From an uncultured Pelagibacteraceae bacterium (GTDB lineage Bacteria; Pseudomonadota; Alphaproteobacteria; Pelagibacterales; Pelagibacteraceae), in contig CACPKA010000006.1 in NCBI GenBank assembly GCA_902634485.1, positions 1 through 64,000 of the forward strand: a stretch of DNA of 64,000 bases, written 5' to 3'. Below are positions 1 through 64,000 of this stretch, one piece after another. The notes under the pieces are model-generated. The model searched no databases and had not been told where the DNA came from. It saw only the letters and a list, made by a program, of their open reading frames with translations. The number at the start of each line of letters is the position of its first letter. The first letter of the stretch is position 1. A program made the translations under genes and the position numbers.

Positions 1-962
1 CCAATTGAATAACCAGTTCGAGATTCTTTTTTTATATTATATTTATCTAATACAGACCAAAACTTTTGAGCTACATCATCAGCTGTATTTCCAGGTTTGG
101 TAGCAGCAATTCCAGCATCAAGAGCTTCATTGGTTGCTTTCATAGCATCTATTTTTTTTTGTTCGGGTTTTCCAAGCTGAACTGTTCTTGCCATAGGACA
201 ATGGTATCTTTTATTAACTCCTGACAATTCAATTATTGTTGCTTCTCCTTTAACAAATTTTTCATCCGTTGCAGTTAGATGTGAGGCAGACGTTCCTTTT
301 CCTGTTGGTAACAATGTTGCAATACTAGCATATTCTCCACCAATTTCTGGTGTTCCTTTGAAAAGAGCTCTTTGAATTTCCGCAACAGCATCACATTGTC
401 TAACTCCGGGATTAATGCTTTCCATAGCAACTTTCATTGCTTGTTGAGATATTAAAGCAGCTCCTTTCATTAAATTTATTTCTGCTTCAGATTTTGCTAA
501 TCTTGCCCAGTTAACTAAGCGATCTGAGTCTTTAATTTTTGAATTTGGTAAACCTTTTTTTAATTTTTCGTAACAATAAGCGGTAAAATAATGACTGTCC
601 ATTTCAACACCAATATTTAATTTGTCCCATTTATTTTTCTTTATTAATTCAATTAGAGGATCGTAGGGGTGCATTGGCCACGTATGAATATATTTTTCTT
701 CATAAACAATTATGTTTTCTCTTTTTAAGTAAGTTTTAATATATGCTCCTCCGGCATCTTGCGCTCTTACAAAACATAAAGGTTCGTCTGTATTTACATG
801 AACTATTACACATTGGGTGTAGTAAAATGACCAAGCGTCATACCCCGTTAAATAATTCATGTTATTGGTATCTTGAGAAATTAATAACTCAATGCCTTTT
901 TCTTGCATTGATTTTTGAACTTTTTTTAATCTGTTTTTATATTCTTCTTTTGTAAATAGCAT
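1..962 (-). CDS. doeA: M24-family peptidase/creatinase-like, probable ectoine hydrolase (partial, runs off window start)
   Basis: Reverse translation MLFTKEEYKNRLKKVQKSMQEKGIELLISQDTNNMNYLTGYDAWSFYYTQ... resembles DoeA/creatinase N-terminal domain; followed by EutA-like gene. Confidence 0.75.
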   Translation of the reverse strand, partial: MLFTKEEYKNRLKKVQKSMQEKGIELLISQDTNNMNYLTGYDAWSFYYTQCVIVHVNTDEPLCFVRAQDAGGAYIKTYLKRENIIVYEEKYIHTWPMHPYDPLIELIKKNKWDKLNIGVEMDSHYFTAYCYEKLKKGLPNSKIKDSDRLVNWARLAKSEAEINLMKGAALISQQAMKVAMESINPGVRQCDAVAEIQRALFKGTPEIGGEYASIATLLPTGKGTSASHLTATDEKFVKGEATIIELSGVNKRYHCPMARTVQLGKPEQKKIDAMKATNEALDAGIAATKPGNTADDVAQKFWSVLDKYNIKKESRTGYSI

Positions 963-964
963 TA

Positions 965-1711
965 TTAATTTTTAGAAAATAATTTTCCAAAACCGTTTAT
1001 TGAGTAATTTTTTCCAATTTTTTCTAAAGTGTCCCATATTAATGCTTGATTACTTGATAAAACAATTTTTTCTAATTTTTTTTCAAGTTTGTCTATTATG
1101 GACAAAGCAGGTAAAGCAGTACATGAAATAAATAATGCATCTGCTCCATTTAAATCCATTTCTGATAAAACATCATACAAATAATTAGCATCGACTTTTC
1201 CAATATCAATATCAGAAGCGATATCAAAATAAGCATTTGCAGTTACCTCAAAATTTTCTTTTTTAAAAAAATCAATTACTTCGTCATTCAGTTTTTTTGG
1301 ATAAGGAGTAAAAATCGCAATTTTATTTAAATTAAGTTTCTTAAGCGCCTTAATAGAAGCTGTGCTTGGAGTAGTAACTTCAGCTTCAGGTTTCGCTTTT
1401 TTTATTTTTTTTTCTATAGATTGATAGCCTGCAGCAATCGTGCCTGAAGTACAACCGTAAACCACGCAATCAATTTTTTCGTCTGGAAGAATATCTTTTG
1501 TAACTTCTGTAACTTTTTCAGACATTTTTATCAAATTTTCTTTTGTTAAAGGATTAAAGCATTCAATTCTATTAACAAAAAAATCTATTTTTTTATCTTT
1601 AATTACATTAATAAAGTCTTTTTCAATCATGTAATCACTAGCAAGTGCAATCAAACCTATTTTAGGATTTTGATTCTTGTTGAATTTTGGATCTATTTTT
1701 GTTGAATACAT
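965..1711 (-). CDS. eutA: Asp/Glu racemase / maleate isomerase family, EutA-like ectoine utilization protein
   Basis: 248 aa ORF with VVYGCTSGTIAAG and FISCTALP motifs; adjacent to DoeA-like gene. Confidence 0.7.
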   Translation of the reverse strand: MYSTKIDPKFNKNQNPKIGLIALASDYMIEKDFINVIKDKKIDFFVNRIECFNPLTKENLIKMSEKVTEVTKDILPDEKIDCVVYGCTSGTIAAGYQSIEKKIKKAKPEAEVTTPSTASIKALKKLNLNKIAIFTPYPKKLNDEVIDFFKKENFEVTANAYFDIASDIDIGKVDANYLYDVLSEMDLNGADALFISCTALPALSIIDKLEKKLEKIVLSSNQALIWDTLEKIGKNYSINGFGKLFSKN

Positions 1712-1769
1712 TTTTAAAAAAAAAATATATCATAAAGAGTTAAATATTCACTAAAATTAAAAGGTTGTT

Positions 1770-2711
1770 ATGAAAATAGGATTTATAGGACTTGGAAATG
1801 TTGGGGGCAAATTAGCCAGCAGTTTATTGAGAAATAAGTTTGATTTAACTGTAAGAGATTTAGATAAAAAATTGACAGATGATTTTAAAAATAGAGGAGC
1901 CAGAATAGTAGATAGCGCTAAAGAATTAACAGAAAAAGTTGATTTAATAATTACTTGCTTGCCCTCGCCTAAAATTTGCGCTGAAGTTATGGAAGCTAAA
2001 GACGGAGTTATAAGTGGCCTTTCAGAAAATAAAATATGGCTTGAAATGAGTACAACAGATGAATCTGAGATCAAAAGACTCGGAAAACTAGTTATTCAAA
2101 AAGGAGCAATTCCTCTTGATGGACCAGTAAGTGGAGGATGTCATAGAGCTGCAACTGGAAATATAGCTGTGTTTGTTGGGGGAGAGAGAAAAGCTTTTGA
2201 AAAAATATTGCCTGTACTAACTGTGATGGGGAGAAAAATTTTGCATACTGGCGAGCTTGGTTCAGCTTCAATTTTAAAAGTAATTACCAATTATTTAGCT
2301 TCAACACATTTAACTGCACTAGGAGAAGCGTGGGCAGTAGCTAAAAAATCTAATCTAGATTTAGTTAAAACTTACAAAGGAATAGCTGTATCATCTGGTA
2401 ATTCTTTTGTTCACGAAACTGAAAGCCAGGTAATTTTAAATGGTTCTTACAATATTAATTTTACAATGGACTTAGTGGTAAAAGATACAACTTTATTTGA
2501 AGATTTAGCTACAAAATTAAATGTACCTACAGAAATTTCACCGTTAGTTGTGAAAATATTTAAAGATGGTCAAAAAAAGTATGGTTCTAGAGCTTGGTCT
2601 TCCATGATTGTCAAAAGAATGGAAGATCAAAATAATACAGATTTTAGAGCAAAGGGTTTTCCCTCAGAACTTGTAGATAATGAGGCTGAAGAAAAAGGTA
2701 GTGAGATATAA
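1770..2711 (+). CDS. NAD-binding 3-hydroxyisobutyrate dehydrogenase family protein
   Basis: N-term MKIGFIGLGNVGGKLA Rossmann motif, DGPVSGG motif typical of beta-hydroxyacid dehydrogenases. Confidence 0.85.
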   Translation: MKIGFIGLGNVGGKLASSLLRNKFDLTVRDLDKKLTDDFKNRGARIVDSAKELTEKVDLIITCLPSPKICAEVMEAKDGVISGLSENKIWLEMSTTDESEIKRLGKLVIQKGAIPLDGPVSGGCHRAATGNIAVFVGGERKAFEKILPVLTVMGRKILHTGELGSASILKVITNYLASTHLTALGEAWAVAKKSNLDLVKTYKGIAVSSGNSFVHETESQVILNGSYNINFTMDLVVKDTTLFEDLATKLNVPTEISPLVVKIFKDGQKKYGSRAWSSMIVKRMEDQNNTDFRAKGFPSELVDNEAEEKGSEI

Positions 2712-2764
2712 AATTTATATTTCTTTTTACTTAAAATGAGATTAGGCTTTTAAAAAAAAAATTT

Positions 2765-3811
2765 ATGGGTAAGAATTTAATAGAAAGACTTGACAAAGGA
2801 CCTGTTCTTTGTGCCGAAGGATATTTGTTTGCAATGGAAAGAAGAGGATATTTGCAAGCTGGAGCGTTTGTTCCGGAAGTTGTTTTGGAACATCCAGAGG
2901 TTCTATCTCAATTACATCGTGAATTTATAAGATCAGGTTCAGAGGTAATTCAGGCTTTTACTTACTACGGACATAGAGAAAAATTAAGAATAATAGGAAA
3001 AGAAAAATTACTTGAACCACTTCAAAAAAATGCACTACAAATAGCAAAAGATTCTAGAAAAGAATTTAGAGATTTAGATCTTTTGGTTTGTGGAGATGTG
3101 GCTAATACAAATGTTTACGATCCAAATGATAAAAAAAGTAATATTGAATGTCAAAAAATGTTTGAAGAACAAGTAGCTTGGGCTAAAGAAGCTGGTGTAG
3201 ATTTTATAGTTGCTGAAACAATCACTTGGGTAGAAGAAATGAAAATTGCGCTTAAAGCCATTAAAGATGCTGGACTTATTGCTGTTTGTAATTACGCATT
3301 TAGAAGAGATGAAAAAACAAGAGATGGATACTCTCCTGGTGATGCTTGTAAAATTTTAGAAGATAATGGAGCAGATGTTGTTGGATTAAATTGTTTTAGA
3401 GGACCAAAAATGACTATGAAGCTTTTACCAGAAATAAGAAAAGCAGTTTCTTGTCACGTTGCAGCTCTCCCAGTTCCATATCGAACTACCGAAAAAGATC
3501 CTGGATTTTTAAATCAAACTGATGATGGTTGTGATTGTATTCCGGGTGGAAATGCTTTTCCCGTGGCCTTAGATAATTTGTATTGTAATAGATTTGAAAT
3601 GGCTGAGTTTGCAAAAGAATGCGCAGAAAAAAAAATAAACTTTATTGGAATATGTTGTGGTGCTGAACCACACCATGTTCGAGAAATGGCAGTTGCCTTA
3701 GGAAGAAAGCCAATTTCATATAAATATTATCCTGACATGTCCAAACATTATGCTCATGGTAGTGATCCAACATTAAAAAAACATAATACGGACGCAGCAA
3801 AAACATTATAA
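2765..3811 (+). CDS. bhmT: Betaine-homocysteine S-methyltransferase
   Basis: 348 aa; GPVLCAEGYLFAMERRGYLQAGAFVPEVVLEHPE, VVGLNCFRGP, GICCGAEPHHVREMA zinc-binding CC motif. Confidence 0.85.
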   Translation: MGKNLIERLDKGPVLCAEGYLFAMERRGYLQAGAFVPEVVLEHPEVLSQLHREFIRSGSEVIQAFTYYGHREKLRIIGKEKLLEPLQKNALQIAKDSRKEFRDLDLLVCGDVANTNVYDPNDKKSNIECQKMFEEQVAWAKEAGVDFIVAETITWVEEMKIALKAIKDAGLIAVCNYAFRRDEKTRDGYSPGDACKILEDNGADVVGLNCFRGPKMTMKLLPEIRKAVSCHVAALPVPYRTTEKDPGFLNQTDDGCDCIPGGNAFPVALDNLYCNRFEMAEFAKECAEKKINFIGICCGAEPHHVREMAVALGRKPISYKYYPDMSKHYAHGSDPTLKKHNTDAAKTL

Positions 3812-3820
3812 GGTAAATTA

Positions 3821-6226
3821 ATGGAAAAGCATGCGAAGGTAGTAATAATTGGAGGGGGTGTTGTAGGTTGTTCTATACTTTACCATCTTTCAAAATTTGG
3901 ATTAAAAGATTGTATTTTATTAGAGAGAAATGAATTAACATCAGGATCTTCTTGGCATGCTGCTGGTAATGTTCATGTAATTTCTTCTGATCCAAATATT
4001 TCTAGAATGATGGCTTATACCATCGGTCTTTACAAAGAAATTGAAAAAGAATCTGGTCATGCAATTGGTTTTAAGCCAAGCGGTGGTTTTTATTTAGCTT
4101 CTAACGAAGTCTGGGCTGACTATTTAAAAAGGGAAAGATCTAAAGCAAGATATATGGGTCTTGACCAAGAATTTATTTCCCTTGATGAAGTAAAAAAGAA
4201 AAATCCTTTAATAGATCCAAAAAGATATCTTTTAGCTTTATGGGATCCAATTGATGGCGAAGTAGATCCTTCTGGTGTTACTTATGCTTTTGCTAAAGCG
4301 GCAAAAATCTATGGTGGGAAATATTATACTCACACAACTGTAAAAGATACTACACAAAAAAAAGATGGTAGTTGGGATGTAATTACAGATAAAGGAAATA
4401 TCAATGCAGAAATAGTTATTAATGCTGGCGGTCTATGGGCAAGAGAAGTTGGAAAGTTATCTGGTTTAAATTTGCCTGTGCAACCAATGGAACATCATTA
4501 TCTAATTACTGAAGCAATTCCAGAAATAGAAGCTATGGGTGATCAAAGATTACCAATAGGAACTGATTTTGAAGGAAATATTTATTTTCGACAGGAAGGC
4601 AAAGGAATGTTGCTTGGAACTTACGAACCAAAATCCACTCCTTGGAAAGTAGAGGGTACGCCAATGAACTTTGGCCATGAACTTTTAGAACCTAAGTTAG
4701 ATAATATACAAGACAGACTTGCGATTGGTTTTGAAAGAATGCCAGCTTTAGAAAAAGCTGGAATTAAAAATATTGTAAATGGTCCTTTTACTTTTGGTCC
4801 AGATGGAAGTCCTTTAATAGGTCCTGTTCCTGGAATGAAAAATTATTGGGTAGCTGTAGGTGTTATGGCTGGTTTTTGTCAAGGTGGAGGTGTTGGTAAA
4901 TGTATTGCGGAATGGATAATTGATGGAGAGCCATCAATTGATGTTTGGGCAATGGACGTTGCTAGATTTGGTGATTATGCTTCACCACAATATGGAACAA
5001 TAAAATCTTCAGAAAATTATGAAAGAAGATTTATAATGACTTTTCCTAATGAAACATTACCAAAAGGTAGAAAACAAAAAACTACAGCTTTATATGATCG
5101 TTTTGTTTCAAAGGGTGCAGTTATGGGAGACAACTTTGGTTTGGAAAATGTTTTATGGTTTGCAAATAATAAAGAAGATGCTCATGAAGAACCAACAATT
5201 AAGAGATCAAGATCTCATGATTATGTTGCTAAGGAAGTGCAAAATGTAAGAGAAAATGTTGGAGCTATTGAAGTTGCTAACTTTTCAAAACATGAGTTTA
5301 TAGGTCCAGATGCTAGGAAATTTTTAGATCACGTATTAGCAGGAAAACTACCTAAACCTGGAAGAATTTCTTTAAGTCCTATGCTAACTTATAAAGGTAA
5401 ACTTTACGGAGATTTAACAGTTGCATGTCTTAGTGAAAATGAATTTATGATTTTCGGATCTGGAGCAGCACAGGAAATGCATAGAAGATGGTTTGAAACT
5501 CATTTAAGTAAATTTAATTTAAAATATTCAAATAGGTCTGATAATTTTCATGGTATTTCTATAGCAGGTCCAAAATCAAGACAACTATTTCAAAAGTTAG
5601 TTAAAGAAGATGTCTCTAATGAAAATTTTAAATTTAGAGATATTAAAAAAATGTTTGTTGCAGGAGTGCCAGCTATAGTAAATAGAATTTCGTTTACTGG
5701 AGAACTTGGATACGAAATTTATGTTGCTCCACATTTTCAACTTAAACTTTATGAAGAAATAGAAAATGCAGGTAAAGAATTTGATTTAAAACCTTTTGGT
5801 GGAAGAGCACTAATGTCCATGAGACTCGAAAAAAACTGGGGTGCATGGGCACTTGATTTTAGACCAGATTTCACTGCAAAAGAATCTGGCTTAGATATTT
5901 TTATTGATTGGAAAAAAGATTTTATTGGTAAAAAAAATGCTGAAAAAGATAATAGTAATTTAAAACTAACCCCTATGATTGTTGAAACTAAAGATATCGA
6001 TGTAACAAATAATGAAGCGGTAATGAAAGATGGAAAAAGCATTGGCTATATAACATCTGGTGGATTTGCACACTACGTTAAAAAAAGCATTGCTTATTCT
6101 TATCTCGATAAAAAAATTTTAAAAACAAATGAAAAACTAAAAGTTGAAATAAATGGTGATTTTTACGATTGCTCAATAATAAAAGAGCCATTATATGATC
6201 CACGTGGAACTAAAATGAGATCATAA
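3821..6226 (+). CDS. FAD-dependent dimethylglycine/sarcosine dehydrogenase with C-terminal GcvT-like domain
   Basis: 801 aa; VVIIGGGVVGCSILYHLSKFG FAD-binding, SSWHAAGNVH motif, aminomethyltransferase-like C-terminal half. Confidence 0.9.
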   Translation: MEKHAKVVIIGGGVVGCSILYHLSKFGLKDCILLERNELTSGSSWHAAGNVHVISSDPNISRMMAYTIGLYKEIEKESGHAIGFKPSGGFYLASNEVWADYLKRERSKARYMGLDQEFISLDEVKKKNPLIDPKRYLLALWDPIDGEVDPSGVTYAFAKAAKIYGGKYYTHTTVKDTTQKKDGSWDVITDKGNINAEIVINAGGLWAREVGKLSGLNLPVQPMEHHYLITEAIPEIEAMGDQRLPIGTDFEGNIYFRQEGKGMLLGTYEPKSTPWKVEGTPMNFGHELLEPKLDNIQDRLAIGFERMPALEKAGIKNIVNGPFTFGPDGSPLIGPVPGMKNYWVAVGVMAGFCQGGGVGKCIAEWIIDGEPSIDVWAMDVARFGDYASPQYGTIKSSENYERRFIMTFPNETLPKGRKQKTTALYDRFVSKGAVMGDNFGLENVLWFANNKEDAHEEPTIKRSRSHDYVAKEVQNVRENVGAIEVANFSKHEFIGPDARKFLDHVLAGKLPKPGRISLSPMLTYKGKLYGDLTVACLSENEFMIFGSGAAQEMHRRWFETHLSKFNLKYSNRSDNFHGISIAGPKSRQLFQKLVKEDVSNENFKFRDIKKMFVAGVPAIVNRISFTGELGYEIYVAPHFQLKLYEEIENAGKEFDLKPFGGRALMSMRLEKNWGAWALDFRPDFTAKESGLDIFIDWKKDFIGKKNAEKDNSNLKLTPMIVETKDIDVTNNEAVMKDGKSIGYITSGGFAHYVKKSIAYSYLDKKILKTNEKLKVEINGDFYDCSIIKEPLYDPRGTKMRS

Positions 6227-6319
6227 TCTAGTTCTGGTTGAATCGTGAGACCGTTTGTAATTTGATTTTTTTTAATAAATATGTTTTCCTTAACAAAATA
6301 AACTTATGTAAGGGGAAAT

Positions 6320-7339
6320 ATGAAAATAAAAAAAATATTAGTTTCTATATTGTCTGTTTTGTTTTTTGGTGCTTTTACTGGAATTGCAAATGCAGGTTGT
6401 GGAAAACTAGTTATTGCTGAACAGAACTGGGCATCGGCTGAGTTAATGGCCAATGTAGATAAAATTATCTTAGAAAAAGGATATGGTTGTGAGGTAGAAC
6501 TTATTCCAGGTGCTACTATGCCAACTTTTACTTCTATGGATGAAAAAGGTGAGCCAGACATGAACCCAGAGCAATGGGCTAATGCTGTTTACACGCCTTT
6601 AAAAAAAGCTGTTTCAGAAAAAAGATTAATTATCGCTAACGGAGCACCTATTACTGGTCTTGGTGAAGGTTGGTGGATAACTCCAGGAACTGTTAAAAAA
6701 ATTCCACAAATAAAAGGCATGACTGCAATGGAAATTTTGGAACATCCTGAATGGTTTCCATCTAAAGAAGACCCTTCAAAAGGAGCTTTTGTTGGATGCC
6801 CAGCAGGTTGGGGATGTCAATTAGCAAACGCAAACCTTTACCGTGCTTTTGAAATGGAAAAAAAAGGATGGGTATTAATCGATCCAGGTTCTGCAGCAGG
6901 TTTAGATGGTACAATATCTAAAGCAGCTGACTCGGGAGATCCTTGGTTTGGTTACTACTGGAACCCAACATCAATGGTTGGAAAGTATGGTTTAATTCCA
7001 GTTGATTTCGGAGTTCCTTTCGGAGGAAGAGATAACTGGGACAATTGCATAACGTTAGCTGAGCAAGACTGTGCAAATCCTAAGCCTACTGCGTGGACAA
7101 AATCTGAAGTTAATTCTATCGTTACAGCAAACTTTGCTAAAACTGGAGGAAAAGACGCTTTGAGTTATGTTGAAAAACGTACTTACCCAGGTGAAGTAAT
7201 GAATGGAATGCTTGTGTATATGGCTGATAACCAAGCTAAAGGTTCAGATGCAGCAATTGAATTTTTAAAACAGCATGAAGGTGTTTGGAAGAAATGGGTA
7301 TCTTCAGCTGCTGCTAAAAAAATCAAAGCTGGTCTTTAA
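6320..7339 (+). CDS. proX: Glycine betaine/proline-type ABC transporter substrate-binding protein (copy 1)
   Basis: signal peptide; OpuAC-type sequence (VIAEQNWASAELMANVDKIILEKGYGCEVELIPG). Confidence 0.85.
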   Translation: MKIKKILVSILSVLFFGAFTGIANAGCGKLVIAEQNWASAELMANVDKIILEKGYGCEVELIPGATMPTFTSMDEKGEPDMNPEQWANAVYTPLKKAVSEKRLIIANGAPITGLGEGWWITPGTVKKIPQIKGMTAMEILEHPEWFPSKEDPSKGAFVGCPAGWGCQLANANLYRAFEMEKKGWVLIDPGSAAGLDGTISKAADSGDPWFGYYWNPTSMVGKYGLIPVDFGVPFGGRDNWDNCITLAEQDCANPKPTAWTKSEVNSIVTANFAKTGGKDALSYVEKRTYPGEVMNGMLVYMADNQAKGSDAAIEFLKQHEGVWKKWVSSAAAKKIKAGL

Positions 7340-7351
7340 AAAATAATTTAT

Positions 7352-7390
7352 TTAACGAGCCTATTTTATTATAGGCTCGTTAATTTTTTT
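7352..7390 (+). terminator. Intrinsic terminator/attenuator-like hairpin between proX and proW copy 1
   Basis: TTAACGAGCCTA (7352-7363) / TAGGCTCGTTAA (7372-7383), 12-bp perfect stem followed by T tract. Confidence 0.85.
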
Positions 7391-7399
7391 GGTAATTAA

Positions 7400-8284
7400 A
7401 TGGAATTTTTAACAAAGTTTCCAGTGATGGAGCGTACATCCCTAATGGAATTGAGAAAAGGGATTGATCATACATTTAGAGAATTTTCTAGAGCTTATGG
7501 CGATGGTATAGAAGCTTTTTTTGATCCATTGTTATTTTTTTTAATTAGATTGGAAAAATTACTATTGGCAACACCTTGGCCAATAATAATGATAATACTT
7601 GGGGCTTTAGCGTGGCTAGGTTCAAGAAGTTGGAAGCTTGTAGTGGGAAGTGTTATCGCCTTTATGTTAATTGGATACTTTGGCATGTGGAAAGATTGCA
7701 TGGCAACAGTAGCAATTATAACTGTTTGCACAATTATGTGTATAACAGTAGGAATACCTGTTGGAGTACTTATGGCAAGATCTAACAGAGTTGAAAAGGC
7801 AATGCTTCCTGTTTTAGATATGATGCAAACTATTCCAAGCTTTGTATATTTAATTCCAATTTTAATGTTATTAGGTATAGGAAAAATTCCAGGTTTAATT
7901 GCAGTTTGTATTTATGCAATACCTCCAGTTATAAGGTTAACAAATTTAGGAATAAGAGAAGTAGACAAAGAAACAATAGAAGCGAGTGAAGCATTTGGAG
8001 CAACTAAATTACAAAAATTAAGAACTGTACAAATACCTTTGGCTCTTCCAACTGTTTTTGCTGGTGTTAATCAAACAATTATGATGGCATTAGCGATGGT
8101 TGTAATAGCTTCCATGATTGGAGTTAAAGGTTTAGGTGTCCCAATTTTAAGAGCAATATCAAACCAGTACTTAGCTTTGGGTTTGATGAATGGTTTGGCT
8201 ATTGTAGCTTTAGCTATAATATTTGATAGAATTACTCAAGAATACGGTCGAAGAATTCAAAAACACCGTGGACAGAAAAAATAA
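7400..8284 (+). CDS. proW: Glycine betaine/proline ABC transporter permease (copy 1)
   Basis: MetI-type permease; VEASEAFGAT-like EAA loop (TIEASEAFGATKLQKLRTVQIPLALP). Confidence 0.88.
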   Translation: MEFLTKFPVMERTSLMELRKGIDHTFREFSRAYGDGIEAFFDPLLFFLIRLEKLLLATPWPIIMIILGALAWLGSRSWKLVVGSVIAFMLIGYFGMWKDCMATVAIITVCTIMCITVGIPVGVLMARSNRVEKAMLPVLDMMQTIPSFVYLIPILMLLGIGKIPGLIAVCIYAIPPVIRLTNLGIREVDKETIEASEAFGATKLQKLRTVQIPLALPTVFAGVNQTIMMALAMVVIASMIGVKGLGVPILRAISNQYLALGLMNGLAIVALAIIFDRITQEYGRRIQKHRGQKK

Positions 8285-8301
8285 TAAAAATACATTTATA
8301 A

Positions 8302-9732
8302 ATGCTAGAAAAAAAAAGTTTTTATATTAATGGAAAATGGGTATCTCCATCAAAGTCTAATGATTTTAAAGTAATTAATCCATCAAACGAAGAAGTGTTC
8401 GCTGTTATATCTTTAGGAAATGCCGAGGATACTAATTCAGCTGTAGAATCTGCAAAAAAAGCTTTTGTTAAATGGAAAGAAACTTCAAAAGAAGAAAGAA
8501 TAGGCCTTTTAGAAAAATTGCTTAAAATTTATAAAAAAAGATTTGATGAAATGGCAAAAGCAATGTCCATGGAAATGGGGGCTCCAATTGATTATGCTAC
8601 ATCAGTTCATACTTCATCTGGTCAATCACATTTAGAAGATTTTATATTAAGATTAAAAAATTTTAAATTTGAAGAATATTTCGATGCTAAATCAAATAAT
8701 TATATAAATCGAGAACCTATAGGTGTTTGTGGTTTAATTACACCATGGAATTGGCCAATTAATCAAATAGCATTAAAAGTAATTCCAGCTTTCGCGACTG
8801 GTTGTACAATGATCCTTAAACCATCTGAAATAGCACCCATTTCAGCAATGCTGTTTGCTGAAATGATAGATGAAGCAGGTTTTCCTGATGGTGTATTTAA
8901 TTTAGTAAATGGAGATGGTGAAGGAGTTGGAACGCAAATATCTAGCCATCCTGATATTGATATGATTTCATTTACTGGTTCTACACGTGCAGGAAAACTT
9001 ATTACAAAAAATGCTGCAGATACAATTAAAAGAGTTTGCTTAGAACTGGGTGGTAAAGGTGGAAATATAGTTTTTGCGGATTCATATCCAAATGCAGTAA
9101 GAGATGGAATTAAGAATGTAATGAGCAACTCTGGACAATCATGTGATGCACCAACGAGAATGCTTGTGGAAAAAACTATTTATGAAAGAGCCATTAAAGA
9201 GGCCGCTGATGAAGCAAATAAAATCAAAGTAGATATTGCATCAAAAAAAGGAGACCATATAGGACCTGTAGTTTCAAAAGTTCAATACGATAAAATAATT
9301 AATTTAATTAATAGTGGAATTGATGAAGGAGCAACATTAGCAGCAGGAGGTCCTGACCTTCCGAATGGTTTAAATAAAGGTTATTTTATTAAACCAACTA
9401 TATTTACAAATGTTACAAATGATATGGGGATAGCAAAAAAAGAAATTTTTGGCCCAGTACTTTCTATAATACCATTTGAAACAGAAGAAGAAGCAATCAA
9501 AATTACCAATGACACAGAGTATGGCCTTGGAAACTATTTGCAAACTGAAGACAAAGAAAAAGCAAAAAGAGTTTCGAAAAAATTAAGATCAGGAATTGTT
9601 TATATAAATGGAAACGCTGCTGACTCTGGTACGCCTTTTGGAGGTTACAGACAGTCTGGAAATGGAAGAGAGGGTGGAGTTTGGGGCCTTGAAGAATACT
9701 TAGAAGTAAAAACAGTAACTGGCTGGAAATAA
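8302..9732 (+). CDS. NAD(P)-dependent aldehyde dehydrogenase
   Basis: TPWNWPINQIALKVIPA, LELGGKGG, NSGQSCDAPTR active-site Cys. Confidence 0.93.
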   Translation: MLEKKSFYINGKWVSPSKSNDFKVINPSNEEVFAVISLGNAEDTNSAVESAKKAFVKWKETSKEERIGLLEKLLKIYKKRFDEMAKAMSMEMGAPIDYATSVHTSSGQSHLEDFILRLKNFKFEEYFDAKSNNYINREPIGVCGLITPWNWPINQIALKVIPAFATGCTMILKPSEIAPISAMLFAEMIDEAGFPDGVFNLVNGDGEGVGTQISSHPDIDMISFTGSTRAGKLITKNAADTIKRVCLELGGKGGNIVFADSYPNAVRDGIKNVMSNSGQSCDAPTRMLVEKTIYERAIKEAADEANKIKVDIASKKGDHIGPVVSKVQYDKIINLINSGIDEGATLAAGGPDLPNGLNKGYFIKPTIFTNVTNDMGIAKKEIFGPVLSIIPFETEEEAIKITNDTEYGLGNYLQTEDKEKAKRVSKKLRSGIVYINGNAADSGTPFGGYRQSGNGREGGVWGLEEYLEVKTVTGWK

Positions 9733-9748
9733 TTTTAATACTTAATTT

Positions 9749-10391
9749 ATGCACATAATCCACAGAGGGATTGTAAAAAAAACAATATAAAGAGAACCTT
9801 TTAAAATCATTTAATCAATCATTCAAAAAGGGCTATGGAATTGAAACTGATATCCATGCCACAAAAGACAATAAGTTTATTTGTTTTCATGATTTTACGT
9901 TAAATAGAATTTTTAAAAAAAAAATTAGCGTAAAAAATATAGAATATTCTAAAATTAAAAAAATAAGTATTCAAAATAAAAAACCAATTCCACTTTTAAA
10001 AGATTTGCTTAAAACTTCAAAAAATAAATACTATTTATTTATTGAAATAAAACCAATTTTTTCAAAAAAGCTATTACAAAAATTATTGAAAGAAACAACA
10101 GGATTTACAAAATGTATATTTATTTCTTTCAAACATGAAAATATTTACAATTTATTAAAAATAAAAAGAAATGTAAAAGTAGGATTGTCTTTTTCACCTC
10201 CCACAAGCATTAAAACAATTGTTAAAAAATCAAATAATAAAAAAATTGATTGTTTAATCTTGGATAAGTTTTTTTTAAAAAATAAAATTATTCAAGATCT
10301 AAAAATTAAAAAGTATTATTATACAATTAAAAAAAAATCAGAATTTAAAAAATATAGTAAAAATAATAATTTAATATTTGAAAATTTATAA
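9749..10391 (+). pseudogene. Glycerophosphodiester phosphodiesterase (GDPD) family, frameshifted at an A8 tract
   Basis: HRGIVKK at ATG 9749; removal of one A from 9775-9782 joins it to KENLLKSFNQSFKKGYGIETDIHATKDNKFICFHD...; length 643 nt = 3n+1. Confidence 0.75.
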
Positions 10392-10393
10392 AA

Positions 10394-11521
10394 TTATTTT
10401 TTTAAATAATTTAATCTTCCAATAATTTCATCTCGATCCATATAATAACCTTGCAAATGTCTATGACCTGAGTTTGGATCAAATTCTGTTCTTCCATGTA
10501 AAAGTCTTCTATTGTTAAATGAAAAAATGTCACCGGACTCTAAACGAAATTTAACTACAAATTGATCATCATGTAAAAGTTTTCCAAATCTATGATGAGC
10601 TTTATAAACTTTATCCATAACATCTGGATGACAGTCTAAAGCATCCATAGTAGCGACACTAAATCTTATATCGTTATAATCTCCATCTTTAGTTAGGCTA
10701 ATTGCAGGACCATAAAAACTTCTATGTGATACTTGTGTATAATCTTTATCTCTAAATTTAAGAGGTACATTCACTAAAGTTTCAAAAATTTCTTTTTCAT
10801 TTTTTCTTAAATAGTCTGCCACTGCAAATGCATCAACTGTTGAAGAGTCTCCTCCTTTTGTAGAATTGATTAAACAATGAAGAAATTGATAACCTGGAGG
10901 ATTTTCAAACCAAGGTAAGTCCATGTGGTTATTTAGAGCATGTGCCGTGTAAGCAGAATTATTTGGTTTTGGAATGTTTATTACCTCAAAAGGTGTCTTA
11001 AAAAAAGTTTCTCTTATATGACTAATTCTATTTAAAACTGGAAATGCAGATTCTTTTTCTGTTGGTGTATTTTTTACAATTGCAATTCCTTTATGATGTA
11101 AAAGCTCTAACCATTTTATTAGACCTTCATCGGAACTAATAATTTCGTCATGATCTATATAAATAGATTTTAAATTATCTTGTAATGATCTATCCCACAA
11201 TTGATATGGAGAGATATATTTTTTTTTATTATTAATTGTGTAACAATTTTCTCTCAACCATTCTTTATCATAATAACTTATATGGTTTCCCTCACTCCAC
11301 TCTATTTCCAATTTTCCTTCCTTATTAATTTTGCAAGTTTTAGGTTCTATGCCCGTTGAAACTTCAAGTATATTAAACATTCGATGTCTTGAGTCTTTGT
11401 CATGAGCAGTTGGGCAGTTATCTCTTAACCACATAAAGTTAAAATTACTTTTTTCTCCATCGCTCCACTCAACATTTAAAGCTGAACCATTTTTTGAAAC
11501 TTTAGAAATTTCTATTGCCAT
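10394..11521 (-). CDS. Gamma-butyrobetaine hydroxylase-like Fe(II)/2OG dioxygenase (BBOX/TmpA-like)
   Basis: GBBH-like N-terminal domain (WSDGEKSNFNFMWLRDNCPT...) plus TauD-type catalytic domain (HMDLPWFENPPGYQFLHC, NNRRLLHGR). Confidence 0.85.
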   Translation of the reverse strand: MAIEISKVSKNGSALNVEWSDGEKSNFNFMWLRDNCPTAHDKDSRHRMFNILEVSTGIEPKTCKINKEGKLEIEWSEGNHISYYDKEWLRENCYTINNKKKYISPYQLWDRSLQDNLKSIYIDHDEIISSDEGLIKWLELLHHKGIAIVKNTPTEKESAFPVLNRISHIRETFFKTPFEVINIPKPNNSAYTAHALNNHMDLPWFENPPGYQFLHCLINSTKGGDSSTVDAFAVADYLRKNEKEIFETLVNVPLKFRDKDYTQVSHRSFYGPAISLTKDGDYNDIRFSVATMDALDCHPDVMDKVYKAHHRFGKLLHDDQFVVKFRLESGDIFSFNNRRLLHGRTEFDPNSGHRHLQGYYMDRDEIIGRLNYLKK

Positions 11522-11698
11522 AAAAAAACATTGTTATTTTATTTAGTTTTGATTTCAATTCAATTTATAATTGAATTTAAAGATTTTATCCCCATTTTTC
11601 ATTAATTTACTCACTTATTTAAATCTTATTTAAGGTTGTCTTTTTTATTAGATAAAGTTTAATGCGGTAAGTTTAAACTAAATAATGGGGGGAAATTC

Positions 11699-12724
11699 AT
11701 GAGATTTCTAAAAAAACTTATTCTTTCAATAGCTTTTATAGCAGTGTCTACTCTTGGTACAACAAGTGCCAATGCTGCATGCAAAGTACATTTGGGAGAT
11801 TTCGACTGGGACAGTGCTAACGTTCACACAGCTATTGTCGGTTATATTCTTGAAAAAGGATATGGTTGCAATGTTGAAGTAACAAAAGGTAGTACTAGTC
11901 CAATAATGGCTGCACACTATGACCAGCAACTTGATATTATAACTGAAGTATGGAGAGATAATATTGTGCAAATGCACGAAGAAGCTGTAGCTGCAGGCAA
12001 AATTGTTGAGCTTGGAGTAAATACTCCTTCTTCTACTCAAGGTTTCTATGTAGATAAACCAACTGCTGACAAATATGGTTTAGTAAGTGTTGAAGATATG
12101 ATGAAACCTGAAATAGCAAAACTTTTTGCTGATCCAGAGTCACCTGGAAAAGGAAGAATGACAAGCTGTATATCTGGATGGACTTGCTACACTATTAACT
12201 TAGTTAAGCACAAAGTTTATGGTCTAGATAAATACTACACTAACTTTGATCCAGGTTCTGGTGGAGCATTAGATGCTGCTATTGCAGGAGCATTTAAAAA
12301 AGGTAAACCAGTATTTTCATATTACTGGACACCGACAGGTTTAATGGGAAAAGTTGATCTTGTTCAACTTAAAGAGCCAGCATACGACAATGCTTGTTGG
12401 ACTAAAATGATGGCAGTTGTTGAAAAGATCAAAGCTGATGGTCCTGATGCTTACACAGATACATGTGCAAGTGCTTATGTGGATATGGCTTTAACAAAAT
12501 CTGCATCAACCACTTTTGCTAATAATCCAGCTAATAAAGCGGTTATTGACTTTGTAAAAGCTTATACTTTGCCGACTCCTGAAGTAAACAAATCGTTAGC
12601 TTTTTACATGGATGAGTCTGGTGGAGACATGGAGGCAACAGCTGTGAACTTTTTAAAAGGTTCTGATGCATGGACTAAATGGGTTCCTGCGGACGTTGCT
12701 AAAAAAGTTAAAGCATCGCTTTAA
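11699..12724 (+). CDS. proX: Glycine betaine/carnitine-type ABC transporter substrate-binding protein (copy 2)
   Basis: signal peptide; OpuAC-type; upstream of permease and ATPase. Confidence 0.87.
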   Translation: MRFLKKLILSIAFIAVSTLGTTSANAACKVHLGDFDWDSANVHTAIVGYILEKGYGCNVEVTKGSTSPIMAAHYDQQLDIITEVWRDNIVQMHEEAVAAGKIVELGVNTPSSTQGFYVDKPTADKYGLVSVEDMMKPEIAKLFADPESPGKGRMTSCISGWTCYTINLVKHKVYGLDKYYTNFDPGSGGALDAAIAGAFKKGKPVFSYYWTPTGLMGKVDLVQLKEPAYDNACWTKMMAVVEKIKADGPDAYTDTCASAYVDMALTKSASTTFANNPANKAVIDFVKAYTLPTPEVNKSLAFYMDESGGDMEATAVNFLKGSDAWTKWVPADVAKKVKASL

Positions 12725-12744
12725 TTTTTTAAATAATTCTTAAT

Positions 12745-12776
12745 ACTAAGAGCCCTTACGGGCTCTTAGTTTTTTA
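12745..12776 (+). terminator. Intrinsic terminator/attenuator-like hairpin between proX and proW copy 2
   Basis: ACTAAGAGCCC (12745-12755) TTAC GGGCTCTTAGT (12760-12770), 11-bp stem followed by T run. Confidence 0.88.
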
Positions 12777-12789
12777 TAAGAAAGTATAA

Positions 12790-13809
12790 ATGGGAAAATA
12801 TAAGAAACACATTTTTTATTCATTATATCTGATTGCTTTTGCTGCAATGGTATTTATTGCTTACACATCTTCTAAATATAGACCAGAAAGTGTTTCCGTT
12901 TTATTTACAGATTTCTCATGGTTAGGAAATTGGCCTAAATGGTTAGATCTTCCTTTGATGCCATTCTTAAATGAAGGATTTGATAAACTTATAAGAGAAT
13001 ATGGAATGTTCTTTGAGGGAATAAATAACTTTTTACTTGGACTTTACACTCAAATGAAAAATTTTATGGTTGGATTACCTTGGCCATTATTAATGATAGG
13101 AATAATTGCCCTTTGCTATTTTGTTAGTGGAAGAAATACAGGAACAACTATTATGGTTGCTTTTTGTGTTTTTTTTCTTGGTTTTCTTAGCCCAAGATAT
13201 TGGGATAAATGTATTATGACTACTTGCATAGTAGTGATTGGAATGTTGCTTTGTTTAATAATAGGTATTCCTGTAGGTATAATGATGGCGAGAAATAAGA
13301 AAGTAAGAAATGCATTGTTACCTGTTCTTGATTTAATGCAGACCATTCCAAGTTTTTGTTACTTAATTCCAGGAATATTATTATTTGGTCTAGGAGCTGT
13401 TCCGGCAATATTTGCTATATTTGTATACGCAGTTCCTCCGTTAATTAGATTAACTGATCTAGGAATCAGACTGGTTGATAAGGAAGTTGTTGAAGCGGCA
13501 GAAGCTTTTGGGGCAAGCAAAAAACAAAAATTATGGGGAGTACAATTGCCATTAGCATTACCCAACATAATGCAAGGAATTAACCAATGTACAATGATGT
13601 CTCTAGCGATGGTAGTAATTGCGTCAATGATTGGTACTAGAGGAATTGGAGATGAGGTATTGCTCGGATTACAGCAATTAAACGTTGGCATGGCAACAGA
13701 AGCTGGTATTGCAATTGTTTTGTTAGCAATTATATTCGATCGAATTACACAATCTTATGGAGAAAAAATTCAAGAAAGAACCCATCTAAAAAAGGATATA
13801 AAATTATAA
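12790..13809 (+). CDS. proW: Glycine betaine/proline ABC transporter permease (copy 2)
   Basis: MetI-type permease with VVEAAEAFGASKKQKLWGVQLPLALP EAA loop. Confidence 0.9.
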   Translation: MGKYKKHIFYSLYLIAFAAMVFIAYTSSKYRPESVSVLFTDFSWLGNWPKWLDLPLMPFLNEGFDKLIREYGMFFEGINNFLLGLYTQMKNFMVGLPWPLLMIGIIALCYFVSGRNTGTTIMVAFCVFFLGFLSPRYWDKCIMTTCIVVIGMLLCLIIGIPVGIMMARNKKVRNALLPVLDLMQTIPSFCYLIPGILLFGLGAVPAIFAIFVYAVPPLIRLTDLGIRLVDKEVVEAAEAFGASKKQKLWGVQLPLALPNIMQGINQCTMMSLAMVVIASMIGTRGIGDEVLLGLQQLNVGMATEAGIAIVLLAIIFDRITQSYGEKIQERTHLKKDIKL

Positions 13810-13813
13810 ATAT

Positions 13814-14866
13814 ATGAGCAAAATTGAAATTAAAAACGTTTATAAAATATTTGGAGACCAACCTTCAAAAGTTCTCCCAATGGTTCAAAATGGAGCAACA
13901 AAAGAAGAAGTGCTAGAAAAAACTGGACATACCGTTGGTCTAGATAATGTTTCTTTAAGTATTGAAGAAGGGGAAACTTTTGTTTGTATGGGTTTATCTG
14001 GTTCGGGAAAATCTACACTTATTAGACATATAAATAGATTAATAGATCCAACTGCAGGAGTAGTTTCAGTTGAAGGAACAAATGTAATGGATTTAGACCA
14101 AAAAAAATTAATTGATTTTAGAAGACATAAAATGAGTATGGTGTTTCAAAGATTTGGTTTATTTCCTCATAAAACAGTTTTGGAAAATGTTGGCTATGGT
14201 CTTGAAGTTCAAGGACAAAAACCTGAAGAAAGAAATAAGACAGCAATGGAAAAAATTGAAGCTGTTGGATTAACTGGTTTTGAACATCAATATCCAAATC
14301 AGTTATCAGGAGGAATGCAACAACGAGTTGGTTTAGCTAGAGCTCTTGCAACTAATACAGACATAATGTTAATGGATGAAGCTTTTTCAGCTCTAGATCC
14401 TCTAATTCGAAGTGATATGCAAAAACAATTAATTGATTTACAAAGTGAATTAAAAAAAACAATAGTGTTCATAACACACGACTTGGATGAATCTTTAAGA
14501 TTAGGAGATCATATAGGAATATTAAATGGGGGAAGATTGGTTCAAGTAGGAACTCCGATAGATATTATTATGAACCCAGCAGACGATTATGTTGAAGCAT
14601 TTGTAAAAGATGTAAACCGAGCAAAAGTAATTAAAGCAAAAATTATTATGACACCCGCAAACAAATCTAACGATGTGGATAAATCAAATTTAGTTAAGAT
14701 AGGAGAAGATCAATTCTTAGATGAATTTCTTCCACAAATAGTTTGTTCAAATGCAAATTGTGAAGTTGTAGATAAAGAAGGAAATGTAAAAGGATACCTT
14801 ACAAAAAAAGAGCTTTCTAAAGCTTTAACAAAAGAACATATGGCTAATGCCGTTAAGTCTGCGTAA
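13814..14866 (+). CDS. proV: Glycine betaine/proline ABC transporter ATP-binding protein
   Basis: GLSGSGKSTLIRHINRL Walker A, LSGGMQQRVGLARAL signature, CBS-like C-terminus. Confidence 0.92.
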   Translation: MSKIEIKNVYKIFGDQPSKVLPMVQNGATKEEVLEKTGHTVGLDNVSLSIEEGETFVCMGLSGSGKSTLIRHINRLIDPTAGVVSVEGTNVMDLDQKKLIDFRRHKMSMVFQRFGLFPHKTVLENVGYGLEVQGQKPEERNKTAMEKIEAVGLTGFEHQYPNQLSGGMQQRVGLARALATNTDIMLMDEAFSALDPLIRSDMQKQLIDLQSELKKTIVFITHDLDESLRLGDHIGILNGGRLVQVGTPIDIIMNPADDYVEAFVKDVNRAKVIKAKIIMTPANKSNDVDKSNLVKIGEDQFLDEFLPQIVCSNANCEVVDKEGNVKGYLTKKELSKALTKEHMANAVKSA

Positions 14867-15632
14867 CAAAAAAATAGTAATTTCAGCTGGAGGATCAGGA
14901 ATTGGTTGGGCTACTGCAAAAGTTTGTCTTTCTAAAGGAGCAATAATTTATCTTTGTGATATAGACCCAAAATCTTTAAATAAAATTAAAAAAAACCCTT
15001 TATATAATAAAAGATTATTTGCTTATGAATGTAACGCCTCTGAAGAAGAAGAAGTTAAAGATTTTTTCAGTCAAATTAATAAAAAAACAAGAAAAATAGA
15101 TGCAATAATTAATAACGTAGGTATTGCAGGTCCCACAGGAACTATTGAAAAACTAACTTCTTATGATTGGGAGCAAACTCTAAAAGTTAACGTTATAAGT
15201 CATTTTTATTTTACTAAAATGGCAATACCTTTGTTAAAAAAAAATAAAGGTGGATCTATAATAAATATTTCATCAGGTGCTGGAATTATGGGTTTTCCTT
15301 TGCGCTCCCCATATGCTGCCAGCAAGTGGGCCGTTATTGGAATGACAAAAACTTTAGCTATTGAATTAGGTAAATATAAAATTCGTGTTAATGCAATTTG
15401 TCCTGGGACTATCAAAGGAGATAGAATGGTAAGAGTTATAAGAGATAAAGCAAAATTTCTAAAAACTTCTAAGAAAAAAATTGAAAAAGATTTTGTTTCT
15501 ATGGCTTCAATGAATTGCTGGATTCATGAAGAAGATATTGGAAAAATTTGCTCCTTTTTAATTTCAAGTGAAGGCGAGAGAATTTCAGGACAAACAATTC
15601 CTGTAGATGGAAATGCAACTAGATTAGATTAA
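14847..15632 (+). CDS. SDR family oxidoreductase
   Basis: Rossmann GGSGIG, NNVGIAG, YAASK catalytic motif; overlaps proV stop. Confidence 0.9.
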   Translation: MPLSLRNKKIVISAGGSGIGWATAKVCLSKGAIIYLCDIDPKSLNKIKKNPLYNKRLFAYECNASEEEEVKDFFSQINKKTRKIDAIINNVGIAGPTGTIEKLTSYDWEQTLKVNVISHFYFTKMAIPLLKKNKGGSIINISSGAGIMGFPLRSPYAASKWAVIGMTKTLAIELGKYKIRVNAICPGTIKGDRMVRVIRDKAKFLKTSKKKIEKDFVSMASMNCWIHEEDIGKICSFLISSEGERISGQTIPVDGNATRLD

Positions 15633-15634
15633 TT

Positions 15635-16069
15635 TTACAAAGAGTTGACTAAATCTGAAGCAATTTTTTTTGATTTAGCTGTAAATCTTATATTTTTGAT
15701 TGCTTCGAGATTGGATTTATCATCACCCACAACTACAAATCCGATCATCCCCATACTTTTGTGAGGTGTACACCAATAAGCGTATATTCCAGGTATAGTA
15801 AAAGTGTATTCAGCATCTTTATTAAATTTAGTCTTAAACTTTTCTACCCCTTTTGGTACTCCTCCTTTGATAAATTCAACATTATGGCCTTTGTCGGTGG
15901 CTTTCCAAAATACCTTATCTCCAACATCTATTTTAACCACCTTCTTTGAATAAACCATAGTTTCTTTGCCTTGTTTATTTAACATCTCTACAGTTTCACT
16001 TGCTGCAAAAGCACCTGTAGAAAATATTGTTAAAATAACAAGACTGACAAAGTATTTTATAATTTTCAT
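15635..16069 (-). CDS. Pseudoazurin-like periplasmic cupredoxin
   Basis: signal peptide; DKGHNVEF and YWCTPHKSMGM Cu-binding motifs. Confidence 0.88.
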   Translation of the reverse strand: MKIIKYFVSLVILTIFSTGAFAASETVEMLNKQGKETMVYSKKVVKIDVGDKVFWKATDKGHNVEFIKGGVPKGVEKFKTKFNKDAEYTFTIPGIYAYWCTPHKSMGMIGFVVVGDDKSNLEAIKNIRFTAKSKKIASDLVNSL

Positions 16070-16178
16070 ATTGAGTAGTTTTCAGTAAAATTCATACTCA
16101 TCATGTAATAATGAAAATTTTTTTATCAACTTCAAATAGTGTAACAAGTTGACACACTTTATGTATTGTTAGTAAATT

Positions 16179-17063
16179 TTATTTATAATTTTTTAGCTTA
16201 AGTTTTTCTCTTGTTTCGGCGGGAGTCATTATTGACACACCTAAATCATTTACAATTCTTATTGCTTTCTCAACTAGTTGAGCATTAGTTGCTAATTTTC
16301 CTTTTTCTAAATATAAATTGTCTTCAAGACCTACCCTTGGGTTTCCACCCATGATTACAGTTTGAGCTACAAAAGGCATTTCATTTTTAGAGATTGCAAA
16401 ACCAGACCAAACACCTTCCTTTGGCATTACATCCTTCATAGCTTGCATAGCTAGTGGTGTAGCTGGCGCTCCCCAAGGAATACCAAGACACATTTGAAAC
16501 ATTGGAGGATCATTTAATAATCCCTCTTTATATAACTGTGCTCCAAACCACATATTTCCTAAATCAAAAGCCTCAACTTCTGGTTTGACATTTATTTCTT
16601 GCAATCTTTTTGCGGCTTTTCTTAGATCGTTAGGTGTATTTACAGTAATTACAGAACTGTCACCAAAGTTTAAAGTTCCACAATCTAGAGTGCATATTTC
16701 TGGTAAAAATTGTTCAGCGTTCGCAATTCTCTCCATTACATTTGCCATGTCTGTTAAAGGACCAAACTCTAGTGGATTTTTTCCCTGCCCTATATCTAAA
16801 TCACCACCCATTCCAGTGGTAAGATTTAAAATAACATCTGTATCGCTTGATCTAATTCTATCTACAACTTCTTTATATAATTCTAGTCTCCTACTAGGAG
16901 TTCCATCCTCTTCTCTTACATGAATATGGGCTATAGCTGCACCAGCTTTTGCAGCTTCTATAGATGCTTTTGCTATTTGTTCGGGAGTTTTTGGTAAATC
17001 AGGATGTTTTTTAGCTGTGTCTCCAGAACCAGTTACTGCACATGATACAAATACTTTGCTCAT
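16179..17063 (-). CDS. BKACE (DUF849) family beta-keto acid cleavage enzyme
   Basis: 294 aa; VFVSCAVTGSGDT, AAIAHIHVREEDGTPSR, LNLTTGMGGD typical of BKACE. Confidence 0.88.
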   Translation of the reverse strand: MSKVFVSCAVTGSGDTAKKHPDLPKTPEQIAKASIEAAKAGAAIAHIHVREEDGTPSRRLELYKEVVDRIRSSDTDVILNLTTGMGGDLDIGQGKNPLEFGPLTDMANVMERIANAEQFLPEICTLDCGTLNFGDSSVITVNTPNDLRKAAKRLQEINVKPEVEAFDLGNMWFGAQLYKEGLLNDPPMFQMCLGIPWGAPATPLAMQAMKDVMPKEGVWSGFAISKNEMPFVAQTVIMGGNPRVGLEDNLYLEKGKLATNAQLVEKAIRIVNDLGVSIMTPAETREKLKLKNYK

Positions 17064-17098
17064 TTTTTTTTTAATAAAAGTATACTATCATATTAAAA

Positions 17099-17827
17099 AT
17101 GGAAAGATTAGAAATATTAAATGATTTAGCTGCTGTTTTTAGATGGATAGCAAAATTGAATATGCATGAAGGTATTGCTAACCACCTTAGCGTATGTTCC
17201 CCAGAGGCAGGGGGTGGTTTTTATGTTAATGGGACAGGAATGCACTTTAGCAAAATCAAAGCAAGTGATTTAGTCCTAATTAAAGATAAAAAATTTGAAG
17301 AAATGAAAAAAAAACCAGAAATAGTAGATCCAACAGCAATCAATATTCATGGTACGATTCACAAAAAAGTTCCAAATGCAAAGTGTATACTTCATGTTCA
17401 CTCAAAATATGCTTTGGCACTTTCATGTTTAAAAGACCCTACTCTTCCGCCTATCGATCAAAATACTATGCGTTTTTATAATCGTGTAGCAATATACAAA
17501 GAATTTGGTGGATTAGGTTTTGAAGAGGAGTCAGAAAAAATGGCAAATACTATTGGAAATTATAATATACTTTTATTAGCAAACCATGGAATTTTAACGG
17601 CAGCTCCTACAATTGCTCAAGCATTTGATGATTTATATTATTTTGAAAAAGCATGCGAAACATACATTACCGCACTATCGACTGGTAAAGAATTAAATTT
17701 AGCAAGTTCAGAAGTTGCTGAAAAAACTGCTCTAGACTGGGAAAATTATTCTACTGACATGGGTGAACTACATTTAAAAGCAGTAAGATCGATCTTAGAT
17801 TCTGAAGACCCAAGTTACAAACAATAA
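17099..17827 (+). CDS. Class II aldolase/adducin family protein
   Basis: NHLSVCSPEAGGGFYVNG, HVHSKYALALS, LLANHGILTA. Confidence 0.88.
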   Translation: MERLEILNDLAAVFRWIAKLNMHEGIANHLSVCSPEAGGGFYVNGTGMHFSKIKASDLVLIKDKKFEEMKKKPEIVDPTAINIHGTIHKKVPNAKCILHVHSKYALALSCLKDPTLPPIDQNTMRFYNRVAIYKEFGGLGFEEESEKMANTIGNYNILLLANHGILTAAPTIAQAFDDLYYFEKACETYITALSTGKELNLASSEVAEKTALDWENYSTDMGELHLKAVRSILDSEDPSYKQ

Positions 17828-17834
17828 AAAATAA

Positions 17835-18296
17835 ATGAAAAGATTAATAATTATTCTATTATTTATTACTACCTCTTTGTACGCTGAAAAAATAGAAAGA
17901 CTTAGTTTCTACAACATTCAAGAAATACTCGGAGATGATAAATTAACTTATAAAATACTTAAAGGATGTGTATCTATGAATTCAGCGGTTACAGAAATTA
18001 TTAAAGAAGAACATCCAGACCTAGCAAAAGAATTTTTTGAAACAGCTAATTATCTTTATCCTTTTGGTATTTTAGTTTTAAAAAAGATAAAAAATATAAA
18101 CCATCAAAAAGCAGAAAAAGAATATTTTTTTGATATAAACAATCTCACAGATGATTATGTGAATTTTATGAGAGAAAATGGTGCTATTAATAAAAGTTTT
18201 TTTAAAGGAACATTTCTTGGTGATGACTTAAATTTCTGTAATGAAATTAGAGGTGCAATAGAAGTATCTATTTCGCACTCCAAAAAAACAGAATAA
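17835..18296 (+). CDS. Hypothetical secreted protein
   Basis: 153 aa ORF with signal-peptide-like N-terminus. Confidence 0.6.
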   Translation: MKRLIIILLFITTSLYAEKIERLSFYNIQEILGDDKLTYKILKGCVSMNSAVTEIIKEEHPDLAKEFFETANYLYPFGILVLKKIKNINHQKAEKEYFFDINNLTDDYVNFMRENGAINKSFFKGTFLGDDLNFCNEIRGAIEVSISHSKKTE

Positions 18297-18297
18297 A

Positions 18298-18600
18298 TTA
18301 ATTTGTTTTTTTCTTAAATTTTGGAATTTTAGATTTCTTTTTTTTCTTTTTCTTAGGTATCTTAGATTTTTTTGAATCTGATGATCCTTCTTCATTAGCA
18401 ACTTCTTCTATCGCTTCCAATATTTCTTTACATTCAGTGGAATTACAAAAATAAGTTGAGCCTGTTTTTGTGTTATATAAATAAGCTCCGCAATTATCTT
18501 TTTTTTTTAAAGTACAATTTACAGGCTCAAGCCTATATTCTGCAAACAAACAAGTTGTAGAAAATAAAAAAAAAGTTAAAGTTAAAAAAAATTTTTTCAT
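18298..18600 (-). CDS. Hypothetical exported protein with Lys-rich C-terminal tail
   Basis: signal peptide and SKIPKKKKKKKSKIPKFKKKTN tail. Confidence 0.55.
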   Translation of the reverse strand: MKKFFLTLTFFLFSTTCLFAEYRLEPVNCTLKKKDNCGAYLYNTKTGSTYFCNSTECKEILEAIEEVANEEGSSDSKKSKIPKKKKKKKSKIPKFKKKTN

Positions 18601-18809
18601 AATTAAAATTAATTAGAAATACTAATTTATACAACTCTTATTAGAATAAATTATTAATTATTTCTTAGTGCAGCTTAGTATATTTTTTGTATTAAAAACA
18701 AACAAAAATTTTACGTCTAATAAATATATATAAAAAACAGCAATTCATAATTATAGATATATTCATTCATTAGTGAGATACTTAAATTAATTAAGGAAAG
18801 GGGAACATT

Positions 18810-20012
18810 ATGAAAATAAAGAAAATGTTATATGTTGTTCTTTTCTCTTGGTTTTTTGGAATTTTTTCTTCTGCTTCTGCAGGGGAATTATGCACAGAGT
18901 GTTTAAGTAAGGTTCCTCAAGACATGAGAGATTATGTTTACAACATGGACTTTATGGATAGTGATCAGCCACTTGGAGAAGCGGTAATGAGAAAGTGGAA
19001 AAGTCCTAGAAAACCACCTTGGACAATAGGTTATGCTAGTACTTACGCTGGAAACACTTGGAGAAAAGGAGCAATGGAGCGTTTAATGGAAGTTGTTTAT
19101 CCTAAGTGGAAAGCTTTAGGAATGGTTGATGAAATTGTTATTACTCAATCAAATTTGGATGACTCTTTACAGATTCAGCAAATGAGACAGATGATAGATG
19201 GTGGAAAAGTTGATGCTATTATTATTTGTTGTTCTAACATTACAGCTTTAAACACTACAATTAAATATGGTTGGGAAAAAGGTATTCCAACTTTATCTTT
19301 TACTGGCTTTACAACATCGCCATATTCGATCAATACGTCTGTTAACTACAGATTGGTTGGTTACTATGTTGGTGCATGGATGGCTGAGTTAATTGGTGAA
19401 AAAGGTAATGTAATAGTTATGGAAGGAATTCCTGGCTATTCAGCATCTGACCAACAGAACAAAGGTGTATTAGCTGCGCTTGATGAATATCCAAATGTTA
19501 ATGTTGTTGGACAATTAGCACACAACTGGACTTCTCAAATTGCACAGAAAGAACTTTCGCAATGGTTATCAACTAATACAAAAAAAGTTGACGGTATTGC
19601 AGTTCAATCTTCAGGAGAGACAGGAACTTTACAAGCTCTGCTTCAGTCAGGACTTGATCCAATTCCACCAATTGCATTAGGTGGAGAATTGGGAGCTCTT
19701 TGTTATTGGAGACAAAACCCAGGTTATATTGATGAAGCGATATATGCTTGGCCTCCAGGAGATGAAGTTGAGTTAGGTATGGAAGTAATGATAAGAACAC
19801 TTCAAGGTCAAGGTCCTAGAATCCAATCTATATTGGTTGGTCCTGCTACTAAGAATTTCGATGAGATTAAAGCAATCTTAAATGAAGATTGTGATAGAAA
19901 TTCTACTGGTTGGGATAACCCGGGAATGGAAAAATGGGCTCCGAAATCGTATATAGAAGCATTCTTTGATAATCCTAAAGATCCGACAAAATACGATCCA
20001 AAATCTCATTAA
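18810..20012 (+). CDS. Sugar-type (ribose-like) ABC transporter substrate-binding protein
   Basis: signal peptide, Peripla_BP_4-like sequence, adjacent to double-NBD ATPase and RbsC-type permeases. Confidence 0.85.
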   Translation: MKIKKMLYVVLFSWFFGIFSSASAGELCTECLSKVPQDMRDYVYNMDFMDSDQPLGEAVMRKWKSPRKPPWTIGYASTYAGNTWRKGAMERLMEVVYPKWKALGMVDEIVITQSNLDDSLQIQQMRQMIDGGKVDAIIICCSNITALNTTIKYGWEKGIPTLSFTGFTTSPYSINTSVNYRLVGYYVGAWMAELIGEKGNVIVMEGIPGYSASDQQNKGVLAALDEYPNVNVVGQLAHNWTSQIAQKELSQWLSTNTKKVDGIAVQSSGETGTLQALLQSGLDPIPPIALGGELGALCYWRQNPGYIDEAIYAWPPGDEVELGMEVMIRTLQGQGPRIQSILVGPATKNFDEIKAILNEDCDRNSTGWDNPGMEKWAPKSYIEAFFDNPKDPTKYDPKSH

Positions 20013-20031
20013 TACTTTTAATTAAGTAAGT

Positions 20032-21783
20032 ATGAGTGCTGAAATAAATATGAAAGACAACACCTCAAAAAAAAAAGAGGTGTTGTCTGATAAATCAAAA
20101 ACTGTTCAAGGTGATGTATATGTCCAAGATGTTCATAAGTATTTTGGTGTGACAAGAGCTTTGAATGGTGTGAATTTTAATGCAAACTTTGGAGAAATTC
20201 ATGCCATTGTCGGTGGAAATGGCTGTGGCAAGAGCACACTTGCAAAAGTAATGTCCGGAGTTTTGCCAATTGATAAGGGCAAAGTTTCTGTATTAGGCCA
20301 TACCCCAACATCGCCGGTTATGGCAAGAAATATGGGTATAGCAACTGTGTTTCAAGAAGTTATGATTGCAGAAGAAGCTTCGGTCGTTGATAACCTATTT
20401 GTTGGTTCAGATGATTTTTGGTACAAAAATCTAACTCAAAGAGAAAAAGTATTAAAAGCACAAGAAATAATGGAAGATCTTGTTGGTGAATATATTGATC
20501 CCTACACACAGGCTTTTAATTTATCATTACCAATAAAAGCATGGATTACAATTGCAAGAGCATTCTTGCGTGAGAATACCAAAGTATTAATACTTGATGA
20601 GTCATCTGCTGCACTTGATTTTGATTCAACTGAAAGATTGTTTAAAAAAATGAGAGAGTTGAGAGACAATGGTGTTGCAGTATTTATAGTTACTCACAGA
20701 ATTGCTGAGTTGGTTAGAATAAGTGACAAGGCAACAGTTATGAGGGATGGCAAAGATGTAGGTGTATTGGAAAAAAAAGATCTTAATGAAAAAAATTTGA
20801 TAGGTTTAATGACTGGAAGAACAGAAATAGGAGAAAAAAGCAAGGGTTTAGCCTTGCAGGCTAAAACTGATAAAATAGTTATGAGGGCAGAAAATTTAGT
20901 TGTTTGGCCAAATAGTAAACCAGTTAATTTTGAAGTTAAAAAAGGTGAAATTGTAGGGGTAACAGGTTTGGATGGAAATGGACAAGATGACTTTGTTAAA
21001 ATTTTAGCGGGTGTTCAAGAATCTCATGGTGGTACTACAGAAATTTTAGATACAAAAGAAAAATTCACAAAATATAATTCATTGGAAGATGCAAAAAATA
21101 ATGGAATATCATTTGTTTCTGGAGATAGAAAAAAAGAAGGAATACTTCCTAATTTAAGCATTTATGAAAATTTAGTAGTTCCTCTTTATAAAAAAACTAG
21201 CAGAGGAGGTTTTTTAGGATTTGTGGATTGGATGGAATTAAATGGTATCTTTGACTGGGAAGTAGATAGATTAAGTATAAAAACTGGTCCAAGAGATAAT
21301 TTAATAGGTTCTCTTAGTGGGGGTAACCAGCAAAAAGTTATGATAGCAAGATCATTTGCTCAACATCCTAAAGTTTTAATTTTAAATGATCCTGCAAGAG
21401 GCATAGATGTAAGTACAAAAAGAGATTTATATACTCACTTAAGAAATTATGTTGAAGAAGGTAATACAGTTGTTTTTTTATCTAGTGAACTAGAAGAATT
21501 TATAGGACTTTGCCCAAAAGTAATGGTTTTCAGAAACGGAACAGTATTCGATATATTTGAAAATGAAAAAGTTAATGCAGACACTTTGTTAGAGGGAATG
21601 TTTGGCCAAACTGCTGGTATTGGTGAAACAACTATTTCAAGTAAATCAAATACACCTTTGATGCCTACACCTAATAGAAAAATTGATAATAAAATTCCAG
21701 AAAAGAAAATCTTAAAAGTAGTAGATTTCGGTAAGGAAAATAATAATGAAAATAAAACAAAAATAAAAATAAAAACATTTTAA
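20032..21783 (+). CDS. Sugar ABC transporter ATP-binding protein (two NBDs) with short novel C-terminal tail
   Basis: GGNGCGKSTLAKVMSG Walker A; LSGGNQQKVMIARSF signature; tail KKILKVVDFGKENNNENKTKIKIKTF. Confidence 0.9.
   Translation: MSAEINMKDNTSKKKEVLSDKSKTVQGDVYVQDVHKYFGVTRALNGVNFNANFGEIHAIVGGNGCGKSTLAKVMSGVLPIDKGKVSVLGHTPTSPVMARNMGIATVFQEVMIAEEASVVDNLFVGSDDFWYKNLTQREKVLKAQEIMEDLVGEYIDPYTQAFNLSLPIKAWITIARAFLRENTKVLILDESSAALDFDSTERLFKKMRELRDNGVAVFIVTHRIAELVRISDKATVMRDGKDVGVLEKKDLNEKNLIGLMTGRTEIGEKSKGLALQAKTDKIVMRAENLVVWPNSKPVNFEVKKGEIVGVTGLDGNGQDDFVKILAGVQESHGGTTEILDTKEKFTKYNSLEDAKNNGISFVSGDRKKEGILPNLSIYENLVVPLYKKTSRGGFLGFVDWMELNGIFDWEVDRLSIKTGPRDNLIGSLSGGNQQKVMIARSFAQHPKVLILNDPARGIDVSTKRDLYTHLRNYVEEGNTVVFLSSELEEFIGLCPKVMVFRNGTVFDIFENEKVNADTLLEGMFGQTAGIGETTISSKSNTPLMPTPNRKIDNKIPEKKILKVVDFGKENNNENKTKIKIKTF
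20056..20087 (+). promoter_or_regulatory. Perfect 11-bp stem hairpin with A10 loop at the start of the ATPase ORF
   Basis: GACAACACCTC-A10-GAGGTGTTGTC immediately after SBP gene; no T tail. Confidence 0.75.
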
Positions 21784-22295
21784 TGAAAAAAGAAAATAAA
21801 AATAATTATTATAATGAAGATGATAAAATTAATTTTGAAAAATTAAATAATTTTAAAAAATTTAAGTCTGATAATGTAGAAAATTTTCAAATCAAAAATT
21901 ATAGTACTAGATACTCTAATTCTGATAAAAATAACTTTAACAATATTCTAAAAACTAATGAAAATATATCTACGCTAAACCAAAAAGATATTAATGAAGA
22001 AGTGAAATATTATAATTCCTCAGACTTTAAAAAATTTGATCAACTAAATAATTTCCCTGAATACAATGATAATAAAGCACATGAAGATAAAGAAAATATA
22101 AATTCTAAAGTAACTTATAAATCAAGTGACTATGGTGAATTTAATAAAATAATCCAAACAAAAAATAATGACGAAAAAATAAAAAAACAAAATAAAAAAA
22201 TAAAAATTATTGATTACAGCAAATTAAAAGATGTTGGAAAAAAACTTAAAAATAAAATTGGAATTGAAAAAATAAAAATTGTTTATTTTGATTAG
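21783..22295 (+). CDS. Uncharacterized 170-aa low-complexity repeat protein (candidate scaffold)
   Basis: Translationally coupled to the ATPase (overlapping TAATGA); four Y-x3-D-x3-F-[DEN]-x-[IL] repeats. Confidence 0.75.
   Translation: MKKENKNNYYNEDDKINFEKLNNFKKFKSDNVENFQIKNYSTRYSNSDKNNFNNILKTNENISTLNQKDINEEVKYYNSSDFKKFDQLNNFPEYNDNKAHEDKENINSKVTYKSSDYGEFNKIIQTKNNDEKIKKQNKKIKIIDYSKLKDVGKKLKNKIGIEKIKIVYFD
21810..22151 (+). repeat. Four degenerate peptide repeats (~34-aa period)
   Basis: YNEDDKINFEKL, YSNSDKNNFNNI, YNSSDFKKFDQL, YKSSDYGEFNKI at residues 10, 44, 77, 112. Confidence 0.8.
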
Positions 22296-22298
22296 TAT

Positions 22299-24620
22299 AT
22301 GGAAATAGTAGATAAAATAAAAAAAACTTACAGATCAAGTGTTGATACTTCTTCAAACAAGTATCTAATGGTTCCAATATTCATCTTTTTTTCTTTATTA
22401 ATTTTTGCATTAATTAGAAGCCCAATAATTATTTCTCAATCTGGAATAGGAAGTGCAATAATGCTTACAGCTCCATTAATTTTAACAACTTATGCATTAA
22501 CATTTATAGCAATGGCAGGAAGAGGTGGGGTTGATTTATCCATTGGTCCCTTTATGGGTTTTATAAATGTAAGTAGTATTCAATTGTATGCCGCAGGTTT
22601 TTTACAGACACCTATTGGATGGTTTGTTTATGCGATTGCAATGGGTTTAATTTGGCAGCTGTTTTATGCTTTGATTGTTTGTTTTGTAAGAGTATCTCCA
22701 ATTATTGTTTCGCTAGCAGGATACTTAGCTTTTGCGGGAATCAATATTGTAATTTTGCCAAGACCAGGAGGAATAGCGCCTGATTGGCTTATTCCATGGG
22801 GAGAGGGTTTTACAATTTTTAATGAAATATTCCTTCTAATGATTTTAGCAACAATATTGTTTTATATAATTACACATACTGCATTCTGGGGTCATTTAAA
22901 ATTAATGGGAGCAGATGAAAGAGCTGCATTTACAAGTGGAGTTAAAATTAATTTAGTAAGAATAGTTGCTCATATGATTGCAGGAATTTTTGCAGCATTA
23001 TCTGCAATATGTTTTACTGCACTTGTTGGTTCTGGAGATCCTTTGCAAGGAACCAAATATACATTGTTGGGTATAACGGCTCTAGTTTTGGGAGGTGCAA
23101 GTCTCGCGGGAGGTCGTGGAGGTGCTTTTGGTGCAATTTTAGGTGCCTTAAATTTATATCTTATTAATTACATCTTGGTTACTTTTAAATTTGAAAGACT
23201 TCAAAGCTTTGTCTCCGATTTATCTTATGGAGCAGTTTTAGTTATTGCCTTGTTAGTTAGTTTAATTCTTCCTTACGTTACAAGAGTAACAAGAGGTTTA
23301 TCTGTGATGGTATTTTTTATTCTTATGGCTTTTGCTGGATTGTTTGTTGTAATACATCAAGTATATGATCAGCCAATAGTTGTTGAAAAAGTTGTTGAAG
23401 AAGAAAAAGATGATGACAGAAGAGGAGCAAAAATAAGAAAAGTAGATGCAACAGGAAATATTATTGTTGAAGAGGGAGAAGAAGGAACAACTACCGGTAC
23501 AGGTACTGCAAAAGGTGGCTCTCTTGCAGGACATGGTGTAGTTCAATTTACTGAAACACCAGGGACAATTGTTTTTTATGTAATTCTAGGAATAGCTGGT
23601 GCTGCTTTATTGCTTTATTTATTAGCTGCTCATAGGAGTCCTTCAACGATCACTTTTGCAGTTGTTGTGGTTATAATGGTTGCAGGTTTAATTTTTGACC
23701 CGGATGATAAAGAAAAAGACTTATTAAAAGAGACAGAGTTAATAACTTTACAATCTAATCAGTCAAGTAGTATTGAAACTTCTGCACCTCAATATTTTAG
23801 TTTAGAAAAAATAAATTATTTACCTAATATTTCAGAAGGCGTTCTTATTTCTGGAACTACATACAGTATAATTTATTTAGCTGGAGTAGTATTACTTGCT
23901 TCACTTTTGGTAATTACGATGCTACCCCAATTTAATGTTCGAGCAAAATCTACAGCAATGCTTTTTTTTCTTGCAGCGTTATCGTTAATTGTTTTGAAAG
24001 GAGTGTCTTATAACAATTTAGCAGAAAGTTCAGATAGTAGCTTTTTCGGTATTCAAGGATATGGCGTAATATTAGTGAGTCTACTTTTGTTTGTTATTAC
24101 TGCTCCATTTGCTCATTCCAAAATAAAAAACCTAACAAACGTTTATATATTTGGATTTGGTGTACTAGCAATAATTTCTACTTATTTCATAGGAGGAAAT
24201 ACTTTTATCCCTAGTGATACATCAATTTATCAGCCAAGAATAATAAGTGAGTTAAATATTGGTGACCTTTCACAAATTAAATACGAATCTACAAAAAGAT
24301 TTTTCTACGAGACTGTAAATTCAGGCTATTCACAAGTAGCTTTTAGTATTTTGGCAGTTTTCTTATTGCAATATTTTTTGTTTTTAAACATGGGTCAAAA
24401 AGGAAGTTACAAAAGATTTGCTCCATATATGTACATTGTTATCTTCGCAAGTATTTTATGGTCAGCAATATTTTATTCAGTTGGGTACTCATTTTACAAA
24501 ATTTTAGCTGTTTTTGTTATAGGAATACCACTTACTCCTTTAGTATGGCAATTCATGACAATATACAGGGAAAAAATAGCTAGAGACAATAAATTAAGCC
24601 AATGGGAAGAGGTAAAATAA
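22299..24620 (+). CDS. RbsC-type ABC transporter permease with large C-terminal membrane extension
   Basis: N-terminal ~330 aa BPD_transp_2-like (GRGGVDLSIGPFMGF, LGGASLAGGRGG); unusual acidic linker and extra hydrophobic segments to 773 aa. Confidence 0.85.
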   Translation: MEIVDKIKKTYRSSVDTSSNKYLMVPIFIFFSLLIFALIRSPIIISQSGIGSAIMLTAPLILTTYALTFIAMAGRGGVDLSIGPFMGFINVSSIQLYAAGFLQTPIGWFVYAIAMGLIWQLFYALIVCFVRVSPIIVSLAGYLAFAGINIVILPRPGGIAPDWLIPWGEGFTIFNEIFLLMILATILFYIITHTAFWGHLKLMGADERAAFTSGVKINLVRIVAHMIAGIFAALSAICFTALVGSGDPLQGTKYTLLGITALVLGGASLAGGRGGAFGAILGALNLYLINYILVTFKFERLQSFVSDLSYGAVLVIALLVSLILPYVTRVTRGLSVMVFFILMAFAGLFVVIHQVYDQPIVVEKVVEEEKDDDRRGAKIRKVDATGNIIVEEGEEGTTTGTGTAKGGSLAGHGVVQFTETPGTIVFYVILGIAGAALLLYLLAAHRSPSTITFAVVVVIMVAGLIFDPDDKEKDLLKETELITLQSNQSSSIETSAPQYFSLEKINYLPNISEGVLISGTTYSIIYLAGVVLLASLLVITMLPQFNVRAKSTAMLFFLAALSLIVLKGVSYNNLAESSDSSFFGIQGYGVILVSLLLFVITAPFAHSKIKNLTNVYIFGFGVLAIISTYFIGGNTFIPSDTSIYQPRIISELNIGDLSQIKYESTKRFFYETVNSGYSQVAFSILAVFLLQYFLFLNMGQKGSYKRFAPYMYIVIFASILWSAIFYSVGYSFYKILAVFVIGIPLTPLVWQFMTIYREKIARDNKLSQWEEVK

Positions 24621-24621
24621 C

Positions 24622-26025
24622 ATGAAAAGATCTGCTTTTCTTTTTTTTAAAGGATTAGGATTATTTTTTGCAATCCTATGCGGTATTGGTACTGCTGTAC
24701 TTGGTTGGTTTGATGGTGCCGACTGGATGAATATTGTTGCATACTCTATAGCAGTAACTGGGTTAATACTGTGGGGATGGTACCATTTTTCTGTAAGATG
24801 GATTAACGAAGAATTAAAACAAAATATATTTACTAAAATGCCTAAAGAAGAAGAAAAAGGGCAAGATAGTGAAGATGAAGAAAATTTCTTTATTAAAAAT
24901 ATCAGGGAAAATAAATGGAAAACTATAGCTTTCCTTGGCGCAATTTTAATATTTATATTTGTATCTTTTATCGCAGAAAATTTCTTTTCTGGAAGAACTT
25001 TAGTTTCATTTTTAATTTTCCTTGCGTTTGTAATTTTTATGGGGGTTATAAGTAGGTTTATTAAAGGAACCAAAAGCGTTTTTGTTGGTATATCTGTTTT
25101 AATTGGATTGTTTATAATTGGATCATTAACAATACCGGGTTTTTTAACATTAATGAATATGAAATCGATGCTAGTTTTTGCTGCATTTCTTGGTTTAGCA
25201 ACTGTAGGACAAACTTTTGTTGCGATGTTGGGTGGTTTAGATTTATCTATCCCTTTTGTTATTGGGTCTATGAACGTAGCACTAATGTCATTAATTTCTA
25301 AGGGAGTTCCGCCATGGCTAGCTTGTGTGGCAATCCTATTACTTGGTGCTTTAATAGGATTGGTAAATGGAATTTTAAGTTTTAGATTACAAGGACAAGC
25401 TTTAATTTTAACATTAGGTGTTGGTTTTTTTGTTAAGGGTGGAGTTCAAATACTTGTAGCAATGGGAACTTTTTCAGCTGGTACAGTTTTTGGAGTAGTG
25501 CCTCCCTGGATGACTAATTTAGCATCCATGAATGGTAAAACTATAGGTCTTCCCATACCTCCGGTTGTAATTATTTGGATAGTTGCAAGTATAATAATCA
25601 TTGTTGGTCTACGGTTAACAAAATGGGGAAGACATTTATATGCTTTAGGGGGTAGTAGATTATCTTCTTCAAGACTATCAATCTCTGAAAGAGGTTATTG
25701 GATTGGGGCTTATGTTATAAGCGGATTTTTTGCAGCTTTAACGGGAGCACTTCTTCTAGGTTGGAGCGGTGGAGGATTTGTCGGAGCAGGAGATATATAT
25801 CTATTTACAACAATAGCTGCAGTAGTAATTGGCGGTACTTCATTATTAGGTGGTTATGGAGGATATGGATTAAGTGTGATAGGTGTTTTAATTTTACAAA
25901 TAATAACAACTGTATTGATTGGATGGGGTTTGAGTTGGGAAGCTCAACAATTTATTCTAGGTTTATTAATTATACCAATGGTAGCGCTTTACGCTAGGTC
26001 ACCACATATTAGGTCACAAATATAG
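24622..26025 (+). CDS. RbsC-type ABC transporter permease with N-terminal extension
   Basis: GGLDLSIPFVIGSMNVA, VIGGTSLLGGYGG; ~150-aa N-terminal membrane extension. Confidence 0.88.
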   Translation: MKRSAFLFFKGLGLFFAILCGIGTAVLGWFDGADWMNIVAYSIAVTGLILWGWYHFSVRWINEELKQNIFTKMPKEEEKGQDSEDEENFFIKNIRENKWKTIAFLGAILIFIFVSFIAENFFSGRTLVSFLIFLAFVIFMGVISRFIKGTKSVFVGISVLIGLFIIGSLTIPGFLTLMNMKSMLVFAAFLGLATVGQTFVAMLGGLDLSIPFVIGSMNVALMSLISKGVPPWLACVAILLLGALIGLVNGILSFRLQGQALILTLGVGFFVKGGVQILVAMGTFSAGTVFGVVPPWMTNLASMNGKTIGLPIPPVVIIWIVASIIIIVGLRLTKWGRHLYALGGSRLSSSRLSISERGYWIGAYVISGFFAALTGALLLGWSGGGFVGAGDIYLFTTIAAVVIGGTSLLGGYGGYGLSVIGVLILQIITTVLIGWGLSWEAQQFILGLLIIPMVALYARSPHIRSQI

Positions 26026-26035
26026 GAGAAAAAAA

Positions 26036-26755
26036 ATGACAAAAATAAATTGTGATATGGGAGAAAGTTTTGGAATTTATAATGCAGGAAATGATGAACA
26101 AATAATGCCTTTAATAGATGTTGCTAACGTTGCATGTGGTTTTCATGCATCAGATCCTAATCATATGAGAAAAACAGTAGAGCTGGCAAAAAAAAATAAA
26201 GTAAAAGTAGGAGCTCACCCTTCTTTTCCTGATTTACAAGGTTTTGGAAGAAGAGAAATTAAAATGCCAAAATTAGATTTAAAAAATATGATTATGTATC
26301 AAGTCGGCGCTCTTAAAGCTTTTTTAGATGAGTATAATATGCCTTTAAACCATATAAAGCCTCATGGATCTTTATATGTTATGGCTTCAAAAGATGAAGA
26401 GATAGCAAGAGCTATTGCCGATGCGGTTGAAACTTTTAATGTAAGTATTTATGGTATGGCAAATACAGTTCATGAGGAGATTTACAAAAAGGAAAGAAAA
26501 TTAGACTTTATAGCAGAATTTTATGCTGATTTAGATTATGACAAAGATGGAAAACTTGTAATAGCTAAAGGAAAAAACGCAAAATATAGCAGCAAGTTAG
26601 CAGTAAAACGTTGTTTAAGAGCCATAAAAGAAAAAAAAGTTAAAAATACAAGTGGTACAGATACAGATGTCGGATGTGATATTATTTGTGTTCATTCAGA
26701 CACACCCAATGCCGTCGAAATCATAAAAAGTTTAAAAAAAGCTCTTAAAAAATAA
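26036..26755 (+). CDS. pxpA: LamB/YcsF family protein (5-oxoprolinase subunit A-like)
   Basis: INCDMGESFG, DVANVACGFHASDPNHM, GAHPSFPD motifs. Confidence 0.9.
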   Translation: MTKINCDMGESFGIYNAGNDEQIMPLIDVANVACGFHASDPNHMRKTVELAKKNKVKVGAHPSFPDLQGFGRREIKMPKLDLKNMIMYQVGALKAFLDEYNMPLNHIKPHGSLYVMASKDEEIARAIADAVETFNVSIYGMANTVHEEIYKKERKLDFIAEFYADLDYDKDGKLVIAKGKNAKYSSKLAVKRCLRAIKEKKVKNTSGTDTDVGCDIICVHSDTPNAVEIIKSLKKALKK

Positions 26756-26760
26756 ATCGA

Positions 26761-29217
26761 ATGAAAAAAATTCTAATTGCGAACCGTGGAGAAATTGCCT
26801 GCAGAATTATTGATAGTTGTAAAAAACTTAATTTTCATTCAATTGCTGTTTATTCTGATGTAGATAAAAACAGTAAACATGTAAGAAAAGCCGACGAGTC
26901 AATTTACATAGGAGGTTCAAAAGCGCAAGATAGTTATTTATCTATAGATAAAATAATTGAAGCTGCAAAAAAAGTAAAAGCTGATGCTATCCATCCTGGC
27001 TATGGTTTTCTTGCTGAAAATGATAAGTTTGCAGAAAAAATAATTGAAGCTGGAATTGTTTGGATAGGGCCCAAACCTAATACTATTGTTTCTATGGGAA
27101 ACAAAGATATAGCCAGAGATTTAGCTCTAAAAAGCAATTTGCCTATTTGCCCAGGTTTAAATAATAAAGATTTAGAAAGAGAAGATTTAGAAAAAAAATG
27201 TAATGAAATTGGTTTTCCAATTCTGGTTAAAGCAAGTGCTGGTGGTGGTGGAATAGGAATGCAAATAGTAAATAATTATAGCGAGTTAGTTAAGTCAGTA
27301 GAAAAAACAAAAAATTTAGCTAAAAAAGCTTTTGGCAATAGTGATGTTTTTTTGGAAAAATTTATAAAAAATGCTAGGCATGTAGAAATACAAATATTTG
27401 GTTTTGGTGAAAAAAAAGCCGTACATTTTTATGAAAGAGATTGTTCAATACAAAGAAGATTTCAAAAAATTATAGAAGAAAGCCCAGCTCCTAAAGTAGA
27501 GTCAGATATTATTAAAAAAATGTTAGAGAATGCAGTAAACTTTGCAAGCAATCAAAATTACGAAGGTGCTGGAACTATAGAATTCATTTATGATGTAGAT
27601 GAAAAAAAATTCTATTTTTTAGAGATGAATACAAGAATTCAAGTAGAACACCCAGTAACAGAGGCTATAACAAATTCAGATTTAGTTGAAATGCAAATTA
27701 AATTTGCACTAGGTATTGATATTGATTTGATAGATCAAAATAAAATTAGTCGAAATGGACATGCTATTGAATGTAGATTATACGCAGAAGATCCAACAAA
27801 AAATTTTCTTCCTTCACCTGGAAAAATTTCGAAACTAAAAATCCCAAATGTAGGTTTGACAAATATTAGATTGGATATTGGTATTGATGAGGGAGATGAA
27901 ATATCTTTTTATTATGATCCAATGATAGCAAAAATTATTTCTAAAGGATCTAATAGAAATGAAAGTATTACTAATATGATAAATTTTTTAAATGATTTTA
28001 AAATTGAAGGAATTAATACCAATAAAAATTTTCTAATTTCAGTACTTCAAAACAAAACTTTCATGGATGCTAATTTTAATACAAAATTTATTGAAAATAA
28101 TTTAGATTCATTTCTTGAGAAAAAAGACGATATTTTAGTAAAAAAACCTCAAAATTCAGCTAATACTAAACAAGAGTATAGTGGCAAAGATTTAAAAGCT
28201 TTTGAAAAAATTATTGCAAAGACTCCTAAAAGTAAAAATGGTCAAGGCTATACTACAAAAGATTTAAAAGCATTTGATAATATTGTTTCTTCACAAAATA
28301 AAAAAACTCAAACTGAAATAAAAACGGAAGTAAAAAATGTTGTAGGTAAAATCTATGACACTCCTAAATTTTTACCTGCTGGTGATAAATATATGCTTAT
28401 TGAATTTGGGAATGTTATGAACCTAGAGTTAAATTTCACTGCTCAAAACTTGGCTAAAGCAATCAAAGACCATAAGGTTAAAGGTGTATATGAAACATCG
28501 CCATGTTTTGCATCAATGATAGTGCATTATGAACCACAAGAAATAAAATTTAATGATTTAAAAAATGAATTACAATCTTTAATTGGGTCTTTAGGACCAT
28601 CAGATGAAATAGAAATAAATAGCAGAATTTTTTCATTTCCCACTGTTTATTTAGACAAGTGGACTAAAGAATGTATTGAAGATTATTCTGATAAAATTGC
28701 TAAAAAAAAACCTGACCCAGAACTTATTACTGAATTAAATAATCTTGAAAACATCGACCAATTTGTAAGAGTTCATTCGAGCACAGAATACTGGGTAGCT
28801 GCAATAGGTTTCTGGCCTGGTCTCCCTTTTATGATGGCGCTCGATCCAAGATGCAAATTAACAGTACCAAAATATAATCCTCCAAGAACATGGACGCCAA
28901 AAGGTAGTGTTGGAATGGGAGGGGCTTCTACTTGTATTTATCCCGATAGATTACCTGGTGGATATCAAATTTTTGGAATTATTCCTGTTCCAATTTGGGA
29001 TACAAAAAAAAGTTTTCCAGTATTTGAAAATAATATATGCCTCTTTCAACCAGGAGATAGAGTAAAATTTATTCCTACCACTTATGAAGAATTTGATCAC
29101 GTATCAAAAAAAATAGAAGATGGAACTTACGACTATAATATAGTTGAATATCAAAAATTTTCAGTAAAAAATTATAAAAATTGGTTAAAAAATATTGACC
29201 AATCAAAAAGATTTTAA
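26761..29217 (+). CDS. Biotin carboxylase fused to KipI/PxpB-like domain
   Basis: MKKILIANRGEIACRIIDSC..., KASAGGGGIGMQ, EMNTRIQVEHPVTE; C-terminal FVRVHSSTEYWVAAIGFWPGLPFM...LPGGYQIFG KipI domain. Confidence 0.9.
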   Translation: MKKILIANRGEIACRIIDSCKKLNFHSIAVYSDVDKNSKHVRKADESIYIGGSKAQDSYLSIDKIIEAAKKVKADAIHPGYGFLAENDKFAEKIIEAGIVWIGPKPNTIVSMGNKDIARDLALKSNLPICPGLNNKDLEREDLEKKCNEIGFPILVKASAGGGGIGMQIVNNYSELVKSVEKTKNLAKKAFGNSDVFLEKFIKNARHVEIQIFGFGEKKAVHFYERDCSIQRRFQKIIEESPAPKVESDIIKKMLENAVNFASNQNYEGAGTIEFIYDVDEKKFYFLEMNTRIQVEHPVTEAITNSDLVEMQIKFALGIDIDLIDQNKISRNGHAIECRLYAEDPTKNFLPSPGKISKLKIPNVGLTNIRLDIGIDEGDEISFYYDPMIAKIISKGSNRNESITNMINFLNDFKIEGINTNKNFLISVLQNKTFMDANFNTKFIENNLDSFLEKKDDILVKKPQNSANTKQEYSGKDLKAFEKIIAKTPKSKNGQGYTTKDLKAFDNIVSSQNKKTQTEIKTEVKNVVGKIYDTPKFLPAGDKYMLIEFGNVMNLELNFTAQNLAKAIKDHKVKGVYETSPCFASMIVHYEPQEIKFNDLKNELQSLIGSLGPSDEIEINSRIFSFPTVYLDKWTKECIEDYSDKIAKKKPDPELITELNNLENIDQFVRVHSSTEYWVAAIGFWPGLPFMMALDPRCKLTVPKYNPPRTWTPKGSVGMGGASTCIYPDRLPGGYQIFGIIPVPIWDTKKSFPVFENNICLFQPGDRVKFIPTTYEEFDHVSKKIEDGTYDYNIVEYQKFSVKNYKNWLKNIDQSKRF
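28177..28284 (+). repeat. Two copies of the Y-x3-D-x3-F motif in the biotin carboxylase-KipI linker
   Basis: YSGKDLKAFEKI (28177-28212) and YTTKDLKAFDNI (28249-28284). Confidence 0.8.
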
Positions 29218-29221
29218 AATT

Positions 29222-30349
29222 ATGGTACAAGTAATTAAAAAAGGTTTGGAAACTTCGATACAAGATTATCCAGGAAGGATTGGAACTTTAAATCAAGGAT
29301 TTCCTTCTTCTGGACCAATGGACAGTTGGTCTTTCAGACTTGCAAATGTTTTAGTTGAGAATGAGCCAGGTGCGGCTGCTTTAGAATGTCAATTTATGGG
29401 ACCTACTCTAAAGTTTAATAGCGATAGAGTTATTGCAATAACTGGTGCTGACATGTCTCCCAAGATAAATGGAAAACGAGTCCCTTTATGGGAAAGTTTA
29501 GAAGTTAAAAAAGATCAAATTTTAGAAATGACTTTTGCAACCATTGGAGCTAGATCCTATATCGCTTTTGCGGGAGGAATAAATAGTAAACCTTGGTTGA
29601 GCTCTAAATCAACTTTTCATAAAGCTGGAGTTGGTGGAATAAATGGAAAAGCAATTCAAAATGGCCAAGTTATTCCATTGAATAAATCTAAGTCATTCGC
29701 AGGAAGAAAAATTAAAAAAAATTCTATACCAAACTTCTCTACAAATAAAAAATGGTCTGTAGAAGTTGTTAAAGGTCCCAACGATGATTGGGTTGATGAT
29801 AAAGGACATAGAATGTTTTTAAATTCTGATTGGAAACTTCAGTCTAAAAGTGACAGAACTGGATATAGATTAGACGGCCCTAAATGGACTTTTGCCGAAA
29901 AAGCAACTAATAAAGGCTTGGAACATGGAACATTTCCCTCAAATATTATAGATCAAGGATATCCCGCTGGCGCAATTAATTTGGCAGGACAAACGCCAAT
30001 TATATTAGTTAACGATGGTCCAACTATGGGAGGATTTATTGTTCCTTATACAGTTCCCTCGGCATCTTTTTGGAAGCTTGGTCAAGCTAAACCAGGTGAT
30101 ACTTTGAATTTTGAAGAAATTTCAGTTGAAAAAGCTCAAAGATTAAGAGCCGAACAAATTATCACTTGCAGTGAAGCAAGTCTAGAAACTTACAAAAAAG
30201 AAAAAATAACAATTCTTGAAAAGCAATATAAAAAAATTGATCATATTAAAGTAATAGATTTTGATAAAGAAAAAATGAATGAAAAAATTAGAAATAGAAT
30301 AATAGAAAAAAAAGGAATGAAAAATATTAAAATTCGCTTTTTTAATTAA
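29222..30349 (+). CDS. pxpC: KipA/PxpC-like biotin-dependent carboxyltransferase domain protein with novel C-terminal tail
   Basis: KGLETSIQDYPGRIGTLNQGFPSSGPMDSWSFRLAN, GQTPIILVNDGPTMGGF; start placed at ATG 29222 rather than the overlapping 29195. Confidence 0.88.
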   Translation: MVQVIKKGLETSIQDYPGRIGTLNQGFPSSGPMDSWSFRLANVLVENEPGAAALECQFMGPTLKFNSDRVIAITGADMSPKINGKRVPLWESLEVKKDQILEMTFATIGARSYIAFAGGINSKPWLSSKSTFHKAGVGGINGKAIQNGQVIPLNKSKSFAGRKIKKNSIPNFSTNKKWSVEVVKGPNDDWVDDKGHRMFLNSDWKLQSKSDRTGYRLDGPKWTFAEKATNKGLEHGTFPSNIIDQGYPAGAINLAGQTPIILVNDGPTMGGFIVPYTVPSASFWKLGQAKPGDTLNFEEISVEKAQRLRAEQIITCSEASLETYKKEKITILEKQYKKIDHIKVIDFDKEKMNEKIRNRIIEKKGMKNIKIRFFN

Positions 30350-30365
30350 AGATTTAAAAAAAAAT

Positions 30366-30584
30366 ATGACTACTGAAGTTAAAACAACTGTACCAGGCAA
30401 CATGTGGAAAGTGTTAGTTAAAGAGGGAGATATGGTTAAAAAAGGAGACCCTTTATTTATTATGGAAGTTATGAAAACTGAAGTTCATCATGACTCTCCG
30501 GTTGATGGAAAAGTAATTAAGGTTAATGTAGTAAATGATCAAGAAGGTATTGATCCGGATACTGTAGCTATCGTAATTGAATAA
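30366..30584 (+). CDS. Biotin carboxyl carrier (biotinyl/lipoyl) domain protein
   Basis: 72 aa with EVMKTEV biotinylation motif. Confidence 0.88.
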   Translation: MTTEVKTTVPGNMWKVLVKEGDMVKKGDPLFIMEVMKTEVHHDSPVDGKVIKVNVVNDQEGIDPDTVAIVIE

Positions 30585-30787
30585 TGAATAAAAAAAAAGA
30601 AACCTCATATTTAAAAATAATAAAAGATCTTTCTGAAGATATAGGAATCCCAAAAGAAGAAACTAAAAGTTTAGTTGATGTTGCCATGTCATCTATTGAT
30701 CCTAGAGATGTGAATTATGAGCAATTAAAAAAAGAAATTTTAACTTTTCTAGTCATAAACATTTTTTTTCTTATTTGTAAATTGTAA
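30584..30787 (+). CDS. Hypothetical small protein of the carboxylase operon
   Basis: ORF overlaps BCCP stop by 1 nt. Confidence 0.5.
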   Translation: MNKKKETSYLKIIKDLSEDIGIPKEETKSLVDVAMSSIDPRDVNYEQLKKEILTFLVINIFFLICKL

Positions 30788-30793
30788 TTTTTT

Positions 30794-31393
30794 ATGAAAG
30801 AAAAAATAATCTTGTATAATGGACCAAGTTCACCATTTGGAAGAAAAACTAAAGTAACTTCTTTAATACAAGAAATTAAACTAGATGAAAAAATTATAAA
30901 TGTTTATGAGGCAGATTTTTTGGACAAACATAATCCTATCAGAAAAATACCTACTTTAGTAGTTAATGGATTTTGTATAATAGATAGTGATAATATTTGT
31001 CTTTACCTAGATTCAATTTCAAAAAAAAATACTTTATTTCCAAAAGAAAACTATTGGGAAATAATGTCAAATACTTCTATTGCAAATGGATTAATGGAGT
31101 CTGTTTTGGAAAGGCGTATGGAAACAATCAGGCAAGATAATGAAAAAAGTTTAAATTTTATTAAAAAACAAGAAATAAGAATTACAAGAACAATAGAATG
31201 GTTAGAAAATAATTGGAAAAATTATAACAAAAATTATTTAACTATGGATCAAGTTGCGATAGCTTGTGCTTTAGATTACACAATTTTTAGATTTAACAAT
31301 AACTGGAAGAAAGATTGCCCAAAACTTACAAATTGGTTTGAAGATTTTATAAATAATGAATTTATGAAATCTACGTCACCTAGTGAAAAATAA
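30794..31393 (+). CDS. Glutathione S-transferase-like protein
   Basis: YNGPSSPFGRKTKVTSLIQEI, KIPTLVVNG, DSDNICLYLD. Confidence 0.8.
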   Translation: MKEKIILYNGPSSPFGRKTKVTSLIQEIKLDEKIINVYEADFLDKHNPIRKIPTLVVNGFCIIDSDNICLYLDSISKKNTLFPKENYWEIMSNTSIANGLMESVLERRMETIRQDNEKSLNFIKKQEIRITRTIEWLENNWKNYNKNYLTMDQVAIACALDYTIFRFNNNWKKDCPKLTNWFEDFINNEFMKSTSPSEK

Positions 31394-31401
31394 AATAAAA
31401 A

Positions 31402-31968
31402 TTATTTATTAATATATCTAGTAATAGATGGAATAAGAACTACTGCTAAACCGATTTTAAAAAATTCACTTGGAATAAAAGGATATAATCCTCCCGCTAG
31501 CGCTTTATCGTATCCAATAATTGATCCTAAATACCCAACTCCAAATAAAAAAATAATAAAAGTTCCAATTGATAGAGATAACAAACTTTTAAAATACGAC
31601 TGGTTGTAACCAAGTTCTGAGAATAAACCTATAACACCAGCTGCAATCGTCATACCATAAAGGTAACCTGCTGTAGGACCGGTTAAATATAGTAGACCAC
31701 CACCTTTTGCAAATACTGGCAAACCTAGAGCACCTTGAAAGAGATAAAAAACTAATGTAGCAAAAGCCATTTTCCAACCGTAAGCCATTCCAATAATAAA
31801 TACTACGAAAGTTTGCATTGTCATTGGCACAGGCCAAAACGGAACTTGAACTTTTGAAGAAAGTGCTAAGATTAAAGTACCAAAAAATATTAAGGCAATA
31901 TTTTTTAAGTAAATATTGATTTTATAGTTTGATAAAAGTGAATCAGCTAATGAACTATTATTTTTCAT
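31402..31968 (-). CDS. bioY: Biotin transporter BioY
   Basis: KVQVPFWPVPMTMQTFVVFIIGMAYG, QGALGLPVFAKGGG, GPTAGYLYG. Confidence 0.93.
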   Translation of the reverse strand: MKNNSSLADSLLSNYKINIYLKNIALIFFGTLILALSSKVQVPFWPVPMTMQTFVVFIIGMAYGWKMAFATLVFYLFQGALGLPVFAKGGGLLYLTGPTAGYLYGMTIAAGVIGLFSELGYNQSYFKSLLSLSIGTFIIFLFGVGYLGSIIGYDKALAGGLYPFIPSEFFKIGLAVVLIPSITRYINK

Positions 31969-32013
31969 ACCTAGTTACTAGTAAAACATAGTTTTAAAAA
32001 AAATAAAACATAT

Positions 32014-32844
32014 TTAATCGTAGTAAAACATAGGGGCTTTTTTCCAATCCTGCCAAGTAACAGGGTCATGGCCCCAAACAACTTTTGCATCATATTCTTT
32101 TGCAACTCTTCTTAACTTTTTAACTGAGTCAGCAGCATCAGAAGAGGAAGCTACAAGACCAGGTAAGCACTTATCGCACCAATGATCACCAGTATAACAA
32201 GCATCACCAGTAAACAACATGTGACCAGTCTTTGGAAGATTAACCAATACTGATTGATGGCCTGGAGTATGACCTGGAGTAAATATTACTTTTATAACTC
32301 CATCACCAAAAACATCATAAAAATCTGTTTTTCTACCTTGTAAAAATTTCCACCGAATATTTGGTTTATCAAAGTCTGCTCTAATGTAAGCGGGTTGTGA
32401 AAACCAATCAGGATTAAATGCATAATCATATTCCAACTTTTGAGTGATATGTGTTGCATTTGGAAAATGTCCGATAGCACCTGAATGATCTAAATGAAGA
32501 TGGGTTTGTATAACATATTTTACATCTTCTGGATTAGTATTGACACTTTTTACCATATCTTTACACCATTCTGACACTTTCATTACTGGATCATAAGCTT
32601 CAACAACAGATCCCCAATGTTTATGTTTGTCTAATGCAGCTTCAATTGGCATTCCTCCATCAATAATAACATCACCTTCTGGATGTTTTATTAAAAACCA
32701 TGGAACAGGAATTTCGTAAGGTTCTTCGCCTTGGTTCATCTTTATAAATTTTAATTTTGTTTTAATTGAGCCAGTTTGAAACATATATAATTTAATACCT
32801 GTATTAAATTTTGTAGTATTTTCAAAAATATCTTTTTCTTTCAT
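32014..32844 (-). CDS. MBL-fold hydrolase, N-acyl-homoserine lactonase-like
   Basis: TH LHLDHSGAIG motif, FTPGHTPGHQSV, FTGDACY. Confidence 0.85.
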   Translation of the reverse strand: MKEKDIFENTTKFNTGIKLYMFQTGSIKTKLKFIKMNQGEEPYEIPVPWFLIKHPEGDVIIDGGMPIEAALDKHKHWGSVVEAYDPVMKVSEWCKDMVKSVNTNPEDVKYVIQTHLHLDHSGAIGHFPNATHITQKLEYDYAFNPDWFSQPAYIRADFDKPNIRWKFLQGRKTDFYDVFGDGVIKVIFTPGHTPGHQSVLVNLPKTGHMLFTGDACYTGDHWCDKCLPGLVASSSDAADSVKKLRRVAKEYDAKVVWGHDPVTWQDWKKAPMFYYD

Positions 32845-32853
32845 AATATTATC

Positions 32854-34023
32854 CTACCAAGCAGACTGGTAAATGTTAAGTGCGTCTTTTACTGTTAATT
32901 CTCTTGGATTGTTAACTAATAACCTTGTTTGTTTCATTGCATCTTGTGCCATTTTTTCACAGGCATCTTTTGGTATATTAACCTCTCTTAGTTTTTGAGG
33001 TAAGCCTAATCTTTTTGATAAATTTTCTAACTTGTCAATAAATTCTGCACAAACTGCTTGTGCACCCTTGTTTGTGTCTAAGTCAGGAAAAACAAACTGA
33101 GAAAGCTCAGCATAATCACTTGCTGTTTTTGAATCTACGCTATTAAATCTAAGTACATAAGGCAAAACTAATGAATTTGAAAGTCCGTGTGATACGTGAA
33201 AAGTTCCTCCAATAGGATAAGCAAGAGCGTGGACTGCTGCCACGGGAGAGTTTGCAAAAGATTTTCCTGCTAGCATAGCGCCAATAAGCATGTTTCCTCT
33301 AGCTTCTACATTTGAACCTTCAAATACTGCTTTTTCTATTGAGCTTCCAAGTAATTTTAAAGCTTCAATAGCTAACATTTTTGAAATAGGATTATTATTT
33401 TTATTTGCAGATGTATACCCTTCAATTGCATGAACCATTGCATCAATACCAGTTGCAGCTGTTGTATTTGCTGGAAGTCCAAGAGTTAAATCTGGATCTA
33501 GAATGGCTAAATCGGGTAATATTAATGATGAAGAAACTCCTTTTTTTTCTTCTTCTCCTACAGTTATAATTGATACCGGGGTAACCTCAGACCCAGTTCC
33601 AGCAGTAGTTGGAATTAATGCTAAAGGTAAACGTGGACCTTTCGCATTTGCCACTCCCCAAGCTTGTTCTAAATCTTCATTAGAACCAAGAATTAAAGCT
33701 GCTAACTTAGCTACATCCATTGATGATCCTCCACCAAAACCAATAACTCCTGTTGCTTTAATTTTTTTTCCAATCTCTATAGCTTTCAAAAGAGTTTTTT
33801 TAGATGGGTCAGCCTCTACTTCATCAAAAACTTCTACAGTACCTAATTTCTTTAATTCTTTTAATGTTGATTCAGTTAATCCTAGTGACATTAAACCTTT
33901 ATCAGTTACGAAAAGTATACATTCACCAAGTTTATTTGATATATCTTTACAAGCTTCTTTAGCCTGTCCACTACCGAAACGAAGCCCTGGAGTTGTATTA
34001 AATTGAAAAGAATTTAAAGTCAT
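32854..34023 (-). CDS. Iron-containing alcohol dehydrogenase
   Basis: GFGGGSSMDVAK, GTGSEVTP, HAIEGYTS, HGLSNSLVLP. Confidence 0.92.
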   Translation of the reverse strand: MTLNSFQFNTTPGLRFGSGQAKEACKDISNKLGECILFVTDKGLMSLGLTESTLKELKKLGTVEVFDEVEADPSKKTLLKAIEIGKKIKATGVIGFGGGSSMDVAKLAALILGSNEDLEQAWGVANAKGPRLPLALIPTTAGTGSEVTPVSIITVGEEEKKGVSSSLILPDLAILDPDLTLGLPANTTAATGIDAMVHAIEGYTSANKNNNPISKMLAIEALKLLGSSIEKAVFEGSNVEARGNMLIGAMLAGKSFANSPVAAVHALAYPIGGTFHVSHGLSNSLVLPYVLRFNSVDSKTASDYAELSQFVFPDLDTNKGAQAVCAEFIDKLENLSKRLGLPQKLREVNIPKDACEKMAQDAMKQTRLLVNNPRELTVKDALNIYQSAW

Positions 34024-34029
34024 AATTAA

Positions 34030-36096
34030 TTATACAAAATAAACATAAAACACTATTGAGAATATTGCCATTCCTATAAGTATTAAGATCCATCCATATC
34101 CAGTTCCAACCTTATCTATGTAGTTAACTTCACCTTGAACCTCGTCTGGTTTTTTATATAGATCGTTTGCTTGAATAGGTTTGTTTGGCAAAGTTGATAA
34201 ATCCATTTTATTTGACAAAAACCAAATTAATCCTATTCCAAAAAACCACCATATAAGCTGATAACCCCAAATAGATGGTATTTTTAATATCCAAGCATCA
34301 TAACCAGCGCCAGGATCTCCAAAAAAATTATTACCTAAAACTTGACCAGGACCGACTCCGAAGAATAGCCAAATTAAAGCAATAACATAAGCAAAAGATC
34401 TTAATTTAGTTCTGCTAGGATGTAGTCCCATATGGTCATTCAAAAAATTATGAAACTTTTCTCTGTGAGATCTATAAAGATCCATTTTTGTAATGCTTGA
34501 AAAAGCAGAAATAGAAAAGCAAATAAATACATTAAATATTAAACCCCATACTCCTGAATGTATTGTTAAGGGCCACCTGCCCCAAGGCAATCTATTGCCA
34601 GTGATTTGTTGACCAATAGTTTCTGTTAAAATTACAATAATAATCCCAATTATCAATCCAAAGAGCGCAGCACCTCTTGTAATCCAAGGAAACCAAACTA
34701 ATCCCAATAGAACGATAATAAATTGAAAAGCTATGGATATTGATATTCCGCTAAATATAATCATAGCTGGCTTTGCAAAAGTAGCTAAATAGAGAGATGC
34801 TAAAAAAATTAATAACATTATAATTCTAGCTGTAGCAAGTTCCTTTTCCCATGTTATGTTTTTATTAACATAAGCTTTGTACAAATCTCTAGTAACAATA
34901 CTTCCTGAGGTCATTAGTAAGGCTGCAGCAGTCGATTGGAGTGCAGCAATCAAACCAACAGCTAACAAGCCAGTTAACCAAAGTGCATGTTTATCCATTA
35001 AATTTATAATATGGTAGATAATTAAGGTGTGGTCATTACTTGAAATCTCAGGAAGTAAATTGCTAATTGCTAAACCACTATTATTAATTTCTGCATTTGC
35101 ACCCAATAAACTTGCTCCAATTCCTTGATAAGTCGTAAAAACAAATAAAAGCAAACCTATTACTACTGCGGATCCCCACACCTGGTAATATGAAAAAACT
35201 TTGGGGTGTTTTGCAGAATAACTCCACATAGAGAATGAAGGAGATAATATTATACCCATAAAGGATATGGTAAAAGTAAAGATCATCATTGCTGTCCATG
35301 GACCACCTGTAGCTTCATTTTTACCTAATCCAGCAACCCACTGTATTACACCTGGTAATGCAAAGTAACCATTATAATCACCACCTCCATAACCATTAGT
35401 GTTTCCCCATAAGCTAATTTTTGTGGATGCTACCTTTGATAAAGCTTTGCCAAATAATTCAAAATTACCAATAAATGAGTAAGTAATTAATCCTAAAATA
35501 ATTATAGTTAAAAAATAAAGCCAGGATTGAACAACACCAACACTCGCTATAGATTTAAATCCACCTCTTGTTACATAAAATAAAACAATGATAGAAATAA
35601 CCCACATTCCTAATTCTCTTGAAACATATCCTTCTGACAATACATTCACTAAATAACCAGTTGCTCCAAAAAAAACTGCTAAAAGAGGTATTGAAATAAA
35701 AAAAGTTACTAATACAGAAATCACTCTAATTGAATCGCTTTTGTAATAATCATAATACATTTCACCTGGAGTGATATATCCAAATTTTTTACTCAACATC
35801 CATTGACGTTTAAAAAAAAATATACTTCCTAGAGGAACTGTAATTGCAATAAAAGCCGTACCTACATATTGAAAACCATCATGAAAAGTAAGACTTGTTT
35901 GGGAAATAACAGTTAATCCAGCAAATGTAGCAGCCGTCGCTGCAAAGAAAAAAACCCAGGAAGAAATGTTTCTATTAGCTAAATAATAATTTTCAGGATT
36001 TTCAGAATTATACTTTGAGCCTCTTACACCCCAAAAAAAACAATAGGCAGCATACAATAATATAAAAATGAATAACCAAAGAGATTTTTCGGACAT
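34030..36096 (-). CDS. Sodium:solute symporter family protein
   Basis: 688 aa, multiple hydrophobic helices, SSS-like YYLANRNISSWVFFFAATAATFAG. Confidence 0.85.
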   Translation of the reverse strand: MSEKSLWLFIFILLYAAYCFFWGVRGSKYNSENPENYYLANRNISSWVFFFAATAATFAGLTVISQTSLTFHDGFQYVGTAFIAITVPLGSIFFFKRQWMLSKKFGYITPGEMYYDYYKSDSIRVISVLVTFFISIPLLAVFFGATGYLVNVLSEGYVSRELGMWVISIIVLFYVTRGGFKSIASVGVVQSWLYFLTIIILGLITYSFIGNFELFGKALSKVASTKISLWGNTNGYGGGDYNGYFALPGVIQWVAGLGKNEATGGPWTAMMIFTFTISFMGIILSPSFSMWSYSAKHPKVFSYYQVWGSAVVIGLLLFVFTTYQGIGASLLGANAEINNSGLAISNLLPEISSNDHTLIIYHIINLMDKHALWLTGLLAVGLIAALQSTAAALLMTSGSIVTRDLYKAYVNKNITWEKELATARIIMLLIFLASLYLATFAKPAMIIFSGISISIAFQFIIVLLGLVWFPWITRGAALFGLIIGIIIVILTETIGQQITGNRLPWGRWPLTIHSGVWGLIFNVFICFSISAFSSITKMDLYRSHREKFHNFLNDHMGLHPSRTKLRSFAYVIALIWLFFGVGPGQVLGNNFFGDPGAGYDAWILKIPSIWGYQLIWWFFGIGLIWFLSNKMDLSTLPNKPIQANDLYKKPDEVQGEVNYIDKVGTGYGWILILIGMAIFSIVFYVYFV

Positions 36097-36112
36097 TTAA
36101 TCCTTCCAAATC

Positions 36113-36481
36113 TTAAGTGCAACGCCTTGGAGCTGACTCTCCCCGCTCTTTTTTTAGTCTTTCAGCTTCTTTTTGCGCTTCTTTAATTGAATTAAAAGCT
36201 TTATCCTCAAAAATAATAAAGGGTTTTGCTCTATCAGCATTAAGTTGAGCAACACACCATTCTTTATTTGGTTTTGTACACATTACCATGTAAGCCCCAG
36301 GAATAGGCCCATATTTTCTATTATTTAAAGTAAAAAGACTTTTAGCCAGTTCATTTAGTTTATCCTCATCTAAATTTCCCAAAGCATTTTTTTCTAATTC
36401 ATTCAAAGGTGTAACATTATCAGATCCTAACACACTTTTGCCACCTGTTCCTTCTGGTCTTGTAAATTGAGGCTTATTCAT
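36113..36481 (-). CDS. Hypothetical protein of the DMFase-like operon
   Basis: 122 aa ORF between symporter and DMFase large subunit, start abuts DMFase stop. Confidence 0.6.
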   Translation of the reverse strand: MNKPQFTRPEGTGGKSVLGSDNVTPLNELEKNALGNLDEDKLNELAKSLFTLNNRKYGPIPGAYMVMCTKPNKEWCVAQLNADRAKPFIIFEDKAFNSIKEAQKEAERLKKERGESAPRRCT

Positions 36482-38838
36482 TAAGGAAGTGGACCCTCCT
36501 TTAAAAATCCTCTAATTGCATTTTCTAAAATTTTAGAAACATTATTATTGTAATTATTGTAAGACAAACTTCCACACCAAGAAAGAGATCCAGGCGCAAA
36601 TAAAGCTCCATTATTTGGAGTTTTATAATAAATCATATCTGCTCTGACCATTGGGTTTTCAGTACCTCCACCATAATAACCTCTTACAGTAAAATGAATT
36701 TCTTCATTAACTTGCATCATTAAATTTGTATGATTTTCTGATCTTGCTAGCAAATAAGCATTATGAGGTGTTCCAAATTCTAAATCATATCTATCAAGCT
36801 CAAGTCCTGCAGCACCTCCCCCTACTAAACCAAAATCTCCAATAACTTCGTCTTCACCGACTCCTTCAAAAATCCATGAACATTCTGGTCTTTTGCTATC
36901 AGGTTCTCGTTTATAATATGATGAAACATCAAATCCATAAGCTGTAAAAGTTAAACCACAAACCTTAGAAGGAATTCTTCCCCTTGCTCTCCACATTCCT
37001 CCGTATTTTCCATCAAAAGCATTATTGTATTCTCCAGGGTTTGCTGTCCAAGCTCTAGTTCCGGCCTCACCTTTTCTTACCTCAATAATGTTTGGATTGT
37101 CTGGATGATATTCACTAATCCAATAAAAACCATCTGAGCCTAAATATATCCATCTTCCTCCATTAAGTTGGTAAGACTCGTAGGCAGCTAACATTTTTTC
37201 TGAACTATATTCTGGATGCGAACCAGTTAAAACACATCTATAACGATTTAACATATCAACACCTTCTATATGTAAATCTTCATCTGTCACAACATCAAAG
37301 TCTAAATTTTTTTCTTCCAACCAGTCAGTTAAATGAAGGTCGGCATTTAATTGCCATAAAGAAGGTGACAACCAGTGTCTATATTTTGGTCTCATATTAA
37401 GAATTGGTCTTAATCTTGATGAGATCGCAACTCCACTACCGTCAGAATGTTGGGAATAAGTTGATAGTCCATATTCTCTATGTTCATTTAGGTATAGATC
37501 TGATGCAGACATTACTGGAACTTTTCCTGCTAACAATTGTGCAACTACAGAATTTGTTCCCAGGTTATCGTTCGAATAAGCCATATAGCTGTTTGAAGGT
37601 AATACAAATAAAAGTTTTGAAGTAGTTTTTCCTTTTGGTGGTTTAATAACAAATGGAATAAAATCTTCTGTTTCGGAAGAATCCTCACCGTTAATTCTTA
37701 ACCTAGCAGCATATACACCGCTTTTAATTATATCAGGAACTTCATACGTGAAATCAACTTCCCATCTTGCATCGTCAATATCGTCATCATGAAAATGAAT
37801 TGCTCCATACTCTTCTGGTTTATGATGAAAAACCATTTCATCAGCAGTCCAGTTATAACCAGTCATACCTCTGCATGGTAAGTTAATTATAAAGCCGTTT
37901 AGATGATTTGAAGTGGTATCTATAATATATGTCGAAGCAATATTTGTGGTTATGTTAGCATGAAAATCCCATGCTCCTATTACCGCTGATCTTAAATCAG
38001 ATGGGCATCCACTATATCCTCTAGCTAAAGATTCAATTTCTGATTTTGATAAAGCCTTTTTACTTAATCTTGGTCTATCAATCTTGCCATTATAAGTTAA
38101 AGTTTGTTCGGGTAGCTCCACAGGTTCTATTGCTTCTTTATAATGAGCTCCTTGAACATGTCTTCCGGAACGATTGTTAAGAGTACATGCTGCCATTAAA
38201 AAAGGAGCATCATTAGCTCTTGGTTTTAAGTTATTTGTTGTTTCAACAAATGATGTAGTTTCATCAGCCGGATGAAGTAGAGACATACCCAATCCACCAT
38301 TCGTTGGTGTTACACATGGCTCTTGATATAATTTAACTTTACCAGTTTCAGCATCATAACTCGCAGCAACCAAATACCAAACTTTTCTCATTAATTTTTT
38401 TTCACTTGATAAATTCATTGCTTGCCCTGCGCCATCACCTATCATTACTGAAAGACATCCATTTTCATCTACAAAAAGACCATAGCCACTTTTTGTTTTA
38501 TCATTCCACTTAGTTAAAATACCTTGTCTTCCTTTATCTGGTGTTGTGGGAAATATATATGCTTGCAATGTAAAGCTTGTTGTATTTAATCTATCATCTT
38601 GAGGTATAACAACATAAGATCCGCCATGAATTCTTTGATTTCTTCCTTGGTATGTTTTGTTACACTGCGCTCCAATTTCTTCTTCTTTATATCCTGGCCC
38701 CTCAGGATTTGTATCTCCATGGATTAATCTTACAATTTGAACATCGTAATCTTCGTTTTTTTCTGCATTAACATAAAATTTAACTTTCTCTCCTGGGAAA
38801 GCTGAGTATTTATCGCTATATCCTGTAATTCTTAACAT
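36481..38838 (-). CDS. N,N-dimethylformamidase large (beta) subunit-like protein
   Basis: 785 aa; MLRITGYSDKYSAFPGEKVKFYVN, LIHGDTNPEGPGYKEEEI, LamG-like segment, VLTGSHPEYSSEKML. Confidence 0.85.
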   Translation of the reverse strand: MLRITGYSDKYSAFPGEKVKFYVNAEKNEDYDVQIVRLIHGDTNPEGPGYKEEEIGAQCNKTYQGRNQRIHGGSYVVIPQDDRLNTTSFTLQAYIFPTTPDKGRQGILTKWNDKTKSGYGLFVDENGCLSVMIGDGAGQAMNLSSEKKLMRKVWYLVAASYDAETGKVKLYQEPCVTPTNGGLGMSLLHPADETTSFVETTNNLKPRANDAPFLMAACTLNNRSGRHVQGAHYKEAIEPVELPEQTLTYNGKIDRPRLSKKALSKSEIESLARGYSGCPSDLRSAVIGAWDFHANITTNIASTYIIDTTSNHLNGFIINLPCRGMTGYNWTADEMVFHHKPEEYGAIHFHDDDIDDARWEVDFTYEVPDIIKSGVYAARLRINGEDSSETEDFIPFVIKPPKGKTTSKLLFVLPSNSYMAYSNDNLGTNSVVAQLLAGKVPVMSASDLYLNEHREYGLSTYSQHSDGSGVAISSRLRPILNMRPKYRHWLSPSLWQLNADLHLTDWLEEKNLDFDVVTDEDLHIEGVDMLNRYRCVLTGSHPEYSSEKMLAAYESYQLNGGRWIYLGSDGFYWISEYHPDNPNIIEVRKGEAGTRAWTANPGEYNNAFDGKYGGMWRARGRIPSKVCGLTFTAYGFDVSSYYKREPDSKRPECSWIFEGVGEDEVIGDFGLVGGGAAGLELDRYDLEFGTPHNAYLLARSENHTNLMMQVNEEIHFTVRGYYGGGTENPMVRADMIYYKTPNNGALFAPGSLSWCGSLSYNNYNNNVSKILENAIRGFLKEGPLP

Positions 38839-38860
38839 TCCGATCTCTCATAAATTTTAA

Positions 38861-39280
38861 TCATTCGGCATATCTTTCTAAAAGATCTACTACTCGTTTT
38901 AAAAAAATAGCATGCTCCGCTGCTTCTTCTGAAGAAAAAGACTCATCTAAGATTTCAACTGGCTCACCTCTAACTCCTGTCACAATACCTATTCTATAAT
39001 CTTCAAAATCTTTTTTACATACTGTTACATATTTTTTTATATGCATTGGTTGTCTTCTAAGTTTATCCAAAACAATCTGAAGTTCTTTACTATGCTCTAC
39101 CATTGGTTGACCTTTATGTGGTTGAGCAGCTTTGCCTACAGGACAAGCTCTGTGCTCTTCAATCAATTTATTTCTCATTTTTTCATCTTTTAATAAGGGT
39201 AATACATATTTTCTTGTAATAAAATCATCTGTACTCGTATGTCCTTGATTTAATTGAACTCCAGTTTTATCTTTTGTCAT
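38861..39280 (-). CDS. N,N-dimethylformamidase small (alpha) subunit-like protein
   Basis: C-terminal FEDYRIGIVTGVRGEPVEILDESFSSEEAAEHAIFLKRV pattern resembles DMFase small subunit; adjacent to large subunit. Confidence 0.65.
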   Translation of the reverse strand: MTKDKTGVQLNQGHTSTDDFITRKYVLPLLKDEKMRNKLIEEHRACPVGKAAQPHKGQPMVEHSKELQIVLDKLRRQPMHIKKYVTVCKKDFEDYRIGIVTGVRGEPVEILDESFSSEEAAEHAIFLKRVVDLLERYAE

Positions 39281-39283
39281 AAA

Positions 39284-40138
39284 TTATTTGTTAGTCCTTT
39301 CTTGAATTATTTTCAAAGCTTCAATTAAATAAACTCTAAACAGTTCATGATTTTCACTCATTGGGAAATGGCCTATGTCGGGCATTTCAATGTATACTCC
39401 ACCTTTAATTTGTCTTGCTGTATTCTCTGTGGCTTCTGGTGGTGTAAGATAATCATAAGTTCCAGTTAGCATAATCACAGGGCATTTATGTCCATCAATA
39501 TTTTTTAATTCTTTCCTTAGATCGTGATCAACAGAATAAAAATATAGATCACCTTTAAATGCTTCGGAGCCTTGAGTATAATAATGCCATGTTAACCATC
39601 TATCTTTTTCAGGAGATTGTGGTGCCATCAAATCCCATGTTCCACTTGCGCATACTTGAGCAGCATTTGCATGAGGGTGTCTCCACCAATCTAAATAAAA
39701 ACCGGGGGCATAATCGGCAGCTTCAACAGGTATTACAGCTCTAAACTTATTTGGATGGCGTAGGGCTAATTGCAATGCAACGTTTCCTCCAAAGGATGAG
39801 CCCATAAAAATAGGTTTTTGTAAACCTAAGGCATCACATAATTTTACTATAAAATTACAATAGTGTTCTGCTTTTAATTTATATTCTTCTTTCCACCATT
39901 CTTTATTGTGTGGAGGATCTGATTTTCCATGTCTTGGAAGATCATAAGCAATAACATTATAATCTTTAGTAATTTCTGGATCTTCAAGCAAACCTCTCCA
40001 TTGATGATTGTGACATCCGGCCGTATGCTGACAAATTAAAGGAATACCTTTTCCATTTTGAAGATAGAAAACTTTGTATTCGCAATCATCAACCTCGATA
40101 GTAACATAACGACCTACAACATCATGATGTTTTACCAT
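39284..40138 (-). CDS. Alpha/beta hydrolase
   Basis: GSSFGGNVALQLALRHP nucleophile elbow. Confidence 0.9.
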   Translation of the reverse strand: MVKHHDVVGRYVTIEVDDCEYKVFYLQNGKGIPLICQHTAGCHNHQWRGLLEDPEITKDYNVIAYDLPRHGKSDPPHNKEWWKEEYKLKAEHYCNFIVKLCDALGLQKPIFMGSSFGGNVALQLALRHPNKFRAVIPVEAADYAPGFYLDWWRHPHANAAQVCASGTWDLMAPQSPEKDRWLTWHYYTQGSEAFKGDLYFYSVDHDLRKELKNIDGHKCPVIMLTGTYDYLTPPEATENTARQIKGGVYIEMPDIGHFPMSENHELFRVYLIEALKIIQERTNK

Positions 40139-40169
40139 TTTAATACTCCCTCTAATTTAAATTTTTTCA

Positions 40170-40559
40170 TTAAACTGGTACTCCTGTTTTCCTTAATAGT
40201 TCAAACTGAACTGTAAAATTTCTTAGATTTTTCATTAAAACCAAATGATTGCCTTCAATTTTTAAATCCTTGAGAAAGCTTGCGGACCATATACCGTGAT
40301 ACATTGGTTTTGGCACAGGCTGTCCGAATTCTCTCCAAGTTTTCGCTGATGCTCTCAAAGCAAAATCGTATGGGTCTAATGGCGAAGGACTCGTATTTAT
40401 ATTTTTTACCTTGCCGTCGTGCATTTCAATAATTACTTTTGCGTTTTCCATATCAAACATAAATGTACAAGTATAATATTTAGCCATAGCCTTAATAGTG
40501 TCATCACTATTAGTTGCATCCTCATATTTTTTTGCCCAATTATCTAAACCACTACTCAT
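40170..40559 (-). CDS. SCP2 sterol-binding-like domain protein
   Basis: 129 aa; fold-like pattern and operon position; weak similarity by eye. Confidence 0.45.
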   Translation of the reverse strand: MSSGLDNWAKKYEDATNSDDTIKAMAKYYTCTFMFDMENAKVIIEMHDGKVKNINTSPSPLDPYDFALRASAKTWREFGQPVPKPMYHGIWSASFLKDLKIEGNHLVLMKNLRNFTVQFELLRKTGVPV

Positions 40560-40574
40560 AATATTTTACTTTCG

Positions 40575-42545
40575 TTACTTAGAACCTTTAGTTCCTTTAG
40601 CTGGATTGTTATCGAAGTTCATATGATAATCTTTTTTCGGATTCTCATAATCACCAAGTATATTTCTGATATTGCTTATTTCTCCGGGATTCATTCCAAT
40701 TTCTTTAAGCAAACTATCTAGAAATGGCTGGTGTGCTCTATAACGTAATGCTGAACTAACTACGTTATCAGCAAGGTTTCCACTTCTTCCAGATCCTCCA
40801 ACGGCCGAGGCTTCTCCGCCGCCGCCTGAACCAGAGGTTCCACTAAATCCAGGTAAACCATTAACATCAACAATTTTAATATCCCCGATGTTAGCCATTG
40901 GTTTAACGCTTTCTCTAATGATTGCTTCAATTTTTTCAGCAAGTTTTAATCTTAAGGCACTTCTTCTGCTTGCATCACTTCTTAAATTCTCTGCAGCATT
41001 CAATGCCTCTTTGCCAGCGGCATCTATTTCATATCTTAGTTTTGCTGCCATAGATGCAAATCTATCTTGTTCTGCTTTAGATGCAGCGCTTATAACATCT
41101 ACTTTCTTAATACCTTGGGCTTTTTCTACGTATCTTGCTGAGTTAGCTTTTTCTTCAGCTTCAACTGCTTTTGCCCTTGTAGATTCTTCTTCAGCTTTAG
41201 ATTTTAAGACTTGTTTTGATTTATTTATAATTTCAAGATTTTTTTGATGCTCTTCTATACTTAATCTCTTAACTTTTTCTATATCTAAAAGTCTTACTTC
41301 TCGCTCAGATTCAATTCTGTGCGAGTCTATATTTTTTTGTTGAGCTATCTTCGCATTTTTAATTTCTTGTTCAGAAATTATTTGTGCTTCCTCAGCATCT
41401 TTTTGTCTTTCAGATTGTTCTTTAATTATAACAGCTTTTTCTTGCGCACGCTTTGTATCAACTAGTCTTTGTTTTTCTAGTCTTGCATACTCACTTTCCT
41501 TGTCTAAATTTAAAATCTTAACTTCAGTTTCTAAATCTTTTTGTCTTATTTCGTATGCTGCATTTTTTTCCAGCTCATTCTGTTCTTTTCTACGTTTTTC
41601 AATTTCTTCAATTAATCTAGTTTCTGTTAATTTCTTTTCAACTTCGATAACCTGATTTTGAGAAATTCTTGCAACTTCAATCTGCTCTTGACTTCTTATT
41701 TCTGCTTCTTCTGCTTCACGTTCTTTTTCTGCTTTTTGTTTTACAGTTTCAGTTCTTTCGTTTGCTTTTTGAATAGCTATTTCTCTTTCTTGTTGATATC
41801 TAGAAAACTCTTCGTTCTTTTTTATTTCTAATTCTTTTTGAACTGTTTCTAAGTTTTTATTTTCTATTGAAATTTTCGTATCCTGCGTAATATCATTTCT
41901 TTTTTTCTTTCTTGACTCAATTTGTTCTGTCAATTGTGTCAAGCCCTGGGAGTCGAAAGTATTAGCTGGATTGAACTGTTCAATAGGAGTTTGATCTAAG
42001 GATATAATTGAAACAGTTTCCAATGCTAGTCCTGTATGACCAATAGATGCATCTGCAATTTTTGTAACTTCTTTTACAAATTGTCCTCTATTTTCTTGAA
42101 TTTCGTCTAGAGTCATTTTTGCTGCTACTTCCCCTAGTGCATCTGCAAATCTTCCCTGGACAACCTCTCTTAAATGTTCCGGGTCAAGAGTTCTATTACC
42201 TAAAGTTTGTGCTGCGGTTGATACAGCTCTTTCGTCCGGTGGAACTTTTGTAAAAAACTCTGTTACTAGCTCTGCTCTCATTCGATCTTTTGTTATAAGG
42301 GATTTATCTCCACTTCTTTTTATAGTTAAGCTTAAAGTACGCATGCCTACTTGAGTAATGTTATGAATTATAGGTAAAACAAAAGCTCCTCCTGATATGA
42401 CAACTTTCTCTCCTAGCATTCCAGTACGCACAAACGAAACTTCTTTTGATGATCTTCTGTATAGCCAGTGCAATAAATAAACTATAATTGCTATTGCTAG
42501 TGCCAGTAAAATTATTGCTGCTATTATATCTGCTCCTCTAGTCAT
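40575..42545 (-). CDS. Flotillin-like SPFH domain protein
   Basis: N-terminal TM, SPFH domain (VLPIIHNITQVGMRTLSLTIKR), long EA/K-rich coiled coil. Confidence 0.9.
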   Translation of the reverse strand: MTRGADIIAAIILLALAIAIIVYLLHWLYRRSSKEVSFVRTGMLGEKVVISGGAFVLPIIHNITQVGMRTLSLTIKRSGDKSLITKDRMRAELVTEFFTKVPPDERAVSTAAQTLGNRTLDPEHLREVVQGRFADALGEVAAKMTLDEIQENRGQFVKEVTKIADASIGHTGLALETVSIISLDQTPIEQFNPANTFDSQGLTQLTEQIESRKKKRNDITQDTKISIENKNLETVQKELEIKKNEEFSRYQQEREIAIQKANERTETVKQKAEKEREAEEAEIRSQEQIEVARISQNQVIEVEKKLTETRLIEEIEKRRKEQNELEKNAAYEIRQKDLETEVKILNLDKESEYARLEKQRLVDTKRAQEKAVIIKEQSERQKDAEEAQIISEQEIKNAKIAQQKNIDSHRIESEREVRLLDIEKVKRLSIEEHQKNLEIINKSKQVLKSKAEEESTRAKAVEAEEKANSARYVEKAQGIKKVDVISAASKAEQDRFASMAAKLRYEIDAAGKEALNAAENLRSDASRRSALRLKLAEKIEAIIRESVKPMANIGDIKIVDVNGLPGFSGTSGSGGGGEASAVGGSGRSGNLADNVVSSALRYRAHQPFLDSLLKEIGMNPGEISNIRNILGDYENPKKDYHMNFDNNPAKGTKGSK

Positions 42546-42563
42546 AAATTATCCCTCCTAAAT

Positions 42564-43262
42564 TTAAGCCCCTTTCTTAGTATCTTGCAGAGCCGCACTA
42601 TAAATTATCATTCCAAAGATAATTTTATTTAATACGTCTGCTAAATTATAAATTATATTTAAACTGTTAATATTTGCTCCCCCAGCCAAATGCTCAATAA
42701 AATACCCTATATGATAAATTGAAAAACCAATCGTAATGATCAATCTATTTGCAAAAAATGCCATTTGAACATTTTCATTACCGCATGATGCATTTTTTCT
42801 ACCAGTATCACCCATATAAAGTTCGCCAATAATATAAAGCCAACCAACTATACCTACTAGGAAACCTAAGGTAACACTCATGTAACCATAAGCTCCTAGC
42901 AACTGAGCTATTACCCAAACTAGGGTTCCTACTAGCAAACGCCAAAACATTCCTCTCTTAACGTCAGTAACTGACTTAAGCATCACATAAAAAGTCAGTA
43001 TTGTAAGAGGAAAGGTCAAGATCCAATCTATATACCTCAGTGCTGTAGGCGCTTGTCCATTTAAAACCCACAAATTTTTTGCATAGAAGTAATGTATTGA
43101 AGACATTAGAGCTATAACACCCACAAGATTCATGGCCGTACCCCATCTGTTCGAAAGACGGCCTCTTTCTAGGAAGAAAAATATTGCTGCACCTATCATT
43201 GCGACAGAAATTAACCAAAAAGATCCTCCAACAACGTCTTGTGGTAGCAATAATTTATTCAT
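42564..43262 (-). CDS. Divergent proteorhodopsin-type microbial rhodopsin (DTT motif)
   Basis: RYIDWILTFPLTILTFY helix C, NLADVLNKIIFG retinal-Lys helix G, IHYFYAK helix B His. Confidence 0.93.
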   Translation of the reverse strand: MNKLLLPQDVVGGSFWLISVAMIGAAIFFFLERGRLSNRWGTAMNLVGVIALMSSIHYFYAKNLWVLNGQAPTALRYIDWILTFPLTILTFYVMLKSVTDVKRGMFWRLLVGTLVWVIAQLLGAYGYMSVTLGFLVGIVGWLYIIGELYMGDTGRKNASCGNENVQMAFFANRLIITIGFSIYHIGYFIEHLAGGANINSLNIIYNLADVLNKIIFGMIIYSAALQDTKKGA

Positions 43263-43587
43263 TAGCCCTCATCAGTCCCTTTTTTTAAAATTATTCTAAA
43301 TAATTTTGATATTTAATGTCAGATCTTCTCACAAATCAATATTAAATAATTTGATTTTTTATATATATATATTTTAGAAGTAGATTTTTCATAAAAGTAA
43401 TTTTTATTTTGAAAAATAAGATTATATAAAAATACAATCTCAGATAGATTTTTTTTATAATTTCAATTCTTACTAGAAATTTTTAATAAATTAATTAACT
43501 AAAAAAATCAAAAAATATAGACTTGTAAACTGATTATAATTCTAGATTTTCATTTCGTTGAACATTTTTTAATTATATTATGTATCA

Positions 43588-44226
43588 ATGCTGTCCAAAG
43601 TAATAACCATATCGCAACAAAAAGGTGGTAGTGGAAAAACAACTCTAGCTGTCCATTTAGCTCTTGCTTTTATAAAATATCATAATTTAAAGGTAGCCGT
43701 TATCGATACTGATCCCCAAGGAAGCTTGGGTAAATGGTTTATGATAAGAACAGAAAAAAAAGTTTCAAACGAAAATTTGACTTTTAAGACTGCAAGTTTA
43801 TGGGGAGCTCAATACGAGTCTAAAGCATTAAAAAAAGATCATGATATTGTAATAATAGATACTCCTCCAAAAATTGAGTCTGATGCGCGTCCATCAATTG
43901 AATCTGCGGACTTAGTTTTAATTCCAGTCGCAGCTTCTCATGTTGATTTTTGGGCAACAGGTGCCATAGTTGAAATAGCAAAAAAAGCAAATAAAAAAAT
44001 TTTAATTCAAATTAATAGATCAAGTCAAAGATCTAAACTCATAAGTAAAACAAATGAATTTATTAAAAGTTTAAACCTTTCGGCAACGAAAACAATAATT
44101 GGAAATCGTCAAATTTTTGCTGCTTCTATGGGAGAGGGTAAAACAGCTGTTGAAAAACAAAAAAAAAGTAGCGCAGTAGAAGAAATTAAAAAACTTTCAG
44201 AACAAATTCTTTCAGAAGTAGAATAA
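43588..44226 (+). CDS. ParA-family ATPase (orphan)
   Basis: SQQKGGSGKTTLAVHLA deviant Walker A, IDTDPQGS. Confidence 0.9.
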   Translation: MLSKVITISQQKGGSGKTTLAVHLALAFIKYHNLKVAVIDTDPQGSLGKWFMIRTEKKVSNENLTFKTASLWGAQYESKALKKDHDIVIIDTPPKIESDARPSIESADLVLIPVAASHVDFWATGAIVEIAKKANKKILIQINRSSQRSKLISKTNEFIKSLNLSATKTIIGNRQIFAASMGEGKTAVEKQKKSSAVEEIKKLSEQILSEVE

Positions 44227-44228
44227 TA

Positions 44229-44696
44229 ATGTCTTTTTTGCTAACAAATAAAAAAATAATCAAAGAGTGGACTGATTACAATAATCATATGAATTTGTCT
44301 TACTATATTTTAGTATTTGATAAGGGTGCTGAAGTGTTTTTATCAAAATTTCAAATGGGAGAACATTCCGCTAAAACTACAAAAAAAAGCACAATGGTTG
44401 TAGAAACACACACTACTTACAATAATGAAGTTAAAGAAGGTGAAGAAGTTAATGTTTTTCTTTCACATTTTGATCACGACAAAAAAAGACTTCACTATAA
44501 ATTAGAAATGTATGAAAAAAATAAGAATATATTAGCCGCAACTACAGAAGTTTTATCTCTGTATATAGACCTAAATTTAAGAAAAGTTTCAGAGTTTGAA
44601 GATGAAAAGGTCAATATTATGGACGATTTTATAAGTAAATATAAAAAAAAATTTAAATCAGATAATTTACATTTTTCAAATAAATTAAAAAAATAA
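44229..44696 (+). CDS. Thioesterase-like (hot-dog fold) protein
   Basis: KEWTDYNNHMNLSYYILVFDKGAEVFL pattern. Confidence 0.7.
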   Translation: MSFLLTNKKIIKEWTDYNNHMNLSYYILVFDKGAEVFLSKFQMGEHSAKTTKKSTMVVETHTTYNNEVKEGEEVNVFLSHFDHDKKRLHYKLEMYEKNKNILAATTEVLSLYIDLNLRKVSEFEDEKVNIMDDFISKYKKKFKSDNLHFSNKLKK

Positions 44697-44751
44697 CTAG
44701 TCAATAAATTAAATTTATGTCAAAAATATACCTCAGAATTAATGTTTAAAT

Positions 44752-45585
44752 ATGGAAATTAAATTATTATCAGGAGCTTTGGGAGCTGAAATTAGTGGAA
44801 TTGATTTAAAAGATACCTCAGAAAAAAATTTTAAAATAATTAATAATTTGCTTTTAGAACATAAAGTTATATTTTTTAGAAATCAACCAATTACTTCCGA
44901 AGAACAAATTGCATTAGCAGAAAAATTTGGTCCTTTAGAAACTCATGCTTATGTTAAAGGTTTAGAAACTCACCCAGAAATAGTCAGAATAATAAAAGCC
45001 GAAGATGAACAAAACCAGTGGGGCGAAAATTGGCATAGCGATGTTAGTTACAATACAAAACCTACAAAAGCTGTAATACTAAAATCATTAAAAATACCAC
45101 CTGTAGGTGGTGATACCTGTTTTTCAAACATGGAACTTGCTTGGGAAACTTTAGATGAAGATATAAAAAGTAAAATTAAAAATAAAAAAGCAGTACATAG
45201 TTCATTGGGAGCAGAATTTTTTTTAGATAGTTATAAAAAAATGGAGGGCAATAATAAAAAAAATTATGATGAATATTCAAATGAACACCCAATAGTAAGA
45301 ACTCATCCAGAAACTGGTAAAAAAATACTATATGTAAATTGGACTTACACAAAAAAAATTATTGGACTTGATAAAAAGGAAAGTGATGAAATTTTAAATA
45401 AAATTTTTGAACATCAGGCAAGATTAGAATTATCTTGTAGATTCACCTGGACAGAAAATACAGTATGCATTTGGGATAACAGAAGCGTTATTCATTTTGC
45501 AATTGCGGATTTTTATCCTGGACGAGGTCTTGGTTATGAAAGAGTTATGGATAGAATAGCAATAGAAGGAGATGTTCCAATTTAA
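44752..45585 (+). CDS. TauD/TfdA-family Fe(II)/2OG dioxygenase
   Basis: WHSDVSYNTKPTKA (HxD), WDNRSVIHFA. Confidence 0.9.
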   Translation: MEIKLLSGALGAEISGIDLKDTSEKNFKIINNLLLEHKVIFFRNQPITSEEQIALAEKFGPLETHAYVKGLETHPEIVRIIKAEDEQNQWGENWHSDVSYNTKPTKAVILKSLKIPPVGGDTCFSNMELAWETLDEDIKSKIKNKKAVHSSLGAEFFLDSYKKMEGNNKKNYDEYSNEHPIVRTHPETGKKILYVNWTYTKKIIGLDKKESDEILNKIFEHQARLELSCRFTWTENTVCIWDNRSVIHFAIADFYPGRGLGYERVMDRIAIEGDVPI

Positions 45586-46125
45586 TTGAGACCAATAATA
45601 AAAAAAATACTTAGAAATTATAAAACCAATAAATCACTTTATATTGGTGAAAAAATAACAATAACCGAACATATGATACAGTCTGCAATGTTAGCTGAAA
45701 AAAATAATTGTTCTTCAAGTTTAATATGCGCTTCCTTGCTTCATGATTATGGCCATTTTATTTTGGATGATCCTGATGAGCTAGTAAACAAAAAAGAAGA
45801 TGGAAAACACGAATATGTTGCATACCTATATCTAAAAAAATATTTCAAAAAAAGTGTTGTTGAGCCAATAAAAATTCATGTAAAAGCAAAAAAATATTTG
45901 GCTAGAAATAAAAAATATTACAATATTCTTTCAAATGCTTCTAAAATTAGCCTAAATTTACAAGGAGGAGTTATGAATGATATAGAAGCTGAAAAATTTG
46001 AGGGTGAAAAATACTTTGATGATGCAATTAAATTAAGAAAATTTGATGAAGCTGCTAAAAAAAAAAATCTTAAAATGAAAGATATTAATGATTATAAAAA
46101 TTTATTAAGTTCAAATCTGTTATGA
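45586..46125 (+). CDS. HD-domain protein of the PhnZ/TmpB-like oxygenase type (TTG start)
   Basis: YIGEKITITEHMIQSA, SLLHDYGHF, KHEYVAYLYL, IKIHVKAKKYL, LRKFDEAAK: ligand pattern H...HD...H...H...D. Confidence 0.75.
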   Translation: MRPIIKKILRNYKTNKSLYIGEKITITEHMIQSAMLAEKNNCSSSLICASLLHDYGHFILDDPDELVNKKEDGKHEYVAYLYLKKYFKKSVVEPIKIHVKAKKYLARNKKYYNILSNASKISLNLQGGVMNDIEAEKFEGEKYFDDAIKLRKFDEAAKKKNLKMKDINDYKNLLSSNLL

Positions 46126-47702
46126 AGTTTGATTATATAATTATTGGAGCAGGCTCAGCCGGATGTGTACTTTCGAATAGATTGTCAGAAAATCAAAATA
46201 ACAAAGTAGCAGTTTTTGAGGCTGGAGGTTCAAGTGATATTTGGAAAGTAAAAATGCCCCTTGCGCTGCTCTATACAATGCATGATCCCAAATATAATTG
46301 GAAATATTACTCTGAACCGGAGCCACATCTAAATAATAGAAGATTATTTTGTCCAAGAGGAAAAATGATCGGTGGTTGCTCTGCTCATAATGGAATGGTT
46401 TTTGTAAGAGGTAACCGAAATGATTATGAAAGATGGGAAAACTTTGGATTAAAGTCTTGGTCTTACGAAAAAGTTTTACCTTATTTTAAAAAAATTGAAA
46501 CATGGTCAGGAGGTGAAAACCAATACAGAGGCTCATTAGGTCCACTTCCGGTTAATCAATCACAAAATGATAATCCTTTATTTAAAGCTTTTATAAATTC
46601 AGCTTCTGAAGCAGGACATGCTGTTAATCCCGATATGAATGGAGAAGAACAAGAAGGATTTGGAATGTTTGATACAACAATTCATGAAGGTCAAAGAGCA
46701 AGTGCAACAAAATATTACTTGAACCCCGCAAAAAAAAGAAAGAATTTAAATATTTTTTCTAATTCATTTGTTGAAAGAATTATTTTTGATGGAAAAAAAG
46801 CTATTGGTATTGAAGTAAAAATTAAAAATAAAATCGAAAAAATTTATGCAGAAAAAGAATTAATATTAAGTGGAGGTTCAATTAATTCACCACAATTACT
46901 AATGCTTTCAGGTATTGGAGATGCAAATCATTTAAAAGAAAAGGGAATTAGCGTAGTCAATGATGTAAAAGGTGTTGGTAAAAATCTCCAAGATCATTTG
47001 GAAACTTACATTATGCAAGAATGTAAAACCCCAGATACTCTTTATAAATATACTAAGTTAATTCCAAAAGTTTTGGCTGGAATTCAATGGTTCTTATTTA
47101 AATCTGGTCCTTGCTCACAATCATATTTAGAGGCTGGAGGATTTGCTAAGTCTTCTCCTGAACGTGAAATAGCAAACATTCAATTTCATTTTTTTCCATC
47201 ATTTGTTATCGATCATGGCTTAATTAATCCTAGTTCACATGGGTATCAGCTACATGCAAGTCCTAATCACCCTAAAAGTAGAGGATTGATTACACTTAAT
47301 TCTTCTAATCCTTATGATTATCCAAAAATATTATTTAATTATTTAGAACACGAGGATGATTTAAAACAAACAAGAGAATGTATTCATGTAGCAAGAAAAA
47401 TATTATCACAACCTTCTTTAGTAAAACATTCTGGAAATGAAGTTGGTCCAGGATCAGAAAAACAAAGCGAAGAAGAATTAAATGAATATATAAGATCTAA
47501 AGCAGAAACAGCCTATCACCCATGTGGGACTTGTAAAATGGGTGTAGATGATATGGCTGTAGTAGATGAAAACTTAAAAGTTAAAGGAATACAAAATTTA
47601 AGAGTAGTAGACGCTTCTGTGATGCCTGAGATTCCTAGTGCAAATTTAAATGCCCCCACTTTAATGATTGCCGAAAAAGCTTCAGATCTTATTTTAAAGT
47701 AA
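46122..47702 (+). CDS. GMC-family oxidoreductase (choline dehydrogenase-like)
   Basis: YIIIGAGSAGCVLSNRLSE, GGSINSPQLLMLSGIG, HPCGTCKMG. Confidence 0.92.
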   Translation: MKFDYIIIGAGSAGCVLSNRLSENQNNKVAVFEAGGSSDIWKVKMPLALLYTMHDPKYNWKYYSEPEPHLNNRRLFCPRGKMIGGCSAHNGMVFVRGNRNDYERWENFGLKSWSYEKVLPYFKKIETWSGGENQYRGSLGPLPVNQSQNDNPLFKAFINSASEAGHAVNPDMNGEEQEGFGMFDTTIHEGQRASATKYYLNPAKKRKNLNIFSNSFVERIIFDGKKAIGIEVKIKNKIEKIYAEKELILSGGSINSPQLLMLSGIGDANHLKEKGISVVNDVKGVGKNLQDHLETYIMQECKTPDTLYKYTKLIPKVLAGIQWFLFKSGPCSQSYLEAGGFAKSSPEREIANIQFHFFPSFVIDHGLINPSSHGYQLHASPNHPKSRGLITLNSSNPYDYPKILFNYLEHEDDLKQTRECIHVARKILSQPSLVKHSGNEVGPGSEKQSEEELNEYIRSKAETAYHPCGTCKMGVDDMAVVDENLKVKGIQNLRVVDASVMPEIPSANLNAPTLMIAEKASDLILK

Positions 47703-47789
47703 AAAGATTAAATCAAATTATTGTTATCTAGGAGCCTATTGCGGGGAAATACACAAAAGACTCCTAAAATATCATATTAAATATGATTA

Positions 47790-49076
47790 TTAATCACGTA
47801 TCGCGTAAGCTATTACACCCGTCTCAACAACGTCTGTTCCAAGTTTTTCAGCTTCTTTGCTTAATCTAATACCCATCGTATTTTTCATTACAAACCAAAC
47901 GATATATGAAATTGCAAATACAAATATGTTAATTGACAAAACTCCAATTAATTGTGTTCCAAATGATGCATTCGTATTAGTAATTGGAACAGCTAATGTG
48001 CCCCAAATACCTGCAAAAAGATGAGCAGGAATTGCTCCAACTACATCGTCAATTTGCAATTTAAATAATAGTTTAGTTCCAAATACAACTATTATTCCAC
48101 CAACTGCACCAATTAGTATTGCAACTATTGGAGATGGCATTAAAGGTTCTGCGGTAATTGCTACTAGTCCTCCAATCGCTCCATTTAACATTTGAATAAC
48201 ATCTGTTCTTTTTGAAAATAATCTTGTTACTAATCCTGCTGCTAATACACCACCGCAAGCAGCTAAATTGGTATTTATAAATATTTTTGAAACTGCAACT
48301 GCATCATCAAAAGTTCCCATTGACAATTGAGATCCTCCATTAAATCCAAACCACCCTAACCATAAAACAAATACTCCAAGAGTTACTAGTGGAATTGAAG
48401 AGGCAGCAAATGGTTTCATTGGAACTAATCCTCCTGATCTAGTAAATCTTCCAGTTCTTGAACCTAGTAATAAAGCTCCTGCTAAAGCAGCAGCACCTCC
48501 AGTAGAGTGAACCAAAGTTGAGCCAGCAAAATCAGAAAAGCCGATAGTTGCTAACCAACCTCCGCCCCATTGCCATCCCATTACGATTGGATAAATGATA
48601 CCTGATAAAACTGCGGCAAATAAAAAGAAAGGCCATAATTTAATTCTTTCTGCAAGTGTTCCGGAAACTATTGAGCATGTTGTTGCACAAAATACCATTT
48701 GAAAATACCAATCTGAGCCATCTGCATATCCAGTATCTAGACTACTTTGATCGGACCAAGGGATAAATTTTCCTATAAAACCTCCCTCAGGTATTCCATA
48801 AGCAAGATTGTATCCAAAAAGCCAAAACATAATTCCAGCTATTGAAAATAATCCAATATTTTTTGCACAAATAACTGAAACACTTTTTGAAGTCACCATT
48901 CCAGACTCAAGCATTGCAAACCCTGCAGCCATGAACATGACAAGAAACCCACAAACTAAGAATAAAAATGTGTTAAATATAAAACCAACCTCGGCACTAA
49001 CAGTTGTTTCTGCGTTGACTGGCGAGACAATTAATGTCAATAAAAATAATATAATAATAAATTTAAAGTTTTTCAT
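47790..49076 (-). CDS. amt: Ammonium transporter
   Basis: 428 aa; FWLFGYNLAYG, DFAGSTLVHSTGGAAALAGALLLG, LWLGWFGFNGGS. Confidence 0.93.
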   Translation of the reverse strand: MKNFKFIIILFLLTLIVSPVNAETTVSAEVGFIFNTFLFLVCGFLVMFMAAGFAMLESGMVTSKSVSVICAKNIGLFSIAGIMFWLFGYNLAYGIPEGGFIGKFIPWSDQSSLDTGYADGSDWYFQMVFCATTCSIVSGTLAERIKLWPFFLFAAVLSGIIYPIVMGWQWGGGWLATIGFSDFAGSTLVHSTGGAAALAGALLLGSRTGRFTRSGGLVPMKPFAASSIPLVTLGVFVLWLGWFGFNGGSQLSMGTFDDAVAVSKIFINTNLAACGGVLAAGLVTRLFSKRTDVIQMLNGAIGGLVAITAEPLMPSPIVAILIGAVGGIIVVFGTKLLFKLQIDDVVGAIPAHLFAGIWGTLAVPITNTNASFGTQLIGVLSINIFVFAISYIVWFVMKNTMGIRLSKEAEKLGTDVVETGVIAYAIRD

Positions 49077-49200
49077 AGGTTCTTAATTATTTGATTCCTT
49101 TTAATTATTAAAATGCTATTTATGAAATTCAGGTATGCAATTTATTAATATTAAAATTATTTGTTTAAATTATTGCTAACAATGCATATAATTTAATTAT

Positions 49201-50310
49201 ATGAAAAAAACTATTGTTAGTAGTTGGAACGAATGGGATCCCTTAAAACATGTGATTGTTGGTAGAGCAGATAACTGTTGTATTCCTGCACCAGAACCTG
49301 CAGTAGATGTTAAAATTCCTCCAGACTCAGTCATGAAAGGTAAACATGGCAGAAGAACTCAAGATTCTATAGACAAAGCAAATGAACTTTTAGATAAATT
49401 TGTAAAAACATTAGAAGGCAGAGATGTAAGAGTCGATAGACCAACTCCATTAAAATTTGATGAAAAAATTGGTACACCAGACTGGAAAGCTGAACATATG
49501 TTTGGATGTATGCCATCGAGAGATGTAATTATTACTGTTGGAAAAGAGATGTTAGAAGCAACTATGAGCTTTAGATGTAGATGGTTTGAGTATTTAGCCT
49601 ATAGGCCTCTAATACAACAATATTTTATAGAAGATCCAGGTATGAAACATGAGTCTGCTCCTAAACCTAGATTGACAGATAAAGATTATCATAAAAATTA
49701 TTTGTCTGATGATGTAAGCATTGAACAAAGATTGAAGTGGGCTGAAAAAAAATATTTTGTAACAACTGAGGAAGAGCCTCTTTTCGATGCTGCAGATATT
49801 TTAAGATTTGGAAAAGACTTAATTGTTCAGCATGGTTTTACAACAAATTTAAAAGGTATTGACTGGTTAAAAAGACATTTTCCTGATCATCGCGTTCATA
49901 CTGTAAATTTTCCAGGAGATCCTTATCCTATTCATATAGATGCAACTTTTACACCAATTAGACCTGGTCTAATATTAAATAACCCTGTAAGAAAACTTCC
50001 AAAAGAACAAAGAAAACTTTTTGAGAATAACGGTTGGGAAATTATTGAAGCAGCACAACCAGCACACAACTCTCCTCCTCCTCTAACTTATTATTCAATA
50101 TGGTTATCAATGAATATTTTGGTTTTAGATCCAAAAACAGTATGTGTAGAGAAAAGTGAAGTATATCAAGCTGAACAACTTGATAAACTAGGCATGGAAG
50201 TTTTACCTATAGATTTTAGAGAAGCTTATGGCTTTGGTGGAAGTTTGCATTGTAGTACTACAGATGTTTACAGAGAAGGTGACTTACAAGATTATTTTCC
50301 TAAACAATAG
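49201..50310 (+). CDS. Glycine amidinotransferase-like amidinotransferase
   Basis: SSWNEWDPLKHVIVGRAD, MFGCMPSRDVIITVGKEMLEATMSFRCRWFEYLAYR, GGSLHCSTTDVYREG. Confidence 0.88.
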   Translation: MKKTIVSSWNEWDPLKHVIVGRADNCCIPAPEPAVDVKIPPDSVMKGKHGRRTQDSIDKANELLDKFVKTLEGRDVRVDRPTPLKFDEKIGTPDWKAEHMFGCMPSRDVIITVGKEMLEATMSFRCRWFEYLAYRPLIQQYFIEDPGMKHESAPKPRLTDKDYHKNYLSDDVSIEQRLKWAEKKYFVTTEEEPLFDAADILRFGKDLIVQHGFTTNLKGIDWLKRHFPDHRVHTVNFPGDPYPIHIDATFTPIRPGLILNNPVRKLPKEQRKLFENNGWEIIEAAQPAHNSPPPLTYYSIWLSMNILVLDPKTVCVEKSEVYQAEQLDKLGMEVLPIDFREAYGFGGSLHCSTTDVYREGDLQDYFPKQ

Positions 50311-50328
50311 TTTGTGATATAGAAGCGA

Positions 50329-51279
50329 ATGGCTTCAAAAAATAATAATCCTAGAGGAATAATTCTAATACTTTTAGCCATGTTGGTTTTTTCGGTACAA
50401 GACGGGATTATGAAACACATCTATAGTTTCGTTTCACTTTATGAAGTTTATATAATAAGAACTATAGTAAGCTTTATCCTTATTTTAATATTTTTAAGAT
50501 TAACAAAAAAACCAATAATATTTAAAAGTCAATACCCATTACTAACTTTATGTCGTGTAATACTATTCTTTTTTGGTTTCAGTTCTTTTTATGTTTCTTT
50601 AGCTGTCTTACCTCTTAGTACCGCTACTGCTTTATTTTTTGTTACTCCTTTTTTAATTACAATATTTGCATATTTTTTTTTAAAAGAACAAATAGGACCG
50701 AGAAGATGGGCTGCAATAATTGTGGGTTTTATTGGAGTGTATATAACTTTAAATCCTGACTTTAATGATTTTAACTATTTAAGTTTATTGCCTATTTTAT
50801 GTGCATTCTGTTATTCGTTATCAATGATAATAATTAAGAAAACCTCAGATAAAGACAATGTTTACACTCAAACATTTGCTTTTTATATTGGGGCAATAAT
50901 TATTAGTTCTATATTTTATTTTATTATTGGTGATGGACAATACAACACATCAAATCACCCAGCTTCTCAATTTATTTTTAGAGAGTGGTTTGTAGATTTA
51001 GAATCTAGTATTTTATTTATGGTAACAACTGGATTTACAGCAACAGCTGCTTTTCTTCTTTTATTCTCAGCTTATAGCATAGCTTCACCTGCGGTTGTTT
51101 CGCCTTTTGAATATTCAATATTATTATGGTCATCATTAATAGGCTGGATATACTTTAAAGAAATACCAAGTTTAACTACAGTAATAGGAATATTAATAAT
51201 TGTATCCAGTGGTATTTATATTTTCTTACGTGAAAAAGCCCAAGATCAATCAATAGCTAGCGAAAAACCTCTAAGATGA
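50329..51279 (+). CDS. EamA/DMT-superfamily transporter
   Basis: two EamA-like hydrophobic repeats. Confidence 0.88.
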   Translation: MASKNNNPRGIILILLAMLVFSVQDGIMKHIYSFVSLYEVYIIRTIVSFILILIFLRLTKKPIIFKSQYPLLTLCRVILFFFGFSSFYVSLAVLPLSTATALFFVTPFLITIFAYFFLKEQIGPRRWAAIIVGFIGVYITLNPDFNDFNYLSLLPILCAFCYSLSMIIIKKTSDKDNVYTQTFAFYIGAIIISSIFYFIIGDGQYNTSNHPASQFIFREWFVDLESSILFMVTTGFTATAAFLLLFSAYSIASPAVVSPFEYSILLWSSLIGWIYFKEIPSLTTVIGILIIVSSGIYIFLREKAQDQSIASEKPLR

Positions 51280-52248
51280 ATGACTAAAAATATAATCCCT
51301 ACCATTAATATTTCATCAATATTAAAAAATGATTTTAATTCATCTAAATCAATTAAAACTATAAAAAAAATTAAAAAAGCTTGTGTTAACATAGGATTTT
51401 TTCAGATTACAGGACACGGTATTAGTCAAAAAAATATTGAAAATATATGTAATGTGGGTAATAAATTTTTTAACTCCCCTGAAAAAAATAAAATAAAACT
51501 TGCATCAAAAAAATGGAACTCTAGAAATAAAAATATTTATAGAGGTTATTTTCCTAATAATGTTAATGGAAAAGAAGGTTTGGATATTGGAGATTTAAAA
51601 GTTTCAAAAAAATATGCAGACTCTATAAAAAATAAATATGTTGAATATTTAAATCTAAAAAAATCTATAGATCAAAAATCGATTAAAATATTATCAAATT
51701 ATTTTGATGAAATATTTAATTTAGGGGAAATATTATTTAAGAGTATAATAAAGCTTTATAATAAAGACATAAATAACTCTATAAAAGCTTTTTCTAGATT
51801 TAAAACTCTTAGCACACTAAGATTTAATTATTATTCAAATCAAAAAACTCCAGTGGAAATTTCTAAACAAGATGGTATTGCCCTTGGATGTGAAACACAC
51901 GTAGATAGTGGAATATTTACTATTCTTTATCAAGATAAAAAAGGAGGTTTACAAGTGCAAAATAGAAAAAATAAAAAATGGTATGATGTCCCTTTCAATA
52001 AAAAAGCATTCGTAGTGAATACAGGAAGAGCACTAGAATTTTTAAGTAAAGGTAAATTTAAAGCCACAAATCACAGAGTGCTTTGGAATAAAACAGAAAG
52101 AATGTCTATACCTTTCTTTTTTGAACCTTCTTTTGATTTTAAAATGAATAATTCTTTTTTAAATAATTCTAAGATAAATAATAACGGAATAACTTACGAA
52201 AAATTTATTAATCAATCTCTAAAAAAGTTCGTAGAATATAGGCGTTAG
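51280..52248 (+). CDS. Isopenicillin N synthase-like Fe(II)/2OG oxygenase
   Basis: FFQITGHGIS, HVDSGIFTILYQDKKGGLQVQ, NHRVLWNKTERMSIPFFFEP. Confidence 0.88.
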   Translation: MTKNIIPTINISSILKNDFNSSKSIKTIKKIKKACVNIGFFQITGHGISQKNIENICNVGNKFFNSPEKNKIKLASKKWNSRNKNIYRGYFPNNVNGKEGLDIGDLKVSKKYADSIKNKYVEYLNLKKSIDQKSIKILSNYFDEIFNLGEILFKSIIKLYNKDINNSIKAFSRFKTLSTLRFNYYSNQKTPVEISKQDGIALGCETHVDSGIFTILYQDKKGGLQVQNRKNKKWYDVPFNKKAFVVNTGRALEFLSKGKFKATNHRVLWNKTERMSIPFFFEPSFDFKMNNSFLNNSKINNNGITYEKFINQSLKKFVEYRR

Positions 52249-52258
52249 ATTAAAATAT

Positions 52259-53188
52259 ATGAAAATAAAAAAAAAAAATATCTGTATAATATCAGCTTTT
52301 TATAATGAAGAAGAAAATTTAGAAAAGTTTATAAATAATTTTGACATTACAAGATCAAAATTACTAAAAATGGGATATTATATTAATTTAATTTTAGTTA
52401 ACGACGGAAGTACGGACAAATCTGTAAAAATAGTTAAAAAAAAAATTTCCTCAAAAAAATATGTAAAACTAATAAGTCTAAACAAAAATTATGGTCAACA
52501 AATAGCAATACACGTTGCTCTTAAAGAGATAAAAGCAGATTTTTATGGAGCGCTAGACTCAGACTGCCAACAAGATTCAAGTTTATTTATTAAAATGATT
52601 AATCTTCTTAAATCAAACAAACTTGAACTTTTACAAATGAAAAAAAAATATGGGAACTATGAAGGGGTATTAAAAAAATTTATGTCCAAATTTTTTTATT
52701 ACATTTTTTCTTATCTTGCCGATATTGACATAAAGTCTGGCTCTTCAGATTTTTATCTTTTTACAAATAAAGTGAGAAATAAAATAATTTCATCAAATAT
52801 TTCTAAATTTTTCCTTAGGGGTTTCATTCATTGGAATAAATTTAGAAAAGCATATCTTGAATATACTCCTAAAAAAAGATCTAAGGGAAAATCTAAATAT
52901 AATTTTTATAGACAATTAAATTTTGCTTTAACTGCAATGTATCTTTATGGAACAAAATTGTTTTTAAAAATATTTATTTTTTCAATTTTTTTAACAATTT
53001 TGTTTATTGCATATTTAATTTTTAAAGATTATTTCTTGAATCCAGAAATAACAGGATTAATAAAAATAAAATTTTTAACCACATTTTTTGGAATAATTAA
53101 TTTATTATTATCTTGTACGATAACTTTATTCATAATAAAATTTAAGCAAAATAGTTCAATCAAACCCAGATATAAATTTGAGAAATAA
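52259..53188 (+). CDS. Family 2 glycosyltransferase (polyprenyl-P-sugar synthase-like)
   Basis: NVDGSTD-like LVNDGSTDKS, LDSDCQQD, two C-terminal TM segments. Confidence 0.88.
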   Translation: MKIKKKNICIISAFYNEEENLEKFINNFDITRSKLLKMGYYINLILVNDGSTDKSVKIVKKKISSKKYVKLISLNKNYGQQIAIHVALKEIKADFYGALDSDCQQDSSLFIKMINLLKSNKLELLQMKKKYGNYEGVLKKFMSKFFYYIFSYLADIDIKSGSSDFYLFTNKVRNKIISSNISKFFLRGFIHWNKFRKAYLEYTPKKRSKGKSKYNFYRQLNFALTAMYLYGTKLFLKIFIFSIFLTILFIAYLIFKDYFLNPEITGLIKIKFLTTFFGIINLLLSCTITLFIIKFKQNSSIKPRYKFEK

Positions 53189-54647
53189 ATTTCAATTTTC
53201 GAATAAAATTAACCATAGAACAATTATATTATCTATTTTTTTTATATTTATAATGCTTAACTGCTTATATTTATATTCATTCGATGATTACTTTGATGAT
53301 TGGAACTTCTTTTACACCGTAGACTCTAATGTAAGCAATCAAGAAACATGGCAAAGACATTATCATGGAGATAAAGGAGATTACATCATGAGAGAAGCTT
53401 TTCCTTGGGTTTTTGCTTATTTTACAAAATACTTATTAAAATTCATTGGATACAGTGTAGAGAATACTCACTACTTTTTATTATCATTTTCTATTATTTC
53501 AATTTTTGTTTTTTACAAATTATCTAATTTTTTGTCTAAAGATTTTAATTTTAAAATTATAGTATTAATTTTATTTGCCTTAAATCTTTTTTTAATAAGA
53601 GAATTAAATTCATTTAGGCCACACTCGCCCACTTTATTATTTAGTTTAGTAAGCAGTTATTATTTTATCAAAATCTTTATTAAAAATTTAGCTTCAAAAA
53701 AAAATTATTTTCTTTATTTTTTCTCAACTTTTTTAATGATAGTATTATGGCCTCAAAGCCTAGCCTTTTTTGCGGGGCAAATAGTATTTGCATTTATTTT
53801 TTTTTCAAATTTTAAAAGATTTTTAATATTACCAGCTATATTCATTTCATACGTGTTAATTAATATCGACTATATATTTTATCTTACTGTAGATTTTGAA
53901 TGGGGATACACTCCCTTTGAGAAAAAATTCTTTTTTAATTACTTTTTTAGATCTTTTTTTGGATCAATTTTATTTGGTGGGTTTATGTTATTACTGTTCA
54001 CTTATTTTTTAATTAAAAAAATTTTTTCTTTCAATTTTAAACTAAACTTTAATTTATTTAAAAAAAATGAATTAACTCCACTAAATTATTTTTTAACAAT
54101 TATTCTAACAGTCTATTCATTATGTATTATCTATTCTTTGTTTAAAACTTCTGTGATGGCACCAAAATATTTTATACCACTGCTTCCAATAATTATTCTT
54201 TGGATTGGTTACAATATTTATTTAACCAAAAATAACTTTCTATATTTTGGCACAATATTTTTAGCAATAATCAATTGTATATATTTTTGGAATGATGTTC
54301 AAATAGATCGACCACCTAATAAAGAAGTTCTTAAAATTATTTCAGATAGTAAATTTAGAGAAGTTTATATAGCCAAATCAGGAGCGGGCGATACCGCCTT
54401 TAGTCATTATTTGAATCACTACAGTATTGCTATAAATAAAAATATAAGTTTTGAAAAGTATGATGAAAATCAATTTTTTCCTAACCAATTTTGGTTTTTG
54501 TGTCTGAATAACCCAAGATTTGCTTACGGAAAAAATGACCTGCCTGATGAAGAGAAATGTTATGTTTTTCACGAAAATGAAAATTTTAAATTAATTAAAA
54601 AAATTAGACTGCCAGATTATTTGCTATATTTAGTTAAAAAAAATTAA
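53178..54647 (+). CDS. Multi-pass membrane protein, possible PMT/ArnT-like glycosyltransferase
   Basis: SFDDYFDDWNFFYT acidic first loop, multiple TMs; follows GT2. Confidence 0.6.
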   Translation: MRNKFQFSNKINHRTIILSIFFIFIMLNCLYLYSFDDYFDDWNFFYTVDSNVSNQETWQRHYHGDKGDYIMREAFPWVFAYFTKYLLKFIGYSVENTHYFLLSFSIISIFVFYKLSNFLSKDFNFKIIVLILFALNLFLIRELNSFRPHSPTLLFSLVSSYYFIKIFIKNLASKKNYFLYFFSTFLMIVLWPQSLAFFAGQIVFAFIFFSNFKRFLILPAIFISYVLINIDYIFYLTVDFEWGYTPFEKKFFFNYFFRSFFGSILFGGFMLLLFTYFLIKKIFSFNFKLNFNLFKKNELTPLNYFLTIILTVYSLCIIYSLFKTSVMAPKYFIPLLPIIILWIGYNIYLTKNNFLYFGTIFLAIINCIYFWNDVQIDRPPNKEVLKIISDSKFREVYIAKSGAGDTAFSHYLNHYSIAINKNISFEKYDENQFFPNQFWFLCLNNPRFAYGKNDLPDEEKCYVFHENENFKLIKKIRLPDYLLYLVKKN

Positions 54648-54651
54648 TGCT

Positions 54652-55623
54652 TTAAATTTTTTTTTCCCACTTAATTGAACTTTTTAAAATATACTCAATT
54701 CTATTATATTTGGGTTTCCATTTTAAAAATTTTTTCATTTTATTAATACTTGCATAACTAACAGAAATCTCTCCTTTTCTTTTTTTCATAAATTTTATTT
54801 TGGTTGATTTATTAATTTTTTCTCTAAATATTTTTGCTATAGTATGAACAGAATATCCTATTCCATACCCACAATTAATTAACAAAGATTTTCTGTTTTT
54901 AATTAAATAATCTAAACATTTTATATGTAATAACGCTAAATCTGAGACATGAATAAAATCTCTTACACAAGTTCCATCCTTGGTAATATGATTATTGCCA
55001 TAAATATTAATGATTGGTTTTTTTTTTAATGATTCTTTTGCAAGTATTTTAAAAAAACTTTTATTTTTTTTACTTATTATTCCTAATTTACCAGATGGAC
55101 TCGCTCCACATGCATTAAAAAGTCTTAAAATAGAATATTTATATTTATAAATTTTTGAATATTTTTTAATAATTTTTTCACATTTTAACTTTGTATAAGC
55201 ATAATAATTATTTGGTTTTAAAGACATTGTTTCTATTGCTGCTCTAGATATATTTCCATAAACACCAGCTGAAGATGAAAAAATAAAATTTATAACCTCA
55301 GAATTTTTACATGCTTTAATTAAATTTAACGTACCTGTGACATTATTTTTAAAGTATTTCTTTTTTTTTTTTTCTGATTCTACCGAGTCTATCAATCCAG
55401 CTAGATGAATTATTGTATTTATTTTTTTTTTATTAATAATTTTTTTTACTAATTTTATATTATTTATATCCCCTTTAACAAATTCAACTTTTGAATTAAT
55501 TAACTTTTTAAACCCTGTTTTTAAATTATCTATAATAACAATATTTGAATTCGTTTTTTCTAATTTTTCAACTACATGGCTTCCTATGTATCCCGCTCCT
55601 CCAGTTACTAAAATATTATTCAT
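54652..55623 (-). CDS. galE: UDP-glucose 4-epimerase-like NAD-dependent epimerase
   Basis: NILVTGGAGYIGSHVVEKL, YYAYTKLKCE, GTCVRDFIHVSDLA. Confidence 0.88.
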   Translation of the reverse strand: MNNILVTGGAGYIGSHVVEKLEKTNSNIVIIDNLKTGFKKLINSKVEFVKGDINNIKLVKKIINKKKINTIIHLAGLIDSVESEKKKKKYFKNNVTGTLNLIKACKNSEVINFIFSSSAGVYGNISRAAIETMSLKPNNYYAYTKLKCEKIIKKYSKIYKYKYSILRLFNACGASPSGKLGIISKKNKSFFKILAKESLKKKPIINIYGNNHITKDGTCVRDFIHVSDLALLHIKCLDYLIKNRKSLLINCGYGIGYSVHTIAKIFREKINKSTKIKFMKKRKGEISVSYASINKMKKFLKWKPKYNRIEYILKSSIKWEKKI

Positions 55624-55874
55624 ATGAAAATGTTAAATTTTTTTAATAAAATATTTATTATATTATAATCAATTTATACATAAAACTTGGAATATTATTT
55701 ATGAGGTTTTTGGATTTTGTTTTTTAATTAGTATTTATATATGAAAGTAGCAACTTAGTTGCAAGATTCGTGTTTTTTGGTATATTTTAATATAAAGCGA
55801 TACATAACTCGTCGTCATTTCCAATACGAAAGTGGGATCGGTCGTCTTTAAATTTTTTATTTAGAGGAGGCTTA

Positions 55875-57044
55875 ATGAAATTTGGATATTTTTGTAATAC
55901 AACAAACTGGACACATAAATCGTACCATAAACTTTTAGATGAAACTCGAGAAATCACGGAATTTTGTGATCAAAATAAGTGGAACTCTATATGGTATACC
56001 GAACATCATTTTAATCATGAAGGAATGGAATCTCTCACAAACCCTTTAATGATGGGTGTGGACGCTGCAGCAAGAACAAAAAATATCAGAATAGGTCAAG
56101 CTTGTAACGTAATTACATTTCATAATCCAATTAGAATGGCTGAAGATATTGCTTTATTAGATCAACTATCAAAAGGTAGAGTTGAGGTAGGAATAGGCAG
56201 AGGAATTTATGGAAGAGAAGCTATAAATCTAAATAAAGAAGCAGATATGAAAGACCAAGCTAAAAATTTTAGATTATTTGAAGAAACTCTAACAATTTTA
56301 AAAAAAGCCTGGATGAAAGATTTTTTTAATCATAAGGGAGAATTTTATACTTATCCAGCTCCTAACTATGTTTGGCAACATGACATGAGTCCACCAAACA
56401 AAGATTTGGTAAATTTGGAAACAAATATAATGGAAAACATAAGTGTTCTTCCAAAACCTTACCAAAAACCTTGTCCTCCTATACATCAAGTTGTAGATGG
56501 GATTAGATCAATTGAATGGGCAGCTCAACAAGGATTGAATATTATAATGTGGATACCTACTGTTAAGGCTTTAAAAATAAAATTTGAAGCTTTTAAAAAT
56601 GCAAAATCTGAAGCTGAAAAAAGAAATGTACCGATGGGAGAAGGTATATCGTTAGTAAGAGATATGTTTGTTGCAGATACAATGGAAGAAGCAAAAGAAA
56701 AAGCTGGAGAGCATATGGTTAATTATATGAGATGGGTTTGCCACTGGAGAGGACTTGGAAATCATATGGATCCAGGTGAAGAATTGCCGCTAACTAAAGG
56801 CAAATTAGATTTATTAAGTTATGACTTTCTTCATAAACGGAACATGTTATTTGGAACTCCAGAATATGTAATAGATAAAATTCATGAACTTAAATCAGAA
56901 TTAAATTTACAAAACTTACAAGTCTGGTCTAATTTTCCTGGTGTTAAACATGAAGATTGTATGAAAAGTATAAAAATGTTTACAGAAAAAGTAATGCCTC
57001 ATTTTAAAAATGATCTCAATACTGAAGTAAAAAAAGTTTCGTGA
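55875..57044 (+). CDS. LLM class flavin-dependent (luciferase-like) monooxygenase
   Basis: WYTEHHFNHEGME, RVEVGIGRGIYGREA. Confidence 0.88.
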   Translation: MKFGYFCNTTNWTHKSYHKLLDETREITEFCDQNKWNSIWYTEHHFNHEGMESLTNPLMMGVDAAARTKNIRIGQACNVITFHNPIRMAEDIALLDQLSKGRVEVGIGRGIYGREAINLNKEADMKDQAKNFRLFEETLTILKKAWMKDFFNHKGEFYTYPAPNYVWQHDMSPPNKDLVNLETNIMENISVLPKPYQKPCPPIHQVVDGIRSIEWAAQQGLNIIMWIPTVKALKIKFEAFKNAKSEAEKRNVPMGEGISLVRDMFVADTMEEAKEKAGEHMVNYMRWVCHWRGLGNHMDPGEELPLTKGKLDLLSYDFLHKRNMLFGTPEYVIDKIHELKSELNLQNLQVWSNFPGVKHEDCMKSIKMFTEKVMPHFKNDLNTEVKKVS

Positions 57045-58738
57045 AGAAATCAAAAAGTTTAACTGGTGGCCAAGCTGCAATCAAATCATTAAAAAAAGAA
57101 AAAGTTAAACATATTTTTGGTTTAATTGGGTCTGCTACAATGGAAATGTTTGATGCTTTATATAATGAAAAAAAAATAAAATTTATAGGTGTTCGAGATG
57201 AAAGAACTGGGACACACATGGCAGACGGATATGCAAGAGCATCTAATCAACCAGGAGTAATACTTGCAGGACAAAATGGCCCAGGTGCAACAAATTTAGT
57301 TACTGGTCTTGCGCAGGCTAAAGCTGCATTTTCTCCTGTGGTTTCTATTGCAGGATCTTATTCTACAAAAGATAAAATGGAGGATGCTTTCCAAGGTCTT
57401 GATCAGCAATCTTTATTTAAACCGGTAACAAAAAAAACTTGGACGGTAAAACATACTAAAAAAATTCCAGAAACTTTCAGAGATGCTTTTAAAATAGCAA
57501 TGTCACCTAGAAGAGGACCAGTTTGTATTAATTTACCAAGAAATATTTTAGCAAATAAAGAAAATTTTAAAATTAATGAAAAAAATAGATCTTTTAATAA
57601 TCATAATTCAATAAAAGCAAAATTTAATTATATAAAAAAAGCTGTGAAAATTATTAGCAATTCTAACAAATTAGTTATTATAGTAGGTGGTGGAATTAAA
57701 TATAATTCTAAATATAAAAATGTAATAAAATTAGCAGAACTATTAAATGTACCAATTGTAACGGCAGCTGGTCATGGAGATGCATTACCATTTAGTCATA
57801 AATTAAATGCAGGACAAATGGGACCAAGAGGAAATCCTGTTGCATCTAAATTGGTTAAAGAGGCAAGCGTAATAATTGCTCTTGGAACTAGACTTGGGTT
57901 TAACTCAACTTTTTATTCGTATGAAAATATAAATAAAAAAGCAAAGATCATACAAGTTGAATTAGAAAAAAGTATGATAGGAAGGTATTTTCCTGTAGCG
58001 GTTGGAATTTATGGAGATGCTGCAACTGTAACAGATCAATTATGCAAAGAAATTAAAAAACAAAATATTATTTTAGAAATAAAAAAATGGACTAATAGTT
58101 ATTTAAATGAAAGAAATAAATTTTTAATTAATAGAGACAATTTTAAACAGAAAAATTTTCCAATTCAGCCTAAAGGTTTGTTTAAACAATTAAGACAAGT
58201 TTTACCTAAAAATTCTGCAATTACTTTAGACGCTGGAACTCTTTGCTTGCAAGCTACAGATGCGCTTGAATATTATGATCCACCTTCATTGTTTACACCT
58301 TTGGATTTTGGTTTAGTTGGTTTTTCCTTTGCGTGTGGTTTAGGTGTAAAAGTTGCAAACCCTAATAAAAAAGTAATTAGTCTTATGGGGGATGGAGGAT
58401 TTGGAATGACAATTTCAGAATTAAGCACGGCAGTAGAATATAGAATTAATACAATAACTATAGTCATGAATAATAAAAGCTGGGGTGCTGAAAAAGCTTA
58501 CCAAAAAGATTTTTATGGAAAAAGATACTTAGGAGCTGATATTAGTAGTCCACCATTTGACAAAGTTGCTGAACTTTATGGCGCCAAAGGTTTTAAAGTC
58601 AAAAAAGTTTCAGAGATAAATCAAGCAGTTAGTGAAGCATTAAAAATTAACAAGCCTGTAGTCATTGATGTTGATGTAGATCCAAAAGCACTATACAGTT
58701 TTAGAAGAGATAGTTTTAAACATAGATCAAAAAAATGA
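57041..58738 (+). CDS. Thiamine diphosphate-dependent enzyme (acetolactate synthase family)
   Basis: VRDERTGTHMADGYARAS, GPGATNLVTGLAQA, GDGGFGMTISELSTAVEYRINT ... NNKSWG. Confidence 0.92.
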   Translation: MKKSKSLTGGQAAIKSLKKEKVKHIFGLIGSATMEMFDALYNEKKIKFIGVRDERTGTHMADGYARASNQPGVILAGQNGPGATNLVTGLAQAKAAFSPVVSIAGSYSTKDKMEDAFQGLDQQSLFKPVTKKTWTVKHTKKIPETFRDAFKIAMSPRRGPVCINLPRNILANKENFKINEKNRSFNNHNSIKAKFNYIKKAVKIISNSNKLVIIVGGGIKYNSKYKNVIKLAELLNVPIVTAAGHGDALPFSHKLNAGQMGPRGNPVASKLVKEASVIIALGTRLGFNSTFYSYENINKKAKIIQVELEKSMIGRYFPVAVGIYGDAATVTDQLCKEIKKQNIILEIKKWTNSYLNERNKFLINRDNFKQKNFPIQPKGLFKQLRQVLPKNSAITLDAGTLCLQATDALEYYDPPSLFTPLDFGLVGFSFACGLGVKVANPNKKVISLMGDGGFGMTISELSTAVEYRINTITIVMNNKSWGAEKAYQKDFYGKRYLGADISSPPFDKVAELYGAKGFKVKKVSEINQAVSEALKINKPVVIDVDVDPKALYSFRRDSFKHRSKK

Positions 58739-59325
58739 AATTAGAATTAAGAAAGTTTACGAAATTTGTTGATAAGACATTTATCGAGGGTGGAAAAAAT
58801 GCAAAAGAACCTGTCCTGTTAGTTTCTGTTGCAGCAGTTTTTAAAAATCCTTGGGATGAACAGGGATTTGTAGAAGATTTAAAACCTACAATTTTAGATT
58901 TAGCACCGAAACTTGGAGATATTTTAGTTCCAGAGTTAATAAAAGAAATAGGATCTCCTGAAAAAATATTAGCTTATGGCAAAGCTGGAATTGTTGGATT
59001 AAAAGGAGAGATAGAGCATGCATCCGCATTTATTCATACTTTAAGATTTGGAAATAAGTTTAGAGATGCAGTAGGAGGAACATCGTATTTAAGTTTTACT
59101 AATACGAGAGGACCTGCTGGATCAAAAATTTCTATTCCAATGATGCACAAAAATGATTCAGGATTAAGACCTTATTATCTTACACATGAATTTACCATTC
59201 ATGATGCACCATTTGATAACGAAATAGTAATTGCTATCGGAGGAGCTTCTAGTGGAAGAGCTCATGCTAGAACTGGTGATAGATATCAAGATATGAAAGA
59301 AATGGGAATTAAAAATCCTAAGTAA
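58735..59325 (+). CDS. Amino acid synthesis (DUF1185) family protein
   Basis: AYGKAGIVGLKGEIEHASAFIH, RPYYLTHEFTIHDAP. Confidence 0.8.
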   Translation: MKLELRKFTKFVDKTFIEGGKNAKEPVLLVSVAAVFKNPWDEQGFVEDLKPTILDLAPKLGDILVPELIKEIGSPEKILAYGKAGIVGLKGEIEHASAFIHTLRFGNKFRDAVGGTSYLSFTNTRGPAGSKISIPMMHKNDSGLRPYYLTHEFTIHDAPFDNEIVIAIGGASSGRAHARTGDRYQDMKEMGIKNPK

Positions 59326-59329
59326 GTCT

Positions 59330-60127
59330 ATGCCATTCACATCTGAAAAATATAAAACTAGTTATTTTTTAAAAAAAAAAAATGAAGAATTCTTAAATGT
59401 ATTTATTCATGGTGTAGGTTTAAACAAAGATATGTGGAGTCCTCAAATAAATTATTTTAATAATTATAACATTTTAACCTATGATTTAATTGGACATGGA
59501 GAAACGCCACTAAATAAAACACAATTAAATTTTGAAGATTTCACAAAACAATTATTAAATTTAATTAATGAATTAGAAATAAAAAAAATTAATTTGATAG
59601 GTTTTTCTTTGGGCTCCCTAATAGCTAGACACTTTGCTGCAAATTATAATGATAGACTGAATTCTTTAGTGCTTCATGGCTCAATATATAAAAGATCAGA
59701 AGAACAAAAAAGAGTTGTCAGAAATAGGTTTGAACTTATCAAAACCAATAGACCCGTTTCAAAAGATCGTGCTTTGAGAAGATGGTTTTCTGATATTTTC
59801 ATTAAAGAAAATAAGAATATTTATGACCAAATATATAGCATCTTAGATCAAAATAATTTTGATAATCTTCTAAAGGCCTACAAATTATTTGTTAATTATG
59901 AAGACGATGATGAATTATTAAACAAAATAAGTACTAATACACTTGTAAGTACTGGACAATTTGACGTAGGATCTACAACTGATATGGCAAAAAATTTATC
60001 TAAAATGATAAAAAATTCAGAGTATACTGAAATAAAGAATGGTAAACACCTTTGTAATATAGAATGTGCAAGTGAATTTAACGTAATTTTAGAAACATTT
60101 ATTAATAAAATTTATGACAAAGCTTAA
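59330..60127 (+). CDS. Alpha/beta hydrolase
   Basis: FIHGVGLNKDMW, IGFSLGSLIARHFA. Confidence 0.9.
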   Translation: MPFTSEKYKTSYFLKKKNEEFLNVFIHGVGLNKDMWSPQINYFNNYNILTYDLIGHGETPLNKTQLNFEDFTKQLLNLINELEIKKINLIGFSLGSLIARHFAANYNDRLNSLVLHGSIYKRSEEQKRVVRNRFELIKTNRPVSKDRALRRWFSDIFIKENKNIYDQIYSILDQNNFDNLLKAYKLFVNYEDDDELLNKISTNTLVSTGQFDVGSTTDMAKNLSKMIKNSEYTEIKNGKHLCNIECASEFNVILETFINKIYDKA

Positions 60128-61595
60128 AGAATATAAAATGTATATTAATGGTTCTTGGATAGAATCAGAAAGTAAAAAAACTTTTGTAACTCTTAATCCA
60201 GAAAATAATGAACCTTGGGCAAAAGCTCCTGAGGCTAGTGAAAAAGATGTAGATAAAGCCGTCACGGCTGCTCAAAAAGCGTTTGAAGGTGAATGGCCAA
60301 AATTATTTCCTAAAGAAAGAGCAAAATATTTAAAAGCTATAGCTCATCAATTAAGAGAGAATGCTGAACTTCTTGGAAAAATTGAGACAGTTGATACAGG
60401 AAAATTATTTAAGGAAACAAAAACTCAAGCTAATTATATAGCAGAATATTATGATTATTATGCAGGGCTTGCAGACAAAGTTGAGGGAACAGTTTTGCCA
60501 ATAGATAAAGCCAACATGCAAGTAATAACTACAAGAGTGCCCATTGGAGTTGTGGCAGCTATTATTCCCTGGAATTCTCAAATGTTATTAACTGCTGTAA
60601 AATTAGCTCCTGCTCTTGCAATGGGAAATACTATTGTAATTAAATCTTCAGAACTTGCTCCTGCAACATTGTTTGAGTTTGGAAAATTAATAGAAAAAAC
60701 TGGAATCCCAAAAGGAGTGGTAAATATTATTTCTGGATTTGGAGAACCGTGTGGAAAAGCTTTAACATCGCATAAATTTGTTGAAAGAGTTGCTTTCACT
60801 GGTGGACCTGAAACTGCTAGACATATAATAAAAAATTCAGCAGACAACCTATCTCAAGTTAGCTTAGAACTTGGTGGTAAAAGCCCTGTAGCAGTTTTTG
60901 AAGATGCTGACCAAGAGAATGCTTTGAACGGTATAACTGCTGGTATATTTGGAGCCAGTGGCCAAAGTTGTATAGCTGGATCAAGATTATATATTCAAAA
61001 TAGCATTTATGAGAATTTTTTAGAAAAAATTATAAATCGAGCAAATAAAATTAAATTAGGACCTCCAATGAATTCTGACACTCAAATGGGTCCCTTAAGT
61101 AGTTTAAAACAATTAGAAATAATTGAAAAAAATATTAAACTTACCCTGGATCAGGGAGGCAAACTTAAATGTGGAGGTAAAAGACATAATTTGTCAAATA
61201 AAGGATACTACTTCCCACCAACAATAATTGAGTGTGAAAATCATAATTTGCCAACTGCAGAAAATGAATTATTTGGACCAGTGTTATCAGTAATGAAATT
61301 TAATACTGAAGATGAAGTGATAAATAAAATGAATGACAATCAATATGGTCTATCCTCGGGCGTATATACAAAAGATATAAATAGAGGATTAAGAGTTTCG
61401 AACGCAATACGCGCTGGAATTACTTTTGTAAATACTTACAGATTAATTTCCCCTTCAGCTCCATTTGGTGGCATGAAAGATAGTGGCTACGGTAAAGAAG
61501 CTGGAATAGAATCCATAAAAGATTATACTAGAATAAAAACAACTTGGTTTAATACTTCTGATAAACCGATGGATGATCCTTTTACAATGGGTTAA
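60114..61595 (+). CDS. Aldehyde dehydrogenase
   Basis: IPWNSQMLLTAVKLAPALA, LELGGKSPVAVF, GASGQSCIAGSR. Confidence 0.93.
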   Translation: MTKLKEYKMYINGSWIESESKKTFVTLNPENNEPWAKAPEASEKDVDKAVTAAQKAFEGEWPKLFPKERAKYLKAIAHQLRENAELLGKIETVDTGKLFKETKTQANYIAEYYDYYAGLADKVEGTVLPIDKANMQVITTRVPIGVVAAIIPWNSQMLLTAVKLAPALAMGNTIVIKSSELAPATLFEFGKLIEKTGIPKGVVNIISGFGEPCGKALTSHKFVERVAFTGGPETARHIIKNSADNLSQVSLELGGKSPVAVFEDADQENALNGITAGIFGASGQSCIAGSRLYIQNSIYENFLEKIINRANKIKLGPPMNSDTQMGPLSSLKQLEIIEKNIKLTLDQGGKLKCGGKRHNLSNKGYYFPPTIIECENHNLPTAENELFGPVLSVMKFNTEDEVINKMNDNQYGLSSGVYTKDINRGLRVSNAIRAGITFVNTYRLISPSAPFGGMKDSGYGKEAGIESIKDYTRIKTTWFNTSDKPMDDPFTMG

Positions 61596-62457
61596 ATATT
61601 TGAGTCCTAAACATACATCTCTAATTTTACTTGTAATGTTTTTTCTTGGAAGCGCTTACCCTACTGGAAAACTTGGAATAAATGCATCTATTCCACCAAT
61701 TTTGTTTGGAGCTTTGAGAATGGGAATAGTGTTTATTTGCTTAATACCTTTTTGTAAAATCATTATACCAAATAAAAAATACCTATTACCTTTGCTTGCC
61801 TTCTCTTTTTCTATGGGAGTAGGAGTAAATTTATTTTTATATTTGTCTATAAATGCCTCAAGCATAATGTCTCCACTTGTTATAGGTGCACAACTATCTA
61901 TTCCTGTTGCAATTATTTTAAGCTCTATTTTTATAGGAGAAAATATAAGTTATAGAAAATGGATTTTAATAATATTTTCTTTTTTTGGAATAGTATTAAT
62001 TGGATTTGACCCAAAAATTGCTGACGAAATTTTAGGTTTTTTTTTGATATGTATTATGGCTTTTTTTTATGCGTCGTCACAGGTCTTTTCAAGATACCTA
62101 AAGGAATTAGATGTAAAGTTTACTAATGCTTGCATGGGTTTCTTTGCATTTATTATTTTACTAATTGCGTCTATTTTTTTTGAAGGAAATTCAATTTCTC
62201 ACTTAAAAAATATGAATCTGAATGCTTGGCTGATGGCTCTGCATGCGGGTATACTTTGCTCATTGGTGGGACACATGTCAATGTTTTATCTTTATAAGTT
62301 TTACTCTGTTGGACAAGTTCTTCCTTTCTATGCCTTATTCCCTGTATTTGGAATGCTTTTAAGTTTTTTCATATTTGGTGAGATTCCCACATTAATTATG
62401 TTAATTGGTGGTATTATTGTAATAAGTTCGGTCTTTTTACTTCAAAAAATAAGATAA
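61573..62457 (+). CDS. EamA/DMT-superfamily transporter
   Basis: hydrophobic EamA-like protein; start may be internal (ORF overlaps ALDH). Confidence 0.85.
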   Translation: MILLQWVKYLSPKHTSLILLVMFFLGSAYPTGKLGINASIPPILFGALRMGIVFICLIPFCKIIIPNKKYLLPLLAFSFSMGVGVNLFLYLSINASSIMSPLVIGAQLSIPVAIILSSIFIGENISYRKWILIIFSFFGIVLIGFDPKIADEILGFFLICIMAFFYASSQVFSRYLKELDVKFTNACMGFFAFIILLIASIFFEGNSISHLKNMNLNAWLMALHAGILCSLVGHMSMFYLYKFYSVGQVLPFYALFPVFGMLLSFFIFGEIPTLIMLIGGIIVISSVFLLQKIR

Positions 62458-62507
62458 TTTACTTATTGAAAAAATATACCAATAAGCTTTAATTTATTTT
62501 TTATAAA

Positions 62508-63713
62508 TTGTTAACAATTAATGAGGGAATTATGAAAAAACTATTTATCGCTGCATTTATATTTGTTTCTACTTTTACAACAAATGTTTTTGCAGAAATT
62601 AAGATGGGAGTTATTTTAGGATTTACTGGTCCTATTGAATCTCTTACACCCGCTATGGCAGCTTCGGCTGAGCTTGCTTTTAAAGAAGCTTCAGATTCTG
62701 GTTCGCTATTAGGTGGGGAAACAATCACTCCAGTAAGAGCGGACTCTACTTGTGTTGACTCAGCTGCAGCTCAATCAGCAGCAGAAGGTCTTGTTTCACA
62801 AGGTGTAGCTGCAATTATGGGTGCTGACTGTTCAGGTGTAACTGGTGCTATAGCAACAAACGTTGCAGTGCCTAATGGAGTTGTAATGATTTCACCATCA
62901 GCAACATCTCCAGGTTTAACTGACTTAGCTGACAACGGTTTCTTTTTTAGAACTGCACCATCAGATGCAAGAGGTGGTCAAATTCTAGCTGATATCACTA
63001 AAGATAGAGGAATTAAGAGTGTTGCAATAACTTACACTAACAACGACTACGGAAAAGGTTTAGCAGATGTTTATGCAGCTGCTTGTAAAGCTCATGGTAT
63101 TTCTGTAACAACTAGTGCAGCTCATGAAGACGGAAAAGCTGACTACTCATCAGAAGTTGCTACACTTGCTTCTGCAGGTGGTGACGCAGTTGCAGTAATC
63201 GGTTACCTTGACCAAGGTGGTAAAGGAATTATCCAAGGTTCTTTGGACTCTGGTGCATTTGATACTTTTATTTTATCAGATGGAATGATCGGAGATTCTT
63301 TAACTGATGCATTTGGAAAAAGCTTAAACAAATCTTTTGGTTCTCTACCAGGTTCAACTGGAAAAGGAGCAGGAGTTTTTGCTAAAGTTGCAGGTGCAGC
63401 AGGTATTGATCCTTCTGGACCTTACACTGGAGAGTCTTACGACGCAGCAGCTTTAATCGTTCTTGCGATGCAAGCTGGTGGTTCTGCGGATAGAGGTTCA
63501 ATTGCCAAAAATGTAATGGCAGTTGCTAATGGACCTGGTAAGAAAATTTATCCAGGAGAACTTAAAAAAGCTTTAGATTTACTAGCGAAAGGTAAAGCAG
63601 TTGACTACGAAGGTGCAACTGGGGTTACATTCACTAGCGTTGGTGAAGCTGAAGGTTCTTTCTTAGAGAAAGAAATCAAAGGCGGAAAATTTAAAACTAA
63701 AAAACAAAGATAA
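62508..63713 (+). CDS. Branched-chain amino acid/amide-type ABC transporter substrate-binding protein (probable start ATG 62532)
   Basis: signal peptide MKKLFIAAFIFVSTFTTNVFA, IKMGVILGFTGPIESLTPAM LivK-type. Confidence 0.9.
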   Translation: MLTINEGIMKKLFIAAFIFVSTFTTNVFAEIKMGVILGFTGPIESLTPAMAASAELAFKEASDSGSLLGGETITPVRADSTCVDSAAAQSAAEGLVSQGVAAIMGADCSGVTGAIATNVAVPNGVVMISPSATSPGLTDLADNGFFFRTAPSDARGGQILADITKDRGIKSVAITYTNNDYGKGLADVYAAACKAHGISVTTSAAHEDGKADYSSEVATLASAGGDAVAVIGYLDQGGKGIIQGSLDSGAFDTFILSDGMIGDSLTDAFGKSLNKSFGSLPGSTGKGAGVFAKVAGAAGIDPSGPYTGESYDAAALIVLAMQAGGSADRGSIAKNVMAVANGPGKKIYPGELKKALDLLAKGKAVDYEGATGVTFTSVGEAEGSFLEKEIKGGKFKTKKQR

Positions 63714-63727
63714 TATCTAAATTTATA

Positions 63728-63760
63728 AACCTCAGCGGCAATAGCTGCTGAGGTTTTTTT
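63728..63760 (+). terminator. Intrinsic terminator after the LivK-like gene
   Basis: AACCTCAGC (63728-63736) / GCTGAGGTT (63747-63755) stem plus T tract. Confidence 0.92.
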
Positions 63761-63782
63761 ATTTGAAAATTTAATAAGAATA

Positions 63783-64000
63783 TTAACTCAAGACTAAATC
63801 TAAATAAAGTGCCGCAGTCCATGAAAAATTATTTGCTCCAAAAGGCAGTCCAGTTTTAGAGCTGTAATATTCATGAAAGTTATTATGATTAATTAATTGA
63901 ATTGTATTTTTTTTAATCTTTTCTGCAAAATTTTTATTTTTGTTAATTAAAGATCTATAAATTATCCAATTTGTATTTATCCATACAGGACCTCTCCAAT
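63783..64000 (-). CDS. Glycoside hydrolase, GH63/mannosylglycerate hydrolase-like C-terminus (partial)
   Basis: Reverse translation WRGPVWINTNWIIYRSL...YYSSKTGLPFGANNFSWTAALYLDLVLS*. Confidence 0.75.
   Translation of the reverse strand, partial: WRGPVWINTNWIIYRSLINKNKNFAEKIKKNTIQLINHNNFHEYYSSKTGLPFGANNFSWTAALYLDLVLS

Follow-up and report, generated by a model that had tools for sequence, protein, structure and literature searches.

The window (the whole stretch of 64,000 nucleotides analysed here) contains a set of genes that all lie on the + strand, as do the features described below, and their coordinates bear out the co-directional operon claimed in the first-pass annotation. The transporter part comprises a periplasmic substrate-binding protein (Peripla_BP_4, PF13407, E 6e-39; 18810..20012), an RbsA/YtfR-type ABC ATPase of 583 aa (Pfam ABC_tran; 20032..21783) and two permeases recognized with Pfam, at 22299..24620 and 24622..26025. 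A two-NBD ATPase, BPD_transp_2 permeases and Peripla_BP_4 are the parts of a sugar-type (RbsABC) ABC importer, to which the locus is assigned at the family level, its scores lying below the equivalog cut-offs. Both permeases carry unusual additional domains: in permease 1, BPD_transp_2 (residues 54-317) is followed by approximately 450 residues, and permease 2 has approximately 150 additional N-terminal residues. The ABC ATPase extends approximately 60 aa past the end of its known homologues, with the NCBIfam RbsA/YtfR/MglA models stopping at residue 515-528.

The remaining genes encode a PxpA/YcsF (LamB_YcsF) hydrolase (PF03746, E 2e-89; 26036..26755), a biotin carboxylase-KipI (CT_C_D) fusion of 818 aa, termed BC-KipI (Pfam; NCBIfam urea_carbox, TIGR02712; 26761..29217), KipA/PxpC (CT_A_B by Pfam, 375 aa; 29222..30349) and a stand-alone biotin carboxyl carrier protein (BCCP) of 72 aa with the motif MEVMKTE (PF00364, E 4.6e-12; 30366..30584). 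KipA also runs approximately 60 aa past its known homologues, and the structures of urea carboxylase and YbgK align with it to residue 312-313 only.

Judged by its domains, this carboxylase is of a split, urea-carboxylase-like type and comes with a 72-aa BCCP of its own; it is not a plain PxpABC. The BC, CT_AB, CT_CD and BCCP parts of urea carboxylase (TIGR02712; structures 3va7 and 5i8i) were all found with Pfam and NCBIfam, and the BCCP rules out a carboxylase devoid of a carrier. The single BC-CT_AB-CT_CD-BCCP chain, however, is here divided into three (into four in the second lineage described below), with BC fused to CT_CD, and the best TIGR02712 score was 743 against a cut-off of 1304. 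As for the 5-oxoprolinase PxpABC, homologues of PxpA, PxpB and PxpC are encoded together, but BC and BCCP, biotin subunits that PxpABC does not have, are present as well, and the NCBIfam scores fell below the equivalog cut-offs (92 versus 146 for PxpB, 173 versus 500 for PxpC). The same genome encodes a separate, ordinary PxpABC that bears neither of the tags described below. In the literature searched, no paper was found that combines 5-oxoprolinase, biotin carboxylase and KipI, or YcsF and biotin carboxylase.

Between the ABC ATPase and permease 1 lies a gene for a protein of 170 aa, referred to here as q170 (21783..22295). Syntenic orthologs were found in 43 Pelagibacteraceae loci and in one genome of another family (G927). 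No Pfam or NCBIfam family matched q170, and the single borderline match among PDB sequences, a fucolectin-related chain (E 0.013), was judged spurious. The AF2 model has no global fold (pTM 0.19), in agreement with the disordered character ascribed to this protein in the first-pass annotation. It places four helices exactly on the four copies of the motif described next, and two strands on the C-terminal tail that follows them.

Motif A in q170 and in the BC-KipI linker

Motif A, Y-x3-D-x3-F-x2-[IL], is present in four copies in q170 and in two copies in the linker between the biotin carboxylase and KipI domains, and all six copies reported in the first-pass annotation were recovered. The q170 copies begin at residues 10 (YNEDDKINFEKL; 21810..21845; AF2 helix 12-27), 44 (YSNSDKNNFNNI; 21912..21947; helix 46-56), 77 (YNSSDFKKFDQL; 22011..22046; helix 79-90) and 112 (YKSSDYGEFNKI; 22116..22151; helix 114-123). 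The predicted helices are short and amphipathic, with flanking lysines. Among orthologs, Y, D and F are invariant in the first copy, with L or M at the last position; Y, D, F and I are invariant in the second; Y, D and F are kept in 42 of 43 sequences in the third; and the fourth is conserved. The linker copies, at residues 473 (YSGKDLKAFEKI; 28177..28212) and 497 (YTTKDLKAFDNI; 28249..28284), have invariant Y, D, F and I in 32 orthologs. AF2 gave a poor model of BC-KipI (pLDDT 40), in which low-confidence helices were noted at 475-485 and 499-509, i.e. on both copies.

Composition-preserving shuffles contained on average 0.007 copies in q170, versus the four observed, and 0.0009 in the linker, versus two. 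Conservation of at least 95% was found at 15 of the 16 key Y, D, F and I/L positions of q170, versus 4 of 110 others (43 orthologs; Fisher P 6e-15), and at 8 of 8 key positions of the linker, versus 4 of 69 others (32 orthologs; Fisher P 2e-8). The sequence flanking the motif diverges freely among the orthologs of both. At the codon level, the 16 key positions of q170 have a median dN of 0.000, versus 0.53 in other disordered codons, with dS at approximately 0.9.

Genome-wide scans for the tags covered the SAR11 genus and near relatives only. With a profile built from the six known sites themselves, these sites alone were found at E≤0.003 in the window's own genome, the next match having an E value of 0.24, and no site reached E 0.01 in 57 relatives without q170. 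When the profile was built from the q170 copies only, the BC linker was the top non-q170 match in four genomes (G108, G097, G001 and G024; E 0.025-0.099); in G000 an unrelated site (E 0.067) ranked above it (E 0.43). The weak matches that were inspected, in G002, G039, G044 and G014, were in unrelated, ordinary-looking proteins, such as a frame judged by eye to be threonine-synthase-like, and were rejected as further carriers. It is apparent that motif A is under selection and is confined to this operon in the genomes searched. The shuffles, the ortholog conservation and the genome-wide scans rule out chance or AT-rich low complexity as its source; frequency relative to shuffled proteins and presence in orthologous loci, the two points on which the first-pass annotation had made its reading depend, both favour the motif.

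Tail B, a second shared element

A second element, overlooked in the first-pass annotation, is common to the ABC ATPase, q170 and KipA. This tail B consists of two strands (IKhhDF…IKhxxF) and forms the extreme C-terminus of the ABC ATPase (LKVVDFGKENNNENKTKIKIKTF; 21712..21780), of q170 (KKIKIIDYSKLKDVGKKLKNKIGIEKIKIVYFD; 22188..22292; AF2 strands 140-144 and 165-169) and of KipA (IKVIDFDKEKMNEKIRNRIIEKKGMKNIKIRFFN; 30233..30346), the first and last being identified by profile matches. When the window's non-overlapping frames, the 62 longest of them, were scored with a matrix trained on q170 tails, the three proteins ABC ATPase, q170 and KipA came out on top with scores of 42, 30 and 24, and the next frame had 7.

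Profile-profile comparisons related the ABC ATPase tail to those of KipA (E 2e-7) and q170 (E 6e-6), and the q170 tail to that of KipA (E 9e-10). A q170-only profile matched the KipA tail in G419 (E 5.5e-5), and with a KipA-tail-only profile the best non-self match in genome G000 was the ABC ATPase tail (E 0.11). In q170, tail B has a dN of 0.157, versus 0.53 in other disordered codons. All ABC orthologs with a contig that extends to the C-terminus have the ABC ATPase tail.

Tags in other lineages and in untagged relatives

In a second alphaproteobacterial lineage, class II (G801 and relatives), motif A is located on an N-terminal extension of KipI, whose gene directly follows the ABC gene, and tail B on the biotin carboxylase and the ABC ATPase; no q170 was present in the class-II loci read. 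HMMER was erratic for short motifs and weak for tails in these loci, and position-specific scoring was used instead; matrices trained on SAR11 sequences ranked the class-II tagged proteins first. The class-II BC and ABC tails each resemble the q170 tail (E 2.4e-8 for BC), with slight mutual likeness (E 0.075). The additional permease domains are also found in this lineage, with permease 1 approximately 45% identical between the two. In G927, the q170 ortholog has four copies of motif A and tail B, and tail B is present on the ABC ATPase and KipA; the BC-KipI linker is without motif A. Three SAR11 genomes have the ABC, q170 and permease genes, with motif A and the ABC tail intact, and lack the enzyme genes.

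These loci, together with G927, rule out motif A as a tag for the carboxylase only, and the retention of q170 and the ABC tail in the three enzyme-less genomes indicates that the tags must also serve the transporter alone. Motif A is on one protein only in three of the four layouts, namely class II, G927 and the SAR11 loci without the enzyme. Tail B, in the loci examined, is on at least two proteins, the ABC ATPase always among them. Both tags were absent from the BC, KipI and KipA homologues in 16 loci without this sugar importer and from the PxpABC paralogs; in the same comparison, untagged homologues scored at most 10 for A and 8 for B, versus at least 20 and 27 in tagged proteins. In bearing tags, which untagged relatives lack, the enzyme differs further from urea carboxylase.

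Docking as an interpretation of the shared tags

Docking or scaffolding, as deduced from sequence comparison, appears to be the best explanation of the shared motif. The first-pass annotation had proposed such a link between transporter and carboxylase. Its shared motif, the selection on it, its confinement to the operon and the disordered q170 all stand; motif A is not, however, tied to the biotin carboxylase, a second tag marks the transporter, and the enzyme is not a plain PxpABC. We consider it somewhat probable that two portable docking tags assemble the ABC importer and the split urea-carboxylase-like enzyme, i.e. BC-KipI, KipA and BCCP plus the YcsF hydrolase, with q170 as a multivalent adaptor. 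Tag A would be a short capped amphipathic helix (Y-[ST]-x2-D-x3-F-x2-[IL]) and tag B the two-strand C-terminal element (IKhhDF...IKhxxF); q170 would be a flexible chain with A helices in four places and a B tail at its end. The likeliest pairing would be of A helices with B tails in trans, although stable packing of the one on the other was not seen in the AF2 model of q170. In this way q170, or in the second lineage the motif-A extension of KipI, would capture the tails of the ABC ATPase and of carboxylase subunits, and the carboxylase would be held against the importer's inner face.

A fuller version can be put forward only tentatively: a two-element code of A helix and B tail, found in this operon alone in the genomes searched, may couple the importer to the carboxylase in the cytoplasm by which its cargo is used. 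From one alphaproteobacterial lineage to another, the tags would move between subunits while that of the ABC ATPase stays constant, and q170, an adaptor consisting of tags only, would complete a transporter-anchored metabolon.

The occurrence of motif A on a single protein in three of the four layouts favours either A-B pairing or a third-party receptor over A-A self-association. The receptor alternative, which we regard as rather unlikely, holds that the tags bind not each other but one or two receptors on the transporter, for which cytoplasmic portions of the extended permeases would be candidates, with q170 competing with, or counting, carboxylase subunits at the importer. It would account for the ABC-q170-permease core that keeps intact tags where enzyme genes are missing, and for the unusual permease domains shared by both lineages. 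It requires extra receptors, however, of which no conserved one can be named from sequence, and permease 1 is strongly divergent between lineages whereas the tags are conserved.

Under self-association, A would bind A and B would bind B, the tags being stickers on flexible spacers that gather transporter and carboxylase into a condensate, as with CsoS2 or EPYC1. This improbable reading fits the aromatic and aliphatic character of the stickers, their repetition along flexible chains and the beta-prone tails on several chains, but where A is on one protein of the locus, A-A pairing is unable to join different proteins. Slightly less credible still is the view that q170, the linker and the KipI N-extension are fission or fusion remnants of one old extension, mere flexible spacers with helix caps. 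The shared position of q170 and the class-II KipI extension directly after the ABC gene, and the match of the q170 tail to the class-II BC tail, agree with it; yet a dN of zero at key positions is unexpected for passive spacers, the tags also occur on ABC and KipA, neither of which is a fission product of the other, and homologues without the transporter are without tags. Amphipathic helices that anchor proteins at the inner membrane, or protease-adaptor signals, would suit the short, lysine-flanked helices but are very improbable, as membrane binding alone would not call for an invariant Asp and Tyr or for such strict spacing, and such signals would be expected in other proteins, none of which was found in the genome scan for motif A.

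SAR11 bacteria are very abundant in the sea, and their streamlined cells live on vanishing substrate concentrations, at which coupling of importer and enzyme would pay. To our knowledge, bacterial channelling of substrate from an importer to the first enzyme has often been proposed and rarely shown; nothing relevant on metabolons in SAR11 was found in the literature searched. In this operon the proposal lends itself to direct testing by means of short peptides and point mutations, and tail B offers a key with which to search for importer partners. If docking is correct, the operon would encode a compact tagging system that tethers enzymes to ABC transporters.

Two known systems invite comparison. 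CsoS2 of alpha-carboxysomes is a disordered repeat scaffold whose N-terminal domain uses four helical repeats for weak, multivalent binding of an enzyme, with a role for conserved Tyr residues (PMC11365436). q170 is likewise a disordered chain with repeated short helices, at four of four motif-A copies, but it has no family match, no shell genes were noted among the genes assigned to the operon, the putative client, a biotin-dependent carboxylase plus an ABC transporter, is of another kind, and the client enzyme itself contains the motif. In PKS-NRPS docking pairs, a C-terminal SLiM of <15 aa is taken up as a beta strand by an N-terminal alpha-beta-beta-alpha-alpha (beta-hairpin) domain (PMC9113145). 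No Pfam match to such a domain was obtained, the eight operon proteins scanned giving enzyme and transporter domains only. The putative docking tags described here would resemble that system as short disordered elements at subunit ends that recruit partners, are portable between subunits and are sometimes promiscuous, one tag serving several partners (PMC9113145). They differ in being a repeated helix and a bare two-strand tail, and in joining an ABC importer to a carboxylase instead of assembly-line modules to one another.

Composition of the operon

The operon, from a SAR11 (Pelagibacteraceae-type) genome and on the + strand throughout, encodes a substrate-binding protein (SBP; 18810-20012), an ABC ATPase of RbsA/YtfR type (20032-21783), the 170-aa protein q170 (21783-22295), permease 1 (22299-24620), permease 2 (24622-26025), PxpA/YcsF (26036-26755), a biotin carboxylase (BC)-KipI fusion (26761-29217), KipA (29222-30349), a 72-aa biotin carboxyl carrier protein (BCCP; 30366-30584) and, last, a 67-aa protein (30584-30787). 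From their sequences, BC, CT_CD (KipI), CT_AB (KipA) and BCCP are predicted to be the parts of a urea carboxylase, split here over three chains. The 67-aa protein matched no NCBIfam family; it has a conserved end, INIF[FS]L[IL]CKL, and accompanies the enzyme genes in four loci (L162, L167, L220, L262). Permease 1 has approximately 450 residues beyond its BPD_transp_2 domain and permease 2 approximately 150 extra N-terminal residues; permease homologues of the second lineage are of comparable length (757 and 463 aa).

Motif A and tail B in SAR11

The first-pass annotation had described six copies of a motif, Y-x3-D-x3-F-x2-[IL] (motif A), four in q170 and two in the BC-KipI linker, and had read them as docking or scaffolding elements. 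All six were found where it had placed them. A profile built with these sites included reached E 0.003 in the window's genome (G000) at the six sites only, the next site scoring 0.24, and no site below 0.01 was found in 57 relatives lacking q170; the weak matches inspected in relatives were unrelated proteins and were rejected as further carriers. Because that profile contained the sites themselves, the search was repeated with the q170 copies only. The best match outside q170 was then the BC linker in G108 (0.025), G097 (0.044), G001 (0.089) and G024 (0.099). In G000, an unrelated site (0.067) ranked above the linker (0.43), so that evidence from a single genome is modest and conservation across genomes carries the weight.

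In 43 Pelagibacteraceae loci an ortholog of q170 is flanked by the ABC ATPase and permease 1, and the repeats are present there, with Y, D and F at each copy either invariant or missed a single time, I/L nearly invariant and the remainder drifting. The 16 key codons had a dN of 0.000, other motif codons 0.42 and other disordered codons 0.53, with dS approximately 0.9 throughout; the bias of conservation toward key positions (Fisher P 6e-15) is calculated over related, not independent, sequences, several from incomplete genomes. The linker copies are as strictly fixed (8/8 positions in 32 orthologs, P 2e-8, to be read likewise).

An AF2 model of q170 from 39 sequences gave a pTM of 0.19, which argues against a global fold. 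The four copies of motif A coincide with predicted helices (12-27, 46-56, 79-90 and 114-123), and a C-terminal element, tail B, with predicted strands (140-144 and 165-169). The BC-KipI model was poor (pLDDT 40), with helices 475-485 and 499-509 on the linker copies. By its sequence, motif A may be a helix that starts with an S/T-x-x-D capping box directly preceded by Tyr, and that has Phe and Ile/Leu on the same face.

The ABC ATPase, q170 and KipA all have tail B, IKhhDF-x(8-22)-[IM]KhxxF, at the C-terminus. Profile-profile E values were 9e-10 (q170-KipA), 2e-7 (KipA-ABC) and 6e-6 (q170-ABC). When a q170-tail matrix was applied to the C-termini of the window's 62 longest non-overlapping frames, q170 scored 42, KipA 30 and ABC 24, with the next at 7; a KipA-tail matrix returned the identical top three. 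A profile of q170 tails alone found the KipA tail in G419 (E 5.5e-5), and one of KipA tails alone had the ABC tail as its best other match in G000 (E 0.11); in G024 and G108 this was the q170 tail. The ABC ATPase (583 aa) continues past the ends of its homologues at 515-528, and KipA (375 aa) past that at about 313.

Tags, importer and enzyme in other loci

Neither BC, KipI and KipA homologues in 16 loci without a sugar-type importer nor ordinary PxpABC paralogs (G000, G012, G106) exceeded a score of 10 for A or 8 for B; tagged proteins included in this comparison reached at least 20 and 27, respectively. Within this sample, therefore, the tags accompany the transporter. The untagged PxpABC set of the window's own genome is at L164 (G000:C26:1-6000). 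Four genomes of another alphaproteobacterial family (L218, L219, L221, L267-L274) hold several KipI/KipA copies related to this carboxylase, without importer or tags. Three loci (L044, L055, L068) keep SBP-ABC-q170-permeases with intact tags and lack PxpA, BC-KipI, KipA, BCCP and a GST-like gene between permease 2 and a metallo-hydrolase-like gene; BC-KipI was not found elsewhere in these incomplete genomes.

A KipI-domain search of Alphaproteobacteria led to a differently organized operon (class II) in G801, which belongs to another family. A separate KipI directly follows the ABC gene and carries an N-extension of approximately 120-130 aa beginning MVQEYKNTDLDLFDKI; BC is also separate, with the C-terminus RIKIVETDKLK...GGIKVVYFD, and the ABC ATPase ends in VKVVDFTDKPKSKEKIKVKYF. 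The KipA lacks a tail, and the loci read showed no q170. A KipI of the class-II type was found in 41 genomes of the genus, mostly with the full N-extension. With the SAR11 motif-A matrix, the KipI start was the top window in each of eight loci (17-23 bits); in 20 shuffled loci the highest scores had a median near 9 and went up to 17.4, so a single locus is not decisive alone. ABC and BC gave the two best tail-B scores wherever both genes were present with their ends, and the BC tail matched the q170 tail with E 2.4e-8. In a third family, G927 has a 207-aa q170 ortholog with four motif-A copies and tail B. Its ABC and KipA also carry tail B, but motif A is missing from its BC-KipI linker.

Possible contacts and neighbouring genes

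These features are the marks of docking tags: a few residues kept strictly within a disordered chain, reappearance on partner proteins, and a change of carrier subunit from one lineage to another. We know of no tag common to an ABC ATPase and carboxylase subunits, and a literature search found none. We infer binding and, on balance, lean towards a carboxylase assembled at the importer through these tags. Motif A occurs on one protein per locus in class II, G927 and the enzyme-less loci, and tail B there on at least two, always including the ABC ATPase. A-A pairing is thereby ruled out as the general mechanism. The main rival is that the tags bind a receptor in the permeases, whose extra regions are possible candidates; pairing of A with B would be the likeliest contact, and accounts for every layout without an extra part. 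The working would resemble megasynthase SLiM/beta-hairpin docking (PMC9113145) and CsoS2 helical repeats (PMC11365436), but the tag system belongs to neither: searches gave no family match, the operon showed no shell genes, and the elements are of different types.

Two neighbours accompany the operon in other SAR11 loci: a small, lysine-rich, putatively exported protein with SKIPKKKK repeats (18298-18600, - strand) and a 153-aa protein (17835-18296, + strand). A protein resembling these neighbours, with C-terminal GGMQLGG...KLKKP, occurs in the second lineage. Adjoining the biotin-dependent carboxylase operon, at 31402-31968 (- strand), is what we take, by eye, to be a BioY-like biotin transporter.
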